Shown one piece after another: positions 1-64,000 of a DNA stretch of 64,000 nt. The stretch lies in NCBI RefSeq assembly GCF_013408685.1, contig NZ_JACBZY010000001.1, forward strand, positions 2,418,001 to 2,482,000, in the 5' to 3' direction. Position numbers and translations under genes: made by a program. Each line of letters begins with the position of its first letter. The first letter of the stretch is position 1. The stretch is from Schumannella luteola. Its GTDB lineage: Bacteria; Actinomycetota; Actinomycetes; Actinomycetales; Microbacteriaceae. The notes under the pieces are model-generated. The model made no database searches and had not been told where the DNA came from. It saw only the letters and a list, made by a program, of their open reading frames with translations.

Positions 1-21
1 CAACGGAGAGGAGCAGAGCGC

Positions 22-243
22 ATGAGCCTGAAGGATGAACTGGACAACCTGTTCGAGTTCGACCCCTCGGGCACCATCGCGTGCAAGCACTGCGACTGGA
101 TGCTCTCGGTCAACACCACGCACCCCGGCGGCTTCGACCAGGCCGTCACCGAACTGCGCGACAGCCTCGGTGCTCACCTCATGACCGCGCACATCCTGCC
201 CGTGCGCCCGGACTACGACCCGACGAAGGAGCAGGCGGCGTGA
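22..243 (+). CDS. Small phage protein with zinc-finger-like Cys/His pattern
   Basis: This is a 73-residue acidic protein starting at the ATG behind a strong purine-rich ribosome site (GGAGAGGAG). It shows C21-x2-C24 followed by H52-x4-H57, the spacing of a C2H2-like or mixed zinc finger, in 'CKHCDW' and 'HLMTAH'. It lies just upstream of the packaging genes, where small DNA-binding or HNH-helper proteins and small terminase subunits are common in actinophages. It has no obvious terminase-small-subunit helix-turn-helix. The zinc-binding fold is inferred from residue spacing and the function is unknown. Confidence 0.7.
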   Translation: MSLKDELDNLFEFDPSGTIACKHCDWMLSVNTTHPGGFDQAVTELRDSLGAHLMTAHILPVRPDYDPTKEQAA

Positions 244-244
244 G

Positions 245-772
245 TCAGGCGTTGCGTCCCACGCGCACGAAGACGGGCCAGAACCGGTTGAAGCGCATGA
301 GCGGCGACTGTCGCCAGCGTCGCCATACTCGGACCTCCCGCTTCGGCACCGAGTCCCGGGACCATCGCGCTATCTGGCGACGCGGCTCATCGGGGTCCGG
401 ACTCCTGATCTTGTCAGCGAGTGTGAACTCGATACGCCAGGTCGCACCCGGTTCGAGGATGGGTCGCTCGAACGATTCCTTCCTTCGGCCTTTCGCCTTC
501 GTCACGATGCGAACAGCGTGGGCTGCGGCATTGCCTCGGTTCACTACATCCACCTCGATGCGCGGACCCGCGTCGTTCCCGTACCCATCCGGCTCGACCG
601 CGGGTAGCAAGAGGGCACGGTCGATCATGATCAGCGGGCGCGGATGGTACCTCCACGTCTGCGATGCGGTGAACAGGGCCACGAGGATTGCGAGCAGGGC
701 GAGGGCCGAGGTCACCCAGTCCTTCGGCTCGAATGTCGCGAAGAAGTCACCGATGTCCGACCAGAACTCCAT
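245..772 (-). CDS. Prophage cargo (moron-like) membrane protein, unknown function
   Basis: This 175-residue protein is the only minus-strand gene in the prophage segment. It sits between the small zinc-finger-like gene and the terminase. Residues 1-19 are a short polar head, 20-37 a hydrophobic transmembrane helix ('SALALLAILVALFTA'), and about 48-125 look like a beta-rich domain ('IEVDVVNRGNAAAHAVRIV'). The tail is Arg/Trp rich. The likely topology is one membrane anchor with a soluble domain. The start codon follows a TAATCT hexamer by exactly 6 nt, the leaderless arrangement seen in many host genes here, so it is probably transcribed independently of the lytic operon. I do not recognise the family. 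Superinfection exclusion or another lysogen phenotype is conjecture from position only. Confidence 0.75.
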   Translation of the reverse strand: MEFWSDIGDFFATFEPKDWVTSALALLAILVALFTASQTWRYHPRPLIMIDRALLLPAVEPDGYGNDAGPRIEVDVVNRGNAAAHAVRIVTKAKGRRKESFERPILEPGATWRIEFTLADKIRSPDPDEPRRQIARWSRDSVPKREVRVWRRWRQSPLMRFNRFWPVFVRVGRNA

Positions 773-778
773 CTCGGG

Positions 779-784
779 AGATTA
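779..784 (-). promoter_or_regulatory. -10 element of prophage cargo gene (TAATCT)
   Basis: TAATCT on the minus strand ends 6 nt before the ATG at 772. The predicted start of transcription coincides with the start codon. No clear -35 box is visible. The short gap also carries the terminase ribosome site in the other direction. Confidence 0.55.
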
Positions 785-789
785 CCGCG

Positions 790-2361
790 ATGAGTGACGA
801 AAACTCCGACGCTTTTGAGAGCGCCGAGCAACCCCCGCGCGATAGCGATAGAGAATTTCTCACCGGGACCCTGGAGGACCTGAAGAACGCTTCCATTCGC
901 GGCAGATTCCACACGGACGCACCTGCACACGTGCAAGGTCGCAGGGAACTAGTCCGGGGTGCTGAACTCCTCCGTTTGCACGGACCGCGTGCGATGCGAG
1001 GAGCCACCATCCAGGGCCACCAGGTGCACCTGTCAGACATCCTCGACGCACCGCACGACTCGCTGGGCCTGCTCATGCCGCGCCGGTCGTTCAAGACCTC
1101 GACCCTCTTCGCCAAGGCCATCGGTCGGATAGCCGAGCGGGAGGACTACTTCGTCGCGTACACGATGACGACGACGGCCATCAAGGCCCGCCAGCGGTTC
1201 CGCGACGACATCGTGCGCCCGCTGGAGGGCCTGTTCCCCGATCCTCGCGAGCGACCCTTCCACCTGAACAAGGCGGGCGGCTCGGAGCGCGTGGAGTGGC
1301 GGCACCCGAACGGCGCGACCTCGGTCTTCGCGTTCCTGGCTCCGAAGGGCGATGCGTTCCGCTCGGATGCGTGGGACTGGATCATCCTCGATGAGGCCGG
1401 GCAGGCGAAGCCCGACATGGGCGAAGACATCCTCGACGGCGCGGCGGCGACGCAGGACACGCGCCCGGGCTCGCACATCACGTTCGCCGGGACGGGGCCG
1501 AAGTACCGCGAGGGCAACCTCCTGTGGGACGAACTGGAGAAGGGCCGGGCGGGCGAGGAGGGGCACTCGATCCTGGACTACAGCGCGCCGCAGACCCTCA
1601 CCACCGACGACGTGGACGAGTGGCCGAAGGCCCGCGCCGTCATCATCGACATCCACCCGGTGATTGGCACCACGACCGACGAGGCCGCGATCCGGAAGTC
1701 CTACAGCGCGGTCGGACCGGCGTCGTTCCTCCGCGAGTACTGCGGCGTCGCGGACACCTCCGGCGAGGCTGGCTTCTTCGACATGACGAAGTGGGCCGCG
1801 GGCGAGCAGACGGGCGAGGTGCCGGTCATCCCGGCGCACCACCGGGTCGGCTTCGCGGTGGACCCGCTCGGGATGTGGGCCGCGTTCGTGGCCGTGTGGC
1901 GTGACGACCTCGGGCACCCGTGCCTCCTGGTGATCGGCCATCGCGCCGGGACGAAGTGGGCGGGCGACTGCGGCAAGGAGACCTTCAAGCGCCTGCGGAC
2001 GCCGATCATCTACGACTCGGGCTCCGGCTCGACCGTGGCCGCGGTGGACGCCATGAAGCGCCTTCGGAACCCGATGCCGCGGTTCGAGGGTCAGACGTGG
2101 CCGCAGGTCAGCGCCGCCGCCGCGCTCCTAAAGACCGAGATGGACGACGGCAACGTGCGCCACTGGGGCGACGAGGAGTTGACCCGCGCCGTGAGCCAGA
2201 CGAAGAAGCGCACGACCGGCGACGCGAAGCGCTGGGCGCTCGGGCGGGTGAACATCGAGACGGACGACATCACGCTCGTGGAGGCCGCCAGCATCGCCCT
2301 CCGCGCCTACGACGAGGCCAAGCCGCGCAAGGCCTACAAGAAGCCCTCCTTCGCCGCCTAG
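790..2361 (+). CDS. Phage terminase large subunit
   Basis: This is the motor and nuclease that cuts and packages phage DNA into the prohead. The ATG at 790 follows GGGAG and gives 523 residues; upstream in-frame starts would run into the divergent cargo gene. An Arg-rich Walker A-like motif 'PRRSFKTS' lies at residues 97-104 and a Walker B with catalytic acid, 'WIILDEA', at 197-203. The C-terminal half ('VGFAVDPLGMWAAFVAVW') fits the RNase H-like nuclease with its first catalytic Asp. The family is typically 450-560 residues, so the length is normal and the gene appears intact. No convincing small subunit is adjacent. Confidence 0.92.
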   Translation: MSDENSDAFESAEQPPRDSDREFLTGTLEDLKNASIRGRFHTDAPAHVQGRRELVRGAELLRLHGPRAMRGATIQGHQVHLSDILDAPHDSLGLLMPRRSFKTSTLFAKAIGRIAEREDYFVAYTMTTTAIKARQRFRDDIVRPLEGLFPDPRERPFHLNKAGGSERVEWRHPNGATSVFAFLAPKGDAFRSDAWDWIILDEAGQAKPDMGEDILDGAAATQDTRPGSHITFAGTGPKYREGNLLWDELEKGRAGEEGHSILDYSAPQTLTTDDVDEWPKARAVIIDIHPVIGTTTDEAAIRKSYSAVGPASFLREYCGVADTSGEAGFFDMTKWAAGEQTGEVPVIPAHHRVGFAVDPLGMWAAFVAVWRDDLGHPCLLVIGHRAGTKWAGDCGKETFKRLRTPIIYDSGSGSTVAAVDAMKRLRNPMPRFEGQTWPQVSAAAALLKTEMDDGNVRHWGDEELTRAVSQTKKRTTGDAKRWALGRVNIETDDITLVEAASIALRAYDEAKPRKAYKKPSFAA

Positions 2362-2409
2362 TGCGCGCGTGGCGGCTCTCTGAGAACGCCCGTTGTCGAG
2401 CATTGTTCC

Positions 2410-3495
2410 GTGGGGATTCTGGACCGTCTCGGCTTGACCGACAAGCGCATGAAGGCGCTGGCGTCCACCATCGACCTCACGACCCGCTCGCCGTGGATCA
2501 CGGGCGAGGACCGACTCACGACCATCGCCGTGGCCAAGGCGATCATGCCGGACGGCGCGAAGGTCGAGGACTTCCCGCTGAGCCGCGAGGAAGCGCTCCT
2601 CATCCCTGCCGTGAGCCGGGCTCGGAACCTCCTGGTGAGCACCATCGCGGGCTTCCCGCTCGTCGCGCTCGACAAGAACGGCCCGCTGGACTCGGAGCGT
2701 CAGCCCACATTCCTCTATCGGGATGACCAGCAGGACACGCCGTATGAGCGCATGGCGGGCACCGTCGATGACTGCCTCTTCTATGGGCGTGCGCTCTGGC
2801 TCCTCGACCGAGGCGCGGGCGACTCTCCGACCTTCGGCCCGGTGCTCAACGGAACGTGGCTCCCGGCTTCCAAGTGGACCATCACCAACGGTCACGTGAT
2901 GGTCGATGAGCAGGCCGTCCATGAGTCGGAATACCTGCTCTTCAACATCCCGATGTACGCCGGTCTGCTCGCGGTGGGGGACCGCACGCTCCGCGGCGCT
3001 CGGGACACCGAGGTCGCGTGGACGGACCGAATCAAGAATCCCGTCGCCGCTCTGATCCTCCGCGTCACCGACTCCGACGCGATGCCCGAGGGCGCGGAAA
3101 TCGAGGACTTCGTGAACGAGTGGAAGTCCGCCACCCGCGCCAACGGGGCCGCTGTCGGGTACGTGCCCGAGGGCGTGGAGATGGATACGCACATGGCGAC
3201 CGACGACTCCGGGCTCTTCATCGAGAACCGGAATGCGATCCGCACCGACGTGGGCTCCCATCTCAACCTGCGGCCCTCGATGATCGACGGCACCTCCGGC
3301 ATCGACTCGCTGACCTACACGACCAAGGACGGCGAGCGGAACGCCTTCTACGACTTCGACCTTCCGTTCTGGACCAAGCCCATCGAGGCGGCGCTCAGCG
3401 CATCCAAGATCGTGCCCCGCGGCCAGCGGGTGCGCTTCGACCAGTACGACGCATACAACCCGCCGATTCGTACCGGCGTGCCCACGGAGGAGTGA
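2410..3495 (+). CDS. Phage portal protein
   Basis: This 361-residue protein forms the ring through which DNA enters the capsid and to which the tail attaches. It follows the terminase by 48 bp and starts at GTG 2410 ('VGILDRLGL'). Conserved-looking portal stretches include the helix 'LIPAVSRARNLLVSTIAG' and the 'DDCLFYGRALWLLDRG' segment. It is a little shorter than many HK97-type portals (about 380-450). No good Shine-Dalgarno sequence precedes the GTG and there is no better in-frame start. Confidence 0.88.
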   Translation: MGILDRLGLTDKRMKALASTIDLTTRSPWITGEDRLTTIAVAKAIMPDGAKVEDFPLSREEALLIPAVSRARNLLVSTIAGFPLVALDKNGPLDSERQPTFLYRDDQQDTPYERMAGTVDDCLFYGRALWLLDRGAGDSPTFGPVLNGTWLPASKWTITNGHVMVDEQAVHESEYLLFNIPMYAGLLAVGDRTLRGARDTEVAWTDRIKNPVAALILRVTDSDAMPEGAEIEDFVNEWKSATRANGAAVGYVPEGVEMDTHMATDDSGLFIENRNAIRTDVGSHLNLRPSMIDGTSGIDSLTYTTKDGERNAFYDFDLPFWTKPIEAALSASKIVPRGQRVRFDQYDAYNPPIRTGVPTEE

Positions 3496-3498
3496 GCC

Positions 3499-5139
3499 AT
3501 GACCGACGACACCACCACTCTGGAGGCCGGGGTCTTCTCCCTGGACGAGGCCAGTCGCACCGTGCGCGGCCTCCTCGTGCCGTGGGGCGAGATGACGCTC
3601 CCGGAGCACGCGAGCGCCTTCCAGTTCGACCGCGGCACTGTGAAGGTCCCGAGCGACCTCAGCGCCATGCGCGCCAACCGCAACCACGAACTCACCGACC
3701 CGGTGGCCTCCTTCAAGTCCGTCGAGGACACGGAGAAGGGTCTTGTCGCGGTGTTCTCCATCGCGCGCACTCCCGAGGGTGACGAGTTCATCGAGCAGAA
3801 GAAGGCGGGCAAGTTGACCCGCCTGTCCGCCGAGGTCCGGAACATCGTCCACCGCGGGGCCAAGGTCATCTCCTCGACCCTCACGGGCGCGGCCTTCGTG
3901 CCGCAGGGAGCCTTCGCCAGCGCGGCCCTGTTCGCCCTCGACCCGGTGACCGAAGCCGAGCCGGAGAGCGTCACCGAGGAGTCGCACTCGGAGGAGACCT
4001 TCGTCGGCCCGGACGGCAAGACCTACCGCTACCAGCGCGACAGCGAGACCACGACCGAGACCACCGAGTCCGGTTCCAAGACCACCACCGTGACGACTGT
4101 CACGGAGGAAACCGAAGAGGAAGAGGAGGCCGACGTGACTGTCAGCCAGACCGCGGGCGAGTCGGGCTCGGCTCCGACCGCACTCACGAAGGCCGATGCG
4201 TTCGGCCTGTTCCGTCTCATGAGCGAGGGACGCGCCAGCGCCGAGCAGGTGGAGCGCCTTCGCGAGACCACCACGACGCAGGCCGGCCTGTTCGCGCTCA
4301 CGGACATCAAGTACTCGGGCACCGGCTCCGTCGCCCCGCGCAACACCGCCCCGCAGTGGGTCGGCGAACTGTGGGATGGCGTCGCCTACCAGCAGAAGGT
4401 GGCGGACCTGTTCGGCCACGAGAACGCCACCGAGATGAAGATCGGCGGCTTCCGCTGGAAGACCAAGCCGACCGGCGCGCAGTGGGCGGGCAACAAGAGC
4501 AACATCCCGTCGTCCAGCGCCGAGACCGAGCCCGCCACCGCGGACTTCGTGCTCTGGGCCGGTGGCCACGATCACGCGATCGAGCACCGCCTCTTCAACA
4601 CGCCCAACTACTTCGAGTCGTACTTCGCCGCCATGGCCGAGTCGTTCGCGAAGTGGCAGGACGCGAAGACGCTGACCGACATCCTGGCCACCGCCGACGA
4701 CATCGACGCCGACGACCCGACCGGGCTCACCATCGGCTCGGGCCTGTCGGCGCTCATCGACGGCGCTTCGCAGGTCATGGCGAACGACGCCATCCCGACC
4801 TTCGCGCTCGTCGCCCGCGACGTGTGGAAGCAGATCGCGAAGACCCCGGCCAACAACGTGCTCGGCTACCTCAACGCCGCGCTCGGTCTGAAGGGGGAGG
4901 GCACGCTCGACGGCTTCACGCTCCGCCTCCTGCCGGACCTGTCGGAGGGCGAGGTCGTCGTCGGCGCACGCGAGGCCGCGAAGGTCTACGACCTGCCCGG
5001 CGCTCCGATCCGCATCGAGGCCCCGGACACCGTGAAGGGCGGCATCGACACCAACGTCATCGGCGGCTCGGGCACGTTCATCCACAAGGCCGACGCCATC
5101 GTGCGCGTCAGCCCGTTCGCGCTCACGGGCGGCCAGTAA
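3499..5139 (+). CDS. Fused prohead protease and major capsid protein
   Basis: One 546-residue frame carries two usually separate proteins. Residues 1-150 resemble HK97-type (U35) prohead protease, with candidate catalytic His63 in 'RNHE' and Ser110 in 'LSAEV'. Residues 150-215 are strongly acidic and Thr/Glu rich, like a scaffold (delta) region that the protease would remove. From about 265 the sequence is an HK97-fold capsid protein ('VAPRNTAPQWVGELWDGVAY' to 'ADAIVRVSPFALTGGQ'). A clean ribosome site (GGAGGAGTGAGCC) precedes the ATG. The gene supplies shell, scaffold and maturation activity, and self-cleavage in the acidic linker is expected. An internal GTG at 4135 could also make capsid alone. 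Confidence 0.88.
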   Translation: MTDDTTTLEAGVFSLDEASRTVRGLLVPWGEMTLPEHASAFQFDRGTVKVPSDLSAMRANRNHELTDPVASFKSVEDTEKGLVAVFSIARTPEGDEFIEQKKAGKLTRLSAEVRNIVHRGAKVISSTLTGAAFVPQGAFASAALFALDPVTEAEPESVTEESHSEETFVGPDGKTYRYQRDSETTTETTESGSKTTTVTTVTEETEEEEEADVTVSQTAGESGSAPTALTKADAFGLFRLMSEGRASAEQVERLRETTTTQAGLFALTDIKYSGTGSVAPRNTAPQWVGELWDGVAYQQKVADLFGHENATEMKIGGFRWKTKPTGAQWAGNKSNIPSSSAETEPATADFVLWAGGHDHAIEHRLFNTPNYFESYFAAMAESFAKWQDAKTLTDILATADDIDADDPTGLTIGSGLSALIDGASQVMANDAIPTFALVARDVWKQIAKTPANNVLGYLNAALGLKGEGTLDGFTLRLLPDLSEGEVVVGAREAAKVYDLPGAPIRIEAPDTVKGGIDTNVIGGSGTFIHKADAIVRVSPFALTGGQ

Positions 5140-5181
5140 CACCAAGCCTCGACAGGGGACGCAGGGGAAGGAGGGAAGACC

Positions 5182-5796
5182 ATGCACTACAAGACTGGAG
5201 ACCAGCCCGCGGGCATGGTCTTCCCTCTGCCCGAGGACCTGTTCGACGCCGACGTGACCGGGGCGACCGTCCGCATCGCGGGCGTGGCTCCGATCACTCA
5301 GCACTGGGACGACGAGGAGCGCGCCGTCGTGGCCACCGCTCCGGCTCCCTTCACCGTGCCCGGCTACGTTCCGGTGGACTTCGTGGCGCAGTTCGATGAG
5401 GGCAACGCCACCCGCGAGGTCGAGCCGATCATCATCGAGCCCGCGGTGTCGGATGGCTGGCTCACGCTGGCCTCCGCGCGCCGTGCGTGGGCGGATGCGC
5501 CCGACAGCGACGAAATCCTCCACGGCCTTCTCACGGCGGCTAAGACGGGCCTCCTGGCCTGGCTGGAGGACCGAGCGTTCACGACCGCCGAGGACGGCAC
5601 CAAGACGCCCATCGCGCCCGGTGAGTCGTGGCGAGTCGCGCACTGGATGCAGGCGCGAGCGATGTGGCAGGCCGGGCGGGTCAACCGCGACGGCGACGCC
5701 ATGGGCTTCGAGTCGGAGGCCATCGCGCTCTTCCCGCTCAACCGCGATATCAAGCACCTGCTCATCCCGAAGTCGAGAATCCCGAGGTTCCGATGA
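5182..5796 (+). CDS. Phage head-tail connector (gp6-like) with N-terminal beta domain
   Basis: This 204-residue protein has ribosome site GGAAGGAGGG before the ATG. The first 90 residues are beta-rich ('VTGATVRIAGVAPITQHW'). The second half ('LTLASARRAWADAPDSDEIL' and 'WRVAHWMQARAMWQAGRV') is helical, as in gp6-like adaptor proteins that sit under the portal. Its place directly after the capsid gene agrees. The stop overlaps the next ATG (ATGA), so translation is coupled. The N-terminal extension is unusual for the family and its role is unknown. Confidence 0.7.
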   Translation: MHYKTGDQPAGMVFPLPEDLFDADVTGATVRIAGVAPITQHWDDEERAVVATAPAPFTVPGYVPVDFVAQFDEGNATREVEPIIIEPAVSDGWLTLASARRAWADAPDSDEILHGLLTAAKTGLLAWLEDRAFTTAEDGTKTPIAPGESWRVAHWMQARAMWQAGRVNRDGDAMGFESEAIALFPLNRDIKHLLIPKSRIPRFR

Positions 5797-6206
5797 GCGC
5801 CCGCAAGGCGGTGGCCGACGCCATCACGAAGCACCTGCCGAAGGCCTGGACTATCAAGCCTCACCTCTTCAGCGTGGACAACCTCCGCCAGCCGGTGGTG
5901 ATGGTCGAGACCGTCGAGTACACCCGCGCCACCAGCGACAAGGGCGCGCCCATCGACCGACTGCATCGGCACGACCTCGTGCTCCACGTGCTCGTGGCAG
6001 AGACCGCGCCGGAGAAGCGCGCTGACGCCATCGAGAGCGCCGCGGACCGAGTGGTCGAGGCGCTGGAGAAGGTCGCTCAGGACAAGTCGGCGGTGGCCCT
6101 TCAGTGGGGTCAAGCGACGTTCGACGTGACCGAAAACTTCCCGTCAGCGGACATCACCGTGACGACCTACCTGCCGCACGACTATCCCGCAGTTCCGACC
6201 AAGTAA
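5793..6206 (+). CDS. Phage tail terminator-like / head-tail joining protein
   Basis: This is a 137-residue alpha/beta protein that starts inside the connector's stop codon. Strand-rich segments ('PVVMVETVEYTRAT', 'HRHDLVLHVLVAET') flank a long helix ('KRADAIESAADRVVEALEKV'), a composition typical of tail terminator proteins that cap the tail tube. Position just before the tail tube gene supports this. No sequence motif is diagnostic, so the call rests on order and fold impression. Confidence 0.6.
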   Translation: MSARKAVADAITKHLPKAWTIKPHLFSVDNLRQPVVMVETVEYTRATSDKGAPIDRLHRHDLVLHVLVAETAPEKRADAIESAADRVVEALEKVAQDKSAVALQWGQATFDVTENFPSADITVTTYLPHDYPAVPTK

Positions 6207-6217
6207 GGAATCTCGAA

Positions 6218-6631
6218 ATGGCCAAGATCGACGTTCAGACGATCGTTCTGGAGGAGGGCGTCTTCACCCTCGGATCGAACGACTACAGCATCCCGGTGAC
6301 CTCGTGCACCCTCACGCCCTCGGGCGGCTCGGTACTGCGAGCCAAGGGGATCGGCGGCATCCGCCAGGCCCGGCTGACGAAGGACGACTGGAGCATCGCT
6401 CTCGACGTTCTCCAGGACGTGCTGACCGAGAACTCGCTCACCAACTACACGTTCGACCACGAGGGCGAAATCGAGGAGTACACGTTCACGCCCGTGGACG
6501 GAGGCCCCTCGTACACCGGCCATGTCGTGCTTCGACCGACCGTCATCGGCGGATCGTCGGAGGGCATCCTCTCCGCGTCCGTCACCTTCGAGTGCGTCGA
6601 GAAGCCGACCAAGGTCGCGCCCACGCCCTGA
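6218..6631 (+). CDS. Phage major tail (tube) protein
   Basis: A 137-residue beta-rich protein starts at ATG 6218 behind AAGGAA. 'VFTLGSNDYSIPVTSCTLTP' and 'EEYTFTPVDGGPSYTGHVVL' resemble the tail-tube fold of siphoviruses, whose subunits stack as hexamers around the DNA channel. It occupies the expected slot before the tape measure. It is short for a tube protein, which suggests a minimal tube domain without a decorating Ig domain. Confidence 0.72.
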   Translation: MAKIDVQTIVLEEGVFTLGSNDYSIPVTSCTLTPSGGSVLRAKGIGGIRQARLTKDDWSIALDVLQDVLTENSLTNYTFDHEGEIEEYTFTPVDGGPSYTGHVVLRPTVIGGSSEGILSASVTFECVEKPTKVAPTP

Positions 6632-6665
6632 CCTCCACCTCTCGACCTCGGGAAGGAGGTCCGCC

Positions 6666-7145
6666 GTGAAGATCGGCTACAACGTCAAGCCACTGCTCGC
6701 CGCGGGCCTCCTCCTAAAAGGCATGGACCGTGAGGTCTCCACGCAGATCAACAAGGCCACCAAGATCATGATCGGCCCGGCGTGGAAGCAGGCGGTCACC
6801 GAGCACGCGCAGACGCGGCAGGAGCAGAGCATCCTGGCCCGCACGGCGAAGGTGGACGTGAAGAACTACGGCGTGATCGTGCGCGCCGGAGGCGGCACCA
6901 AGCGGCTCCGCGGTGGCCTGCCTAACAACGCGCTCGCGCGGCAGGTCGAGTTCGGCTCGCTCCGCCGTCCGGTGAAGGTCGGAGCCTCCCGCCGTGCCCG
7001 GGCCTACACGCGCCGCATGGGCGCTCAGTTGCCCTACCGCCGCCGCGAGGGGCCGTTCTACAAGGCCGTCGCGGACGTGGCTCCGCGCCTCGCCGCGCTC
7101 TGGGCGCAGACCACCGTTCGATCCTTCTGGGAGGTGTTCAAGTAA
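6666..7145 (+). CDS. HK97 gp10-like minor tail/head completion protein
   Basis: This 159-residue basic protein starts at GTG 6666 after GGAAGGAGG. Segments such as 'INKATKIMIGPAWKQAVTEH' and 'LARQVEFGSLRRPVKV' resemble the HK97 gp10 group (tail completion or minor capsid proteins), in which many Arg/Lys residues cluster near the C-terminus. It abuts the tape measure gene (TAA immediately followed by ATG). In most siphoviruses this slot holds two tail-assembly chaperones joined by a -1 frameshift; neither they nor a slippery site could be seen. Confidence 0.6.
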   Translation: MKIGYNVKPLLAAGLLLKGMDREVSTQINKATKIMIGPAWKQAVTEHAQTRQEQSILARTAKVDVKNYGVIVRAGGGTKRLRGGLPNNALARQVEFGSLRRPVKVGASRRARAYTRRMGAQLPYRRREGPFYKAVADVAPRLAALWAQTTVRSFWEVFK

Positions 7146-8855
7146 ATGGCCAACGGCGAACTGAAGTTGCCGATCACCGGCGATAACAAGGACTTCCTGA
7201 AGGCCGTGAAGGGCGCCGGTGACGGTGCCGAGGACCTGGCCGACAGCCTCTCCGACCTCGGTCGCTCCGGGTCTCGCGACCTGGACCGGGTGACGGACTC
7301 GCTCGATGACGTGAGCGACCACGCCAACATCCTCAGTGATGACTGGGACAAGGTGGGCCGCGATGCAAAGGCGTCGGGCCGTCAGCAGGAAACGGCGCTG
7401 GAGAAGGTCGAGCGCGAGGCCCGCGAGACCCAGCAGGCCGCCGAGAAGATCGGTGACGGCTTCGACACCGCGCGCCGGGAGTCGGAGCGCTTCTCGCGGC
7501 AGAGCGGCGACGACCTCAGCAAGACCAAGCAGACCGCCGCCGAGTTCAAGAGCGAGGTGTCGCAGAACATCGGCGAGACCTTCTCGTCGTTCCGCGGTGA
7601 CCTGGCCGACCTGCCGCAGATCGCGCAGGACACCTTCGGCGGTCTCGCCACGAGCATCGGTCCGCTCCTCGGTCCCGCGGGCATCATCGCATCCGTGGCC
7701 GGTGCCGCGGGCCTGGGCCTCATCGCGGGTGCGATGGAGAACAACGGCGAGCAGACCGCGGCCTTCAAGGAGAAGGTCGCAGACCTCACGGACGCCCTGA
7801 TCGAGGCGGGCGACGCCGGGCTCAGCATCGACTACGTGGCGGGCGCTCTCCGCGACCTCGCCACCGCTACGGGCGAGAACGAAGACTCCCTCGGTGACCT
7901 GTACGAGTCGTACCGGAAGTCGGGCCTTAGCGGCGTCACGTCGTTCAAGGATGTCGCGAAGGCCGTCGTCGGCGCGGGTGGCGACTACGGCAAGTTGATC
8001 GAGAAGCAGGAGACCTACCTCCGCTCGCTCCGCGACGAGAACGGCATCGCCTCCGCGGGTGGCTACGCGGTCAAGCAGGCCAACTCCGACAAGATCGACG
8101 CCACTCAGAAGATCATCGACAAGTTGAAGGAACAGCAGGGCGTGGCTGAAGAGGCCGCGCTCGCTGAGCAGGCCTACGCCGCCTCCGGAGCCGAAGCGCT
8201 CCAGCAGAAGGCGGACATTCAGGCCAGCGCCTCGGACGCCATCGCCTCGGGCTACGACGAGGTTCGCCAGGCCGCCGCCGACGCCGCGACCGCCGAGGAT
8301 GGCGCGTTCGACGTGCAGAAGTACCTGAGCGCCGTGGAGGCGCAGAAGGTCGCTGTCGGCGCATTCAAGACCAACCTCGCCTCGATGAAGTTGACCCCCG
8401 AGGAGTGGGAGAACTTCTTCGCTCTGGATGACACCGTTCAGCAGAACCTGGCCTCGGCCTTCGCTACCGGCTCCGACGACCTGAAGGCGCAGATCGCCTC
8501 CTCGCTCGATGACGCGGGTAGCAAGGGCGGGTCTCAGGCCGCGGTGAAGTTCGACTCGTCTTTCAAGCCGAAGGACAAGGACGTGAAGGTCAACGTCACC
8601 ACGCCAAGCGCCGCGACCGCCAGCGCTGACCTCGACAAGGTGGCGAAGAAGCGCGAAGCCGAAATCGAGGCGAAGAGCACCGGGAAGGCGAAGGCCAATG
8701 CTGACCTCGACGCGGTGGCCGCCGACCGCACGGCCAAGATCAAGGCCTCCGTGGACCTGAGTGCGGCTCAGACCGCCATCGACACCTTCGTGAACAAGAA
8801 GCGCACCATCACGGTCACCGCGAAGGCCGTTGACCAGTACGGGAGGCAGTTGTGA
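7146..8855 (+). CDS. Phage tape measure protein
   Basis: This 569-residue protein starts at ATG 7146 with no gap after the previous stop. The N-terminal half is coiled-coil rich (Glu/Asp/Ser/Arg heptads), followed by a hydrophobic Gly/Ala stretch ('LGPAGIIASVAGAAGLGLIA') typical of the part of tape measures that enters the host membrane. Tape measures set tail length; at this size the tail would be short for a siphovirus. The C-terminus has Ala/Lys/Asp repeats ('ADLDKVAKKREAEIEAK', 'ANADLDAVAADRTAKIKA'). It overlaps the next gene by 4 nt. Confidence 0.85.
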   Translation: MANGELKLPITGDNKDFLKAVKGAGDGAEDLADSLSDLGRSGSRDLDRVTDSLDDVSDHANILSDDWDKVGRDAKASGRQQETALEKVEREARETQQAAEKIGDGFDTARRESERFSRQSGDDLSKTKQTAAEFKSEVSQNIGETFSSFRGDLADLPQIAQDTFGGLATSIGPLLGPAGIIASVAGAAGLGLIAGAMENNGEQTAAFKEKVADLTDALIEAGDAGLSIDYVAGALRDLATATGENEDSLGDLYESYRKSGLSGVTSFKDVAKAVVGAGGDYGKLIEKQETYLRSLRDENGIASAGGYAVKQANSDKIDATQKIIDKLKEQQGVAEEAALAEQAYAASGAEALQQKADIQASASDAIASGYDEVRQAAADAATAEDGAFDVQKYLSAVEAQKVAVGAFKTNLASMKLTPEEWENFFALDDTVQQNLASAFATGSDDLKAQIASSLDDAGSKGGSQAAVKFDSSFKPKDKDVKVNVTTPSAATASADLDKVAKKREAEIEAKSTGKAKANADLDAVAADRTAKIKASVDLSAAQTAIDTFVNKKRTITVTAKAVDQYGRQL

Positions 8856-9217
8856 CGACCAGCGTCTCGGACGGCGTGAGTCAGGCGCTCTCCTTCGACC
8901 TCACGACGGCCTACTCCGTGGACCGTCCCAGCCGGATCATCGTGCACGACATCATCGGTTCGCCCGACCCTGCCGTCACGCTCCAGCCCGCGGGGCTCCG
9001 CACGGGCCGGTGGCAGGCGATTATCGGCACCGACGACGCCCTCGCCACCAAGTGGGACCTTCTCCTCAACTCGGGCCGGGTGCTCGTGCTCGCGGACTCC
9101 GACAAGCCGCGCATCGGCATGGTGTTCGTCGTCACCGACGCCTCCACGCTGTCGCTCGACACGGACGACGGCACGGTCTGGCTCATCGAGTTCGGCTTCC
9201 AGGAGGTGGCTCGATGA
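8852..9217 (+). CDS. Phage distal tail / baseplate protein (uncertain)
   Basis: A 121-residue protein starts at GTG inside the tape measure stop (GTGA). It is beta-rich ('RPSRIIVHDIIGSPDPAVTL', 'LVLADSDKPRIGMVFVVTDA') and lies between tape measure and baseplate hub, where a distal tail or tail-tip adaptor belongs. The next gene overlaps its stop (ATGA). I recognise no specific family; the role is inferred from order. Confidence 0.6.
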   Translation: MTTSVSDGVSQALSFDLTTAYSVDRPSRIIVHDIIGSPDPAVTLQPAGLRTGRWQAIIGTDDALATKWDLLLNSGRVLVLADSDKPRIGMVFVVTDASTLSLDTDDGTVWLIEFGFQEVAR

Positions 9218-11715
9218 CATCGGCCATCGTGAAGCCCACCATCACCGCGAAGGTGCTCGGGCTCAACTGGACCAAGGCCGCATGGGAGGAGCCGGTCACC
9301 GTCGAGGCGGGCCACTGGACCAAGCAGGCCCCGGTGCCGGAGTACGTCCTCGACGTGCCCGCGCACTGGGAGGTCGTGACTCCCGCATACACGGAGCACG
9401 TGCCCGCAATGCGAACCGACTTCAACGGTCTGGAGACGGCGAGCGACTGGCCTCGGTTCACGTCGGCTTCGTACTTCTACCCGCCGTACGACGAGAACGG
9501 CGACCCGACCGGGGCCGACCCGCAGGTCACCTACCCGACTGCCGCCGCCTACGAGGGGAAGCGCGGCGCGCTCATCGACTTCGACAAGGGCGGCGGCGCG
9601 GCGCTCCAGTTCCGCATGAAGACCGACCGAGGGAACCGCGTCTATCGGTTCTCGGCTTGGTTGCTCAACATGTCGGGTGCGGCGACCGTGTTCGTGGAGC
9701 CGGACTACAACGACATCGTGCTCGCGCCCGGCGTGTGGACGCAGGTCTCCTACGAGCGCTCGGTCGAGGACATCGAATACAACTACTTTCAGGTCAACAT
9801 CGAGGCCGCGGGTGACGCCCTGATCGCGGTCGATGCGATCCGAGTCGATGCCGTCGCGTACGACGTGGAGCACGAGGAAGTGCGCGTGTGGGTGCCCGAC
9901 AAGGGCCACACGATCTACCACCAGCGCAACGACATCTGGACGCCGCCGACCGTGCTCCCGGGCGCGAAGCACGCCGCCAGCGCTCAGACCGAAGTGGTGC
10001 TGAAGGTGAAGGACGGCTCGGTCCGCCTCGACAAGTCGCGGGCTCCCTACGGCGAGGTCAGCCTCACCGTGGCTCAGCCCGAGCAGGCGGCGCTCGACGT
10101 GCTCGACCCGCGCGTCAACCGCGGGAAGCGCCTCCAACTGACGATCACGCAGGACTGGGACGCGCCCAACGACTTCACGCAGACCCGCACCTTCGACCTT
10201 CTGTTCCACGCCCGCACGACCAACCCGGACACGGGCGAACTCGTGCTCATCGCGCGGACCGACGAGGCCCTTCTCATCGACCAGATGATCGGCGGGACCT
10301 CCATCGACATGACGTATGCGACGGCGACGGACCTCCGCGCGCTCGTGGGCGCGGTCCTGGCGACGTTCTCCGCGACGCTGGAGGCGGGCACGCTCACCTC
10401 CGACATCACGCGGACGGCCAATGCCACCAACCTCATCGCGAACCCTGCCGTGCGCGGCGGCCCGGACTCGTGGAGCGCGAACTCCAGCAACGCCACCGTG
10501 ACCCGCCAGACCTCCGGCATCGGAACCTCACCCGTGCCCGGCATCACAACCTTCGTGCGCGCCACCTTCACCGGAGCGAGCGCCACCGGGCTCTACTACG
10601 TGGGCGACTCGCAGACCTCGGGCACCAACTACCTCACCAACGTCCAGCCGGGAAAGGTCTACCGAGCCACCGTCTGGGTGCGCGCGAGCGTGGCGAAGGT
10701 CATGAGCCTCCGTTTCCAGTTGCGGACCGGGAACAACGGCGCGCTCTTGCCGACTGAGGTCGGGCCGACCGTCAACCTGACCGCGAACACCTGGACGAAG
10801 ATCACGCACACCTTCCAGGTGCCCGCGACGGCCACCGTGGTCGGCACCTACGTCTATCAGAACGGCGGCTCCAACTGGGCCTCCGGGCAGACCTTCGACG
10901 CCACCGCCTGGATGTTCACCGAGGCCACGGGCGTCTACGACGATCAGTATTTCGACGGCACCACCGGCCTCGACACGACGCACTACGTGCTCGCCTGGAC
11001 CGGCACGCCGGACGGAAGCACCAGCACCCGCACGCGTCTCGACAACCGCTCCGCTGACAGCCTCCTCCGCAAGCCCGGCACGAAGGTCTGGGACTGGCTC
11101 AACGCCATCGTGCAGGCCGCGGGCCTCCGGCTCTTCTGCGACGACAAGCGCAAGTGGCGGCTCGTGAACAACGCCTATGCCGTCGATGGTGTGATCCGCA
11201 TGGCGCAGGCCGTCAACCTCACCGACGCAAGCGACACCGTGGACCTCGGAGCGACCGACCCGGGGCCGCAGGGCATCGGCGCTGTGCCCGGCTACGCGGA
11301 CCACGTGGTCGTGCGCTACTCGTGGATCGACCGAGCCACCGGCCAGCAGATGGAGCAGTACGACAGCGCAGGCACTCAGCCGGGCCTAGGAGCCCTCATC
11401 GAGGTCGATGCGCCCTTCCCTGGCTCCGGGCTCGCCGCCGCCGCTCTCGCGCGCGCACAGGGCCGCGGACGGGTGCTCGACCTCGCCAGCCTCTCGGACC
11501 TCAACACGACGCCCGGGAACGACCTCATCGCGACGATGCCGGGTATCCCGGCGCAGGTCGGCAAGGTCGCATCCGTGGAGTTCGACCTCACCGACAGCAC
11601 GATGCGCGTCGGCTCCGAGGGACTGATCGACACCCCGCCCAACGCCTGGCTCTTCGCGCTCGGCACCTGGAGCGCCGCAACCGGTTCGTGGGCGCAGGCC
11701 ACGGGCACCAACTGA
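9214..11715 (+). CDS. Phage minor tail protein / baseplate hub with carbohydrate-binding-like inserts
   Basis: This 833-residue protein starts at the ATG overlapping the upstream stop. Two beta-sandwich regions, roughly residues 60-215 and 405-585, look like carbohydrate-binding modules inserted in a tail-hub framework (Gly/Asn/Trp-rich, e.g. 'TWTKITHTFQVPATATVVGT', 'ATAWMFTEATGVYDDQYFDG'). The C-terminal third ('VWDWLNAIVQAAGLRLFC', 'LDLASLSDLNTTPGNDLIA') is hub-like. It probably docks the phage onto wall polysaccharide of the host. Module limits are judged by eye. Confidence 0.75.
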   Translation: MTSAIVKPTITAKVLGLNWTKAAWEEPVTVEAGHWTKQAPVPEYVLDVPAHWEVVTPAYTEHVPAMRTDFNGLETASDWPRFTSASYFYPPYDENGDPTGADPQVTYPTAAAYEGKRGALIDFDKGGGAALQFRMKTDRGNRVYRFSAWLLNMSGAATVFVEPDYNDIVLAPGVWTQVSYERSVEDIEYNYFQVNIEAAGDALIAVDAIRVDAVAYDVEHEEVRVWVPDKGHTIYHQRNDIWTPPTVLPGAKHAASAQTEVVLKVKDGSVRLDKSRAPYGEVSLTVAQPEQAALDVLDPRVNRGKRLQLTITQDWDAPNDFTQTRTFDLLFHARTTNPDTGELVLIARTDEALLIDQMIGGTSIDMTYATATDLRALVGAVLATFSATLEAGTLTSDITRTANATNLIANPAVRGGPDSWSANSSNATVTRQTSGIGTSPVPGITTFVRATFTGASATGLYYVGDSQTSGTNYLTNVQPGKVYRATVWVRASVAKVMSLRFQLRTGNNGALLPTEVGPTVNLTANTWTKITHTFQVPATATVVGTYVYQNGGSNWASGQTFDATAWMFTEATGVYDDQYFDGTTGLDTTHYVLAWTGTPDGSTSTRTRLDNRSADSLLRKPGTKVWDWLNAIVQAAGLRLFCDDKRKWRLVNNAYAVDGVIRMAQAVNLTDASDTVDLGATDPGPQGIGAVPGYADHVVVRYSWIDRATGQQMEQYDSAGTQPGLGALIEVDAPFPGSGLAAAALARAQGRGRVLDLASLSDLNTTPGNDLIATMPGIPAQVGKVASVEFDLTDSTMRVGSEGLIDTPPNAWLFALGTWSAATGSWAQATGTN

Positions 11716-11729
11716 CCTAGGAGGACATC

Positions 11730-11957
11730 ATGGCGAACGGCGACAAGGCGGCGGCGAAGGGCTGGGCGACGGTCCCGAGCACGCGCGCGCACAGCACCGG
11801 CTACGACGACATCAACGGCGTGCTCGACCGCGTGGCTGACGAGCAGGACCGCGCGAAGACCGAGGAGGCCAAGAAGTCCGACAAGGCTGACTCGATCATC
11901 TCCACCAGCACGCCACCGGTCCGCAACAACGCGGTCTGGTTCAAGCCGGTGGGCTGA
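11730..11957 (+). CDS. Small hydrophilic phage tail-module protein
   Basis: This is a 75-residue charged protein with a textbook ribosome site (TAGGAGGACATC) before its ATG. The middle is helical and Lys/Glu/Asp rich ('VADEQDRAKTEEAKKSDKAD') and the end is 'NNAVWFKPVG'. Such short proteins are common between baseplate and receptor-binding genes of actinophages. The next gene begins 1 nt after its stop. Function unknown. Confidence 0.65.
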   Translation: MANGDKAAAKGWATVPSTRAHSTGYDDINGVLDRVADEQDRAKTEEAKKSDKADSIISTSTPPVRNNAVWFKPVG

Positions 11958-11958
11958 G

Positions 11959-12729
11959 ATGGCCTATTCGCAGGGGTTCGGCGGCAACGGAGGCTCTGCC
12001 TTCTCCGGCTGGCCGACCGTCATCTACTCCGGTCCCATCGGTCTGCCCGGACCCGGGCGCGCGATGGCGAACGGCTCCACCGGGTGCCTCCTGGCGCTCC
12101 AGGGGACCAACGTGTCGGGCGGTGGTGCCTCGGTCTCTCTCGCGGGCTCCACGGGCCAGTGGGTGGGCGTGAACGGCGGCTCCGCGAACCTGGAGGTGCG
12201 GCACTCCGGCACCACCAACTTCGGGCGCGGTGGAGGCGGCTCGACCAACGACGGGCACACGACCTGGAGCGGCACCATCGGCGGCTCCTACCTGTGGAGC
12301 CAGGCTCCGAGCGCCCCGAACGTCTACGCCGCCGCGAGCCCGGTGACGGGCCAGGCCAACTTCACGTTCTCGGGCTCGACCGACGACGGCGGCCACGGCA
12401 TCTACGCCTGGCACTACCAGTTGTCCTACTCGCCGAACTTCTCCACCCTCATCACCTCGGGCGACACGACCAGCGGCAACCCGTCGTTCTCGGGCCTCAC
12501 GCCCGGCGCGGTGGTCTACTTCCGCGTCGCCGCACGGAACTACCACACGGACGCCTACGGCACGGTCGGCGGTTGGAGCAACACCGGCGCCGTGCGCGTG
12601 CTCTCGGGCGTGCGCGTGGCCGTGGGCGGCGTGTGGAAGGACTGCGAGGTCTACGTCGGCGTCAACGGCGCGTGGGTGCCCGCCGAGGTGAAGGTCGGCG
12701 TCGATGGCCAATGGAAGGGCCTCCAGTAG
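11959..12729 (+). CDS. Phage receptor-binding tail protein with fibronectin type III-like domain
   Basis: A 256-residue protein whose first 110 residues are Gly/Ser rich ('GGGASVSLAGSTGQWVGVNG'), like tail-fibre tips. Residues about 112-215 form a fibronectin III-like domain ('APSAPNVYAAASPVTGQANF' to 'TVGGWSNTGAVRVL'). The C-terminus has short repeats of the type 'GVWKDCEVYVGVNGAWVPAE'. It is the last phage gene in the window and likely contacts the host surface. In related phages endolysin and holin genes follow here, but none is present. Confidence 0.78.
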   Translation: MAYSQGFGGNGGSAFSGWPTVIYSGPIGLPGPGRAMANGSTGCLLALQGTNVSGGGASVSLAGSTGQWVGVNGGSANLEVRHSGTTNFGRGGGGSTNDGHTTWSGTIGGSYLWSQAPSAPNVYAAASPVTGQANFTFSGSTDDGGHGIYAWHYQLSYSPNFSTLITSGDTTSGNPSFSGLTPGAVVYFRVAARNYHTDAYGTVGGWSNTGAVRVLSGVRVAVGGVWKDCEVYVGVNGAWVPAEVKVGVDGQWKGLQ

Positions 12730-12922
12730 CAGGGCGTCGCCTGACCGTCACTCCGTGAGGTGTTCTCGACGTGCCCGTATCGTGCCCGATTTCTAGGCAC
12801 GTTCTGCCATCATGGGGGAGCGACTTCCCTTTGATTTCAGGAATCCTGCCCGAAGTTCACGATTCTGGCACGATCACCCCCGAACGGGATTTCGCGCCTC
12901 CGGCCGATGTTTGGATGGTCCG
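12730..12922. other. Prophage-chromosome junction region, candidate attachment site
   Basis: This 193-bp stretch without a gene contains a direct repeat CGTGCCCG (12770-12777 and 12781-12788). It also has a 6-bp stem with a 9-nt loop formed by CGTGCC (12781-12786) and GGCACG (12796-12801). Structure of this kind could be a weak terminator for the tail operon or an integrase core. No T-run follows the stem. Composition is visibly less GC-rich around 12826-12870. An attachment role cannot be shown without the other prophage end. Confidence 0.35.
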
Positions 12923-14227
12923 GTGCCGCTTCTGAACGACATCCGCTCCGCTCGTCGCGTGCTGCGCAACATCCTCCGTTCGCGTGCCACGCGGCGCGAG
13001 ATCGCGCAGCGCTCGGGCGAGTTCCCCCGGCCGCGGCCGAACTCGATCGACGTGGCCGTGTACTTCGCCGACACCCGCACGAACCTGTACCAGATCCGCC
13101 AGTGGTACGCGCCGCTCAAGGAGCTCGCCGCGACCCATCCGGTCGCGATCATCACCCGCAGCCCTGGCGCCGCCCTCACGATCAACGAGGAGTCGGGGCT
13201 GCCGGTGCAGTACCTGCGCAAGGTGACCGAGCTCGAGTCGTTCGTCGACGAGCAGCAGATCAAGGTCGTGCTCTACGTCAACCAGAACACGAAGAACTTC
13301 CAGATGTTCCGCTACAGCCGCATGTGGCACACGTTCATCAACCACGGCGAGTCGGACAAGATGTACATGACGACGAACCAGTTCAAGGCCTATGACTACG
13401 CCCTCGTCGCCGGTCCCGCCGCGATCCAGCGCCTCTCGCGCAAGCTGTGGGACTTCGACGTCGACAAGAAGGCGATCGAGATCGGCCGCCCGCAGGCTGA
13501 TCACTTCGCTGGCAGCACCCCGTACCCGCACGACGACCGCATCGTCGTGCTCTACGCGCCCACCTGGGAGGGCGACCGCCCGTCGGCGCTCTACGGCTCG
13601 GTCGCCTCGCACGGCGTCGCGCTGGCGGATGCGGTGCTCGCCTCGCCCAGCCACCGCCTGATCTACCGCCCGCATCCCCGCAGCGGCGTGCTCGACCCGG
13701 CCTATAAGGCCGCGAACGAGAGGATCATCGCGGCGATCGCGGCGGCGAATCAGAAGGATGCGGCCGCCCACCACGTCTTCGACGACGGCCCTGAGATGGG
13801 CTGGCAGCTCGCCGCCGCCGACGTCGCGCTCACCGACGTCTCGGCGATGGTCTACGACCGCCTCGCGACGGGCAAGCCGATCATCGTCACCCGCCCGCTC
13901 GCCCCCGAGGCGGACGTCGACGAGAACGGCTACCTCGGCTCGGCCGAATGGCTGTACGCCGACCGGGCCGGCGACGTGCTGGGGGATGTGGATCGCGTGC
14001 TGCGCGACGCCGAAGCCCAGGAGACGCTCGCGCACTGGTCGGCGCACCACTTCGGCGACACGACCCCGGGGTCGGCGACCCGCCGCTTCCATGCGGCCAT
14101 CAACCACCTCGTCGCCGAGTGGGAGCGCCACGCGGCGCTGCACGCGGCCGACGGTCCCGACCGCGACAGCGGCGACCCCCTCGACGACGAGGACGACGAG
14201 GAAGGCGAGCCCGCGACGGGCGACTGA
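12923..14227 (+). CDS. CDP-glycerol:glycerophosphate glycerophosphotransferase family protein (TagB/TagF-like)
   Basis: This 434-residue enzyme class transfers glycerol- or ribitol-phosphate units during teichoic acid or related wall-polymer synthesis at the inner membrane face. Family hallmarks are 'NHGESDK', 'LYAPTWEGDRP', 'IYRPHPRSG' and 'DVALTDVSAMVYDRLATGKP'. The GTG start is chosen because the 37 residues before it look non-coding and TTGGAT lies 6 nt upstream. The last 30 residues are an acidic tail. It belongs with the TagG-TagH exporter and nucleotidyltransferase at 20.9-23.3 kb, from which a restriction block now separates it. Polymer identity is not determinable. Confidence 0.82.
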   Translation: MPLLNDIRSARRVLRNILRSRATRREIAQRSGEFPRPRPNSIDVAVYFADTRTNLYQIRQWYAPLKELAATHPVAIITRSPGAALTINEESGLPVQYLRKVTELESFVDEQQIKVVLYVNQNTKNFQMFRYSRMWHTFINHGESDKMYMTTNQFKAYDYALVAGPAAIQRLSRKLWDFDVDKKAIEIGRPQADHFAGSTPYPHDDRIVVLYAPTWEGDRPSALYGSVASHGVALADAVLASPSHRLIYRPHPRSGVLDPAYKAANERIIAAIAAANQKDAAAHHVFDDGPEMGWQLAAADVALTDVSAMVYDRLATGKPIIVTRPLAPEADVDENGYLGSAEWLYADRAGDVLGDVDRVLRDAEAQETLAHWSAHHFGDTTPGSATRRFHAAINHLVAEWERHAALHAADGPDRDSGDPLDDEDDEEGEPATGD

Positions 14228-14281
14228 CCCCGCGACTCCGCTCGGCGGAACGCACCGCGCGGGTGATCGGACTCCGTAGAC

Positions 14282-14342
14282 GGTGATCGGTCGCTAGCTG
14301 TCGCCATCCGTGTCGGAGAGCGACAGTTGGCGACCGATCACC
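14282..14342. terminator. Long hairpin between convergent genes, probable bidirectional terminator
   Basis: Left arm 14282-14304 pairs with right arm 14320-14342 over 23 positions: 13 perfect base pairs (GGTGATCGGTCGC with its complement), two U.G wobbles, the rest Watson-Crick. The loop is 15 nt. TTTT follows at 14343-14346 on the + strand. It lies between the stops of the glycerophosphotransferase (14227) and the restriction enzyme (14349). The stem is much longer than a normal intrinsic terminator. Confidence 0.7.
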
Positions 14343-14348
14343 TTTTGA

Positions 14349-17300
14349 TCACGTCGTGGACGCCGCGGCGGGGTCGTCGGGGATGTTCAGCGGCGGCAGG
14401 GAGTCGACCAGGTCGACGGTGCGCAGGCTCACGGTCACGATGCGCTGGATGAGCTCGAGGATGTAGCGCGGGTTCCCGTGCTCCTCGCCCCACTTGTTGG
14501 CGTCGTTGACGATGCCGGACGCCTTGTCGGTCTTCACCCGGTACCGCTCGAGGATCCAGTCGAGCGCCGACCGCGAGCCGAGCTTGTACTCCTGCGCCTT
14601 CTCGGGGATGCCGGTGAGCGTCACGTGCTCGTTGTAGATCACGGTCGTCTTGTCGGCGCCGCGCTTGCCGCCGTACTTCATCTGCGTCACGAGCAGGTGC
14701 TCGTCATCGGCCGGGACGCCGTCCAGCTCGTAGAGCTCGGCCTCCTCGTAGCCGATGTGCAGCTCCATGAGCTCCTTGCCGGCGTTCGCGAAGGACCAGA
14801 AGTCGCCGACCTTCGGGATGCGCGGCAGCGTCCGCTTGAGATCGGCGGCGAAGCGGGTGCGGTACTCGGGGGAGTGCAGCACGCCGTACACGAAGTGGAA
14901 GATGTCGTCCTTCGTGATCGCTGCGTCGTAGTCGCGCCGGTACTCGGCGAGGATCTCGTCGGTCACGTTGTCGATCGGATCGCTCGCGCCGAAGACATCG
15001 AGTTCGCCCTCCGCAGGTTCGGGGGTCCGAAAACGGACAACCGCCTGAGCCGAGTCCAGCGTGTGAAGATCGATCGGAAGATCGGTGGCGACGCAGCAGA
15101 AGTCGAAATGCGAACTCGGTGAGGTGACCACGATCGCGCGGTTCGAATCCGTCATCTGACGGGTGAGGCGGCTCGGGCTCTCGTTCAGTGTCCGGTCGAC
15201 AAAGAGCAATTCGCGGTTGAAAGGACGGTAGAGAACTTCACGGAGCGCCTTTCGCGTCGGGGATTGCAGCCTGACCGCCCCATCAGCAGCCCGGACCAGC
15301 TTGCGACTCCAGCTGATGCGCTTCGGATCGCGCTCGAGTTCCAGCGCGCCGGCTCTCGTTCGCTCTTCGACCTGGCGGTTGTACTCGGAGATCAGCCGTC
15401 CGACCTGCGCGAGCACGTCAACGGCCGACTTGGAGTAAACCCATGCGTCTCTGTTGGTTGCGGTGCCCATTCCGTATTGGCCGATCAGACCATCGGGGTC
15501 GGATCGAGTCTCGCCCATTGCGCTCATCGAGCTGAACTGGTCAGTGCGCTGATCCAGCCAGTCGCCCGATTGGTTCGGGACGATAGTCGCAGTCGCGAGA
15601 GAACGAATACTCGCATTCCTGAGCTCTGCCAGCTTCTCTCCGACGCTCGCGTTATCGACGCTCTGGCCGTAATGAACTGATCCTCGCTCGCCTCCGTGCG
15701 AAACGAGTACGGTGACCGCCACCCCGACTCGAACTCCGAAGACATTGCCGCCGGCTCCTGGGCCGGGTTCTCGGGTGGCTCCTCGCAGATTGAAGACGTA
15801 GATCTCGTCGAACTCGTCCACGAGCGCCTTCCGGAACCCGTCGGCAGAGTTCCCGGACAGGAATCCGCTGTTCGTCACGAACGCAACGATCCCGGGTTTC
15901 GCGACCCCATCGCTCGCCCACCGGAATGCCGAAACATACGCGTCGTACATCGACTTCGAGAGCGTCGCGGCAGAGCCAGACACGTATGTCTCGTCGATCC
16001 GTGATCTCAAGGTCGGATAGCGAAGGTTCTGGTTGTCCTCATTGGCTGAGGTCTGTCCGACGGCCCACGGCGGGTTGCCGAGAACAATTGACATCGGTGT
16101 CGACTGCTGCTTGACGACGACCTCGTTGTTCTGCTCGAACACGCCCTCGGCATCCAGCTGGTCGCCGTCTTCCGTGTTCTGGAACGTGTCGGTCAGGGCG
16201 ATGTGCGGGAAGGCGACGTAGTTGCCGCCCATCCGCGAGCGGTACGCCTGCTCCAGGTTCGCGGCGGCGACGTAGTAGGCGAGCAGATTGATCTCGTTCG
16301 CCCACAGCTCGTTGCGGAACTTGTGGGGGAGTGCGTGATCGGGCATCAGCTCCTTGTCCAGGATCAGCTGCGCGAGGAACGTGCCCGTCCCGGTGAAGGG
16401 GTCGAGGATGTGCACGCCCTCGTCGGCGAGACCCTTGCCGAAGTGCTCGCGCGAGAGCTCATCCACGCTGCGCAGGATGAAGTCGACGATCTCGTTGGGT
16501 GTGTAGACGATGCCGAGCCGCTCGGAGGCCTTCTTCATCGCCAGGCGGAAGAAGCGCTCGTAGAGCTGCTTGAGGAAGCGCTGCTTGCCCTGCGCGTCGG
16601 TGATCTGGCCCACGCTGCGGCGCACGCCGGCGTAGAAGTCGGCGAGCTCCTTCGTCTCCGAGTCGACGTTGGTGTCGGCGAGGGCGTCGAGCATCCGCCC
16701 CATCGCTGCGGCGACGGGGTTGTTGTCGCGGAAGCTGAAGTCGTCGAAGAGGATCTCGAGTACCGGCTCGGTGATGATGTGCTGCGCGAGCATGTCGAGC
16801 GCGTCGCCCTCGGTGATGCTCTCGTTGAGGTTGGCGCGCAGCCCCTTCACGAAACGGTCGAACTCGCGGCGGATGCCAGCCTTCGTGTCGAGCAGCTGGC
16901 GGATGCGGGCGCTCTGCCGCGTCGCGATCTCCGCCACGTTGACGGCCCAGTTCTCCCAGTACTCGCGCACGCCGACCTTGCGCACGAGCTTCGCGTAGAT
17001 CGCGTCGTTCCACTCCTCGCCGAGCGGCGTGAAGTCGAGCCGCTGCTGCGTCGAGCTCCCCGTGCTCTCGTCGCTGTCGCGGTTGGGCGCGAAGTCCTTC
17101 ATCGCGATGACCTGCACCTGGTCGCTCTTCGTGCCGCCGGGGTTCAGTCGGATGGCTTCGACCGTCGCCGCGAAGCGGTCGTCGTGGGCGCGCAGCGCCT
17201 GCAGCACCTGCCACACGACGCGGAAGTTGTCGTTGTCGTCGAGTGCCTCCTCGGGCGTCGACCCTGCGGGGATCGCGATCGGCAGGATGACGTAGCCGTA

Positions 17301-19037
17301 GTCTTTGCCCTCGGCCTTGCGCATGACGCGACCGACGCTCTGCACGACATCGATGTGACTGTTGCGCGGATTGAGGAAGATGACCGCGTCGAGCGCCGGC
17401 ACATCCACGCCCTCGCTGAGGCAGCGCGCGTTCGTGAGGATGCGCGTCTCGTTCTTGGTGATCGCGCCCTTCAACCAGTCGAGATGCTGTGTGCGCTCGA
17501 GGATGTTCATCGAGCCGTCGACGTGCTGCGCCTGCATCACGAGGTCAGCGGCGCGTCGAGGGACCGCCGTCGACAGCGCGGCGTTGCCGTCGAGCATCTG
17601 CTGCACCTGCTGCGACGCCTTGATGTTCGTCGCGAACGCGACCGCGCGACGCATCGGAGCCCGTGACGCCTCGTCGAGTCCCTCGACCGCGGTCTTCGAG
17701 AGCGCCTTGTAGATGCCGGCGACGCGCGCGGCGTCGGGGATGTTGAGTTCGCTCCCGGCGAGAGCGAACTGCTTCTGGAAGCTCTCGTTGACGGCGTCCT
17801 CGCTGACCGCGAGCACCAGCACCTTGTAGTCGCTGAGCAGGTTCTGCTCGACGGCGGTGCCGAAGCCCAGCTTGTGGAAGACCGGGCCGAAGACCTCCAC
17901 CCGGTCCATGCTCGCGACCTCGACCGAAGCCTCATCGGCCTTGCGCTTCGCGGACTCGCCGTAGAGCTTCGGCGTGGCGGTCATGTAGAGGCGCTTGTCG
18001 GCGCGCACGAAGGTGTTGTCGTGCACGCGCACGAAGTCGGAGCGCTTCTCCTCGATCTCGATGACGCCCGCCGTGCGGTGCGCCTCGTCGCAGAGCACGA
18101 GGTCGAAGTCGACGAGCCCGGCCTCCTGAGCGGCGTGAACGACGCCGATCGACTGGTAGGTCGAGAAGAACACGGTCATCGTCTCGGGGCTCGTCGGAGT
18201 CGCGAGCGCGGCGATGAGCTGCTCGGCGTTCGTCGTGGCGCCGATCTCGAGGTCGCGCAGCCGCAGGTCCTCCGCGTTGCGGCCGACCTGGTTGTCGGAG
18301 CAGATCGCGAAGCTGCGGATCGGCAGCTCGGCTTCCTGCGTCCACTCCGTCAGCGTCTGGGCGAGCAGCGCGATCGACGGCACGAGGAACAGCACCGACC
18401 CGCCGGAGCCCACCACGCGCTCGGCGATGCGCAGACCGGTCATCGTCTTGCCGGTGCCGCAGGCCATGATCAGCTGCCCGCGATCGCTCTCGCCGAACCC
18501 GGTGATGACGTCGCCGAGCGCTTTCACCTGGTGGTCGCGCAGCTGCTTCCGCTCGCGGAGCCCGACGCGGTCGGGATCGCTGAATCGGTAGGTCGACCAG
18601 TCGACGCGGGAATCGTCGAGCGTGCTGAGCCCGATGCGCTGCACCGGGATCTGCTGCGCCTCGAGTGCGTCTTCGGCGTGCTTCGACCACTTCGCGACCG
18701 TGCTGACGATCAGGCGGCGCGTGAACGGCGTCTTGCCGGAGGCGGTGAAGAACGAATCGATGTCGCCCTTCTGCAGGTAGTAGCTCTCGGCGTAGAACTT
18801 GCACTGGATCGCCCAGACCTCGCCCGACGGCGAGACGGCGACGAGATCGATCCCGGTGTCGACCTTGCCGTCGCGTCCGGGCCAGTCGTTCCAGAGCCAG
18901 ACCGTCTCGAGCTGCGCGCTCCAGTAGGGGTCCTCTTCGAGGAACTTCTTGACCAGGCGCTCGAAGTAGAGGCCCTTGGTCCTGGTGTCGGGCGCGATCT
19001 GCGCGTACTCGGCCAACAGCTCACGGATCGTGGTCAC
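14349..19037 (-). CDS. Type ISP single-polypeptide restriction-modification enzyme
   Basis: This 1562-residue protein joins nuclease, translocase, methylase and target recognition, like LlaGI and LlaBIII (about 1570 residues). Domains in order: Mrr-type nuclease at 1-150 (Asp64 in 'TGIDLVA', Gln78 and Lys80 in 'AIQCK'); SF2 helicase at 160-590 (Walker A 'ACGTGKT' 192-198, 'DEAH' 317-320, 'MTATP' 352-356, motif VI 'QSVGRVMR' 566-573); coupler; N6-adenine methylase with motif I 'DPFTGTGTF' 879-887 and 'NPPW' 988-991; C-terminal specificity region. It protects DNA by methylating one strand of its site and cuts unmodified DNA after head-on translocation. Start is GTG 19037 behind AGGGGG. All key motifs are intact, so it is probably active. 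Composition is less GC-rich around 15050-16150, in the end of the methylase and the recognition part. Confidence 0.93.
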   Translation of the reverse strand: MTTIRELLAEYAQIAPDTRTKGLYFERLVKKFLEEDPYWSAQLETVWLWNDWPGRDGKVDTGIDLVAVSPSGEVWAIQCKFYAESYYLQKGDIDSFFTASGKTPFTRRLIVSTVAKWSKHAEDALEAQQIPVQRIGLSTLDDSRVDWSTYRFSDPDRVGLRERKQLRDHQVKALGDVITGFGESDRGQLIMACGTGKTMTGLRIAERVVGSGGSVLFLVPSIALLAQTLTEWTQEAELPIRSFAICSDNQVGRNAEDLRLRDLEIGATTNAEQLIAALATPTSPETMTVFFSTYQSIGVVHAAQEAGLVDFDLVLCDEAHRTAGVIEIEEKRSDFVRVHDNTFVRADKRLYMTATPKLYGESAKRKADEASVEVASMDRVEVFGPVFHKLGFGTAVEQNLLSDYKVLVLAVSEDAVNESFQKQFALAGSELNIPDAARVAGIYKALSKTAVEGLDEASRAPMRRAVAFATNIKASQQVQQMLDGNAALSTAVPRRAADLVMQAQHVDGSMNILERTQHLDWLKGAITKNETRILTNARCLSEGVDVPALDAVIFLNPRNSHIDVVQSVGRVMRKAEGKDYGYVILPIAIPAGSTPEEALDDNDNFRVVWQVLQALRAHDDRFAATVEAIRLNPGGTKSDQVQVIAMKDFAPNRDSDESTGSSTQQRLDFTPLGEEWNDAIYAKLVRKVGVREYWENWAVNVAEIATRQSARIRQLLDTKAGIRREFDRFVKGLRANLNESITEGDALDMLAQHIITEPVLEILFDDFSFRDNNPVAAAMGRMLDALADTNVDSETKELADFYAGVRRSVGQITDAQGKQRFLKQLYERFFRLAMKKASERLGIVYTPNEIVDFILRSVDELSREHFGKGLADEGVHILDPFTGTGTFLAQLILDKELMPDHALPHKFRNELWANEINLLAYYVAAANLEQAYRSRMGGNYVAFPHIALTDTFQNTEDGDQLDAEGVFEQNNEVVVKQQSTPMSIVLGNPPWAVGQTSANEDNQNLRYPTLRSRIDETYVSGSAATLSKSMYDAYVSAFRWASDGVAKPGIVAFVTNSGFLSGNSADGFRKALVDEFDEIYVFNLRGATREPGPGAGGNVFGVRVGVAVTVLVSHGGERGSVHYGQSVDNASVGEKLAELRNASIRSLATATIVPNQSGDWLDQRTDQFSSMSAMGETRSDPDGLIGQYGMGTATNRDAWVYSKSAVDVLAQVGRLISEYNRQVEERTRAGALELERDPKRISWSRKLVRAADGAVRLQSPTRKALREVLYRPFNRELLFVDRTLNESPSRLTRQMTDSNRAIVVTSPSSHFDFCCVATDLPIDLHTLDSAQAVVRFRTPEPAEGELDVFGASDPIDNVTDEILAEYRRDYDAAITKDDIFHFVYGVLHSPEYRTRFAADLKRTLPRIPKVGDFWSFANAGKELMELHIGYEEAELYELDGVPADDEHLLVTQMKYGGKRGADKTTVIYNEHVTLTGIPEKAQEYKLGSRSALDWILERYRVKTDKASGIVNDANKWGEEHGNPRYILELIQRIVTVSLRTVDLVDSLPPLNIPDDPAAASTT

Positions 19038-19068
19038 GCTCGTTCCCCCTGCGACGGAGGCGGGTCGG

Positions 19069-19081
19069 GTCTCGATGAGAC
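19069..19081 (-). other. Small palindrome in restriction enzyme leader
   Basis: GTCTC-GAT-GAGAC (19069-19081) lies in the predicted 5' untranslated leader of the restriction gene, about 30 nt before its start codon. It could form a small hairpin or bind a regulator. This is an observation only. Confidence 0.3.
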
Positions 19082-19090
19082 ATGCTCCGT

Positions 19091-19114
19091 GCGTGATGCA
19101 TTAAAGCATCACGC
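19091..19114. promoter_or_regulatory. Operator palindrome in the divergent XRE / restriction enzyme promoter region
   Basis: Perfect inverted repeat GCGTGATGC (19091-19099) and GCATCACGC (19106-19114), separated by ATTAAA. On the minus strand the spacer reads TTTAAT, a good -10 box for the restriction gene, giving a leader of about 55 nt with ribosome site AGGGGG. A protein bound to both arms would cover that -10. The likely binder is the XRE protein encoded divergently at 19160, in the manner of a restriction controller protein. Confidence 0.6.
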
Positions 19115-19147
19115 GTTCTAGATCTCGTCTCCTGTGCTGGCGGTCGA

Positions 19148-19153
19148 TAGGCA
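19148..19153 (+). promoter_or_regulatory. -10-like element of XRE gene (TAGGCA)
   Basis: TAGGCA ends 6 nt before the ATG at 19160, so the XRE gene may be transcribed without a leader. The last base departs from the usual T, so it is a weak match. Confidence 0.4.
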
Positions 19154-19159
19154 TGACGC

Positions 19160-19459
19160 ATGCCCACCGGATCCGCTGCCGCGCGCCTGCTCGGCGAGCG
19201 CATCCGGATCGAGCGGATCCGGGTCGGCGTGACTCAGATGGAGCTCGCGAATCTCGCCGGACTGAACGTCGCGAACTACGGGCGGATCGAGCGCGGAATC
19301 GGCAATCCGAACCTCGACACGTTGGTGCGAGTCGCCCACGTTCTGGGAGTCGAAGCATCCACGCTGATCGCCGGGATCACGGCAGAGCACCTGCCGAAGA
19401 AGAACGCTCCGTACTCCGCAGCCGATTTCGTCGCCGAGCGCGGTCGCCGCCGCGGCTGA
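19160..19459 (+). CDS. XRE-family HTH regulator, candidate controller of the restriction system
   Basis: This 99-residue protein carries a Cro/C1-type helix-turn-helix at about residues 12-68 ('TQMELANLAGLNVANYGRIE' contains the recognition helix). It has no other domain and a short basic tail ('AERGRRRG'). It is divergent from the Type ISP enzyme with a 122-bp gap holding a perfect 9+6+9 palindrome. Size and layout match controller (C) proteins that time restriction after entry into a new host. Binding to that palindrome is inferred, not shown. Confidence 0.85.
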   Translation: MPTGSAAARLLGERIRIERIRVGVTQMELANLAGLNVANYGRIERGIGNPNLDTLVRVAHVLGVEASTLIAGITAEHLPKKNAPYSAADFVAERGRRRG

Positions 19460-19460
19460 A

Positions 19461-19781
19461 CTAGAAGACGATCCGCCAGAGGTACTCGGAGCCGTCGGGC
19501 CGAAGCCACCGCACGATGATCGCCGAATCGAGGGCGAGATCGGCGCCGCGCACCTGAACTCGCAGTGCCGTCGCCGGCGGCAGGACGGCGGCGTGCACGA
19601 GCGGCATCAGTCCCGCTCCGGTGAGCATGAGCGACACCCCGCGCAGCTTCTCCGGCCCGACGTTGCGCAGCACGATCCCGCGCGTGGTCTCACGATCGAC
19701 TTCGAACGGGACGAGGTACGGGTTCACGCTTCGGACGGTAGGGAACACGTCTGACGCCGGACCGAATCCTGTGCAGAACAC
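19461..19781 (-). CDS. Small beta-rich hypothetical protein
   Basis: A 106-residue frame starts at GTG 19781 and ends 1 nt from the convergent XRE stop. Residues after about 30 alternate hydrophobic and polar ('RGIVLRNVGPEKLRGVSLML', 'ALRVQVRGADLALDSAIIVR') and end 'RWLRPDGSEYLWRIVF', suggesting an Ig-like or small beta-barrel domain without signal peptide. No ribosome site is clear at the GTG; a start at a later GTG near 19730 is possible. I do not recognise the family. It may be part of the restriction island. Confidence 0.6.
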   Translation of the reverse strand: MFCTGFGPASDVFPTVRSVNPYLVPFEVDRETTRGIVLRNVGPEKLRGVSLMLTGAGLMPLVHAAVLPPATALRVQVRGADLALDSAIIVRWLRPDGSEYLWRIVF

Positions 19782-19820
19782 GCGGTCGGCGGTGCTGTGG
19801 AGGGGGATGTTCCCTTCGTT

Positions 19821-20762
19821 TCAGCGGGTCGGCTCGGTGCGCGCGGCGCCCTCGCTGCTCTGCTCGACATCGGCGTCGGGCTCGCCAGCGCCCCGGCGTC
19901 GCCAGTCGATCACGTGGGTGCCACCGAGGATCCCCGCGCCGGCGACGTCGTCCGCCGCGGCAGCCGCATCGGCGCGCCGACGACGGGGGAGCGGCAGGCG
20001 GGGACGGCGGTCCTCTCCGGGCGCCACCACGCGCGGCTCGAGCTCGGCCGGGAACACGACCGGCGCCGGGCCGAAGGCCGTGCGCGACGAGGTCACGACC
20101 TTGCGGCCGAGCAGGTGACTGCCGGTGCCGCCGACGACCGCGCCGATGCCGAAGGGCAGCATCCGCCCGACGACGCCGGCGCCCTGCGAGGCGGCGAAGC
20201 GCTTGAGGAAGGCTGACTTCAGCCGGTCGGCGACGACGCCGACCGCGCCGCTCGGCAGTGCCGAGGAGACCATCTCGCCCCAGAAGGCCGAGCGGGCGAC
20301 GCCTGCTCCGGCTGCCTGCCCCGCGAACTGCTTGAGCAGATCCACGCCGCCGCCGCCGAGCATCATCGTCATCACGAGGGTGCGGGCGCGATCCGGATCG
20401 GTGACGGGGATACCGTGCACTTCGGTCACCGACTGCGCGAACAGCGCGCTCACTTCGAGGAAGCCGGCGGTCTCGACTCCGGAGAGCGCGATCGAGGCGC
20501 CCACGCCGACCGCCGGGATGGCCGACGCCGCGCCGACGGCGGCTCCTCCCGTCGTGACGGCCGCGAGGTAGCGCTTCTCGAGGATCGCGATGACCTCGGC
20601 GGGCGAGGCCTGCGGGTGCCGGGAGCGGATGCCGCGGATGTGCGCCAGCACGACCGGACGCTGCACGCTCAGCAGACGGTCGAAACCGGTCGCGAACTTG
20701 GGGTGCACATCGCCCTCGGCGGCGCGGCGCAGGGCCTTCGGGGTCGAGTCGGATCGGGGCAT
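19821..20762 (-). CDS. EcsC-family membrane-associated protein
   Basis: This 313-residue protein matches the EcsC family in its central region: 'RYLAAVTTGGAAVGAASAIP', then 'VGVGASIALSGVETAGFLEV', then Gly-rich hydrophobic segments near 'GRMLPFGIGAVVGGTGSHLL'. The hydrophobic stretches suggest peripheral or hairpin membrane insertion. The C-terminal 90 residues are Arg/Ala/Pro rich and probably disordered. The ATG follows TAGGTT by 6 nt, so a leaderless mRNA is likely. EcsC proteins are linked to exoprotein secretion in Bacillus, but their biochemical role is unsettled and the neighbours here do not clarify it. Confidence 0.8.
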   Translation of the reverse strand: MPRSDSTPKALRRAAEGDVHPKFATGFDRLLSVQRPVVLAHIRGIRSRHPQASPAEVIAILEKRYLAAVTTGGAAVGAASAIPAVGVGASIALSGVETAGFLEVSALFAQSVTEVHGIPVTDPDRARTLVMTMMLGGGGVDLLKQFAGQAAGAGVARSAFWGEMVSSALPSGAVGVVADRLKSAFLKRFAASQGAGVVGRMLPFGIGAVVGGTGSHLLGRKVVTSSRTAFGPAPVVFPAELEPRVVAPGEDRRPRLPLPRRRRADAAAAADDVAGAGILGGTHVIDWRRRGAGEPDADVEQSSEGAARTEPTR

Positions 20763-20768
20763 GGCGCC

Positions 20769-20774
20769 AACCTA
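20769..20774 (-). promoter_or_regulatory. -10 element of EcsC-family gene (TAGGTT)
   Basis: TAGGTT on the minus strand, 6 nt before ATG 20762. Confidence 0.55.
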
Positions 20775-20897
20775 CGTGGCCGCCTCCGGGCCTCGCCGCG
20801 TTCCCGGGCGCGACTCAGAAGAGGATCAGCAAGCCGTGTCGCGACCGTTACCGCGGGCGGCGCGCCGCGCGGGAGACGGCCGAGGAGCGCGGCCGGC

Positions 20898-21716
20898 TCA
20901 GGCCTTCTTCGGCGCCGGCTTCTTCGGCCCGTACTCCGCGTTGTAGCGGTCGACGACCTGCTTGATCGGCGCATCCAGTCGCAGCTCGCCCTTGTCGAGG
21001 TAGAGCCCGCGGGTGCAGAAGCGCAGCAGATCGCGCTCGCTGTGCGAGACGAAGAAGAGCGTGCGTCCGCTGGCCAGCATCTCCTCGATGCGGGCGTAGC
21101 ACTTCTCCTTGAAGGCCTTGTCGCCGACCGCGAGCACCTCGTCGACCAGCATGATCGGCTCCTCGAGGCGGGAGATCACCGAGAAGGCGATGCGCACCTT
21201 CATCCCGCTCGACAGGTGCTTGTAGGGGGTGTCGACGAAGTCGGCGATCTCGGCGAAGTCGATGATCTCGTCGAACACCGCGTCGATCTCGCGGCGTCGC
21301 ATGCCGTGCAGCCCCGCGGTCAGGTAGACGTTGTCGCGTACCGACAGGTCGCCGACGAAGCCGCCGGTGATCTCGATCAGCGGGGCGACACCGCCGCGCA
21401 CCGACACGCTGCCCTCGTCGGGCAGCACGACTTGGGCGACGAGCTTGAGCAGCGTCGACTTGCCCTGGCCGTTGCGGCCGACCACGCCGATCGCCTCGCC
21501 GGGGCGCACGTCGAAGGAGACGCCGCGCAGCGCCCAGAACTCGCCGGGACGGTTGCGGCGCTTGCGACCCGACAGCAGATCCTTGAAGCTGCGCCGCGAG
21601 CTGCGGTTGCGCTTGAACCGGATGCCGACATCCGACACCCGGATCGCGACCTCCGCGTCGGGGTGCGCCGCACGCGCGGCGGCGGGGCCCGCCACCGAGG
21701 AGCTCACGTCGCCCAT
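20898..21716 (-). CDS. tagH: ABC transporter ATP-binding protein, teichoic acid/polysaccharide exporter (TagH-like)
   Basis: This 272-residue ATPase powers export of a lipid-linked wall polymer. Motifs: Walker A 'GRNGQGKST', the family-typical signature 'LSSGMKVRIAFSV', Walker B 'IMLVDEVLAVGD' and switch 'FFVSHS'. It starts at the ATG that overlaps the tagG stop by 1 nt (TGATG), so the pair is translationally coupled. It ends in a basic Pro/Lys/Ala tail and lacks the long C-terminal extension of Bacillus TagH. The nucleotidyltransferase upstream supplies activated precursor, so the trio is one surface-polymer unit. Confidence 0.88.
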   Translation of the reverse strand: MGDVSSSVAGPAAARAAHPDAEVAIRVSDVGIRFKRNRSSRRSFKDLLSGRKRRNRPGEFWALRGVSFDVRPGEAIGVVGRNGQGKSTLLKLVAQVVLPDEGSVSVRGGVAPLIEITGGFVGDLSVRDNVYLTAGLHGMRRREIDAVFDEIIDFAEIADFVDTPYKHLSSGMKVRIAFSVISRLEEPIMLVDEVLAVGDKAFKEKCYARIEEMLASGRTLFFVSHSERDLLRFCTRGLYLDKGELRLDAPIKQVVDRYNAEYGPKKPAPKKA

Positions 21717-22552
21717 CAGATCTCCTTCAGCACGGCGGGGAGGCAGCGGCGGAACACGAGCAGTCCGATCATGAGCAGCACCACGGTCATCCCCGCGCTG
21801 ATCGCGATGGAGAACCAATCGAGCTCCTTCGGGAACAGCCCGGCGCGGTACAGCGACATGATCCCCGTGAGCGGATTGAACGAGCCGATCAGCTCGAAGG
21901 CCGGATGCACGCGGCGCAGGTCGTCGAGGCTGAAGATGATCGGCGAGGCGTAGAACGCGAGACGCAGGATGAGCCGAACCGCGCGCTCGAGGTCGCGGAA
22001 GAAGACGACCAGCGGAGCCACGATGAGCCCGATCCCGACCGTCAGCACGGCCTGCAGGATGATCGCGGGCACGAAGTAGACCAGCTGCCAGTTCAGCACC
22101 GCCGGGTGGCTCGTGAACTGCGAGGCGACGATGAACAGCGCCAGCACCGGCAGGCTCAGCAGGAACTCGATGCCTTTCGAGAGCACGATTCGCGTCACCC
22201 AGATCGAGCGGGGGATCGTGGTCGAGCGGATGAGCTTGGCGTCGCGCGTGAAGGCCTTGGTGCTGTCGCCGATCGCGCCCGTGAACCAGGTCCAGGGCAG
22301 CAGCGCCGCCATGAGGAAGACGATGTACGGCTCGTGGTTGATGCCGCGCTGGAAGACCTGCGTGAACACGAACCAGTAGATGCCGGCCATGAGCAGCGGG
22401 TCGAGGATCGACCACACCCAGCCGAGCGCCGAGGTCGAGTAGCGCACGCGCAGATCGCGCGAGGTGAGCAGCCAGAGCGATCGGCGGTAGCGCGTCGCCG
22501 GCGACCAGGTGCGTCCGAGCGCCGTCGCCGTGGTGCTGGTGGTGGTGCTCAC
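21716..22552 (-). CDS. tagG: ABC-2 type transporter permease, teichoic acid/polysaccharide exporter (TagG-like)
   Basis: This 278-residue membrane partner of TagH has six predicted transmembrane segments. Family-typical stretches are 'SRDLRVRYSTSALGWVWSIL' near the N-terminus and 'LAFYASPIIFSLDDL' with 'FNPLTGIMSLYR' in the second half. The substrate is probably an undecaprenyl-linked polymer assembled by the nearby glycerophosphotransferase. The gene follows the nucleotidyltransferase after 99 bp that hold two hairpins. Confidence 0.9.
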   Translation of the reverse strand: MSTTTSTTATALGRTWSPATRYRRSLWLLTSRDLRVRYSTSALGWVWSILDPLLMAGIYWFVFTQVFQRGINHEPYIVFLMAALLPWTWFTGAIGDSTKAFTRDAKLIRSTTIPRSIWVTRIVLSKGIEFLLSLPVLALFIVASQFTSHPAVLNWQLVYFVPAIILQAVLTVGIGLIVAPLVVFFRDLERAVRLILRLAFYASPIIFSLDDLRRVHPAFELIGSFNPLTGIMSLYRAGLFPKELDWFSIAISAGMTVVLLMIGLLVFRRCLPAVLKEI

Positions 22553-22565
22553 AGGGAAACGATAG

Positions 22566-22617
22566 CGGCGGCCCGCCGAAGCGAGCCGCCGCCGTGCGGC
22601 CTTCCTGAGAAGGCCTT
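22566..22617 (-). terminator. Tandem hairpins between nucleotidyltransferase and tagG
   Basis: Reading on the minus strand, GGCCTTC-tetraloop-GAAGGCC (22598-22615, 7-bp stem) is followed by a GC stem made of GCGGCGGC and GCCGCCGC with an 11-12 nt loop. No long U-run follows. They may attenuate transcription into tagGH or act as a weak terminator. Confidence 0.4.
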
Positions 22618-22651
22618 CAGATCATCCGTCGCGATCTTCAGACGTCCGAGG

Positions 22652-23344
22652 TCAGACGAAGAGGTTCGCGCGCTCGAGGTCCTCCGCGAAGTCGACCTCG
22701 ACCGCGTAGAGGTCGGAGATGTCGACCGGCTCGAAGCGCGTCTTGTCCTGCTCGATCGACAGCTCGATGCCGCGCTCGAAGTAGTCCTGGTCGCCGACCT
22801 TGCCGAGCTGGCGGATGAGACCGGCCTTGTCGCGGCTCGAGACGAAGTTGATGCCGACCGCCTCGCCGAGGCCGCCGACGACGGTCTTCGAGAGCTCGTC
22901 GATGAAGCCCTCGGCGTCGACCGTGTACTTGACCTCCTCGTCGGAGACCTTCGCGGTGTTGACGCTGACGAAGCTGCGGTCGCCCTCGACCCACTCGGCG
23001 GCGCGGATGAGCGCGGCCGGGTCGAAGACCACGTCGCCGTTCATCCAGAGCACTCCGCCGTCCTTCGACGCCTTGAGCGCGCGCAGCAGGCTCTTCGAGG
23101 TGTTGGTCTGGTCGTACTGCTCGTTGTAGACGAACTCGGCCTGCGGGAAGGCCTCGACGATGTACTCCATCTTGTAGCCGACGACGATCGTCACCTTGGC
23201 CTTCTTGCCGAAGGCGGCGCGGATGTTGTCGAACTGCTGCTGCATGATGGTGCGGCCGTCGCTGAGCTCCGTCAGGGGCTTCGGAAGCGAGCGTCCGAGT
23301 CGGCTGCCCATACCGGCGGCCAGGATCACGATCTGCGTGGTCAC
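22652..23344 (-). CDS. NTP transferase domain protein (LicC/sugar nucleotidyltransferase-like)
   Basis: This 230-residue enzyme joins NTP and a phosphorylated alcohol or sugar to give an activated precursor. The nucleotide-binding signature 'LAAGMGSRLGRSLPKPL' is at residues 8-24 and the metal-binding 'WMNGDVVFDP' is near 100. Length and pattern fit LicC-like cytidylyltransferases better than large pyrophosphorylases. It starts at GTG 23344 with ribosome site GAGGAG, unlike the leaderless neighbours. Position before tagGH suggests it makes the monomer donor for the exported polymer; the true substrate is unknown. Confidence 0.82.
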   Translation of the reverse strand: MTTQIVILAAGMGSRLGRSLPKPLTELSDGRTIMQQQFDNIRAAFGKKAKVTIVVGYKMEYIVEAFPQAEFVYNEQYDQTNTSKSLLRALKASKDGGVLWMNGDVVFDPAALIRAAEWVEGDRSFVSVNTAKVSDEEVKYTVDAEGFIDELSKTVVGGLGEAVGINFVSSRDKAGLIRQLGKVGDQDYFERGIELSIEQDKTRFEPVDISDLYAVEVDFAEDLERANLFV

Positions 23345-23680
23345 GTGTGAATTCTCCTCGATCGGGGGTGTCCGAGAGTCGTGAGCGGGAAGTTCGCGGG
23401 AGCTGGACTCCTGCGGGTCACCGCGTGTTCGCGTTTCGGCGACCGATTCACGCGGAGTTCACCGCGCCGACTCACATCGGACACCACGTCGTGCTCCGGA
23501 AGTTTAGCCAGGCGAACTATCTCCGGTCACGCGCGCCCAGGGTTCTGCGACCTTTTCGTGACCGCTTCGTGATCGGGCGAGACCCGACCGGTCCACCCGT
23601 CCGGTCGCCGCGGCGTCGACGGGATGTCACGCCCCGACGCCGTGGGTTTCACTCGGGTACGGCATGGGTAAGGTTGTCAG
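23345..23680. other. 336-bp intergenic region between divergent genes
   Basis: It contains the ribosome site of the nucleotidyltransferase (GAGGAG at 23353-23358, minus) and an AT-richer patch at 23500-23530 likely to hold its promoter. At the right edge is the -10 TAAGGT of the ABC gene. No convincing ORF, hairpin or RNA gene was found. Confidence 0.6.
23669..23674 (+). promoter_or_regulatory. -10 element of ABC ATPase gene (TAAGGT)
   Basis: TAAGGT, 6 nt before the GTG at 23681. Confidence 0.55.
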
Positions 23681-25467
<1,787 letters not shown>

Positions 25468-25492
<25 letters not shown>

Positions 25493-27027
25493 GGATCACG
25501 CTGCTCGGCAACCGTCTGCGCACTCCGCGGGGAGCGATCGTGTCCGTCGTGACGGCGCTCGTGTCGATCGCGATCGTGGTCGTCGTGGCGGGCCAGATCG
25601 CCGGCCTCGCCGGCGCGAACGACTGGATCTTCCGCCCGGCCGTGACGACCGCCGGCAGCCTCGTGCTCCTGATCGCCCTGCTGCTGCCCGTCGTCACCGC
25701 GCGTGACGAGTCGCTGCACGCACGCGGCTTCGTGGGCTACGGGCTCACTCCCGGCTTCCTGTCCCTCGCTCTGCCGCTGACCGACCTGCTGTCTCTGCCG
25801 GCCGCGCTGCTGGTGCTGTACACGGTCATCGTCTCGAGCGGATGGGCGGCGGTCCCGGGCGCCGTGGGTGTCGCGGTGGTCTCGGGCGTCGTCCTCGTCA
25901 TCCTCGGTCTGCAGCTCGTGCGCCTCGGCTCGACCCTGGGCGCCTGGCTCATCCGCCGCGAGCACGGCACCCCGGTGCGCGTCGCGGTCGCGCTGGTGCT
26001 CCTGGCCCTCGCCGCGCTGCTGCTCGCCCCGCCGCTCGCCGACCCCCGCTATCTCGGCGCGGCGCTCGTGCCGGTGGGGGCGTTCCTCGCCGTCACGCCG
26101 TTCGGGGCGCTGTGGGATGCGCCGGGTCGCATCGCCGACGGCAGTTCGCCCTGGGGAGTCATCCTCATCGGAATCGGCGTCGTCGCCCTGCTCGGGGTCG
26201 TCTGGTGGTTCATCATCGGGCGCGAGTTCCACGGTCGCCGGGCACCGCGGTCCGAGGAGGTCGTCGACGACGCCCTCGGCGCCTTCCGTTTCGTGCCGAG
26301 CGGTCGGCTCGCTGCGATCACCGCGCGCAGCGCCGCGTACTGGCTGCGTGATCCGCGCTACCGGGTCTCGCTGATCGTGCTGCCCGTGATCCCGCTCGTG
26401 ACCTTCGTGGCGGGCGTCGTCGGCAAGGTGCCCGCCGAGTACTTCGCGCTGGTGCCGGTTCCGGCGATGCTCGTGGTGCTCGGCTGGGCGACCATGCACA
26501 ACGACGTCGCCTTCGACTCGAGCGCGGTGTGGAGCCACGTCGTCGCCGGTGTGCGCGGCGTGTGGGACCGGCTCGGCCGCGCCATCCCGCCGTTCGTGAT
26601 CGGTCTCGTGCTGCTCGCGATCGGTGTGCCGCTGAGCGCACTCGCCGGTGGCGACTGGGCGCTCGTCGCCCCGTTGATCGGCCTCGGCTCGGCAGCGCTG
26701 CTGGGCGGGATCGGCGTCTCGAGCGCGGTCTCTGCGCGCTTCCCGTACGCGGCTCCGCCGCCCGGAGCGCAGGGCTTCGAGGCGCCGTCGAGCTCCGGCA
26801 GCGGCGCCGGCGCTCAGACGCTCAGCTTCGCGGCGGTGCTGCTCGTGATCGCACCGGCGGCGACGGCCACGGTGCTGTGGCTGCAGCAGGGCGGCGACTG
26901 GGACACGATCGCCCTGCTCGCGGGGATCGGGGCCGGGCTGATCGCGGCGGTGCTGGGCATCTGGCTCGGCGGGCGCAGCTTCGAGCGCCGCGGCCCGGAG
27001 CTGGTCGCCTTCTCCGTGCGAAACTAG
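25468..27027 (+). CDS. ABC-2 type exporter permease (multi-spanning)
   Basis: This 519-residue protein has about 12 hydrophobic segments, a common form of actinobacterial ABC-2 permeases. It starts at GTG 25468 with ribosome site GGAGG and overlaps the ATPase gene by 25 nt, so the two are made together. A cytoplasmic basic loop ('IIGREFHGRRAPRSEEVVDD') divides the two halves. The exported substrate is not evident from sequence or context. Confidence 0.82.
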
Positions 27028-27031
27028 GGCC

Positions 27032-27313
27032 GTGGACTTCCAGGGCAGAACTCAGGACCCCGACCAGGGCGGCGCCGGCGGCATCGATGTGCTCGACCGC
27101 GAGCTCGAGCAGCTGCTCGAGGACGCGCAGCTCGAAGAGGGCGACCACGAGCGCTTCTCCCACTACGTGAAGAAGGAGAAGATCCTCGAGTCGGCGCTCT
27201 CCGGCAAGCCGGTCAAGGCGCTCTGCGGCAAGAAGTGGATCCCGGGTCGCGACCCGGAGAAGTTCCCGGTCTGCCCCGACTGCCAGCGCATCTACGAGCG
27301 GATGAAGCACTGA
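27032..27313 (+). CDS. DUF3039 domain-containing protein
   Basis: This is a 93-residue actinobacterial protein of unknown function. The C-terminal part carries four potential metal ligands: 'ALCGKKW' and 'FPVCPDCQRIYE'. It begins 5 nt after the permease stop at GTG 27032 and probably shares its transcript. The N-terminal half is acidic. Zinc binding is inferred from the Cys pattern. Confidence 0.88.
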   Translation: MDFQGRTQDPDQGGAGGIDVLDRELEQLLEDAQLEEGDHERFSHYVKKEKILESALSGKPVKALCGKKWIPGRDPEKFPVCPDCQRIYERMKH

Positions 27314-27395
27314 CCCGCTGATCGTCCGGCGCCGCATGCGCGCCGCGCGAGGAGCCGGGCGTCAGCGGTCGCAGGACGGCCGTGCCGCATCCCGC

Positions 27396-28688
27396 TCAGC
27401 GGTAGACGGTCGGGATGGCGGCGTCGCCGCGGGCGAGCGACTGCGCCTCGACCGGCAGCTCGGCGATCGCGCTGGCGTGGTGCTGTCGCGCCCGGAGCGT
27501 GCCCTCTGCGCCCAGCGCGTCCTCGTCGACGACGCCGTCGCGCACGAGGTCGACCAGCAGCATCCGCCCGGCATCCGCGCCGACCGGGGGGTCCTCGACG
27601 TAGATCGTCTCCTCGACCGCCACGCCGTCGACGAGACGGCGCACCGGCTGTTTGCGGCCGCCGACGGTCGCCTTCGCCTCGGACTTCTTGCCGACGCTGA
27701 CCCACGCGCCGTCGCCGTCATGATGGGCGACCAGCTTGTAGACCATGCCGGCGGCGACAGCGCCCGAGCCGGTCACCAGCGCGGTGCCGACGCCGTAGGA
27801 GTCGACCGGCGCCGAGCGCAGGCCCGCGATCGCGAACTCGTCGAGATCGTTGGTCACGGTGATCGTCGTGCGCGTCGCGCCGAGTCGGTCGAGCTGCGCG
27901 CGCACGGCGGCGACGGTGGGCGCGAGGTCGCCCGAGTCGATGCGCACGGCGCCGAGCTCCGGTCCGGCGACCCGCACTGCCGTCGCGACGCCCTCGGTGA
28001 TGTCGTAGGTGTCGACCAGCAGGGTCGTGCCGACGCCGAGCGCGTCGATCTGCGCTTGGAACGCCTGCTGCTCGCTGTCGTGCAGCAGGGTGAAGGCGTG
28101 CGCGGCTGTGCCCATCGTCGGGATGCCCCACGTGCGTCCCGCCTCGAGGTTGCTGGTCGCGCGGAAGCCGGCGATGAAGGCGGCGCGGGCGGCGGCGACG
28201 GCCGAGCGCTCGCCGGTGCGGCGTGATCCCATGTCGGCGAGGGGGCGGCCGTCGGCGGCGGAGACCATGCGCGCGGCGGCGCTCGCCACGGCGGAGTCGT
28301 AGTTGAACACGCTCAGTGCGAGAGTCTCGACGATGACCCCCTCGGCGAAGCCTCCCTCGACGACCAGCAGCGGGGATCCGGGGAAGTAGAGCTCGCCCTC
28401 GCGATAGCCGTGCACCTGACCGGTGAAACGGAAGTCGGCGAGGAAGTCGACCGTCGGGGCCGACACGACGTTCTCGCGGCGCAGCCAGTCGAGCTCGGCC
28501 TCGCCGAAGCGGAAGTCGCGCAGCAGCTCGAGGAAGCGCCCGGTGCCGGCGACCACGCCGTAGCGGCGACCGGCGGGGAGGCGGCGGGCGAACAGCTCGA
28601 AGACGCTCGGACGCAGGTGGCGGCCGTCGCGCAGCGCCGCGTCGATCATCGTGAGCTCGTAGCGGTCGGTCAGCAGCGCGCTGGTCAT
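27396..28688 (-). CDS. pncB: Nicotinate phosphoribosyltransferase
   Basis: This 430-residue enzyme (EC 6.3.4.21) makes nicotinate mononucleotide from nicotinate, PRPP and ATP in the NAD salvage pathway. Family features: N-terminal '[11 protein letters not shown]', '[19 protein letters not shown]', '[20 protein letters not shown]' and the phosphate-binding '[10 protein letters not shown]'. Length is normal. The ATG follows TAGGCT by 6 nt. It is convergent with the DUF3039 gene and divergent from murI. Confidence 0.95.
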
Positions 28689-28694
28689 GGGGCG

Positions 28695-28700
28695 AGCCTA
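28695..28700 (-). promoter_or_regulatory. -10 element of pncB (TAGGCT)
   Basis: TAGGCT on minus, 6 nt before ATG 28688. Confidence 0.6.
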
Positions 28701-28824
28701 GGACGCGCGGTTCACGGCGCGCACGGTCGGCACGCGGGCGCACTGCGCACGACGGGTGGTCGGCACCCACGCACGCTGCGCACGGCGCGCGGTCCCGCTC
28801 GGCGGGCGCCCACCGGCCGACGAC

Positions 28825-28830
28825 TAGGCT
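28825..28830 (+). promoter_or_regulatory. -10 element of murI (TAGGCT)
   Basis: TAGGCT, 8 nt before GTG 28839; shares the 150-bp divergent region with pncB. Confidence 0.55.
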
Positions 28831-28838
28831 CGGACGAC

Positions 28839-29711
28839 GTGACACCCGCTCCCGCGCCCGACGCCCCGATCGGCGTGTTCGACAGCGGTGTCGGCGGTCT
28901 GACGGTGGCCCGCGCGATCCTCGACCAGCTGCCGCGCGAATCCATGCTCTACGTCGGCGACACGGCGCACAGCCCCTACGGCCCCAAGCCGATCGCCGAC
29001 GTGCGCCGCTACGCCCTCGAAGTGCTCGACGACCTGGTCGCCCGCGGGGTGAAGGCTCTCGTGATCGCCTGCAACACCGCCTCCGCCGCCATGCTGCGGG
29101 ACGCGCGCGAGCGCTTCGAGCAGGGCTACGGCATCCCCGTCATCGAGGTGATCCAGCCCGCGGTGCGCGCCGCCGTGCGCAACACCCGCAACGGCCACAT
29201 CGGCGTGATCGGCACCGAGGGCACGATCAAGTCGCGCGCCTACGAGGATGCCTTCGCGGCCGCCGCGCACATCCGCCTCACCACAGCGGCGTGCCCGCGC
29301 TTCGTCGAGTTCGTCGAGGCCGGCGTCACGAGCGGCCCCGAGCTCTTCGCCGTCGCCGAGCAGTACCTCGCGCCGCTGCGCGACGCCGGCATCGACACCC
29401 TCGTGCTCGGCTGCACGCACTATCCGCTGCTCGCCGCCGCGATCTCCTACGTCATGGGCCCCGATGTCACCCTCGTCTCGAGCGCCGACGAGACCGCCGC
29501 CGATCTCTATCGCGTGCTCGTCTCGCACGACATCGCCGCGACCGGCGACGCCGCCCCGGCGACGCGCGAGTTCGAAGCGACCGGCGCCGACGAGGTCGGC
29601 TTCCGCCGTCTCGCCGCCCGCTTCCTCGGGCCCGAGGTCACGCACGTCGAGACCTTCGAGACCGGCACGATCCCGATCCACCGCATCCCGCAACCGGAAG
29701 GACCCCGATGA
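28839..29711 (+). CDS. murI: Glutamate racemase
   Basis: This 290-residue cytosolic enzyme (EC 5.1.1.3) supplies D-glutamate for peptidoglycan. The two catalytic cysteines are visible in 'VIACNTASA' and '[11 protein letters not shown]', and the substrate loop is '[12 protein letters not shown]'. GTG 28839 is chosen over longer in-frame starts because the homology begins just after it and a -10 lies just before. It overlaps rph by 4 nt; murI-rph-rdgB form an operon. Confidence 0.95.
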
Positions 29712-30496
29712 CCGACAGCACCGCAACCGGACCCCGCGCCGACGGCCGCGCGCACGACCAGCTGCGCCCGGTCACGATCGAGCGCGGATGGAGCGAGCAG
29801 GCGGAGGGCAGCGCGCTGATCTCCTTCGGCCGCACCAAGGTGCTCTGCACCGCCTCGTTCACGAACGGCGTGCCGCGCTGGCTCACCGGCAAGGGCCGCG
29901 GCTGGGTCACCGCCGAGTACTCGATGCTGCCGCGCTCGACCAACGACCGCATGGACCGCGAGGCCGTGAAGGGCAAGATCGGCGGCCGCACGCACGAGAT
30001 CTCGCGTCTCATCGGCCGCAGCCTGCGGGCCGTGATCGACACCAAGGCGCTCGGCGAGAACACGATCGTGCTCGACTGCGACGTGCTGCAGGCCGACGGC
30101 GGCACGCGCACCGCGGCGATCACCGGCGCCTATGTGGCGCTGGCGGATGCGATCGAGTGGGGTCGTGAGAAGGGCTTCATCGGCAAGAAGGCCGTCGCGC
30201 TGACCGACTCGGTGTCGGCCATCAGCGTGGGCATCGTCAAGGGCGAGCCGCTGCTCGACCTCATGTACACCGAGGACTCGACGGCCGAGACCGACATGAA
30301 CATCGTCGCGACCGGACGCGGCCTCTTCGTCGAGGTGCAGGGCACCGCCGAGGGCGCGCCCTTCGACAAGGCCGAGCTCGACCGCCTGCTCGAGCTGGGC
30401 CTCGCCGGCACCGCCGAGCTGACCCGCCTGCAGCGCGCCGCACTCGGACTCGAGGGCGACGCGATCGCCGAGGCGCTCGGCCGGATCGGCAGCTGA
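29708..30496 (+). CDS. rph: Ribonuclease PH
   Basis: This 262-residue phosphorolytic 3' exoribonuclease trims tRNA 3' ends. Typical segments: '[13 protein letters not shown]', '[19 protein letters not shown]' and '[16 protein letters not shown]', with the phosphate-site Arg in the second. The N-terminus is extended by about 15 residues. The ATG overlaps the murI stop and rdgB starts 2 nt after its stop. Confidence 0.95.
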
Positions 30497-30498
30497 CG

Positions 30499-31089
30499 AT
30501 GCAGGTCGTGCTCGCCACGCACAACGCGCACAAGGTCGAGGAGCTGCGGCGCATCCTCGGCGACCGGCTGGGCGAGCACGAGCTCGTCGGCTACGACGGA
30601 CCCGAGCCGGTGGAAGACGGCGACACCTTCGCGGCGAACGCGCTCATCAAGGCGCGGGCGGCGGCCGAGCACACGGGTCTGCCGGCGATCGCCGACGACT
30701 CGGGGATCGCGGTGGATGCGCTGGGCGGCGCTCCCGGCATCCACTCGGCGCGGTACGCCGGAACCCGCGACGACGGCGACAACCTGCGCCTGCTGCTGAC
30801 GAACCTCGCGGGGATCGCCGACCGGCGCGCCGCATTCGTCTGCGCGGCGGCCTTCGTGCTGCCGGGCGAGGGCGGCACGGTCGAGCACGTCGAGGAGAGC
30901 CGCTGGCCGGGCGATGTGCTGGAGGCGGCAGCCGGCGTCGGCGGCTTCGGCTACGACCCGATCTTCCGACCCGAGGGCGAGACGCGCAGCGCCGCCGAGC
31001 TCACGGCCGACGAGAAGAACGCGGTGAGCCACCGTGCGCAGGCCTTCGGCGCCCTGATCGGATTCGTGCGCTCTACCCTGGACGCGTGA
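30499..31089 (+). CDS. rdgB: Non-canonical purine NTP pyrophosphatase (RdgB/HAM1)
   Basis: This 196-residue enzyme hydrolyses dITP, dXTP and related nucleotides to keep them out of DNA. Signature parts: 'LATHNAHKVEELRRIL' (substrate Thr-His-Asn start), 'AIADDSGIAVDALGGAPG' and 'GGFGYDPIF'. It sits directly downstream of rph, a conserved actinobacterial order. The 3' end contains the -10 of the next gene. Confidence 0.95.
   Translation: MQVVLATHNAHKVEELRRILGDRLGEHELVGYDGPEPVEDGDTFAANALIKARAAAEHTGLPAIADDSGIAVDALGGAPGIHSARYAGTRDDGDNLRLLLTNLAGIADRRAAFVCAAAFVLPGEGGTVEHVEESRWPGDVLEAAAGVGGFGYDPIFRPEGETRSAAELTADEKNAVSHRAQAFGALIGFVRSTLDA
31074..31079 (+). promoter_or_regulatory. -10 element of DtxR-type regulator gene (TACCCT)
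   Basis: TACCCT inside the 3' end of rdgB, 6 nt before GTG 31086, so the regulator can be made apart from the murI-rph-rdgB operon. Confidence 0.5.
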
Positions 31090-31742
31090 GTCCGGCCAGC
31101 AGCGAGCACGGCGCGACGCGGGTCTCCCGCACGCCCAGTCAGGTCGTCGAGGACTACCTCAAGGTCATCTACGGCCACACCGAGTGGCAGCACGAGCCGA
31201 TCACCCCGAAGCGTCTGGGGGAGCGACTCGGCCTCGCGCCGTCGTCGGTCACCGAGACCGTGAAGCGACTGACGGCGCAGGGCCTCGTCGAGCATCCTCG
31301 CTATGGCGCGATCGCGCTCACCGCGGCGGGGGAGGCCGAGGCGCTGCGCATGGTGCGACGCCATCGCCTCGTCGAGACCTGGCTCGTGCAGGAGTACGGC
31401 TACGGCTGGGACGAGGTGCACGACGAGGCCGAGGTGCTCGAGCACGCGCTGAGCGACCGGATGCTCGACCTCATCGATGCGCGACTGGGGTATCCCGAGC
31501 GCGACCCGCACGGCGACCCGATACCCGATTCCGAGGGCGCGGTGCCGGCGACGCGGGGCTTCCTGCTGGCCGAGCTGACCCGCGGGGTCGTCGGCGTCGT
31601 CACCCGGATCAGCGACGAGGATCCCGCGGTGCTGCGCGAGCTGACCGCACGGGGGATCGGCCTCGATTCGTCGGTGCGCGCGGGCGACGTGTCGATGGAT
31701 GCGGAGAACGCGGTCTGGGTGGTCGTCGACTCGCCGGAGTGA
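31086..31742 (+). CDS. DtxR/MntR-family metal-dependent transcriptional regulator
   Basis: This 218-residue regulator has an N-terminal winged helix (residues 15-75, 'TPKRLGERLGLAPSSVTETV'), a dimer/metal domain with likely ligands in 'RRHRLVETWL' and 'DEVHDEAEVLEH', and a C-terminal SH3-like domain. The GTG overlaps the rdgB stop. The next gene is an NRAMP manganese transporter, and the 56 bp between them carry two operator-like palindromes. The most likely role is Mn(II)-dependent repression of that transporter. Confidence 0.9.
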   Translation: MSPASSEHGATRVSRTPSQVVEDYLKVIYGHTEWQHEPITPKRLGERLGLAPSSVTETVKRLTAQGLVEHPRYGAIALTAAGEAEALRMVRRHRLVETWLVQEYGYGWDEVHDEAEVLEHALSDRMLDLIDARLGYPERDPHGDPIPDSEGAVPATRGFLLAELTRGVVGVVTRISDEDPAVLRELTARGIGLDSSVRAGDVSMDAENAVWVVVDSPE

Positions 31743-31745
31743 TAG

Positions 31746-31783
31746 TTTCGGCGCACCGAAATCATGATTTTGGTCGACCGAAA
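31746..31783 (+). promoter_or_regulatory. Paired operators and promoter of the NRAMP transporter gene
   Basis: TTTCGGCGCACCGAAA (31746-31761) is a perfect palindrome with 4-nt centre. TTTTGGTCGACCGAAA (31768-31783) is a near copy (12 of 16 identical), 22 bp on. CATGAT (31763-31768) between them is a plausible -10. Two DtxR-type dimers bound here would block the promoter. The sites are new to this annotation; binding is inferred from the adjacent regulator gene. Confidence 0.65.
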
Positions 31784-31798
31784 GATCTGCGAGGCCCG

Positions 31799-33115
31799 AT
31801 GAGCTCCGACACCCGTGCCCCCTCGACGGCGGAGGAGGGCGACCGCGCGCGCCACGCCGGCGGCACGGCTGGCGCGACCGGCGGGTCCGGCGCGCGCGGC
31901 GCGGCCTCGACCGGCCGGCTGATCCTCCTGCTCGGACCCGCGCTCGTCGCCGGGGTCGCCTACCTCGACCCGGGCAACGTCGCCAGCAACATGAGCGCCG
32001 GCGCCCGCTACGGCTACCTGCTGGTCTGGGTCGTCGTCGGGGCCAACCTCATCGCCTGGCTCGTGCAGTACCTCTCGGCGAAGCTCGGGCTCGTCACCGG
32101 CGAGAGCCTGCCCAGCATCCTCGGGCAGCGCCTCCGCTCGCCCTGGGCCCGCCGCGCCTACTGGCTGCAGGCCGAGGTGGTCGCGATGGCGACCGACGTG
32201 GCCGAGATCGTCGGCGGCGCGATCGCGCTCAACCTGCTCTTCGGGTTGCCGCTGCTGGCCGGCGGGTTCATCACCGGCGCCGTCTCGCTGCTGCTGCTCG
32301 CCCTGCACGGGTCGGGCCGGGGGCGGTCGTTCGAGCGCATCGTGATCGGGCTCGTCGCGATCATCGGCATCGGGTTCTGCGCCGGGGTGGTCGTCGCGCC
32401 GCCCTCGGCGGGCGGCGTGCTCGCCGGACTCGTGCCGCGCTTCGCCGACGCCGACTCGGTGCTGCTCGCCGCATCCGTGCTCGGCGCCACCGTGATGCCG
32501 CACGCCATCTACGCCCACTCGGCCCTCACCCGCGACCGGTTCGGCGCCGTCGAGCCGGCTCGACTGCCGCGGGTGCTGCGCGCGACGCGCATCGACGTGA
32601 CCGTCGCGCTCGCGATCGCCGGCACGATCAACGTCGCGATCCTCGTGCTCGCCGCCGCGACCCTGCAGGGCGTCGGCGGAACCGAGACGCTCGAGGGCGC
32701 GCACGCCGCGCTCCGCGACGCGCTCGGGCCCGTCGTCGCGACCCTGTTCGCCGTCGGGCTGCTCGCCTCCGGACTGGCGTCGAGCTCGGTCGGCGCCTAC
32801 GCCGGCGCCGAGATCATGCGCGGGCTGCTGCGCGTGCGCATCCCGCTGCTCGCCCGTCGGGCCGTGACGCTCATCCCGGCGCTCGCGATCATCGCGAGCG
32901 GGGTCGAGCCGACGCTCGCCCTGGTGATCTCGCAGGTCGTGCTGTCGTTCGGCATCCCGTTCGCGCTCATCCCTCTCGCGGTGCTGACGGCACGCCGATC
33001 GGTGCTCGGGGGTGCGGTCAACCGCTGGTGGACGACCGTGCTGGCGGTCGCCGCCGTCGCGCTACTCAGCGCGCTCAACGTCGTGCTGGTGGTGCTGCTG
33101 CTCGCGGGCGGCTGA
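31799..33115 (+). CDS. mntH: NRAMP-family divalent metal (Mn) transporter
   Basis: This 438-residue proton-coupled importer of Mn(II)/Fe(II) has about 11 transmembrane helices. The helix-1 metal motif 'DPGN' ('AYLDPGNVASNM') and the helix-6 motif 'MPHAIYAHS' are intact, including the Asp, Asn and Met ligands (Asn to Ala-Ile in the MPHN-type loop is common). A 36-residue polar Gly/Ala head precedes helix 1. It is transcribed from the operator-bearing promoter upstream. Confidence 0.9.
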   Translation: MSSDTRAPSTAEEGDRARHAGGTAGATGGSGARGAASTGRLILLLGPALVAGVAYLDPGNVASNMSAGARYGYLLVWVVVGANLIAWLVQYLSAKLGLVTGESLPSILGQRLRSPWARRAYWLQAEVVAMATDVAEIVGGAIALNLLFGLPLLAGGFITGAVSLLLLALHGSGRGRSFERIVIGLVAIIGIGFCAGVVVAPPSAGGVLAGLVPRFADADSVLLAASVLGATVMPHAIYAHSALTRDRFGAVEPARLPRVLRATRIDVTVALAIAGTINVAILVLAAATLQGVGGTETLEGAHAALRDALGPVVATLFAVGLLASGLASSSVGAYAGAEIMRGLLRVRIPLLARRAVTLIPALAIIASGVEPTLALVISQVVLSFGIPFALIPLAVLTARRSVLGGAVNRWWTTVLAVAAVALLSALNVVLVVLLLAGG

Positions 33116-33142
33116 GCCGCGGCGTCAGCGCCAGCGTCAGAG

Positions 33143-33163
33143 CCTGAGCGTCGCGACGTCAGC
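33143..33163. terminator. Possible bidirectional terminator between mntH and dedA
   Basis: CTGA-G-CGTCGCGACG-TCAG (33144-33162) is a palindrome with one inserted G, in a tract of GCGTCAG repeats (33122, 33134, 33171) between two convergent stops. No U-run follows. Confidence 0.35.
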
Positions 33164-33173
33164 GCGTCGGGCG

Positions 33174-33929
33174 TCAGGCCTGGGGAGCGCCGTCGTCGTC
33201 GAGCTTCAGGCTGAGCGACTCGCCCGAGGCGGCCGCATCCTGGCCGGCGAGGCGCGCCTTCTTCGCCTTGCGGAACGACTGGATCGTGTGGAACACCGTC
33301 GGCACCACCGCGAGCAGCACGGCCGCGAGCAGGATGACGTCGATGTAGCTCGTGACGAAGTCGGCCAGCGGCTTGAAGTAGCCGAGCACGAAGCCGCCGA
33401 ACGTCAGCCCGGCGCCCCAGATCAGGGCGCCGATGGCGTTGAACAGCGAGTAGCGCTTGTAGTTCATGTGCGCGACGCCGGCGGCGATCGGCGCGAAGGT
33501 GCGCACGACCGGCACGAAACGGGCGGCGATGACCGCGAAGGGCCCGAAGCGCTCGAAGAACTTGTTGGTGCGCTCGACGTTCTCGCGGCTGAAGAGGCCG
33601 CTCTCCTTGCGCTCGAAGATACGCGGGCCCGCCTTGTGGCCGATGAAGTACCCGACTTCGCCCCCGATGAACGCGGCGGCGGCGATCGCGAGGCAGACCA
33701 GGTAGATCGGGATCTGGATGCCGGTTCCCGACGCGGTCATGGTGCCGGTGAAGGTCAGCAGGCCGGTGATGACGAGCAGCGTGTCGCCCGGCAGCACGAA
33801 GCCGACGAGCAGCGCCGTCTCGGCGAAGACGATCAGGCAGACGACCAGCAGCGCCCATGGCCCGGCGGCGACGATGATGCGCTCCGGGTCGAGGAACGGG
33901 ATCAGACCGGTGTGGATGGGAGGAATCAC
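33174..33929 (-). CDS. DedA-family membrane protein
   Basis: This 251-residue integral membrane protein has family features 'FAETALLVGFVLPGDTLLV', 'IGGEVGYFIGHKAGPRIF' and 'FGPFAVIAARFVPVVRTFAP'; the last holds the essential Arg residues. DedA proteins act in lipid scrambling and envelope homeostasis. Start is GTG 33929 with GGAG 7 nt upstream; a -10 TAGCCT lies at 33980-33985, giving a leader of about 45 nt. The C-terminal 30 residues are soluble and acidic. Confidence 0.9.
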   Translation of the reverse strand: MIPPIHTGLIPFLDPERIIVAAGPWALLVVCLIVFAETALLVGFVLPGDTLLVITGLLTFTGTMTASGTGIQIPIYLVCLAIAAAAFIGGEVGYFIGHKAGPRIFERKESGLFSRENVERTNKFFERFGPFAVIAARFVPVVRTFAPIAAGVAHMNYKRYSLFNAIGALIWGAGLTFGGFVLGYFKPLADFVTSYIDVILLAAVLLAVVPTVFHTIQSFRKAKKARLAGQDAAASGESLSLKLDDDGAPQA

Positions 33930-34122
33930 GAGAGCTCCGAAGGCGTCGGTCGCCGGGGCGATCGGCGGATAGTGAGGTCAGGCTACTCGCCGCAGCCTCG
34001 GAGAGAGCCCAGGGGAGCTGCAGAGTCGGGCAAAGTCATCCGCCAGACGTACGCGGGCGGCGCCGTGGTCTCGGTGCTCGGCTGCGCGAGCTGCCATCTC
34101 GCGCCCGAACGGGCCCCTCGTC

Positions 34123-34965
34123 TCATCGAGGTCCGCCCCCGCCGCCGGGCGCCGCGCCGGCGCTCGGCGTGGTCGTGGTGTCGACCCGCACGGTGAGTGA
34201 CGCGGCGTAGCCGGCATCCGCATTCCCCGTGATCGTGGCCATCTGCAGCGCGGCGCCGTCGTCGCCGAAGACGTTGTCGCTCGCGAGGCTGATCTGCGAC
34301 AGGTTGCGGGTCGACCCGTCGTAGGCGGAGCGCTGGTACACGGTCGTGAGCATGCTCTCGGGGAACGCCATCTGCGAGGTCGCGATCGCGTTGCCCGCGT
34401 CGGTGATGTCGGCGACGGTCGGATAGACCTCGAAGTGGATGTGCGTCCAGCGCCCGGTGTAGCAGCCCGGCACGATCGAGGTGAAGGTGACCTGCCCGTC
34501 GGCATCGGCGACCTGCACCCCGCGCAGCCAGTTCTCGTCGGTCACGCCGTCGGAGTAGAGCGAGTAGCGGCCCTGCGCGTCGCAGTGCCAGGCGTAGACG
34601 GCGACGCCCGCGAAGGGGGTGTCGCCGTTCGCCTGATCGGTCACGCGGAAGGTGAAGGTCAGCGGCACGCCCTCGACGGCGGCGCTCGAGCCGATGCTCG
34701 TGCGCAGGTCGGAGCGCACGATGCCCGACTGCTCGAGCACATCCGGGCCGTTGGAGCCGTCACCGGGGTACGGGCCGGCCGTCTCGTCGGGGATCTCGGC
34801 GGCCGGGAGCGCGCTGCTCGCAGTGGCGGACGTGCCCGCCGAGGGGGAGGCGCTCGCGGTGGCGGTGCTCGTGCCTCCGCCGGTCGAAGCGGTGCTCGTG
34901 CACGCAGCCAGCACGGTCGCGCCCAGACCGAGCCCGGCGACGCTGAAGATCGCGCGGCGGCTCAT
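34123..34965 (-). CDS. Intradiol ring-cleavage dioxygenase-like lipoprotein, N-terminus affected by a frameshift
   Basis: The uninterrupted frame gives 280 residues. It has twin Arg ('MSRRAIF'), a hydrophobic segment and lipobox 'LAAC' (Cys22), a Ser/Thr/Ala linker, then a dioxygenase fold with Fe ligand candidates in 'YAWHCD' and 'RWTHIHFEVYP'. The product is probably exported by Tat and lipid-anchored. Sequence upstream to 35040 continues in the same frame ('AYEGRLLARPDEEVVDQG'), as in homologues, but has no start codon. A good ATG with GAGGAG at 35087 is in another frame. One extra C in the run at 35053-35056 would join them. Confidence 0.82.
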   Translation of the reverse strand: MSRRAIFSVAGLGLGATVLAACTSTASTGGGTSTATASASPSAGTSATASSALPAAEIPDETAGPYPGDGSNGPDVLEQSGIVRSDLRTSIGSSAAVEGVPLTFTFRVTDQANGDTPFAGVAVYAWHCDAQGRYSLYSDGVTDENWLRGVQVADADGQVTFTSIVPGCYTGRWTHIHFEVYPTVADITDAGNAIATSQMAFPESMLTTVYQRSAYDGSTRNLSQISLASDNVFGDDGAALQMATITGNADAGYAASLTVRVDTTTTPSAGAAPGGGGGPR

Positions 34966-35087
34966 CAGGGTGCGCAGGTCGAATCCGGGCCCCTGGTCGA
35001 CGACCTCCTCGTCGGGTCGGGCCAGCAGGCGCCCCTCGTAGGCGGGACCGTCGGGGTCTGCTCGGGGTCGGGGATGCGGTGCGCCAT
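34966..35087 (-). pseudogene. Out-of-frame 5' part of the dioxygenase gene
   Basis: ATG 35087 behind GAGGAG starts 'MAHRIPDPEQTP' in one frame, and 'DGPAYEGRLLARPDEEVVDQ' continues in the frame of the downstream gene. The switch falls at the CCCC run (GGGG at 35053-35056 on +). Either a base was lost in the cell or in sequencing. Reading with one added C gives a protein of about 321 residues. Confidence 0.6.
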
Positions 35088-35218
35088 GACGGTCTCCTCG
35101 GCTCGGCCGCCGTGCGGGGCGGCGGGTTCGTGCGACGAGGATGACGGGTGCGGCTCTGCCGCGGCCCTGCGTCGGCTATGGCCTCGCTATGAGGTGCGGG
35201 GAGGTCGGTGGATCCGAG

Positions 35219-35300
35219 TGCGGAAGGTGGGACTCGAACCCACACGCCTCTCGGCACAGGAACCTAAATCCTGCGTGTCTACCGGTTTCACCACTCCCGC
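35219..35300 (-). tRNA. tRNA-Leu (anticodon UAG)
   Basis: The acceptor stem GCGGGAG pairs with CTTCCGC (one G.U). A T-loop GTTCGAGTC and a long variable arm make it a class II tRNA. The anticodon loop TTTAGGT gives UAG, reading CUN codons, with A as discriminator base. CCA is not encoded. Confidence 0.95.
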
Positions 35301-35310
35301 GAGCGCGCTC

Positions 35311-35316
35311 AGTCTA
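35311..35316 (-). promoter_or_regulatory. -10 element of tRNA-Leu gene (TAGACT)
   Basis: TAGACT on minus, 10 nt before the mature 5' end. The same hexamer precedes smpB and ssrA. Confidence 0.55.
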
Positions 35317-35433
35317 GGGCTGGCCGGCGGCTGGGGCGGCGGCGCCGCCGTCGTGCGCCCGCCCGGCGAGGGGGTGATTCTGTCCCTGATCGCTTGCCCG
35401 CCGCGCCACGCCGCGCGCACACTTCGCTCAGCG

Positions 35434-35493
35434 CATCCGGTGGCCCCACTCCTCGAACCCGCCGAACCTGCAGGGGAGTGGGGTCACCGGATG
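35434..35493. repeat. Long inverted repeat upstream of the glycosylase gene
   Basis: Arms 35434-35452 (CATCCGGTGGCCCCACTCC) and 35475-35493 pair at 18 of 19 positions across a 22-nt spacer. It lies between the divergent tRNA-Leu and alkA-like genes. Three copies of GATGTCGT follow (35490-35497, 35506-35513, 35519-35526). It could be a cruciform, a regulator site or a mobile-element relic. Confidence 0.7.
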
Positions 35494-35536
35494 TCGTCGG
35501 CGCCCGATGTCGTGGGCGGATGTCGTGAGCGCCGGG

Positions 35537-35542
35537 CAGGAT
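35537..35542 (+). promoter_or_regulatory. -10 element of AlkA-like gene (CAGGAT)
   Basis: CAGGAT, 6 nt before GTG 35549; it supports that start over the ATG 42 nt upstream. Confidence 0.45.
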
Positions 35543-35548
35543 CGTCAC

Positions 35549-36472
35549 GTGCGCACCGAGCTGACCGTCGATTCCCGTCTCGACCTTGACGGGGTGCTCG
35601 ACTTCCTGCGGGTGCGGGCGATCCCGGGGATCGAGGAGGTCGGGGAGCGGTCGTACCGCCGTGCGCTGCGGATCGGCGGGGCCGAGGTCATGGCGGGTGT
35701 CGAGATCGATGACGCGGAGGGGATTCGTGGTCTCGTCGGTGGGGACGAGGTCGTCGGCGGCGACGCTCGTCGTCGGATCGTCATCACGTCATCCACCGAC
35801 GACGCCGCGACGCACGCGGAGCTGGAGCACCGGGTGCGGCGCCTGTTCGATCTCGACGCCCCCATCGACGAGATCGACGGCATCCTCTCGCGTGACCCCG
35901 CGCTCGCCGGCCGAGTGGCGACCCGGCCCGGCATCCGCATCGCCGGATCGCTGGATGCCGAGGAGATGCTCGTGCGCGCGATCGTCGGCCAGCAGATCTC
36001 GGTCGTCGCGGCGCAGGGCCACCTGCGCGAGATCGCGGCCAGCGGGTCGGCGCTGGCGGAACCGGACGGCGGGATCACGCGACTCTTCCCGACCTCGCGC
36101 GAGCTGCTCGACCGCGGCGCGGACCTGCTGCGGGGCCCGGAGTCGCGGCGGGCGACGCTGCGCGGCGCCGCGGCAGCACTCGACTCGGGCGAACTCGAGC
36201 TGACGCTCGACACGCCGGCAGACCCCGAACGGCTCCGCGCGCAGCTCATCGCGCTGCGCGGCATCGGTCCCTGGACCGCCGACTACCTGGCGCTGCGCAT
36301 CCACGGCGCACCCGATATCGCGCTGCCGGGAGACTCGGCGGTGCGGCTCGGACTCCGACGGCTCGGAGCAGAGCAGTGGGATCCGGCGGCGGTGCTGCGG
36401 TTCGCCGAGGCCTTCCGCCCGTGGCGGTCGTACCTGATGCTGCATCTGTGGGCGCGCGCGGCCGCGGGCTGA
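35549..36472 (+). CDS. DNA-3-methyladenine glycosylase, AlkA-type
   Basis: This 307-residue base-excision glycosylase removes alkylated purines. The first 100 residues match the AlkA N-terminal domain. The HhH-GPD core has 'IVGQQISVVAAQGHL' and hairpin 'ALRGIGPWTADYLALR' followed by 'DIALPGD' with the catalytic Asp. In many actinobacteria this module is fused behind an Ada/AraC regulator; here it stands alone. GATGTCGT repeats just upstream may be control sites. Confidence 0.88.
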   Translation: MRTELTVDSRLDLDGVLDFLRVRAIPGIEEVGERSYRRALRIGGAEVMAGVEIDDAEGIRGLVGGDEVVGGDARRRIVITSSTDDAATHAELEHRVRRLFDLDAPIDEIDGILSRDPALAGRVATRPGIRIAGSLDAEEMLVRAIVGQQISVVAAQGHLREIAASGSALAEPDGGITRLFPTSRELLDRGADLLRGPESRRATLRGAAAALDSGELELTLDTPADPERLRAQLIALRGIGPWTADYLALRIHGAPDIALPGDSAVRLGLRRLGAEQWDPAAVLRFAEAFRPWRSYLMLHLWARAAAG

Positions 36473-36526
36473 GGGGTGTCGGTCTGAGACGCCGATCAGC
36501 GAGGCGACTCGCGGGCGACCTCGTCG

Positions 36527-36802
36527 TCAGTCGCCGATCGTGCCGGCGGGGGCGTCTCGGCCGGCGTCCGGCGACGAGGGCCGGCGGCGGAGACGGCGCA
36601 GCCACCGCGCCGAGGTCTCGTCGGTGAACCGGTTGGAGAGCGCCTGGGTCTCCGCGCCGAGATCGCCGCCCGCGAAGATGCGCTGCACGACCTCCTCAGC
36701 GCGGGCCTGCTGCTCGGCGGCACGCGCCGCCCGGTCCGATCGGGCCGGCCGACGGATCGCGGCGTCGTCGTGCGGCGTCGACGGGTCGGTCTCGGGAGTC
36801 AT
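36527..36802 (-). CDS. Small hypothetical protein
   Basis: This 91-residue highly charged, helical protein ('RAARAAEQQARAEEVVQRIF', 'TDETSARWLRRLRRRPS') starts at ATG 36802. It is divergent from the tad locus across about 80 bp. There is no signal peptide or known motif. Codon use fits the host. Function unknown; an upstream in-frame start at 36871 would run into the tadA promoter and is unlikely. Confidence 0.65.
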   Translation of the reverse strand: MTPETDPSTPHDDAAIRRPARSDRAARAAEQQARAEEVVQRIFAGGDLGAETQALSNRFTDETSARWLRRLRRRPSSPDAGRDAPAGTIGD

Positions 36803-36868
36803 CGCCGCCCATGCTCGCACGCGGTGCCGGCCTGTGGACAACTTGCGACGGCATCCGCGCGCTCTCGC

Positions 36869-36874
36869 CATGCT
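36869..36874 (+). promoter_or_regulatory. -10-like element of tad operon (CATGCT)
   Basis: CATGCT, 6 nt before GTG 36881. Confidence 0.4.
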
Positions 36875-36880
36875 GTGCGG

Positions 36881-38110
36881 GTGGAGTCGCCCATCGCCCT
36901 GATCACCGAGCGCGTGCGCTCCCGCGTGCGGCGCGAGGGGATCGATCTCGGCGACGACGGCTCACTCGCGGCGCGGTACGTGCGCGATGAGGTGCGCCGC
37001 TACAGCGAGCGGGCCCTCGGGGGTTCGGCGCCGCTGCTGGTCGATGAGCGCGCCGTCGCCGCCGAGGTGGTCGCGACCCTCACCGGGTACGGGGCGCTGC
37101 AGCCCTTCCTCGACGATCCCGAGATCGAGGAGATCTGGATCAACGCCCCCGACCGCATCTTCGTCGCCCGTGCCGGGGTGAGCGAGCGTGTGCCGCTCGC
37201 GCTCGACGCCGCCGAGGTGCGCCGACTCGTCGAGCGGATGCTGCATCCGACCGGCCGCCGGGTCGATCTGTCGAGCCCCTTCGTCGACGCCTCGCTGCCG
37301 GATGGATCGCGCATCCACGTCGTGATCCCCGACATCACCTCCCGGCACTGGTCGGTGAATATCCGCAAGTTCCAGAAATCGATCAGGGGCCTCGACCGGC
37401 TCGTCGAGCTCGGGTCGATCACCGGTCACGCCGCCGACTTCCTGCGGCTCGCGGTTCTGGCGGGGCTCAACATCCTCGTCTCCGGCGCGACGCAGAGCGG
37501 CAAGACGACGCTGCTCGGGGCGCTGCTCAACGAGGTGCCGGAGGCCGAGCGCATCGTCACGGTCGAGGAGACCTTCGAACTCGATCTCGACGCGCCGGAC
37601 ACGGTCGCGCTGCAGTGCCGTCAACCCAGCCTCGAAGGCACCGGCGAGGTCACGCTGCGGCGGCTCATCAAAGAGTCGCTGCGCATGCGGCCCGACCGGC
37701 TCGTGGTCGGCGAGGTGCGCGAGGCCGAGGCGCTCGACCTGCTCATCGCCCTGAACAGCGGGCTGCCGGGCATGTGCTCGATCCACGCGAACAGCGCGGC
37801 GGATGCGCTGGTCAAGCTCTCGACACTGCCGCTGCTGGCCGGGCGCAACATCGACTCGGGCTTCGTCGTGCCGACCGTCGCCGGCAGCATCGACCTGGTC
37901 GTGCACTGCGAGCTGGAGCGCGGCGGTCGCCGGCGGATCGCGGAGATCGTCGCGCCGACCGGCTCGGTCATCGGGGCGACCGTTCCCTCGACGGAATTGT
38001 TCCGCTCGGTCGACGGCGTGCTCGTACCGACCGGCGGGCTTCCGGCGCGCGGCGCGAAGTTCGCGCGGCACGGCGTCGATCCGCGCCTGCTGCTGGAGGC
38101 GGCGCGATGA
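36881..38110 (+). CDS. tadA: Tad secretion ATPase (CpaF/TadA family)
   Basis: This 409-residue hexameric ATPase drives Flp pilus assembly at the inner membrane. Walker A 'GATQSGKTT' is at residues 202-210; later come the Asp box 'VTVEETFELDLD', Walker B 'MRPDRLVVGEVREAEALDLL' and His box 'GMCSIHANSAADAL'. The N-terminal 130 residues are the usual clamp domain. It is co-translated with tadB (ATGA overlap). The CpaE-like localiser found in larger tad loci is absent. Confidence 0.93.
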   Translation: MESPIALITERVRSRVRREGIDLGDDGSLAARYVRDEVRRYSERALGGSAPLLVDERAVAAEVVATLTGYGALQPFLDDPEIEEIWINAPDRIFVARAGVSERVPLALDAAEVRRLVERMLHPTGRRVDLSSPFVDASLPDGSRIHVVIPDITSRHWSVNIRKFQKSIRGLDRLVELGSITGHAADFLRLAVLAGLNILVSGATQSGKTTLLGALLNEVPEAERIVTVEETFELDLDAPDTVALQCRQPSLEGTGEVTLRRLIKESLRMRPDRLVVGEVREAEALDLLIALNSGLPGMCSIHANSAADALVKLSTLPLLAGRNIDSGFVVPTVAGSIDLVVHCELERGGRRRIAEIVAPTGSVIGATVPSTELFRSVDGVLVPTGGLPARGAKFARHGVDPRLLLEAAR

Positions 38111-38970
38111 CGATCGCACTCGGGCTGCTGCTCGGCGTGGGCTTGCTGCTCACGGCCTCGCCGCTGCTCTGGCCGGCGGGAGATCGGATCGCGCGCGGGG
38201 AGACGCGGGCCGGCCGGGTGCTGCGTGAGCGGCTCGTTCAAGCCGGGCTGAGCGACCTGCATCCGGCCGTGCTGATCGTGCTCTGCGTGCTGGCCGGCGT
38301 GGCGAGCGCCGCCGTGATCTTCGCTCTCGCTCCCGTCACGGCTCTGGCGCTGGTCGGCGGGCTCGTCGGCGCGGTCGTGCCCCTCCTGCTGCTCGGCTGG
38401 CGGGCCCGGCGGCGCCGGCGCGCGACCCGGATCGTCTGGCCCGACGTCGTCGACAACCTGGTATCGGCCGTGCGGGCCGGCATGTCGCTGCCGGAGGCGA
38501 TCGCCGAGCTCGGCCGCAGCGGGCCGACGGCCACGCGGGCCGCCTTCGCCGCGGCCGATCGCGAGCTGCAGGCCACCGGCGACATGGGGATCGCCTTCGA
38601 CGGACTCAAGGCGCGCCTCGCCGACCCGGTCGCCGACCGCATCGTCGAGACGCTCCGTATGGCCCGGGAGGTCGGCGGAACCGAACTGACCGCGGTGCTG
38701 CGCGGACTCGCCGGCTACCTCCGTCAGGATGCGGCACTGCGCGCGGAGGTCGAGGCGCGCCAGTCGTGGGTCAAGAACGCTGCACGGCTCGGAGTCGCGG
38801 CGCCCTGGATCGTGCTCCTGCTGCTCGCGACGCGCCCCGAGGCGGTGCGCGCCTACGACTCGCCGCTCGGCGCAGCGCTGCTGGTGAGCGGCTTCCTGGT
38901 CTCGATCGTGGCCTACCGCATCATGATCGCGGTCGGCCGACTGCCCGAAGAGCGGCGGTGGTTCGGATGA
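38107..38970 (+). CDS. tadB: Type II secretion F-domain protein TadB
   Basis: This 287-residue inner-membrane platform protein has two N-terminal and two C-terminal transmembrane segments around a soluble T2SSF domain ('VSAVRAGMSLPEAIAELGRS', 'RIVETLRMAREVGGTELTAV'). The start overlaps the tadA stop and its own stop overlaps tadC. Confidence 0.92.
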   Translation: MTIALGLLLGVGLLLTASPLLWPAGDRIARGETRAGRVLRERLVQAGLSDLHPAVLIVLCVLAGVASAAVIFALAPVTALALVGGLVGAVVPLLLLGWRARRRRRATRIVWPDVVDNLVSAVRAGMSLPEAIAELGRSGPTATRAAFAAADRELQATGDMGIAFDGLKARLADPVADRIVETLRMAREVGGTELTAVLRGLAGYLRQDAALRAEVEARQSWVKNAARLGVAAPWIVLLLLATRPEAVRAYDSPLGAALLVSGFLVSIVAYRIMIAVGRLPEERRWFG

Positions 38971-39905
38971 GCGCCGCGATCGCCTGGGCGATCCCTGCGG
39001 GAATCGGACTCGGGCTCGGGCTCTGGGTGCTCGCCAGTCTGATTCCGCGCCTGAGGGGCCCGCGTCTCGTCGATCGGGTCGCGCCGTTCGTCCTCGACGT
39101 CTCGGCCGATGCCCGCGAGCTCATCGCCCGACGGCCGGCCGAACCGAGCCCGGCGTTCGGGGCGCTGGCGGGGTCGCTTGCCCGTCCGGCGCGCGTCGCC
39201 ATCTCGCGCATCCTCGGCGGCGACGAGGTGATCGCGAAGCGACTGCGGCAGGCCGGTCGCGACGACGAAGTCGAGCGGTTCCGCTCGCGACAGCTGCTCG
39301 CGGCGCTGGCGGGCGCGGTCGTCGGGGCGGTGATCGCCGCGCTGGGCATCCGCGCCGGAACCCTGCCGATCGTGCTGGCGGTCGCCGTGGTGGCGGTCGG
39401 CGCGGCGCTCGGGCTCCTCGCGCCCGAGCAGCTGCTCGCGCGGGCCGCACGGCGGCGCGGCGCACGCATCTCGGAGGAGCTGCCGACCGTGCTCGAGTTC
39501 CTGACGCTCTCGCTCGCCGCCGGCGAGGGACTCGCGGATGCGCTGCGTCGCGTCGCCCGCGCCGGCAACGGCGAGCTGGCGCGCGAACTCGGCCGCGTGA
39601 TCGCCGAGGTGAACAGCGGCATCCCGCTCGCGACCGCCCTGACTCGTGCCGCCCGGACCCTCGACGTCGCGTCCTTCGCGCGCACGGTCGACCAGCTCGT
39701 CCCCGCACTCGATCGTGGGACGCCGCTCGTCGAGGTGCTGCGCGCTCAGGCTCAGGACGTGCGCGGCGAGGCCCAGCGCGCCCTGATCGAGTCGGCCGGC
39801 AAGAAGGAGGTCGCGATGCTCGTGCCGCTCGTCTTCCTGATCCTGCCCGTCACCGTGCTCTTCGCGATCTTCCCCGGCATCCTGGTGCTCCAGCTCGGAT
39901 TCTGA
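38967..39905 (+). CDS. tadC: Type II secretion F-domain protein TadC
   Basis: This 312-residue partner of TadB has the same layout: N-terminal helix, cytoplasmic loop, helices near 110-150, T2SSF domain ('VLEFLTLSLAAGEGLADALR', 'SFARTVDQLVPALDRGTPLV') and a C-terminal helix ('VPLVFLILPVTVLFAIFPGI'). It is the last gene of the first tad segment. The pilin and TadE genes, normally next, are found 4.7 kb further on. Confidence 0.92.
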   Translation: MSAAIAWAIPAGIGLGLGLWVLASLIPRLRGPRLVDRVAPFVLDVSADARELIARRPAEPSPAFGALAGSLARPARVAISRILGGDEVIAKRLRQAGRDDEVERFRSRQLLAALAGAVVGAVIAALGIRAGTLPIVLAVAVVAVGAALGLLAPEQLLARAARRRGARISEELPTVLEFLTLSLAAGEGLADALRRVARAGNGELARELGRVIAEVNSGIPLATALTRAARTLDVASFARTVDQLVPALDRGTPLVEVLRAQAQDVRGEAQRALIESAGKKEVAMLVPLVFLILPVTVLFAIFPGILVLQLGF

Positions 39906-39958
39906 GCCGACACGACGACCTCAGCTACGAGGGGGATCGGCGCGGACCACGGGCGAGC

Positions 39959-40213
39959 TCAGAGCCATCGAGCGCCCTGGGCGGAGACCGTCAGGACGGT
40001 CCGGCGGGAGAGCTCCTGCTGGGTCACTGACGACGCGTCGTATTCGACCAGCTCGTAGTCGCGTCCGCACCGAGCCCAGCCGCTGCACGGAGCCATATTC
40101 GGCTCCCGATCCCAAGGCGAAGCCGCAAGGACGCGGAGCGCATCCATCGCCTCGTCACGGCTCTCGTAGCGGCCGAACTCCTCAGCGTGGAGTTCGTCTT
40201 CGATCACGAACAT
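39959..40213 (-). CDS. Conserved-looking small hypothetical protein
   Basis: This 84-residue protein starts at ATG 40213 ('MFVIEDELHAEEFGRY'). It has an alpha/beta pattern with Trp and Cys positions that look conserved ('PWDREPNMAPCSGWARCGRD'). The Cys pair could bind metal or form a disulfide. It lies convergent to tadC. A TTG three codons upstream is an alternative start. Function unknown. Confidence 0.72.
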   Translation of the reverse strand: MFVIEDELHAEEFGRYESRDEAMDALRVLAASPWDREPNMAPCSGWARCGRDYELVEYDASSVTQQELSRRTVLTVSAQGARWL

Positions 40214-40282
40214 GGTGACCAACTCACTTTCGGCAGCACGGCGGGTCGGGAGCGCACGCCCCGGGGTCGATCCGGGAGCGGA

Positions 40283-40426
40283 TCATCCCGGCATCTCGTG
40301 ACGGCCGCGACGGCTGCGACCGCGAGACCGTGGGCGCCGGCCGAGTGTCCGCCGGAGCCGATCCAGTCCCTCGCCGATCGCCTCGGCGACGAATCCGCCG
40401 ACGACGTCGATGAGGAAGCCGATCAT
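40283..40426 (-). CDS. 47-residue basic amphipathic small protein (new)
   Basis: The ATG at 40426 opens 47 codons ending TGA at 40283. The first 24 residues ('MIGFLIDVVGGFVAEAIGEG') are hydrophobic/amphipathic, and the remainder is Arg rich ('RRTLGRRPRSRGRSRRGRH'). A TACCGT hexamer lies exactly 6 nt before the ATG, the arrangement of about a dozen recognised genes here. The product may be membrane-associated and bind nucleic acid or phospholipid. No homology can be claimed. Confidence 0.55.
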   Translation of the reverse strand: MIGFLIDVVGGFVAEAIGEGLDRLRRTLGRRPRSRGRSRRGRHEMPG

Positions 40427-40432
40427 CGGCCC

Positions 40433-40438
40433 ACGGTA
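40433..40438 (-). promoter_or_regulatory. -10 element of 47-residue gene (TACCGT)
   Basis: TACCGT on minus, 6 nt before ATG 40426. The same hexamer and spacing are used by the glycerate kinase gene. Confidence 0.5.
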
Positions 40439-40499
40439 GCTGTGGCCGATTCTGGCCGACCAGCCCCGAAAGTGGTCACCGAGAAGACCGGCGCCCGGC

Positions 40500-41033
40500 T
40501 CAGCCGAGCTTCGCGATCAGTCGCTGCAGCGTCGGGAAGCCGCGCGACGTGGCCGGGGCGCCCGTGATGCGCTCGACCACCGGCGTCGCGTTGCTCTCGC
40601 GGTCGCGCTCGTTCTCGAGCACCGCCCACCCTGGGCCGGTCGAGACGATCCGGCAGCGGCGATGGGACGCCTCGCTCGTCACCGCGATCGCGGTCGGATC
40701 GATGACGGCTCCGCCGTGCAGCGTCAGCTCCCGACGCGCCGACGTCGGCCCTGCCGCGTCGGCGGCGAGGATGCGCACGAGGTCATCCACCCGCACCGCG
40801 AAGGCCTCGCGCTCGAGGCCCGTGCGCGCCGCCAAGGCCTGCATCGCCTCGTCCACGGCGTCCGCCGGGCCCGTCGTGCCCTCGGACGGCGGCTCGACCA
40901 CGAGCGTGCCGTTGCTCTGGAACGACCACACATCGACGAAGCCCGCGTCGACGAAGGCGCCGATCAGATCCGGGGTCGACGGATGACCCCGCTGACCGGC
41001 GTTCACGTTGCGCACGAACACTATTTGCTGCAC
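40500..41033 (-). CDS. DUF1697-like protein
   Basis: This 177-residue protein starts 'MQQIVFVRNVNAGQRG', followed by 'GFVDVWSFQSNGTLVV', matching the DUF1697 pattern (RGINVGG-like start, then an SGN-like strand). It is a soluble alpha/beta protein of unknown function. The GTG start at 41033 follows TAAGGT by 6 nt. It is divergent from the chloride channel gene with 94 bp between. Confidence 0.75.
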   Translation of the reverse strand: MQQIVFVRNVNAGQRGHPSTPDLIGAFVDAGFVDVWSFQSNGTLVVEPPSEGTTGPADAVDEAMQALAARTGLEREAFAVRVDDLVRILAADAAGPTSARRELTLHGGAVIDPTAIAVTSEASHRRCRIVSTGPGWAVLENERDRESNATPVVERITGAPATSRGFPTLQRLIAKLG

Positions 41034-41039
41034 GCGGCC

Positions 41040-41045
41040 ACCTTA
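41040..41045 (-). promoter_or_regulatory. -10 element of DUF1697-like gene (TAAGGT)
   Basis: TAAGGT on minus, 6 nt before GTG 41033. Confidence 0.5.
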
Positions 41046-41114
41046 GGCGCGGGTTCCGACAGAGGCTCCGCCACGAGCGCCCCGGCGGCGGCACGAGCCC
41101 GTCCCGCCGCGGAC

Positions 41115-41120
41115 TAGCCT
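41115..41120 (+). promoter_or_regulatory. -10 element of ClC gene (TAGCCT)
   Basis: TAGCCT, 7 nt before GTG 41128. Confidence 0.55.
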
Positions 41121-41127
41121 CGTCACC

Positions 41128-42414
41128 GTGAGTGAGGCCCGACCCCGCATCCCGGTCGACGGGCCGTTCCGGCGCTGGCTGCTGCGCACGATCGTCGTGA
41201 CCGCGCTCGTCGGAGTCGGCGCCGGTGTGGCCGGCGGACTCGTCTTCGTGACGCTGCATGGCATCCAGCACCTCGCCTTCAACTACTCCGAGGGCACGTT
41301 CATCAACGGACTTCTCGAGGCGCCGCCCGCGGCCCGCGTGATCGCGCTGCTCGTCGCCGGCGTGATCGGCGGTGTCGGATGGTGGCTGCTGCGCCGCTGG
41401 GGAGCGCGTCGTGCCGAGCACGCCGTGGTCTCGGTCGAGGCGGCGGTCGGCGGCAAGCGGATGCCCGTCGTCGTCACGATCCTCAACGCCGGCCTGCAGA
41501 TCGTGATCGTCGGGCTCGGCGCCTCGATCGGACGCGAGGTCGCCCCGCGCGAGCTCGGCGCGCTCTGGGCCGACTGGCTGACCCGGCGTGCCGGCGTCGA
41601 CGCCACCCAGCGCAAGGTGCTCGTCGCCTGCGGCGCGGCGGCCGGCCTCGCGGCCGTCTACAACGTCCCGTTCGGCGGCGCGATCTTCGCGCTGGAGGTG
41701 CTGCTCGCCGAGGTGACGCTCGCCACGGTGATCCCCGCCTTCGCGACCTCGGCGATCGCGGCGCTCGTCGCCCATGTCGTCGTGCCGACGACTCCGCTGT
41801 ACGTCATGCCGCAGGTCGAGCTCTCGCCGCCGCTCGTCGTCGGGTCGATCGTGATCGGGCCGATCCTCGGGCTGGCGGCGCTCGGCTTCGTGCGCGCGGC
41901 GGCCTTCGCTCAGAAGCACCGGCCGACGGGATGGCGGCTCGCCGTCGTCATGCCGGTCGTCTTCGGTCTGGTCGGCGTCGTCGCCCTGTGGATCCCGGCG
42001 ATCCTCGGCAACGGCCGCTCGCTCGGTCAGCTGGCGCTGTCGGCCGCCCTTCCCGCGCTGCTGATCCTCGGCATCACGGCGGTCAAGACCCTCGCGACGC
42101 TCGGCACGATCGGCGCGGGCGCCGCGGGCGGAACCCTCACGCCGTCACTCGCGATCGGCGCCGGCCTGGGACTCGCGCTCGGCGCCGCCTGGACGCTGCT
42201 CTGGCCCGGCGCCCCGATCGTCGCCTTCGCCCTCGTCGGGGCGGCCGCGTTCCTCGCGGTCACGATGCGCGCGCCGATCACCGCACTCGTGCTCGTGGTC
42301 GAGTTCGCCGATCAGGGTCTCGCCGTGCTCGCACCGGCGATGCTCGCGACGACGGGCGCCGTCGCGGTCGGCTATCTGCTGCGACGCCGCGCGCGCTTCA
42401 TCGAGACGGCCTGA
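41128..42414 (+). CDS. ClC-family chloride channel or transporter
   Basis: This 428-residue membrane protein has about ten or more helices. Selectivity-filter regions are recognisable but divergent: 'LGASIGREVAPRELGA' replaces the usual GREGP (the gating Glu is kept), 'YNVPFGGAIFALEVLLAE' corresponds to the NxPxxGxxFxxE motif, and 'GAAGGTLTPSLAIGA' to GGxFxP. The first GSGIPE motif is not clear. It may be an anion channel or exchanger of an atypical subgroup. No CBS domains follow. Confidence 0.87.
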   Translation: MSEARPRIPVDGPFRRWLLRTIVVTALVGVGAGVAGGLVFVTLHGIQHLAFNYSEGTFINGLLEAPPAARVIALLVAGVIGGVGWWLLRRWGARRAEHAVVSVEAAVGGKRMPVVVTILNAGLQIVIVGLGASIGREVAPRELGALWADWLTRRAGVDATQRKVLVACGAAAGLAAVYNVPFGGAIFALEVLLAEVTLATVIPAFATSAIAALVAHVVVPTTPLYVMPQVELSPPLVVGSIVIGPILGLAALGFVRAAAFAQKHRPTGWRLAVVMPVVFGLVGVVALWIPAILGNGRSLGQLALSAALPALLILGITAVKTLATLGTIGAGAAGGTLTPSLAIGAGLGLALGAAWTLLWPGAPIVAFALVGAAAFLAVTMRAPITALVLVVEFADQGLAVLAPAMLATTGAVAVGYLLRRRARFIETA

Positions 42415-42459
42415 CGCGCGGCGACCGCCGCATCCACCGAGCCCTCGCCCGGCGCGGCG

Positions 42460-43101
42460 TCAGATCGTCCGCGTCGCCTTCGCGAGGTTCGCCCGCAGCT
42501 CGTCGGCGTTCTGCCGGACGACGTAGGCGGGGCGATCGCGCTCGACGCGCCACGACTCGGCGAGCGGTCCGGCGTTGACGGTGTCGAAGCCGAGCTCGTC
42601 GTAGATCCGGGTGATGGCCGCGATCCCGTCCTCGGAGTCGCTCGCCGTCGCGAGAGCGCGCCGGTTCGGGGTGCCGGCCGGGCTTCCGGTGGTGGTGATC
42701 TCGGCCGAGCCGATGTGGTTGAACGCCTTCACGACCGTCGCCTCGGGCAGGTGCTGCTGCAGCAGACCCGAGGTCGTGGCCTCGCCGGCATCCAGCTCGG
42801 GGATGCGGCCGTCGCGCTCCCAGTAGTAGTTGTTCGTGTCGAGCACGATCTTGCCCGCGAGCGGGGCGGCGGGGATGTCGCGGTAGGCCTTGAGCGGAAC
42901 CGTCACCACGGCGACCTCCGCGGCCTCGGCCGCCTCCTGCGCCGTCGCCGCGCGCGCCGACGGTCCGAGCTCGGCGATGAGCTCGGTCAGCGTCTCCGGT
43001 CCGCGCGAGTTCGCGATCACGACCCGGTGGCCGTGGGCGATCACCGCCCGCGCGACCTGGCTGCCGATGTTGCCTGCTCCGATGATTCCGAACGTCGTCA
43101 T
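42460..43101 (-). CDS. NADPH-dependent F420 reductase-like oxidoreductase
   Basis: This 213-residue protein has an N-terminal Rossmann motif 'GIIGAGNIGSQVARAVIAHG', then 'VVIANSRGPETL' (phosphate-binding Ser/Arg typical of NADPH), and 'VVKAFNHIGS' as in F420H2:NADP oxidoreductases. Whether it uses F420 or is a related NADP enzyme cannot be told. ATG 43101 is chosen since the homology starts there, although the frame stays open upstream. Confidence 0.85.
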   Translation of the reverse strand: MTTFGIIGAGNIGSQVARAVIAHGHRVVIANSRGPETLTELIAELGPSARAATAQEAAEAAEVAVVTVPLKAYRDIPAAPLAGKIVLDTNNYYWERDGRIPELDAGEATTSGLLQQHLPEATVVKAFNHIGSAEITTTGSPAGTPNRRALATASDSEDGIAAITRIYDELGFDTVNAGPLAESWRVERDRPAYVVRQNADELRANLAKATRTI

Positions 43102-43186
43102 GTCGGTCGGAACGAGCGGATGCGGCGCGGCATTCCGGCCTCCGGGCGTATGACGGCAGATGACGAGGCACAGCTCGGCCCGGGGC

Positions 43187-44314
43187 TCAGCCGTCGAGAC
43201 CGTCGGCTGTCCAGCCGCGGGCGAGTCGTGCTCCCGCGGCGCGCAGAGCAGGCACCGGGTCGGCGATCGCCGCCGCGGTGGAGCCCGAGATGTCGACGAG
43301 CGCGACGCTCGCGACGGCGTCGTCGGTCTCGGCGGCGATCGATCCGGCGACGAGCGCCCAGGGGATGCCTGAGGCGCGGGCCGCACTCGCGACGCGCGAG
43401 GGCAGCTTGCCGCCGGCGGTCTGCGCATCGAAGCGACCCTCGCCCGTGATGACGAGGACGGAGTCCGCAGCGAGGCGGTCGAGACCGACGAGCTGGGCGA
43501 TCCGGTCGGCGCCCGGTTCGAGGTGCGCTCCCCAGGCGAGGAGCCCCGCGCCCGTGCCGCCGGCGGCTCCGGCGCCGGGCGTCGCCGGGTCGATCGGCAG
43601 CAGCGCGGCAAGACGGGCGAGAGCGGCCTCGGCGGCGAGGAGGTCGGCGGTGGCGAAGCCCTTCTGCGGGCCGAAGACCGCCGCGGCGCCCCGCGGGCCG
43701 AGCAGGGGGTTGGTGACGTCGGAGAGCACGGTGACGCCGGCGGTCGGCAGAGCGGGAAGGCCGGACAGATCGAGGCTCGCGATGTCGGCGAGACCGCGGG
43801 TGCCGTCGGCGACCGGATCGCCGGACGCGTCGAGGGCGATCGCGCCGAGCGCGGCGAGGAGCCCGAGCCCGCCGTCCGTCGACGAGCTGCCGCCGAGCGC
43901 CAGCAGCAGCTCCGACGGAGCGTCCGCCAGCGCCGCCCGGATGACCTCGCCGACCCCGCGGGTATGCGCATCCCAGGGGATCAGCGTGTCGAGCCGGTCG
44001 AGGCCGCTCGCGTCGGCGAGCTCGACGACCGCGACGGGGCCGGCGTCGCCGTCGATCGTGAGCCAGCTGGCGCTGACGGGACGTCCGTCTGGTCCGGTGA
44101 CGCGCACCGGATGGCGCACCGCGCCCGGCACGGCGCGCTCCAGCACATCGAGGGTGCCTTCGCCGCCATCGGCCAGCGGGAGGGCGGTGACCGCGTCATC
44201 CGGCCGCTCGGCGAGCCAGCCCTGGGCGATCGCCTCGGCGACCTCCTGCGCCGTCGCGCTGCCCTTGAAGGAATCGGGGGCGATGAGGATGCGCGCGCCG
44301 GGAGTCGAGGTCAC
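43187..44314 (-). CDS. glxK: Glycerate kinase
   Basis: This 375-residue GarK/GlxK-type kinase phosphorylates D-glycerate. Features: 'ILIAPDSFKGSATAQEVAEA' at the start, 'LPLADGGEGTLDVL', 'LLALGGSSSTDGGLGLLAAL' and 'DSVLVITGEGRFDAQTAGGK'. GTG 44314 is preferred to the longer frame because TACCGT stands 6 nt before it and the homology starts there. Confidence 0.92.
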   Translation of the reverse strand: MTSTPGARILIAPDSFKGSATAQEVAEAIAQGWLAERPDDAVTALPLADGGEGTLDVLERAVPGAVRHPVRVTGPDGRPVSASWLTIDGDAGPVAVVELADASGLDRLDTLIPWDAHTRGVGEVIRAALADAPSELLLALGGSSSTDGGLGLLAALGAIALDASGDPVADGTRGLADIASLDLSGLPALPTAGVTVLSDVTNPLLGPRGAAAVFGPQKGFATADLLAAEAALARLAALLPIDPATPGAGAAGGTGAGLLAWGAHLEPGADRIAQLVGLDRLAADSVLVITGEGRFDAQTAGGKLPSRVASAARASGIPWALVAGSIAAETDDAVASVALVDISGSTAAAIADPVPALRAAGARLARGWTADGLDG

Positions 44315-44320
44315 GCTCCG

Positions 44321-44326
44321 ACGGTA
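44321..44326 (-). promoter_or_regulatory. -10 element of glycerate kinase gene (TACCGT)
   Basis: TACCGT on minus, 6 nt before GTG 44314. Confidence 0.55.
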
Positions 44327-44368
44327 GCCGCCGCCGGTCTCGGTGGAGGTGGTGGTCTCGGCCGAAGC

Positions 44369-44399
44369 GGTTCCGTCGCTGCTCGAGAGCGACGGAACC
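44369..44399. terminator. Perfect 12-bp hairpin between glycerate kinase and pilin genes
   Basis: GGTTCCGTCGCT (44369-44380) and AGCGACGGAACC (44388-44399) flank a 7-nt loop. It lies in a 297-bp gap between divergent genes, so it does not end either of them. It could insulate the two promoters or mark an old junction. No U-run. Confidence 0.4.
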
Positions 44400-44611
44400 G
44401 CCCCGCGGAGCCGCCTGATCTCGACCCCGTCCCTCTGGTCTAGCGTCGCGCGGACCTCGGCCGCAATCCCTCCTGAGACGGAGGTGCCCGCCTCGAGCGA
44501 GTCCATCGGTGCGGTGAGCAGAGCCGTCGTGGCGAGCCGACATCCGCCCTGTGGACAACTTCCGACGCCCGCAGCGGCGACCTGCGAGGGTTCCGGCGAG
44601 GAGGTGGCCCG

Positions 44612-44794
44612 ATGTCACGACCGAACCGCCGCACCCGGGTGGTGCGCGCTCTGGCCGACGAGCGAGGGGATGTGCCCGGGTGGGTGCTGATCACCTTGAT
44701 GACCGCGGGGCTCGTGATCGTGGTCTGGGGTCTCGCCGGGCCAGCGCTCAGCTCGATCTTCGAGAGCGCGATCTCCCGGGTCACCGGGTTCTGA
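44612..44794 (+). CDS. Flp-pilin-like small membrane protein
   Basis: This 60-residue protein has a basic head ('MSRPNRRTRVVRALADERGD') and one hydrophobic helix ('GWVLITLMTAGLVIVVWGLA'), the shape of Flp pilins or DUF4244-like proteins, with 'ERGDVPGW' where the prepilin cleavage site would be. It has ribosome site GGAGGTGG. It precedes TadE-type genes by 8 nt. It lacks the classical Glu/Tyr after the cleavage site, so pilin function is tentative. Confidence 0.75.
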   Translation: MSRPNRRTRVVRALADERGDVPGWVLITLMTAGLVIVVWGLAGPALSSIFESAISRVTGF

Positions 44795-44802
44795 CCTCGC
44801 GC

Positions 44803-45228
44803 ATGCCGGCTCCTGTGCTGCGCCGCGTCGTGCCCCCGCGCGTCCGGCGCCGGCTCGTCGACGAGCGCGGTTCGGCGCCGGCCGAGTTCGTGCTGGTGGG
44901 CGCGCTGCTCGCACTGGTGACCCTCGCCGTGCTCCAGCTCGCCCTCGCGCTCTTCGTGCGCAACACGGTGCTCGACGCCGCAGCTGAGGGCGCGCGTCAG
45001 GCGTCGTTGGCCGACGTCGGTCCTGAGGCCGGGGTCGAGCGCACTCGCGAGCTCATCGGGGCGACACTCGGCGGCGACTACCCGATCGACGTGACGGTCG
45101 GCTCGGGGGAGTGGCAGGGGCAGCCGGTCGCGATCGTCACGGTGCGGGCGCCGCTGCCGGTGATCGGCCTGATCGGCATCCCGAGTGCGCTGGAGGTGTC
45201 AGGTCATGCGGCGATCGAGCAGCTCTGA
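44803..45228 (+). CDS. TadE-like pilus assembly protein
   Basis: This 141-residue pseudopilin-like protein has a basic start, 'DERGSAPAEFVLVGALLALV' (TadE-type ERGSA-EF motif leading into the single helix), and an exported C-terminal domain. It is probably assembled as a minor subunit of the Flp pilus. It overlaps the next gene by 23 nt. Confidence 0.85.
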   Translation: MPAPVLRRVVPPRVRRRLVDERGSAPAEFVLVGALLALVTLAVLQLALALFVRNTVLDAAAEGARQASLADVGPEAGVERTRELIGATLGGDYPIDVTVGSGEWQGQPVAIVTVRAPLPVIGLIGIPSALEVSGHAAIEQL

Positions 45229-45754
45229 CCTCGGGATGCTCGTGCCCGGGCTGCTCGCGCCCCGGACGCTCGAGCCGCGCGCGACGAGGCGGCGGGCACG
45301 ACGGCGTCAAGTCGCTCTGCGTGACGAACGCGGATCGGCGACCCTGGAGTTCCTCACGGCGGGGATGCTGCTGCTCATCCCGCTCGTGTACCTGGTGATC
45401 GCCCTCGCCCAGTTGCAGGCGGGCGCCTTCGCAGCCGAGGGAGCCGCGCGTCAGGCGGCGCGCGTGTACGTGCGCGCCGACACGGTCGAGGACGCGCGGT
45501 CCGCCGCCGAGCGGGCGGTCCGAGTCGGGCTCGCCGACTACGGCATCGATCCCGCGACCGCCTCCGTGCGGGTGACCTGCGATCCGGATCCCGACGACTG
45601 CCTCACACGCGGCGGAGAGGTCGCCGTCGCCCTCGAGCTCGTCGTGCCGCTGCCGCTCGTCCCGACGGCGCTCGACGCCGATGTGCCTGCCGGCGTGCCC
45701 ATGCGCGCGAGCGCGACGCAGCCGGTCTCCCGATTCCACGGGGCGGGCGGATGA
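45206..45754 (+). CDS. TadE/TadF-like pilus assembly protein
   Basis: This 182-residue second TadE-type protein has the motif 'RDERGSATLEFLTAGMLLLI' followed by one helix and an outer domain with a Cys pair ('RVTCDPDPDDC') that may form a disulfide. ATG 45206, with GGAGGTG upstream, is chosen; ATG 45236 is possible. Its stop overlaps the next start (ATGA). Confidence 0.85.
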   Translation: MRRSSSSDLGMLVPGLLAPRTLEPRATRRRARRRQVALRDERGSATLEFLTAGMLLLIPLVYLVIALAQLQAGAFAAEGAARQAARVYVRADTVEDARSAAERAVRVGLADYGIDPATASVRVTCDPDPDDCLTRGGEVAVALELVVPLPLVPTALDADVPAGVPMRASATQPVSRFHGAGG

Positions 45755-46203
45755 GGCGACGGATCCGGTGGAGCGTCGGGAGGCTCCGCGACGAGGACGG
45801 ATCGACCCTTCCCCTGATCGCGGCCTTCGCGGCCCTGGCGCTCGCCGTCATCCTCGTCGTCACGGCGGCGAGCTCGCTCTACCTGGAGCGCAAGCGGCTG
45901 TTCACGGTCGCGGACGGGGCCGCGCTCGCCGCAGCCGAGTCCTTCGACCTCGACCAGCCCGGGGCGAGCGATCGCAGCGGTCCGCAGCTCGACGACGTGA
46001 GTGTTCGCGAGGCCGCTGAGGAGTATCTCGACGGAACACCGAGCCCCGTCGAGGGCACGGCGCTGGAGTCGGCATCGACGCCCGACGGGCGCAGCGCCGT
46101 CGTGCGCCTCTCGGGATACTGGAAGCCGCCGCTGCTCAGCCTCGCCGTGCCCGAGGGGCTGCGCCTGGAGGTCACGGCGCGGGCGCGGTCCGTCTACGGC
46201 TGA
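45751..46203 (+). CDS. TadG-like (Flp pilus-associated) membrane protein
   Basis: This 150-residue protein has the pattern 'RDEDGSTLPLIAAFAALALA', one helix, and 'RLFTVADGAALAAAESFDL', typical of actinobacterial TadE/G-like (Rv3654c-type) proteins. It ends the second tad segment. It lacks the large VWA domain of full TadG. Confidence 0.83.
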   Translation: MRRRIRWSVGRLRDEDGSTLPLIAAFAALALAVILVVTAASSLYLERKRLFTVADGAALAAAESFDLDQPGASDRSGPQLDDVSVREAAEEYLDGTPSPVEGTALESASTPDGRSAVVRLSGYWKPPLLSLAVPEGLRLEVTARARSVYG

Positions 46204-46279
46204 GCGAGCGACGTGCCGACGGGGCGATGCCGAAGACGGCGCCGACGGCAGTGCCCCGACGGGGGAGAGCGGCCCGTCG

Positions 46280-46285
46280 TATCCT
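46280..46285 (+). promoter_or_regulatory. -10 element of J-domain gene (TATCCT)
   Basis: TATCCT, 6 nt before GTG 46292. Confidence 0.55.
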
Positions 46286-46291
46286 GACGCC

Positions 46292-46900
46292 GTGGACGTG
46301 CGCACCGCGTCGGAGCTGCTGGGATGCGCCCCCGACGCGTCGCGGGCGCAGATCGAGGGCGCCTTCCGCCTGCGGGCGCGCGCCACGCATCCCGATGTGC
46401 TCGACCATCCGCGCGTCGCCGCCGATCTCGCGGCTCTGACCGAGGCGCGAACCGTGCTGCTCGCGGTGAACGGAGGCGCGTCGACCGCGGGTCCGGCCGA
46501 GCAGCCCGGCGACGGACCCCGCATCTTCGTCCCGCCGCCGACCCCGCCCGCGCCGCTGGTCGCGCCCGCGATCATCGCCGGCGGCGCCGTGCTGCTGGCG
46601 GCTGCGCTCGCCTTCGCCGCCGTCGGCTCGGCGAGCCCGCTCGCGCCGTTCGAGACCGTCGCCCGCTCGGTCGCCGTGTTCGCGAGCCTGCTCGGCTTCG
46701 CGCTGACCGGTCGCCGCTGGCTGTTCCTCGTCGCCGTGGTGCTGCTCGCGCTCACCGCGTGGACGGTTCTCGCCTGGACCTCGTTCGGCGCTCTCGTCGG
46801 CGCGCTCGCGACGATCCCGGCGGCACTGATCCTGCTCACCGCGGGGCGCCGCCGCGCCGACCTGCTGCGCTGGATCGCCGAGGGGCGCTCCCGCCTCTAG
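46292..46900 (+). CDS. J-domain-containing membrane protein
   Basis: Residues 4-55 of this 202-residue protein resemble a J-domain, with the HPD tripeptide in 'RARATHPDVLDHP' between helices II and III. A Pro-rich linker ('VPPPTPPAPLV') leads to about four transmembrane helices. It may recruit an Hsp70 to the membrane. Its stop TAG overlaps the convergent MFS stop, so the two genes share DNA ends and no terminator separates them. Confidence 0.8.
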   Translation: MDVRTASELLGCAPDASRAQIEGAFRLRARATHPDVLDHPRVAADLAALTEARTVLLAVNGGASTAGPAEQPGDGPRIFVPPPTPPAPLVAPAIIAGGAVLLAAALAFAAVGSASPLAPFETVARSVAVFASLLGFALTGRRWLFLVAVVLLALTAWTVLAWTSFGALVGALATIPAALILLTAGRRRADLLRWIAEGRSRL

Positions 46901-48153
46901 CGCCGCGACGAGTAGCGCGGCACGAAGACGCGCAGCACGACGGCGCCGGCGAGTCCGAGCACGCCGAGCAGCGCCGCGGCGATCGGCAGCCCGGCCAGGG
47001 CGGTGACGGCGGAGACCAGCAGCGGCGCCGCCGCGCCTCCGCTGTCGTTGCAGAAGCGCCACGCGCCGAGGAACGCCGCGGGGCGCGCCTGATCCGCCAG
47101 GTCGGCGCCGAGGGTCATGAGGAGGCCCGAGCCGATGCCGTTCGACACCGCCAGCAGCAGAGCGGTCGCGACGAACCACCACACGGGCGAGCCGAAGGGC
47201 GCGCTGAGCGCCAGGGCGAGGTGGCCGAGTCCGAGTCCGATCATCGACGGCACCGCAGTCCAGAGTCGTCCGAAGCGATCCATGATCTGGCCGCCGAGGT
47301 AGAACAGCGCGAAGTCGACGGCACCGGCGACGCCGATGAGCACCGCCGCATCCGCCTCGTGCATGCCGATCGCGACCGCCCAGAGCGGCAGGATCACCTG
47401 TCGGCTCGCGCGCAGCGCCGCGACGAGCATCGAGCCGAGGCCCAGCGAGAGAAGCACCGTTCGATGGCGCCGCAGAGTCGCGAAGAGGCCCTCCGGCGCG
47501 AGTTCGAGCGCATCCGTCTCGAGCGGCTGGCCGGCCGCGGCCCGGTGCTCGCGTCGCGCCGCCGCGACGGTCTCGCTCGGGTCGCGCGTGACGGCGAGCA
47601 GCACGATCACCGCGAGGCAGCAGCCGAGGTGGATCCAGAACGCCGCGGCCGCGAGACCGGTGAGGTGGATGATCGCCGCGGTCAGGAACGGTCCGACGAG
47701 GTAGCCGAAGCGGAAGGTGCCGCCGAGCGACGACAGCGCCCGGGCGCGATACCGCGCCGGAACGAAGCTCGTCATGAAGGCGTGGCGTGCGAGTGCGAAG
47801 ACGGCCGTCGCGATGCCGATGAGCAGGATGCCGAGGCCGAGCACGAGCGGATTCCGTGCGAGCAGCGCGACGCCGCCGCCGGCCGCGGCGAGCACCGCGG
47901 CGCCCATCATCGCCCGGCGTTCGCCGATGCGCGCCACGATCACCCCGCTCGGCAGATCGCCGAACAGCGTGCCGAGCGTGATCATCGCGGCGATCAGGCC
48001 GGCGAGGGCGAGCTGGGCGCCGAGGCTCTGTGCCACCACCGGGATGATCGGCAGCACGGCGCCCTCGCCGATCGAGAACAGCACGGTGGGCAGCAGGGCG
48101 ACGACGAGAACCGAGCGCCAGCGGAAGGCGGGCGCGGCGTCGGTCTCGGTCAT
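46897..48153 (-). CDS. MFS transporter (12 TM, drug/sugar efflux type)
   Basis: This 418-residue permease has 12 helices. The loop 2-3 motif 'GDLPSGVIVARIGERRAMM' matches MFS motif A. Another motif A-like loop, 'GGQIMDRFGRLWTAVP', lies between helices 8 and 9. Substrate unknown. The ATG follows TAGCGT by 9 nt. Confidence 0.88.
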   Translation of the reverse strand: MTETDAAPAFRWRSVLVVALLPTVLFSIGEGAVLPIIPVVAQSLGAQLALAGLIAAMITLGTLFGDLPSGVIVARIGERRAMMGAAVLAAAGGGVALLARNPLVLGLGILLIGIATAVFALARHAFMTSFVPARYRARALSSLGGTFRFGYLVGPFLTAAIIHLTGLAAAAFWIHLGCCLAVIVLLAVTRDPSETVAAARREHRAAAGQPLETDALELAPEGLFATLRRHRTVLLSLGLGSMLVAALRASRQVILPLWAVAIGMHEADAAVLIGVAGAVDFALFYLGGQIMDRFGRLWTAVPSMIGLGLGHLALALSAPFGSPVWWFVATALLLAVSNGIGSGLLMTLGADLADQARPAAFLGAWRFCNDSGGAAAPLLVSAVTALAGLPIAAALLGVLGLAGAVVLRVFVPRYSSRR

Positions 48154-48162
48154 GTCGCTTCG

Positions 48163-48168
48163 ACGCTA
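48163..48168 (-). promoter_or_regulatory. -10 element of MFS gene (TAGCGT)
   Basis: TAGCGT on minus, 9 nt before ATG 48153. Confidence 0.45.
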
Positions 48169-48278
48169 CTCCGCGCGCCGGCTGGCTCGCCGCGCGTGCC
48201 GACTCCTTTGCCGCGGCCGACCGGCACTCTGACGGGATGCCGGCATCGCACCCGCGCGGTGCTCGGCCCGCACGCGGG

Positions 48279-48284
48279 TAGGCT
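48279..48284 (+). promoter_or_regulatory. -10 element of prfB (TAGGCT)
   Basis: TAGGCT, 9 nt before ATG 48294; a leader of 2-3 nt or none. Confidence 0.55.
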
Positions 48285-48293
48285 GGGGCGGCC

Positions 48294-49400
48294 ATGATCG
48301 CTCCTGAATTCCCCGAACAGATCGCCGCGCTGCGGGCCACCTTCGCCGACATCCGCGCCGTCGTCGACGTCGAGCGGCTGCAGAAGCAGATCGACGAGCT
48401 CAGCGAGCAGGCCGGTGCGCCCGACCTCTGGGACGACACCGAGAACGCGCAGAAGGTCACGAGCGCGCTGAGCCACCGCCAGGCCGAGCTGCGCCGCGTC
48501 ACCGACATCGAGGGCCGTCTCGACGACCTCGAGGTCGCCGCCGAGCTCGCCGAGGACGACGCCGAGATGGCCGCCGAGGCCGAGCGCGACCTCGCCTCGC
48601 TGACCAAGGCGATCGGCGACCTCGAGGTCACGACCCTGCTCGACGGCGAGTACGACGACCGCGGTGCGGTCGTCACCATCCGCTCCGGCGCCGGCGGCGA
48701 CGACGCCACCGACTTCGCCGACATGCTCATGCGCATGTACCTGCGCTGGGCCGAGAAGCACGACTACTCGGTCAAGGTCATGGACACCTCCTACGCGGAG
48801 GGCGCGGGCATCAAGTCGGCGACCTTCGAGGTGGATGCGCCGTACGCCTTCGGCACGCTGAGCGTCGAGGCCGGCACGCACCGCCTGGCGCGCATCAGCC
48901 CCTTCGGCTCGGCCGACAAGCGCCAGACCAGCTTCGCCGCGGTCGAGGTCATCCCCGTCATGGAGGAGGCCGTCGAGGTCGACATCCCCGAGGGCGACAT
49001 CCGCGTCGACGTCTTCCGCTCCTCGGGCCCCGGCGGCCAGAGCGTCAACACGACCGACTCGGCCGTGCGCCTGACGCACATCCCTTCGGGCATCGTCGTC
49101 TCGATGCAGAACGAGAAGTCGCAGATCCAGAACCGCGCGGCCGCAATGCGGGTGCTGCAGACCCGACTCCTGCTGCTGCAGAAGGAGAAGGAGGCCGCGA
49201 AGAAGAAGGAGCTCGCCGGCACGATCACGGCGAGCTGGGGCGACCAGATGCGCTCCTACTTCCTCTACGGCCAGCAGCTCGTCAAGGACCTGCGCACCGG
49301 CTACGAGGTCGGCAACCCGGCCACGGTCTTCGACGGCGAGCTCGACGGCTTCATCGCCGCCGGCATCCGCTGGCGCAAGCGTCGCGACGACGACGACTGA
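48294..49400 (+). CDS. prfB: Peptide chain release factor 2
   Basis: This 368-residue factor terminates translation at UGA and UAA. The stop-codon-reading SPF is at residues 202-204 ('ISPFGSADK') and the peptidyl-hydrolysis GGQ at 247-249 ('SGPGGQSVN'). '[12 protein letters not shown]' replaces the more usual AGGTEAxDW. The reading frame is continuous, so the programmed +1 frameshift of many RF2 genes is absent. It starts the conserved prfB-ftsEX-smpB-ssrA neighbourhood. Confidence 0.96.
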
Positions 49401-49404
49401 GCGA

Positions 49405-49421
49405 GGTCGGCTGAGCCGACC
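49405..49421. terminator. Hairpin between prfB and hydrolase gene
   Basis: GGTCGGC-TGA-GCCGACC, a 7-bp perfect stem with 3-nt loop between convergent stops; no U-run. Confidence 0.45.
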
Positions 49422-49429
49422 CCGCCCGA

Positions 49430-50134
49430 TCAGCTCAGCGCGTCGACGATCGCTGCTCCGAGGTCGGCCGGGCGGCTGAACTGCGGCCAGTGCCCGGTCG
49501 GCAGGTCGATGTAGCGCACCTGGTGCAGCTTCGCGATCTCGCGCACATAAGGATGGTCCTTCGCGATCAGCTGCTGCAGCAGCTCGGACGACATCGTGCT
49601 CGCGACCACGACCGTCGGCACGGTCCAGCGGCGCTCGTCGCCGAGGTGCACCGCGTCGTTCGCGACGTGCGCCGGCGTGGGGATGCTGCGCGCTCGGAAC
49701 GCGTCCAGCGCCGCCGGGTCGAGACCGGCCAGCTCCTCCTCTTCGAAGAACCCCCAGTCGGGCAGCGGGATCACACCCTCCTCGATCGGCAGCTCGTCGT
49801 TGATCGAGCCGCCCTCGGCGAGCGGACCCGAGTCGACATAGACCGCGCGGGCGACGAGCTCGGGTCGCCGATCGGTCACGACGCCGATCACGGTGCCGCC
49901 GCCGCTGTGGCCGACCAGGGCGACAGGTGAGCCGTCAACGGCCGCCTCATCGAGCGCGGCGACCACCGCATCCACCTGGTCATCGAGGGTGACCGCGGCC
50001 GCGTCGGCGCGGTCGGCGCCCATGCCGGGCAGCGTGAACGGGATGGGCTCGTGGCCGGCGGCCTCGAGCGCGGGCAGGGTGTCGCTCCACGAGGAGCCGT
50101 CGAGCCAGAATCCGGGAACGAGGATCGCCTTCAT
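49430..50134 (-). CDS. Alpha/beta hydrolase
   Basis: This 234-residue protein has the nucleophile elbow 'LVGHSGGGTV' (Ser) about residue 95, an oxyanion region 'LVPGFWLDGSSW', and a final His in 'LPTGHWPQFSRP'. It resembles small esterases of the salicylate-binding-protein group. No signal peptide. It forms a reverse block with the SDR and MarR-family genes that splits prfB from ftsE. Confidence 0.87.
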   Translation of the reverse strand: MKAILVPGFWLDGSSWSDTLPALEAAGHEPIPFTLPGMGADRADAAAVTLDDQVDAVVAALDEAAVDGSPVALVGHSGGGTVIGVVTDRRPELVARAVYVDSGPLAEGGSINDELPIEEGVIPLPDWGFFEEEELAGLDPAALDAFRARSIPTPAHVANDAVHLGDERRWTVPTVVVASTMSSELLQQLIAKDHPYVREIAKLHQVRYIDLPTGHWPQFSRPADLGAAIVDALS

Positions 50135-50197
50135 GCCCCCAGGGTCGCGCAGACCTCCGACATGTGGGAGGACCGCGGGCGATCGCCGCGCCGACGA

Positions 50198-51044
50198 TCA
50201 GCTCGCCGGCGAGTCGCCCCCGCCCTGCGCGAGCAGCGCCACCGGCTGCCACTCGCGCCAGTTCTCGAGACGTCCGGCGTAGTCGGCCTCGGCGATCGCG
50301 AGTGGCGAGGCGCCGAAGAAGGCGCGCAACGGGGGGCTTCTCGGCGTCGACGATCTTCAGGATCGCGGCGGCCGACGATTCCGGCGAGCCCGGGTCGGCC
50401 GATCGGGACCGGCGGCCCTCCATGACCTTCTCGCGGTACTCCGCGTAGGCGGGAAGCTGCTCCGAGTGGCGCGACGACGGGCCGGCCCAGTCGGTGGAGA
50501 AGGCTCCGGGCTCGACCAGCGTGACGTGGATGCCGAAGCCGGCAACCTCCTGCGCGAGCGACTGGCTGGGCCCCTCGAGCGCCCACTTGGAGGCGTGGTA
50601 GATGCCGACCAGCGGGAACGCCGAGATGCCGCCGATCGACGAGACCTGGATGATGTGGCCGGCCCCCTGCGCCCGCAGGTGCGGCAGCGCCGCTTGGGTC
50701 ACCCAGAGCGCGCCGAACAGGTTCGTCTCGAGCTGGTCGCGGGCATCCGACTCGCTCAGCTCCTCGACGAAGCCGAAGTGCCCGTATCCGGCGTTGTTGA
50801 CGACCACGTCGAGTCGGCCGAAGTGCTCGTGAGCGCGGTCGACGGCGGCGATGTCGGCGTCGCGGTCGGTCACGTCGAGCTGCAGGGGGAGCACGCGGTC
50901 GCCGAAGCGCTCGACGAGCTCGTCGAGTGCGGAGGTGTCGCGGGCGGTGGCGGCGACGCGGTCGCCGCGCTCGAGGGCGGCGGTCGCCCAGGCCTTGCCG
51001 AAGCCCTTGGATGCGCCGGTGATGAACCAGATCTTCTCTGTCAT
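50198..51044 (-). pseudogene. Short-chain dehydrogenase/reductase, frameshifted near the C-terminus
   Basis: The first 238 residues are a normal SDR: cofactor motif 'TGASKGFGKA', 'NNAGYG', catalytic Ser in 'QVSSIGGISA' and Tyr-x3-Lys in 'YHASKWA'. At a run of six G (50331-50336 on +) the frame leaves the family pattern and reads on without sense to 49980, inside the hydrolase gene. Deleting one base gives 'EKPPLRAFFGASPLAIAEAD' and a stop at 50198, for about 281 residues. The catalytic core is intact, so a protein with an altered tail may still be made. Sequencing error is a real possibility. Confidence 0.8.
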
Positions 51045-51051
51045 GATCCCG

Positions 51052-51057
51052 ACGCTA
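51052..51057 (-). promoter_or_regulatory. -10 element of SDR gene (TAGCGT)
   Basis: TAGCGT on minus, 7 nt before ATG 51044. Confidence 0.5.
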
Positions 51058-51108
51058 GAACTGCGGAGGCTGCCTCCGCTCTTTCCGGCACGGGCTCACA
51101 GCGCGCCC

Positions 51109-51534
51109 TCAGTCCTGCGGCTCCTGCCCCGGCCGCTGCGCTTCGATGAGCAGCGCCGAGGCGAGCGATTCCCCGTCGTCGCCGAGGAACAGCTCGACGT
51201 CGAGCCGGGCGAGCTCCGCGTCGACGCGGTCGAGCGCGCGATCGCCTCGCTCGGTCGCCGCGTAGTAGGGCGTGTGCACGCTGCGGGGCTCGCGCTGGCG
51301 CACCAGACCGGCGTCGACGAGCGCGCGCACGAGCGTCGCGATGCCGTGCACATCCACTCCCGTTCGTCGGGCGAGTTCGCGCGGCGACAGCCCCGGCGTG
51401 GCCGCGATCGCCCGCAGCACCGCGTGCTTGCGCACGGTCAGGCCGTGCGGGTCGAAGACGCGCGCGAGCTCGAGCTCGGCGGCGCGAGCGCGCAGCAGCA
51501 GGGCCAGCGTGGGGGAGGGGCGGGGCGCATCCAC
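51109..51534 (-). CDS. MarR-family transcriptional regulator
   Basis: This 141-residue winged-helix regulator has its HTH in 'LSPRELARRTGVDVHGIATL' and a wing around 'RSVHTPYYAATERGDRAL'. GTG 51534 is chosen with CAGGAT 6 nt upstream; the frame stays open beyond it but overlaps ftsE. It sits 64 bp upstream of the SDR and hydrolase genes in the same direction and probably controls them. Confidence 0.85.
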   Translation of the reverse strand: MDAPRPSPTLALLLRARAAELELARVFDPHGLTVRKHAVLRAIAATPGLSPRELARRTGVDVHGIATLVRALVDAGLVRQREPRSVHTPYYAATERGDRALDRVDAELARLDVELFLGDDGESLASALLIEAQRPGQEPQD

Positions 51535-51540
51535 GGCTCC

Positions 51541-51546
51541 ATCCTG
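51541..51546 (-). promoter_or_regulatory. -10 element of MarR-family gene (CAGGAT)
   Basis: CAGGAT on minus, 6 nt before GTG 51534. Confidence 0.45.
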
Positions 51547-51684
51547 CCCGCTCTGCGGTCGCGATCGGCCCGAATCGACGCCGAGCGACGAGCCGCTCTC
51601 AGCTCCGGCCGCCGCTGACCCCCAGACGGGGCGTGGATGCGGCGCGCCGGGGGTGTCGCGCCCGACATCCGTCGAACGGGTGCC

Positions 51685-51690
51685 TAGCCT
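51685..51690 (+). promoter_or_regulatory. -10 element of ftsE (TAGCCT)
   Basis: TAGCCT, 9 nt before ATG 51700. Confidence 0.55.
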
Positions 51691-51699
51691 GAACCCGCC

Positions 51700-52875
51700 A
51701 TGATTCGATTCGACGCGGTCACCAAGACCTACCGGGGCCAGAAGCGTCCCGCCCTCGACGACGTGAACCTCGAGATCCTCAAGGGCGAGTTCGTCTTCCT
51801 CGTCGGAGCCTCGGGCTCCGGCAAGTCGAGCTTCCTGCGCCTCGTGCTGAAGGAGGAGCGCGCCTCGAAGGGTCGCGTGCACGTGCTCGGGCAGACGCTC
51901 AACACGCTCTCCAACCGCAAGGTCCCGTACTTCCGTCGCAACCTCGGCGTCGTCTTCCAGGACTTCCGCCTGCTGCACAACAAGACCGTCTTCGACAACG
52001 TGGCCTTCACGCTGCAGGTGATCGGCAAGAGCAAGGGCTTCATCCAGGAGGCCGTGCCCGACGTGCTCAAGCTGGTCGGCCTGGCCGGCAAGCAGAACCG
52101 CATGCCGCACGAGCTCTCCGGTGGTGAGCAGCAGCGCGTCGCGATCGCGCGCGCCGTCGTCAACAAGCCGGCGATCCTGCTGGCCGACGAGCCGACCGGA
52201 AACCTCGACCCCGCCACGAGCGCGGGCATCATGGCGCTGCTCTCGGCGATCAACGCGAACGGCACGACCGTGCTGATGGCGACTCACGACGCCGGCATCG
52301 TCGACCAGATGCAGCGCCGCGTGATCGAGCTCGTCGCCGGACGCATCGTGCGCGACGAGCGCGAGGGCGGCTACCAGACCCAGGCCGTGCCGATCCAGGC
52401 ACTCGAGCACGACCAGGAGCTCTTCGAGAAGGCGATGACGGGAACGCTGCCGGTCATCTCGGCCGAGGCCGACCCGCGAGTGGATGCTCCGGTCGCCTCC
52501 GCCGCCCCGGCCGCCGCGCCCTTCACCGAGGCCCCCGACATCGAGACGCCGTCGACCGCTCCGGCGCCCGCCGCCGCACGCGCGGCCGCTCCGGCGCCCG
52601 CCGCCGCACGCGCGGCCGCTCCGGCCCCGGCTCCGGTCGTCGACCCCGCTCCGGCTCCCGCCGCTCCGGCTCCCGCCGCCCCGGCTCGAGCCGCCGACCA
52701 GCCCCGCGTCGCCGCCTCGACGGGCGAGCAGCCCGCCGCCCGCCGCGGCGACGCCCCCATGACCGCCGCCGAGGCCCTCGCCGAGGCCGTCACCCGTGCC
52801 ACCTCGACCCTGCCCATCCAGCGCGGCAGCAGCGGAGATCGAACGCCGTCGCAGGACGGGGAGGAGCGCCGATGA
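51700..52875 (+). CDS. ftsE: Cell division ATP-binding protein FtsE with long Ala/Pro C-terminal tail
   Basis: This 391-residue ATPase of FtsEX links the divisome to peptidoglycan hydrolase activation. The ATPase core (1-225) is complete: Walker A 'GASGSGKSS' 36-44, signature 'LSGGEQQ' 139-145, Walker B 'ILLADEP' about 159-165. FtsE is normally about 230 residues. Here about 160 extra residues are Ala/Pro/Arg rich and disordered, and include an exact 30-bp tandem duplication. The stop overlaps ftsX (ATGA). Confidence 0.94.
52561..52620 (+). repeat. Two exact tandem copies of a 30-bp unit in ftsE tail
   Basis: 52561-52590 and 52591-52620 are identical and encode a repeated Ala/Pro/Arg decapeptide. 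Exact identity at DNA level suggests recent duplication. Confidence 0.95.
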
Positions 52876-53786
52876 GACTCGGACTGGTCTTCGCGGAGGT
52901 CGGGCAGGGCCTGCGCCGCAACGTCTCGATGGTCGTCAGCGTCGTGCTGGTGACCTTCATCTCGCTGACCTTCGTCGGCACCGCCATGCTCATGCAGCTG
53001 CAGATCGGGCAGATGAAGGGCTACTGGTACGACCGAGCCCAGGTGGCCGTCTACCTCTGCACCGACATCTCCGCCTCGGCGAACTGCGCGCAGCAGGAGG
53101 CCACGAAGGAGCAGATCGCCTCGGTCGAGCAGCAGCTCAAGGGCGACACGCTCAACCCGTACATCAAGAACTTCACCTTCGAAGACCACGACCAGGCGTT
53201 CAAGAACTTCAAGGAGCAGTTCAAGGACTCGAACGTCTCCGACCTGGTGACGCCCGACATCCTGCCGCAGGCCTACTGGCTCAACCTCAAGAACCCCGAC
53301 CAGTCGGATGTCATCATCGACAGCCTGACGAACCAGCCGGGCGTCGAGGAGGTCGTCGATCAGCGCACCTACCTCGAGCCGATCTTCGCGATCCTCAACG
53401 CCGCCAGCTACTCGGCGATCGGCATCGCCGCGCTCATGCTCGTCGCGGCCGTGCTGCTCATCGCGACGACGATCCGGCTGAGCGCCTTCTCGCGTCGCCG
53501 CGAGCTCGGCATCATGCGACTCGTCGGCGCCTCGAACCGTTTCATCCAGACGCCGTTCGTGCTCGAGGGGGTGATCGCCGCGCTCGTCGGATCGTTGCTG
53601 GCCGGCGGGGCGATCGTGCTGCTGGTCAAGTTCTTCGTGCAGGGCTATCTCGCTTCGCAGCTGTCGAACACGGCGTTCATCGGCATGGATGCGGCGGCCG
53701 CCGTCGTGCCGGTGCTGCTGGTGGGCGGGGCGCTGCTGGCGGCGATCGCGTCGAGCGTGGCCATCCGCCGCTACCTGCGCGTGTAG
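52872..53786 (+). CDS. ftsX: Cell division protein FtsX
   Basis: This 304-residue membrane partner of FtsE has an N-terminal cytoplasmic segment and helix ('[20 protein letters not shown]'). An extracellular domain with two Cys ('[11 protein letters not shown]') contacts peptidoglycan hydrolases. Three C-terminal helices form the ABC3-type FtsX domain. It is co-translated with ftsE. Confidence 0.95.
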
Positions 53787-53803
53787 CCGGAGTTCCCGCG
53801 GGC

Positions 53804-53809
53804 TAGACT
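53804..53809 (+). promoter_or_regulatory. -10 element of smpB (TAGACT)
   Basis: TAGACT, 75 nt before the ATG at 53885; the mRNA leader carries ribosome site AGGAGG at 53875-53880. Confidence 0.55.
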
Positions 53810-53884
53810 GGTGGGCTGCGTGCCGGTGACGACATCCTCGTCGCGGCGCGCAGCCCACATCCATTTCCGGCTCAGGAGGCGAGC

Positions 53885-54373
53885 ATGGCCAAGAAGGACG
53901 AAGGCACCCGCAACAAGGTGGTCGCCTCGAACCGTCGTGCCCGCCACGACTACCTCATCGAGGACACCTACGAGGCGGGCCTCGTGCTCACCGGCACCGA
54001 GGTGAAGTCGCTGCGTGAGGGGCGGGCGTCGCTCGTCGACGGCTACGGCTTCGTCGACGACCGCGGCGAGGCCTGGCTGGATGCGGTGCACATCCCCGAG
54101 TACCTCGAGGGCACCTGGAACAACCACTCCCCGCGTCGCAAGCGCAAGCTGCTGCTGCACCGCGCCCAGATCATCAAGATCACGCACAAGACGAAGGAGG
54201 GCGGCTACACCCTGGTGCCGCTCTCGATCTACTTCAGCGAGGGGCGCGCGAAGGTCGAGCTCGCGGTCGCGAAGGGCAAGCGCGAGTACGACAAGCGTCA
54301 GACGCTGCGCGAGCGTCAGGACCGGCGCGAGGCCGAGCGGGCGATCTCGAGCCGCAAGCACCTGGGGGAGTAG
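53885..54373 (+). CDS. smpB: SsrA-binding protein SmpB
   Basis: This 162-residue tmRNA partner brings ssrA RNA into stalled ribosomes. Family features: '[20 protein letters not shown]', '[20 protein letters not shown]' and the basic C-terminal helix ('[20 protein letters not shown]'). ssrA itself lies 4.5 kb downstream. The ribosome site is strong, unlike the leaderless neighbours. Confidence 0.96.
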
Positions 54374-54418
54374 CGACGCCGTCGGGCGCGGCTGCTCGTC
54401 GACCTGCTTCTCGGCGGG

Positions 54419-55471
54419 TCAGCTCTCGTCGATGAGCGCCCGCAGCGCCTCGAGCTGCTGGATGCGCCCGCCGAGCTCCGGCGCGAGCGGCTGCGCCGTG
54501 AGCGTGGTCACGCCCGAGTCGGTGAGCGCGCGCAAGCGCTCGCGCACGTGAGACTCGCTGCCGATGAGCGAGGTGCCGAGGATCAGCTCCTCCGGCACCG
54601 CGGCAGCGGCGGCCTTCTTCTCGCCGGCCAGGTAGAGCTCCTGGATGCGCTCGGCCTCGTCGACGAAGCCGTAGCGGCGCGCGAGATCGTTGTAGAAGTT
54701 GGCGCCCTTCGCCCCCATCCCGCCGACGTAGAGCGCGACGCGGTCGCGGTAGATCTCGAGCGCCTGGTCGGTGTCGTCGGCGATGAGCAGCGGGGCCTGC
54801 GCCTGCACGTCGAGCTCGCCGAGCTCGTCGGGGCGGCGCGCGAAGCCGGCGTCGAGCGCATCGCCCCAGGCGAGGTGCGCGCGGCCCGGGAAGTAGAACA
54901 GCGGGATCCAGCTCTCGGCGATCTCCGCCGCCTGCGCGACCGCCTTCGGGGTGAGCGCGGCGATCGCGATGGGGATGCGCGCCCGGCGCGGGTGGTTGAT
55001 GAGCTTGAGCGGCTTGCCGAGGCCGGTGCCCTGGTCGGCGGGCAGCGGGATGGGGTGGTTCGGGCTGTCGGAGACCACCGGCTCGCGACGCCAGAGCGCG
55101 CGGCATACCTCGACGGTCTCGCGCAGCCGGGCGAGCGGGCGGTGGAACGGCACTCCGTGGAAGCCCTCGATGACCTGCGGACCCGACGATCCGAGGCCGA
55201 GCTCGAAGCGGCCGCCGCTGACGTCATCCAGGCCGGCGGCGGTCATGCCGATCATCGTGGGCGTGCGCGAGAACAGCGGCATGATGCCCGAGGCGAGCGT
55301 GACCCGGCTCGTCACGGCGGCGAGGTAGCCGAGTCGGCTGACCGCGTCGAAGCTGTACGCCTCGGCGGCAGCCACGACATCCACGCCGACCCGCTCGGCC
55401 TCCACCACCTCGGCGGCGATGTCGCGGAAGTCGTCGGAGTAGTCGGCCACGATGCCGAGACGCAGAGTCAT
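54419..55471 (-). CDS. LLM-class (luciferase-like) flavin/F420-dependent oxidoreductase
   Basis: This 350-residue TIM-barrel enzyme has family segments 'AAEAYSFDAVSRLGYLAAVT', 'LASGIMPLFSRTPTMIGMTA', 'FELGLGSSGPQVIEGFHGVP' and 'IPIAIAALTPKAVAQAAEIA'. The pattern fits F420-dependent members common in actinobacteria; the cofactor cannot be proven. The substrate is unknown. Confidence 0.9.
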   Translation of the reverse strand: MTLRLGIVADYSDDFRDIAAEVVEAERVGVDVVAAAEAYSFDAVSRLGYLAAVTSRVTLASGIMPLFSRTPTMIGMTAAGLDDVSGGRFELGLGSSGPQVIEGFHGVPFHRPLARLRETVEVCRALWRREPVVSDSPNHPIPLPADQGTGLGKPLKLINHPRRARIPIAIAALTPKAVAQAAEIAESWIPLFYFPGRAHLAWGDALDAGFARRPDELGELDVQAQAPLLIADDTDQALEIYRDRVALYVGGMGAKGANFYNDLARRYGFVDEAERIQELYLAGEKKAAAAAVPEELILGTSLIGSESHVRERLRALTDSGVTTLTAQPLAPELGGRIQQLEALRALIDES

Positions 55472-55477
55472 GCCGCC

Positions 55478-55483
55478 ACGCTA
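55478..55483 (-). promoter_or_regulatory. -10 element of LLM oxidoreductase gene (TAGCGT)
   Basis: TAGCGT on minus, 6 nt before ATG 55471. Confidence 0.55.
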
Positions 55484-55565
55484 CGACAGAGGCCCGCATC
55501 GGGCCGAGCTTCGGGCGCGCTGAGTGTGCATCCCCACAACCCGGTGCCCGATACGGCCCCGGTTC

Positions 55566-55571
55566 TAGGCT
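55566..55571 (+). promoter_or_regulatory. -10 element of DHA2 MFS gene (TAGGCT)
   Basis: TAGGCT, 7 nt before ATG 55579. Confidence 0.55.
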
Positions 55572-55578
55572 GGATGCG

Positions 55579-57126
55579 ATGAGCGAGCCCGACGCGATCT
55601 CCCGCCCCGACAGCCCGCCCGCATCCCCGTGGCGCGCCTTCGCGGTCTGCGTCTCGGTCGCGGCGCTGACGATCCTCGACCTGTCGAAGGTCAACGTGGG
55701 GCTGCCCTCGATCGAGAAGGCGCTGGACGCAGGGCCCACCTCCCTGCAGCTGATCGTCGCCGGCTACGCCCTCGCCTTCGGCCTCGTGCTCGTGCCCTCG
55801 GGCCGCCTCGGTGACATCAAGTCGCGCCGCACGATGTTCCTCGTCGGGCTGACCCTGTTCGCGCTCGCGAGCCTCGCCTGCGCGCTCGTGCCGTCGATCG
55901 AGCTGCTGGTCGTGGCGCGCATCATCCAGGGCGTCGCCGCGGGCATCCAGATGCCGCAGGTGCTCGGACTGGTGCAGCAGCTCTTCGTGGGCCCGGATCG
56001 GGGCCGCGCCTTCGGCCTGTTCGGTGCGATCATCGGCCTCTCCACCGCGCTCGGACCGACGCTCGGCGGTCTGCTGATCCTCGTCGGCGGCGACGAGAAC
56101 GGATGGCGGCTGCTGTTCTGGATGAACGTGCCGCTCGCCGCGATCCTGTTCGTGCTCGCATGGCGGCTGCTGCCGCGTCGGCAGCGCAGCGCCTCGCCGG
56201 CGGCGTCGACGCTCGACCCGATCGGCGTCGTTCTGCTCGGCGTCAGCGTGCTCGCGCTGATGCTCCCCTTCGTGCTCACGACGGGCAAGGACGACCCGCC
56301 CGCGCGCTGGCTCCTCCTGATCGTCTTCGTGCTCGCCTTCACCGGATTCGTGCTCTGGGAGCGCCACTACCGCGCCGCCGGCAAGACGCCGGTGATCGAT
56401 TTCGGGCTGTTCCGCCGGGCCAGCTTCCGCAACGGCACCCTGATCGCGACCGCCTACTTCGCGGCGATGCCGGCGACCTTCCTGACGGTCACGCTGTTCC
56501 TGCAGCAGGGTCTCGAGCTGAAGCCGGTGTTCGCGGGCATGATCACGATCCCCTTCGCGATCGCCTCGGCGTTCAGCGCCTGGATCAGCGGCCGGCTCGT
56601 CGGGCGCATCGGGCGTCCGCTCGTGCTCGGCGGTCTGGTGATCGTCGTGATCGGGTTCCTCGCGCAGATCACGCTCGCCGTCGTGCTGCCGCCCGAGCTC
56701 GCGCCCTACGGCATGGCCGCGGCTCTGTTCGTCGCCGGCATCGGCGGGGGAGCCGTCATCTCGCCGAACCAGACGCTGACGCTCGCCGAGGTGCCCGTCG
56801 CCGAGGGCGGCGTCGCCGGATCGATCGGGCAGCTGGGTCAGCGCGTCGGCACCGCGATCGGCCTCGCCGCCGGCACCGCCGTGTTCTACGCGATCATCGC
56901 GGGGGAGAGCGGCGCGCGCATCGAGGTCTACCACGACGCCTATCGCTCGGTCGGCGTGGTCACGATCGGCTTCGTCGTGCTGGCGCTGATCTTCGCGATC
57001 GCCGACCAGATCTCCCGGTCGCGCGGTCGTGCGCGCGCCGACAGCGGGAGCACAGGATCGACGCGGGAGGATTCTCGAGCGGGCGCCGCGACGACGTCGC
57101 CGCTGCGCGAACCAGAGGAGGAGTGA
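55579..57126 (+). CDS. MFS drug-efflux transporter, DHA2 (EmrB/QacA) type
   Basis: This 515-residue protein has 14 predicted helices. The N-terminal helix carries 'LTILDLSKVNVGLPSIEKAL' (D1 motif of DHA2), motif A is 'GRLGDIKSRRTMFLVG', and motif C-like Gly/Pro is in 'GLSTALGPTLGGLLI'. It probably exports hydrophobic or cationic compounds. A sulfurtransferase gene follows after 2 nt and is likely co-transcribed. Confidence 0.9.
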   Translation: MSEPDAISRPDSPPASPWRAFAVCVSVAALTILDLSKVNVGLPSIEKALDAGPTSLQLIVAGYALAFGLVLVPSGRLGDIKSRRTMFLVGLTLFALASLACALVPSIELLVVARIIQGVAAGIQMPQVLGLVQQLFVGPDRGRAFGLFGAIIGLSTALGPTLGGLLILVGGDENGWRLLFWMNVPLAAILFVLAWRLLPRRQRSASPAASTLDPIGVVLLGVSVLALMLPFVLTTGKDDPPARWLLLIVFVLAFTGFVLWERHYRAAGKTPVIDFGLFRRASFRNGTLIATAYFAAMPATFLTVTLFLQQGLELKPVFAGMITIPFAIASAFSAWISGRLVGRIGRPLVLGGLVIVVIGFLAQITLAVVLPPELAPYGMAAALFVAGIGGGAVISPNQTLTLAEVPVAEGGVAGSIGQLGQRVGTAIGLAAGTAVFYAIIAGESGARIEVYHDAYRSVGVVTIGFVVLALIFAIADQISRSRGRARADSGSTGSTREDSRAGAATTSPLREPEEE

Positions 57127-57128
57127 CG

Positions 57129-57968
57129 ATGACGTCACCGCTGATCGAGGCCGAGGAACTGCTCGAGAGGGTGCGATCCGGCCGGGCTCCGGTGATCGTG
57201 GATGCGCGCTGGCAGCTCGGCGCCCACGACGGGCACGAGCGCTACCTCGGCGGGCACATCCCCGGCGCCCTGTTCGTCGACCTCGAGACCGACCTCGCCG
57301 ACCCCCCGTCGCCGCAGCGCGGTCGTCATCCGCTGCCCTCGCGTGAGCGCTTCCAGGCGCTGCTGCGCCGACTCGGCGTCGATGCCGGCGACGACGTGGT
57401 CGTCTACGACCAGGCGCACGGCGTCTCGGCGGCGCGGATGTGGTGGATGCTGCGCAACGCCGGCATCCCGACCGCGCGCGTGCTCGATGGCGGCCTGCGC
57501 GCCTGGGGCGAGGCGGGTGGTCGCCTCGAGGGCGGCGAGGGGACGCTGCCCGATGACGGCACGATCGAGATCGACTGGGACCGCATGCCGCAGCTCACGA
57601 TCGACGACGCCGCCGCCTTCCCCGAGCACGGGGTGCTGCTCGACGCCCGCGCCCCCGAGCGCTACCGCGGCGAGCAGGAGCCGGTCGACCCGCGTGCCGG
57701 GCACATCCCCGGCGCCCTGTCGTCGCCGACTGCCGGCAACCTGGATGAGAACGCCCGCTTCCTCGGCTCCGACCGCCTCGTCACCCGCTTCGACGCGATC
57801 GGCGCCACCGACGACGCCGAGATCGGCGTCTACTGCGGCTCGGGCGTCACGGCGGCGCACGTCGTGCTCGCGCTCGAGCTCGCCGGCCGACGCGGGGCGC
57901 TGTTCCCCGGGTCGTGGTCGCAGTGGTCGAACGATCCGGAGCGCCCGGTCGCGACCGGCGCGGTCTGA
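57129..57968 (+). CDS. sseA: Sulfurtransferase with two rhodanese domains
   Basis: This 279-residue protein has two tandem rhodanese domains. The first is inactive in form; the second carries the active Cys236 in 'YCGSGVTAAH', a loop closest to thiosulfate/3-mercaptopyruvate sulfurtransferases (CGSGVTA). Typical CDC25-like signature 'GHIPGALFVDLETDLAD' occurs in domain 1. Start is ATG 57129 with GAGGAG. Confidence 0.9.
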   Translation: MTSPLIEAEELLERVRSGRAPVIVDARWQLGAHDGHERYLGGHIPGALFVDLETDLADPPSPQRGRHPLPSRERFQALLRRLGVDAGDDVVVYDQAHGVSAARMWWMLRNAGIPTARVLDGGLRAWGEAGGRLEGGEGTLPDDGTIEIDWDRMPQLTIDDAAAFPEHGVLLDARAPERYRGEQEPVDPRAGHIPGALSSPTAGNLDENARFLGSDRLVTRFDAIGATDDAEIGVYCGSGVTAAHVVLALELAGRRGALFPGSWSQWSNDPERPVATGAV

Positions 57969-58001
57969 GCAGCGAGGCCGGCCGTCGGACCGGCTCGATC
58001 G

Positions 58002-58685
58002 TCAACTCGCGCTGAGCCGCACATCCACCTGCGCGACGATGCGGATGCGCTCGGGCACCAGGTCGAAGCCCGCCGCGCCGCCGGCGCTGTCGGCGGCCGC
58101 GCGCATCATCTTCGGCGCGGCCGCCCCCGGGAAGACCCCGCCGCCGCCGGTCGCTCCGCCATCGGCGAGCATGCCGGGGTCGGCGATCGCGAGCGGCGCG
58201 ACCGCACTGAGTCCAGCGGCCCGGGCGTAGATCTCGCCCTTCGCGACGGCGGCGCGGACGGCGGCCGTCTGCGCCTCGGCGAGGGCAGCGCGTCGGGTCT
58301 CGCCCGAGAGGTCCCAGGTGATGCCGGTGATCTGCACGCCGTCGAGGTCGGCGAGATCGTTGACGACGGCAGCCAGCGCATCGCGGTCGCGGAATCGTGC
58401 CTGAACGGCGACATTCGCGGCATGCACGAGCGGCAGCTGACGGCCCTCGTTGTTCCAGGGGCGCTGCGCGCTGACGTGCACGCGATCGGATGACCAGCGG
58501 GTCACAGCACCCGAGGCGTGCAACGGCTCGAGCCGGGCGGATACCCGGGCGGCCGCGTCGCTCGCGCGCCGCAGCACCTCCTCGCGATCCCCGCCGTCGA
58601 AGGCGATCGCGAGGTCGAGCGTCGCGCGCTCCGCCTCGAACCAGGTCTCGTGCTCGCCCTGCACCGTGATCGTGACGTCGCTCAT
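58002..58685 (-). CDS. SIMPL (DUF541) domain protein
   Basis: This 227-residue protein has the SIMPL fold pattern: an N-terminal strand 'DVTITVQGEHETWFEAERAT', then 'ITGITWDLSGETRRAALAEA', 'AAVAKGEIYARAAGLSAVAP' and a final 'IRIVAQVDVRLSAS'. Many relatives are exported; this one has no signal peptide. The start codon follows GAGGAT by 6 nt. Function unknown; some relatives are linked to stress. Confidence 0.85.
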   Translation of the reverse strand: MSDVTITVQGEHETWFEAERATLDLAIAFDGGDREEVLRRASDAAARVSARLEPLHASGAVTRWSSDRVHVSAQRPWNNEGRQLPLVHAANVAVQARFRDRDALAAVVNDLADLDGVQITGITWDLSGETRRAALAEAQTAAVRAAVAKGEIYARAAGLSAVAPLAIADPGMLADGGATGGGGVFPGAAAPKMMRAAADSAGGAAGFDLVPERIRIVAQVDVRLSAS

Positions 58686-58730
58686 GGGCTCATCCTCGCA
58701 CCGACCGTGCGGATGTCAGCGGTGTGCGCT

Positions 58731-58736
58731 TAGACT
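58731..58736 (+). promoter_or_regulatory. -10 element of ssrA (TAGACT)
   Basis: TAGACT about 107 nt before the mature 5' end; the precursor leader (58743-58842) would be removed by RNase P. Confidence 0.5.
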
Positions 58737-58842
58737 GGGACGCCGCTCGGTTCCCGAGCGGACTTGGCAACTCCACAGCGCGCGACATGGCCCGCAGCAT
58801 CCGCTCTCTCGATCGCTCGAGATCGCGGTGGTTGTGCGGCAC

Positions 58843-59212
58843 GGGGATGATCGGTTTCGACATTGCCTGTGACCCTGCGAGAAGCGGGCCGAGGATGCAG
58901 GGTTATCTCGTTAACGATCTCTGCAACTTATAGGTGCCAATTCCAAGCGCACCGACTTCGCCCTCGCTGCCTAAGCAGGGTTGAAAGTCCGTCAGACCGG
59001 GTTCGCCTTCGCCCCGGACCCTGGCGTCATTTAGAGGGCTCGCTGCGGTGTCGTGTCTCAGGGCACCGCGGGACTTGCACTGAGACTGGGCCCGTCGATC
59101 TAGGCGTTCGTGACAAAGATCGGGGCCGAGCAGAACGCTTCCACGGACTACGCCCGTAGAAGGCGCAGCCTTGCAGCAGTGGACGGGGGTTCGATTCCCC
59201 CCATCTCCACCA
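58843..59212 (+). ncRNA. ssrA: Transfer-messenger RNA (tmRNA)
   Basis: A 370-nt one-piece tmRNA. The 5' end GGGGATG pairs with 3' CATCTCC followed by encoded ACCA. The T-arm 'GGTTCGATTCC' is present, and 'GGTTTCGAC' begins the D-loop analogue. The tag frame GCC 58936 to TAA 58974 encodes ANSKRTDFALAA, ending in the LAA degron. It rescues stalled ribosomes with SmpB. Confidence 0.97.
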
Positions 59213-59314
59213 CCGGTCATGTCGCGCGTTGTGGGGTCCGCCGGCTTCTCCGTGCCGATGCCGCCCATGCCGCTGTCGCGGTGTCGCCGTCGCACCCTGA
59301 CGTCTGGATCTGTC

Positions 59315-60262
59315 GTGACCGAACCCGCATCCGCCGTCGACCGTCTCGGGCTCGGTCTCGCCGCGCTGGGACGCCCCGCCTACATCACCGTGCACCGCGA
59401 CGCGGATCTCGGTGCCCCGGGCGACCGCACGGTCGAGTGGATGCGCGCCCACGCCCACCAGATGCTCGATGCCGCCTGGGATGCGGGCATCCGCTACTTC
59501 GACGCCGCGCGCTCCTACGGTCGAGCCGAGGAGTTCCTGGGCTCGTGGCTGACCGCGCATCCGGGTCGGCGTGAGGAGCTGACGATCGGGTCGAAGTGGG
59601 GCTACTCCTACGTCGGCGGCTGGCAGATGGATGCGGCCGTGCACGAGCGCAAGGAGCACAGCCTCGCGCAGCTCGAACGTCAGTGGCCGGAGACCCTCGA
59701 CGCTCTCGGCGATGCGCCGGATGTCTACCTGATCCACTCGCTCACCCCCGACAGCCCCGCGCTGGACGACGCCCCGCTGCTCGACCGGCTGCGCGAGCTC
59801 GGCGAGGAGGGCGTGCTGATCGGCTTCTCGACCAGCGGACCCGAGCAGGGGGCCGTGATCGATCGCGCGCTCGCCCTGCCCGATTCGCCGTTCAGCGCCG
59901 TGCAGTCGACCTGGAATCTCCTGGAGCACTCCGCCGGCGCGGCGCTGTCGCGCGCGCACGACGCCGGCTGGCTCGTCGTGGTCAAGGAGTCGCTCGCGAA
60001 CGGGCGGCTCGCGCCGGGCTCCGCCCCGGTCGAGCTGGCTGCCGCGGCGGAGGCCGCCGGCGCGACCGCCGATGAACTCGCTGTGGGCACGGTGCTCGCC
60101 GAGCCGTGGGCCGACATCGTGCTGCTCGGAGCGGTGACCCGCGACCAGCTCGCGCAGAACGTGCGGGCGACGCCGGCCACCTCGGCGACGGCGTCGCTCG
60201 GCGCTCTCTCGCAGGCACCCGCGGACTATTGGGCCGCCCTCTCGGCGCTCAGCTGGGGCTGA
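59315..60262 (+). CDS. Aldo/keto reductase
   Basis: This 315-residue (beta/alpha)8 NADPH oxidoreductase has catalytic Asp and Tyr in 'GIRYFDAARSYGRAEEFLG', Lys in 'TIGSKWGYSY' and His in 'VYLIHSLTPDS'. GTG 59315 is used because upstream in-frame codons lie inside ssrA. It overlaps the convergent dioxygenase gene by 14 nt at the 3' ends. Confidence 0.92.
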   Translation: MTEPASAVDRLGLGLAALGRPAYITVHRDADLGAPGDRTVEWMRAHAHQMLDAAWDAGIRYFDAARSYGRAEEFLGSWLTAHPGRREELTIGSKWGYSYVGGWQMDAAVHERKEHSLAQLERQWPETLDALGDAPDVYLIHSLTPDSPALDDAPLLDRLRELGEEGVLIGFSTSGPEQGAVIDRALALPDSPFSAVQSTWNLLEHSAGAALSRAHDAGWLVVVKESLANGRLAPGSAPVELAAAAEAAGATADELAVGTVLAEPWADIVLLGAVTRDQLAQNVRATPATSATASLGALSQAPADYWAALSALSWG

Positions 60263-61286
60263 CCGCGGCTGCCGCGCTCGCGCGAGCCGCGAGCAGATCC
60301 GGGTGGTGGATCTCGGCGACATTCGGGTGCGCGCGCAGGCGGTAGCGCAGCACGTTCTCGCCGTAGACCTCGAGGATCTTCGAGTTCTCGGGGTCGGCGG
60401 TGACCCCGCGCACCTCGGCGGCGAGCTCGGGCGGCAGGGTGAGCTGCGGCATCCGGGCGTCGAGGGCGGGGTTGAAGAAGAACGGCACCGAGATGCGGTC
60501 GGTTCGCTCGGCGGGGGAGAAGACGCGGTGCAGCGTCGCGCGGAGGTAGCCCTCACTGGCGAGCTCGAACATCTCGCCGATGTTCACGACGAAGGCGCCG
60601 GGCAGGGCCGGGGCGTCGATCCACTCGCCCTCGTGCTCGACCTGCAGGCCCTCCTTGCCCGGCTCGACGAGCAGGAGCGTCAGCACGCCGCCGTCGCGGT
60701 GCTCGCCGACGCCCTGGCCCTCGCGTCCGGCCGGGCTGCCGGGGTAGCGCACGATCTTCAGCAGCGGGTAGGCGTCGTCGGCGCCGAAGGCCGCGTCGAA
60801 GGAGTCCTCCGGGGCGCCGAGCGCGACGGCCCAGGTGCGCAGCAGGCGTCGCGAGAGGTCGCTCAGCTCGGTGATCCAGCGCTCGATGACGGGCCGCAGC
60901 TCGGGCAGCGCGGTCGGCCACAGGTTCGGGCCCTGCAGGCGCCAGAAGTCCTCGTCGCCGTCGACCGTCGGGCGCTCGGCGCCGATGTCGATCTGCTCGC
61001 GCCAGTCGACGCGGCCGACCGTGAGCTCTTTGCCGACCCGGGTGTAGCCGCGGAACTGCGCGCTGTGGATGTTCTCGATATCGAGCTTCGCCTCGTCGGG
61101 CAGCTCGAAGAAGCGGCGCGACAGAGCCAGCACGTCGTCGATGAGCTGCTGCTCGATGCCGTGGCCGACGAGGTAGAAGAAGCCGACGTCGCGGGTCACC
61201 TGGCGCAGTTCGGCGCGGAAGGCGTCGGCCTCCTGAGCTCCGGCGTCGAGGCGGGACAGGTCGAGGATGGGGAGCGATTCGAGCAC
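60249..61286 (-). CDS. 2-oxoglutarate/Fe(II)-dependent dioxygenase, isopenicillin N synthase-like
   Basis: This 345-residue protein has the N-terminal DIOX_N pattern 'DVGFFYLVGHGIEQQLIDDV' and the core HxD...H triad: 'GEHRDGG' about 196-198 and 'LHRVFSP' about 252, followed by 'RISVPFFFNP' where Arg binds 2-oxoglutarate. It is of the type often annotated as 2OG oxygenase in bacteria; no antibiotic cluster is nearby. GTG 61286 has CATTAT 6 nt upstream. Confidence 0.88.
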   Translation of the reverse strand: MLESLPILDLSRLDAGAQEADAFRAELRQVTRDVGFFYLVGHGIEQQLIDDVLALSRRFFELPDEAKLDIENIHSAQFRGYTRVGKELTVGRVDWREQIDIGAERPTVDGDEDFWRLQGPNLWPTALPELRPVIERWITELSDLSRRLLRTWAVALGAPEDSFDAAFGADDAYPLLKIVRYPGSPAGREGQGVGEHRDGGVLTLLLVEPGKEGLQVEHEGEWIDAPALPGAFVVNIGEMFELASEGYLRATLHRVFSPAERTDRISVPFFFNPALDARMPQLTLPPELAAEVRGVTADPENSKILEVYGENVLRYRLRAHPNVAEIHHPDLLAARASAAAAVSPS

Positions 61287-61292
61287 GTACTC

Positions 61293-61298
61293 ATAATG
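61293..61298 (-). promoter_or_regulatory. -10-like element of 2OG dioxygenase gene (CATTAT)
   Basis: CATTAT on minus, 6 nt before GTG 61286; decides that start. Confidence 0.45.
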
Positions 61299-61356
61299 CC
61301 CGGTTCTGGCACCTATAGGTGACCGTGTTGCCCGATAGCGCGCGGGATCGCCCGGT

Positions 61357-62145
61357 TCAGCGTGCGGTGATGGCGAGCACCGCGTCGTGGACGCGCCCGT
61401 TCGTCGCGAGTGCGCTGCCGGCGCCGAGGTCGTCGCCGCCGTCGAGCGAGGTGAATCGGCCACCGGCCTCGCGCACGATCGGCGCGATCGGCGCGAGGTC
61501 CCACGGCTTCAGGTCGTACTCGCCGGCCATGTCGACGGCGCCCTCCGCGACGAGCATGTACGACCAGATGTCGCCGATCGCCCGGCTGCGCCAGACCGCG
61601 CGGTTGAGCGCCGTGAGCTGCTCGAGGCGGCCCTCGGCATCCCAGCCCTGGAAGGAGTTGTAGCTGATGTTGGCCTCGCCGAGGGTCGCGACGTCACTGA
61701 CCTGGATGCGGCGCGGCGCCTCGTCCTGCTGCTGCACGAAGGCGCCGTGACCGGTGGCGCCCCACCAGCGGCGGCCGAGGGCGGGGGAGCTGACGACGCC
61801 GACCTGCGGCACGCCGTCGATGACGAGGGCGATGAGGGTGCCCCAGATGGGCACGCCGCGCAGGAAGTTCGCGGTGCCGTCGATCGGGTCGAGAACCCAG
61901 ACGCGGCCGTCGCCGAGCTCGCCGCCGAACTCCTCGCCGAAGATCGCGTCGCCGGGGCGCACGGCCTCGAGCTGCTCGCGGATGACCTTCTCGACCCGCG
62001 TGTCCGCATCCGTCACGTGCGTGCGGTCGGCCTTGAGCGACACGTCGAGGTCGGCGGCGCGGTAGCGATCGAGCGAGACCAGGTCGGCTTCGGCGGCGAG
62101 GGAGAGCGCGACGGCGAGGTCGTCGGCGAGGCTGTAGTCGGTCAT
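61357..62145 (-). CDS. hisN: Histidinol-phosphatase, inositol monophosphatase family
   Basis: This 262-residue Mg-dependent phosphatase has metal ligands in 'GEEFGG', 'LDPIDGTANFLRG' and 'PWDLAP'. The order aroA-rsgA-hisN is common in actinobacteria, and this member is usually the histidinol-phosphatase of histidine synthesis. Inositol phosphatase activity cannot be excluded by sequence. The ATG has its own -10. Confidence 0.88.
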   Translation of the reverse strand: MTDYSLADDLAVALSLAAEADLVSLDRYRAADLDVSLKADRTHVTDADTRVEKVIREQLEAVRPGDAIFGEEFGGELGDGRVWVLDPIDGTANFLRGVPIWGTLIALVIDGVPQVGVVSSPALGRRWWGATGHGAFVQQQDEAPRRIQVSDVATLGEANISYNSFQGWDAEGRLEQLTALNRAVWRSRAIGDIWSYMLVAEGAVDMAGEYDLKPWDLAPIAPIVREAGGRFTSLDGGDDLGAGSALATNGRVHDAVLAITAR

Positions 62146-62151
62146 CCCGTC

Positions 62152-62157
62152 AGGCTA
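62152..62157 (-). promoter_or_regulatory. -10 element of hisN (TAGCCT)
   Basis: TAGCCT on minus, 6 nt before ATG 62145. Confidence 0.6.
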
Positions 62158-62182
62158 GCGGCGCGGGGTGAACCGCCGGTGC

Positions 62183-63220
62183 TCACTCGGCGCGCGAGAT
62201 CCCAGGGCGCAGGGTCGCGAGCAGGCGGCGCATCGAGTCGACGCGCTCCGGCGTCAGCCGGCCGTCCTCGACGGCCTCGTCGAGTGCGCAGTCGGGGGCG
62301 TCGGCGAGGTGCGTGCAGCCGCGCGGGCACTCCTCCGCGACGGCCGCGAGGTCGCTGAAACCCCGGATGACGTTGTCGGGGTCGACGTGGCCGAGGCCGA
62401 AGGAGCGCACGCCCGGGGTGTCGATGATCCAGCCGCCGCCGGGCAGGCGCAGCGAGACCGTCGACGACGAGGTGTGCCGGCCGCGACCCGTGACCGCGTT
62501 GACGACGCCGGTCGCGCGGCCCGCGCCGGGCACGAGCTCGTTGACGAGCGTCGACTTGCCGACGCCCGAGTGGCCGACCGCGACGGTGCTGCGGTCGCGC
62601 AGCACCTCGATGAGCTCGGTGATCGGGGCCTCGCCCTTCGCGCTCGTGAACACCGGCAGGTCGAGGCCGTCGAAGTTCGCCAGGAACGGCGCCGGATCGG
62701 CGAGGTCGGTCTTGGTCACCACGAGCATCGGGCGGATGCCGGCGTCGTACGCCGCGACGAGGTAGCGGTCGACGAGGCGGGCCCGCGGCTCGGGGTTCGC
62801 GGCGGCGACCACGATCAGCAGCTGCTCGGCGTTCGCGACGACGACGCGCTCGACGGCATCGGTGTCATCGGCGCTGCGGCGCAGCAGGGTGCGGCGTGGT
62901 CGGATGCGCACGATGCGCGCCAGGGTGCCCTCATCGCCCGAGGTGTCGCCCACCACATCCACCTCGTCGCCGGTGACGATCGCGGCCTTGCGCAGCTCGC
63001 GGGCGCGCGTGCAGGTGATCTCGCGCTCCTGGTCGCCGTCTTCGTCGACCAGGACGCCGTAGCGGCCGCGGTCGACCGTGATGATGCGGCCGATCGCGGC
63101 GTCCGCGTGCTCGGGGCGGCGCTTGGTGCGCGGGCGGTTCGACTTCGGGTTCGGGCGGGCCCGGTACGACGAGTCGTCCCAGGCGTCGAGCGCGTCGTCG
63201 TCGGGCGGTAGCCAGCTCAT
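62183..63220 (-). CDS. rsgA: Ribosome small-subunit-dependent GTPase A
   Basis: This 345-residue circularly permuted GTPase acts in late 30S maturation. G4 'TKTD' (169-172) comes before G1 'GHSGVGKS' (216-223). G3 is 'DTPGVRSFG'. The C-terminal zinc site is 'ECPRGCTHLADAPDC'. An OB-fold precedes the GTPase, with a basic N-terminal tail. It starts 40 nt after aroA, probably on one transcript. Confidence 0.95.
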   Translation of the reverse strand: MSWLPPDDDALDAWDDSSYRARPNPKSNRPRTKRRPEHADAAIGRIITVDRGRYGVLVDEDGDQEREITCTRARELRKAAIVTGDEVDVVGDTSGDEGTLARIVRIRPRRTLLRRSADDTDAVERVVVANAEQLLIVVAAANPEPRARLVDRYLVAAYDAGIRPMLVVTKTDLADPAPFLANFDGLDLPVFTSAKGEAPITELIEVLRDRSTVAVGHSGVGKSTLVNELVPGAGRATGVVNAVTGRGRHTSSSTVSLRLPGGGWIIDTPGVRSFGLGHVDPDNVIRGFSDLAAVAEECPRGCTHLADAPDCALDEAVEDGRLTPERVDSMRRLLATLRPGISRAE

Positions 63221-63260
63221 CCGGCCGAGCCCGTCGTCGAGACGCCCTGCGCCGCGGGGT

Positions 63261-64000
63261 TCAGAGCAGCCCCGCCGGGTTCGGCGCCGAGGCGGCGCGC
63301 AGCCCGAGCATCCGCTCCCACAGTTCCGGGAACTGCGGCAGCGTCTTCGCGGTCGCGCCGATGTCGTCGACGGTCACGCCCGGCACGGCCAGGCCGACGA
63401 TCGCCCCGGCGGTCGCGATGCGATGGTCGTCGAAGGCACGCCAGGGGCCGGCGTGCAGCGGCTGCGCGCGGAACGCGAGCCCGTCGTCGATCTCGGTCAC
63501 CTGCCCGCCGAGGTCGGCGAACAGGGCGGCGAGAGCCGCGAGGCGGTCGGTCTCGTGGCCGCGCAGGTGAGCGATTCCGGTGATCGACGAGGCGCCGTCG
63601 GCGAAGGCCGCGAGTGCGGCGATCGAGGGCGCGAGTTCGCCGCCCTCGCTGAGATCGAGGTCGACCGCGGGGATCTGTGCGCCGCCGAGCACGCCGACGC
63701 CGCCGTCGACCGTCAGGCTGCTGCCCTCGCGGCGCACGGTCGCCCCGTAGCGCGGCAGGATCTCGGCCAGGTGGTCGCCGACCTGCGTCGTCGAGGCCGG
63801 CCAGCAGTCGATCGTCACCGTGCCGCCGGCGACGAGCGCGGCGACGAGGAACGGGGCCGCGTTCGAGAGGTCGGGCTCGATGTCGACGTCGAGCGCGCGG
63901 ATGGGCGCGTTCGGCACGATCCAGACGCCCGGCTCGGGCGAGATCACCTCGACGCCACGGGCGGCGAGCGTGGCGATCGTCATCTCGATGTGCGGCATGC
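63261..64000 (-). CDS. aroA: 3-phosphoshikimate 1-carboxyvinyltransferase (EPSP synthase), 5' part outside window
   Basis: The visible part is the C-terminal 245 residues or slightly more; the gene continues past 64000. Recognisable parts: 'DLSNAAPFLVAALVAGG', 'GGELAPSIAALAAFADG', 'ITGIAHLRGHETDRLAALA' and 'DDHRIATAGAIVGLAVPGV'. The enzyme joins shikimate-3-phosphate and PEP in aromatic amino acid synthesis. The first visible Met is internal, not the start. Confidence 0.95.
   Translation of the reverse strand, partial: MPHIEMTIATLAARGVEVISPEPGVWIVPNAPIRALDVDIEPDLSNAAPFLVAALVAGGTVTIDCWPASTTQVGDHLAEILPRYGATVRREGSSLTVDGGVGVLGGAQIPAVDLDLSEGGELAPSIAALAAFADGASSITGIAHLRGHETDRLAALAALFADLGGQVTEIDDGLAFRAQPLHAGPWRAFDDHRIATAGAIVGLAVPGVTVDDIGATAKTLPQFPELWERMLGLRAASAPNPAGLL

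Follow-up and report, generated by a model that had tools for sequence, protein, structure and literature searches.

A C-protein-like XRE regulator and its palindromic site beside several kinds of restriction-modification system in Microbacteriaceae suggest one shared switch for interchangeable defences

Genes and signals at the locus

The window, that is, the whole 64,000-nt stretch of the Schumannella luteola chromosome analysed here, contains a Type ISP restriction-modification (RM) gene and a small XRE regulator gene, whose starts are divergent and separated by 122 nt. The features of the locus are listed below.

12812 to 14227, plus strand: left flank, a Glyphos_transf gene common to relatives with other cassettes or with none
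14198 to 19087, minus strand: exchangeable cassette; homology to the L062 locus of genome G013 breaks off at 19088 and picks up again at 14197, within the flank gene
14349 to 19037, minus strand: Type ISP RM gene, 1562 aa, GTG start, SD-like AGGGGGAA
19091 to 19114, no strand: perfect 9-6-9 inverted repeat GCGTGATGC-ATTAAA-GCATCACGC, the putative XRE operator
19094 to 19111, no strand: 18-bp operator core TGATGCATTAAAGCATCA, 11 nt from the TCT[G/C]G box; approximately TGAGGYATWWARCAYSA at many other loci
19100 to 19105, minus strand: TTTAAT, candidate -10 of the ISP gene, matching TATAAT at five of six positions (position 2 is not A)
19123 to 19127, plus strand: TCTCG box, probably part of the -35 region of the XRE promoter; TCTGG at most other loci
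19148 to 19154, plus strand: TAGGCAT, conserved element resembling a -10 for the XRE gene; the ATG follows after 5 nt, which suggests a leaderless start
19150 to 19164, no strand: second short inverted repeat GGCATG-ACG-CATGCC, read from the sequence, covering the XRE -10-like element and start codon
19160 to 19459, plus strand: XRE (HTH_3) C-protein-like regulator gene, 99 aa
19461 to 23344, minus strand: right flank, conserved cell-wall-polymer-like genes (106 aa, 313 aa, ABC-2 permease, NTP transferase)

The ISP reading frame has zero internal stops and encodes in a single chain the Pfam domains Mrr_cat_2, ResIII, Helicase_C, ISP_coupler, N6_Mtase and Type_ISP_C, in that order, which is the Type ISP arrangement of Mrr nuclease, SF2 helicase, coupler, N6 methyltransferase and ISP recognition domain. 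A pattern search of the protein found the catalytic motifs DEAH, TATP, QSVGRVMR, DPFTGTG, NPPW and D-x-QCK; the Walker-A pattern gave none, and Walker A was read by eye in the translation as the variant ACGTGKT. The protein aligns to LlaBIII (4xqk) over 6-1552 and to LlaGI (5ffj) over 155-1552. With homology to these Type ISP enzymes across the full length and an identical domain order, the window enzyme is by its sequence of LlaGI/LlaBIII type, with ATP-dependent translocation and, at an asymmetric site, cleavage and methylation as predicted activities; it differs from them in that its gene is chromosomal and adjoins the XRE module. The preliminary description of this DNA had assigned all LlaGI/LlaBIII-type motifs to the enzyme, had called the XRE gene divergent and had read a perfect arm-N6-arm repeat enclosing TTTAAT between the two genes, and our results agree on all three points: domains, motifs and structure-sequence matches extend over the full length of the enzyme, the two genes lie on opposite strands, and the repeat encloses the hexamer on the minus strand.

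The XRE protein matches HTH_3 (E=9.6e-11) and, in PADLOC, Control_protein (8.6e-8) and marginally better HTH_VI (5.6e-8). The best solved sequence relatives of its profile are C.AhdI (3e-13) and C.BclI (2e-12). The predicted fold (pLDDT 92.8) superposes on C.AhdI at 0.7 Å over 62 columns, the C-terminal helix (87-98) falling outside the matched region; ranked by fold, DdrO stands first, C.AhdI second and SinR third, with similar scores. By sequence profile and predicted fold, XRE is thus C-protein-like.

When the 122 nt between the genes were mononucleotide-shuffled 20000 times, a perfect repeat with arms of at least 9 and a loop of at most 8 appeared in 55 of the shuffled sequences, a rare chance event over so short a length; across the whole 64 kb there are 11 repeats of this kind, including two that overlap. 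The 18-bp core has no second site within 3 mismatches in the 3.75-Mb genome, and a regulon elsewhere in this genome was rejected on that account. The operator centre lies 57.5 bp upstream of the XRE start codon, which is probably also the transcript start because the -10-like element is so close; a site near -57 is in an activator-like position. The second repeat is a possible second site, for autorepression of XRE.

XRE loci, their operator and their neighbours

An ISP gene was found in 26 of the 398 genomes of the family sample (E<=1e-100), and XRE lay on its 5' side in three of these 26 (the window's own genome, G094 and G295), a count in which G138 is represented by the C-terminal half only, its 5' side unseen, and G376 by a flank of 655 nt. 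G310 carries an XRE homologue on the 3' side of ISP, and in G260 both genes are present about 115 kb apart. The ISP gene of G106 (L075) is broken into two neighbouring ORFs of 521 and 1055 aa, and in G225 (L008) a different XRE-like ORF stands 5' of the ISP gene and codirectional with it. XRE homologues (E<=1e-8) occur in 168 of the 398 family genomes; in an order sample of 297 genomes the XRE profile matches 13 at E<=1e-15, five of them from other families and with weaker scores. ISP matches were found in 852 plasmid records, and the eight plasmid ISP neighbourhoods examined among these contained zero annotated genes of the XRE kind, one Rhodococcus plasmid having instead a helix-turn-helix gene beside a RES-domain gene. 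Carriage of XRE on plasmids or phages was rejected, since the plasmid and phage collections gave no match to XRE at E 1e-5.

For comparison between loci we assembled 148 distinct XRE proteins from the family-genome matches listed, the best 80 of 151 matches of a scan of named genomes, and fetched stretches; the set is not exhaustive. In the first contig scan of the named genomes the single ISP protein as query gave no match, and the XRE alignment gave matches. Upstream of most XRE genes stands a constant promoter, consisting of TCTGG, about 20 nt, and TAGnCATGA, with the start codon within a few bases; the window has the variant box TCTCG. Recognition-helix residues that might co-vary with TCTCG or TCTGG were considered and the idea dropped, because L171 combines TCTCG with the common helix sequence. 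A near-palindrome of 18 bp stands 11 nt from the TCT[G/C]G box. In a scan of the 107 box-bearing loci among a first set of 117, palindromy of 18-mers peaked at this spacing with a mean of 3.62 of 9 pairs, compared with 1.67 to 2.92 at the other spacings between 0 and 39, and at least 6 of 9 pairs were found in 21 of the 107 loci at spacing 11 and in at most 7 at any other. Many individual operators are weakly palindromic, and at L073 and L219 the operator is poor (1 of 9 pairs) despite the RM gene. Operator and promoter are also present at loci without ISP and at loci without any divergent gene, for which reason an ISP-specific palindrome was rejected; on this sequence comparison, the palindrome belongs to XRE rather than to ISP.

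RM genes were sought by tblastn, to a distance of 3.5 kb in both directions from each of the 148 XREs, with reference proteins from 5'-side neighbours in the same XRE set (8 donor loci), so that other RM kinds or sides could be missed and the 5' side was favoured. With Mod references trimmed, the 3' matches of L068, L132 and L134, which were due to references starting too early and overlapping an antisense XRE, vanished and all 28 5' matches stayed. On this basis an RM gene lies 5' of XRE at 28 of 148 loci, divergent in 28 of 28, and at 20 of 140 when the donor loci are left out. RM genes 3' of XRE were found at two loci, L123 (Klugiella xanthotipulae) and L247, both with convergent, Type III-like genes. 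The 28 loci, classified by Pfam for the proteins of 18 (at L219 Res was tested) and by tblastn for the other 10, comprise 15 Type III or Mod-like systems; four with an EcoRI-like methylase and a GmrSD/HNH protein (L208, L213, L239, L243); four ISP systems (the window, L073, L074, L171); three Type I systems (L066, L067, L238); one enzyme spread over two ORFs of 895 and 184 aa (L062), which we infer to be IIG-like from its methyltransferase and Type_ISP_C domains; and one locus (L233) where a ResIII protein rather than a methyltransferase is nearest to XRE. The methyltransferase gene comes first at the remaining 27. XRE and its operator thus stand divergently beside at least five kinds of RM system (ISP, IIG-like, I, III and EcoRI-like II), with ISP at 4 of the 148 distinct loci. 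Aurantimicrobium minutum MWH-Mo2 has two XRE loci 43 kb apart (L208 and L210), one with an EcoRI-like Type II system and the other with a Type III Mod gene. No RM gene was found on the 5' side at 120 of 148 loci, which implies that XRE has a role without RM.

The other neighbours are often genes of wall-polymer kind. At least two members of a set comprising the 106-aa gene, the 313-aa gene, an ABC-2 permease, an NTP transferase and an ABC ATPase lie near XRE at 94 of 148 loci, and at many of these wall loci a Glyphos_transf gene lies on the other side of XRE; it points straight at XRE in 22 RM-less loci, and in others a different gene occupies that place. The RM systems lie between the Glyphos_transf gene and XRE or at other chromosomal places: 16 of the 28 RM loci are at the wall locus and 12 were not recognised as such (L074 stops at a contig end). 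In all, 54 XRE loci were not recognised as wall loci, some of which stop at contig ends, and one non-wall locus adjoins a polyphosphate kinase gene. Near the wall-polymer genes of the window, 8830-11715 encodes a 961-aa protein with a carbohydrate-binding-domain match that is weak and below the cut-off. At L103, L132 and L134 two or three related XRE genes stand in tandem, near a gene that, from its protein start, we take to be glmM-like. At L099, L109, L121 and L131, XRE paralogues with the TCTGG promoter adjoin polyphosphate kinase, HipA and, going by the protein starts, presumably uvrB/uvrA-like genes.

Exchange of RM cassettes beside the XRE gene

Two pairs of loci give the clearest view of how the RM genes are joined to this module. 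Between the window and L062, homology covers XRE with its operator (-72 to +176 relative to the XRE start) and also extends over the left-flank gene; the cassettes lying between these are unrelated, ISP in one and IIG-like in the other. Likewise, L208 and L212 have XREs that are 95% identical and share XRE, the operator (to -75/-78) and the far flanks, with an EcoRI-like cassette in one and a Type III cassette in the other. In both pairs homology breaks at the outer edge of the operator. The Type III locus L078 and its RM-less relatives L077 and L090 have common sequence up to -80/-78, whereas the ISP locus L171 and its RM-less relative L093 have common sequence from -28 only, a break inside the XRE promoter.

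The gene trees disagree. In the ISP tree the window enzyme is sister to that of Lacisediminihabitans changchengi (L171), with which no sharing was detectable in the operator region, and in the XRE tree, which was built on few columns and leaves many forks unresolved, the window XRE forms a clade (support 92) with L062, with L066 and L067, which are both Type I, and with L110. L110 (G129) is the sole RM-less member of this five-member clade; its XRE lacks the first ~20 codons, the promoter and the operator, and other sequence occupies the slot. The ISP tree requires at least three changes on starred branches for the slot-borne ISPs. Against the socket reading proposed below, RM-bearing loci cluster on the XRE tree (13 changes compared with 26.1 when shuffled), the starred branches force only three changes of RM state, and an independent-pairs test found just two pairs and had no power. 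Taken together, the locus pairs and the conflicting gene trees indicate that RM cassettes have been exchanged in one slot beside the XRE-operator module.

Proposed control of the cassettes and competing explanations

The operators at RM loci are distinguished by an AT-rich core. The number of A/T in the central 6 bp averages 5.24 at 25 RM loci and 3.53 at 104 others (p=4e-7), counts that leave out box-less loci (L074, L229 and L231 with RM, and 16 without). RM presence is confounded with GC content; the difference is found at GC >=0.62 (5.27 at 15 RM loci vs 3.48 at 102 others, p=1e-5) and not at GC <0.62, where 10 RM loci stand against two others. At 21 loci with other divergent genes the mean is 3.38 (p=2e-5 vs RM loci), so that the AT-rich core is not due to divergence as such, and with one RM locus per clade (18 loci) the difference has p=2e-6, both locus lists being hand-chosen. 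Palindromy is also higher at RM than at non-RM loci, although it tells them apart less sharply (4.64 vs 3.51, p=0.015), and against the other divergent loci the rise is not clear (p=0.08). At 17 loci with RM starts placed by hand, the operator lies 25-72 nt from the RM start, and the best -10-like hexamer was better in the operator core in nine, equal in seven and worse in one. These comparisons support the operator core as the -10 of the RM promoter. In the window, the preliminary assignment of TTTAAT as the -10 of the ISP gene is accordingly plausible in so far as AT-rich cores go with RM loci, and is weakened by the hexamer itself, which is imperfect at position 2, where A is usual, and by the -35, no good one being found ahead of it.

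The best account, which we consider somewhat more probable than not, is that XRE and its operator form a resident "socket" which provides, and also controls, the promoter for RM cassettes that can replace one another, a reading that starts from the observed anatomy, fixed spacing, divergence, cassette exchange and AT-rich core at RM loci. On this account, Microbacteriaceae chromosomes would have a resident regulatory module made up of the XRE gene and the palindrome and related to restriction C proteins. A dimer of XRE most likely binds the palindrome, where an activator would sit relative to the probably leaderless XRE start, and would when bound also cover the -10 of the RM operon standing divergently opposite; one operator would thus couple the level of the regulator to RM transcription. 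DNA binding, the promoter positions and the sign of regulation are parts of this scheme that we infer, and in its simplest form XRE would repress the RM promoter and regulate its own gene. The RM genes would form an interchangeable cassette, ISP in the window and IIG-like, Type I, Type III or EcoRI-like Type II elsewhere, joined to the module at or near the outer edge of the operator, 25-72 nt before the first RM start.

The strongest competitor, which we nevertheless regard as unlikely, is that XRE is a stand-alone autoregulated gene, and that RM systems with promoters of their own simply insert on its 5' side because the site is permissive. The retention of XRE without 5' RM at 120 of 148 loci would be expected on this account, as would operators and promoters without any divergent gene; the single wall-polymer locus that holds 94 of the 148 XRE loci could be a recombination hotspot, and the break between L171 and L093 falls inside the XRE promoter. 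Mere permissiveness accounts poorly, however, for 28 of 28 divergent RM genes on the 5' side against two RM loci on the 3' side, or for the 12 RM loci not recognised as wall loci (L074 at a contig end). Only 25-72 nt separate operator and RM start at the 17 loci where this was placed, the core there having the better or equal hexamer in all except one, and AT-rich cores accompany RM and not other divergent genes.

It is very improbable that XRE controls the neighbouring wall-polymer genes instead of RM: the presence of at least two wall-locus genes near 94 of 148 XRE loci speaks for such a role, and against it stand the 54 loci not recognised as wall loci (some at contig ends), such as the neighbour of polyphosphate kinase, and the sole near-perfect site in the window's genome, which is upstream of XRE itself. 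Least credible of all, with almost no chance of being right, is the dedicated Type ISP controller of the preliminary description, in which XRE and ISP would be one co-inherited unit: the divergent pair does recur at four loci (the window, G094, G295 and Lacisediminihabitans), but ISP relatives largely lack XRE and palindrome while XRE occurs alone (XRE 5' of ISP in 3 of 26 ISP genomes, homologues in 168 of 398 genomes), the eight annotated plasmid ISP neighbourhoods hold no such gene and XRE is unmatched in the plasmid collection, the ISP and XRE histories conflict, and the same module stands beside Types I, II, IIG-like and III. Judged from sequence, then, XRE is not an ISP part.

As a resident regulator of RM cassettes, XRE is best compared with the C proteins of Type II systems (C.AhdI, C.BclI, C.PvuII, C.Csp231I), which are likewise small XRE-fold regulators and to which it is nearest by sequence profile and second nearest by fold. 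Both have their own operator upstream of their promoter, at fixed spacing in the case of XRE, whose operator is recognised by its conservation, and autoregulation of XRE is likely. XRE departs from the C-protein class in two usual features. In Type II systems the C gene typically precedes the restriction gene and is transcribed together with it, whereas XRE is divergent from the RM operon, whose first gene contains the methyltransferase at 27 of 28 loci; and C proteins are constantly linked to RM, whereas XRE has RM at 28 of 148 loci and is linked to several RM classes. XRE differs further in its 99 aa with an additional C-terminal helix and in its operator, approximately TGAGGYAT..RTRCCTCA, rather than the C-box with its AGTC core (PMC5282649).

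Other regulators share parts of this arrangement. HsdC of Mollicutes is like XRE a C-protein homologue found with Type I besides Type II systems, but it occurs in hsd operons, adjacent to Type II methylases or as a fusion with them, and has mostly direct-repeat sites; cassette exchange beside a resident gene is not described in the passages on it (PMC5282649). RptR is reported to be a small repressor tied to RM systems in many genomes, which targets its own and the hsdM promoter, and differs from XRE in its four-helix fold, 6-bp TAGCTA sites, position as first gene of the island and Type I association (PMC12255303). The BrxR/WYL regulators are one family beside diverse defence systems (48% of homologues) with inverted-repeat sites, but unlike XRE they are multi-domain WYL proteins (PMC9122601). 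The nearest known logic to the XRE module is, in a review, a C protein that by repressing the methyltransferase promoter frees an overlapping divergent promoter (PMC12707154). According to the same review, surprisingly little is known about how transcription of Type I systems is regulated, and it describes C proteins mainly for Type II (PMC12707154); in the abstracts and excerpts of the literature we found no description of an XRE-type RM module or of a Type ISP controller.

The occurrence of XRE and its site beside several RM types suggests one shared switch for interchangeable defences. In its fullest form, which we advance tentatively and as rather less than an even prospect, this would be a "restriction socket" in the chromosomes of Microbacteriaceae: the palindromic operator of a resident C-protein-like regulator would also serve as promoter for a methyltransferase-first RM cassette set against it, and Types I, II, IIG-like, III and ISP would be exchanged under one standing circuit that could limit expression on arrival. 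If this is true, the question of what controls an incoming cassette could be put to a direct test using a single small protein and a single operator, and a standing regulator and operator for five RM kinds would explain the safe exchange of restriction specificity.
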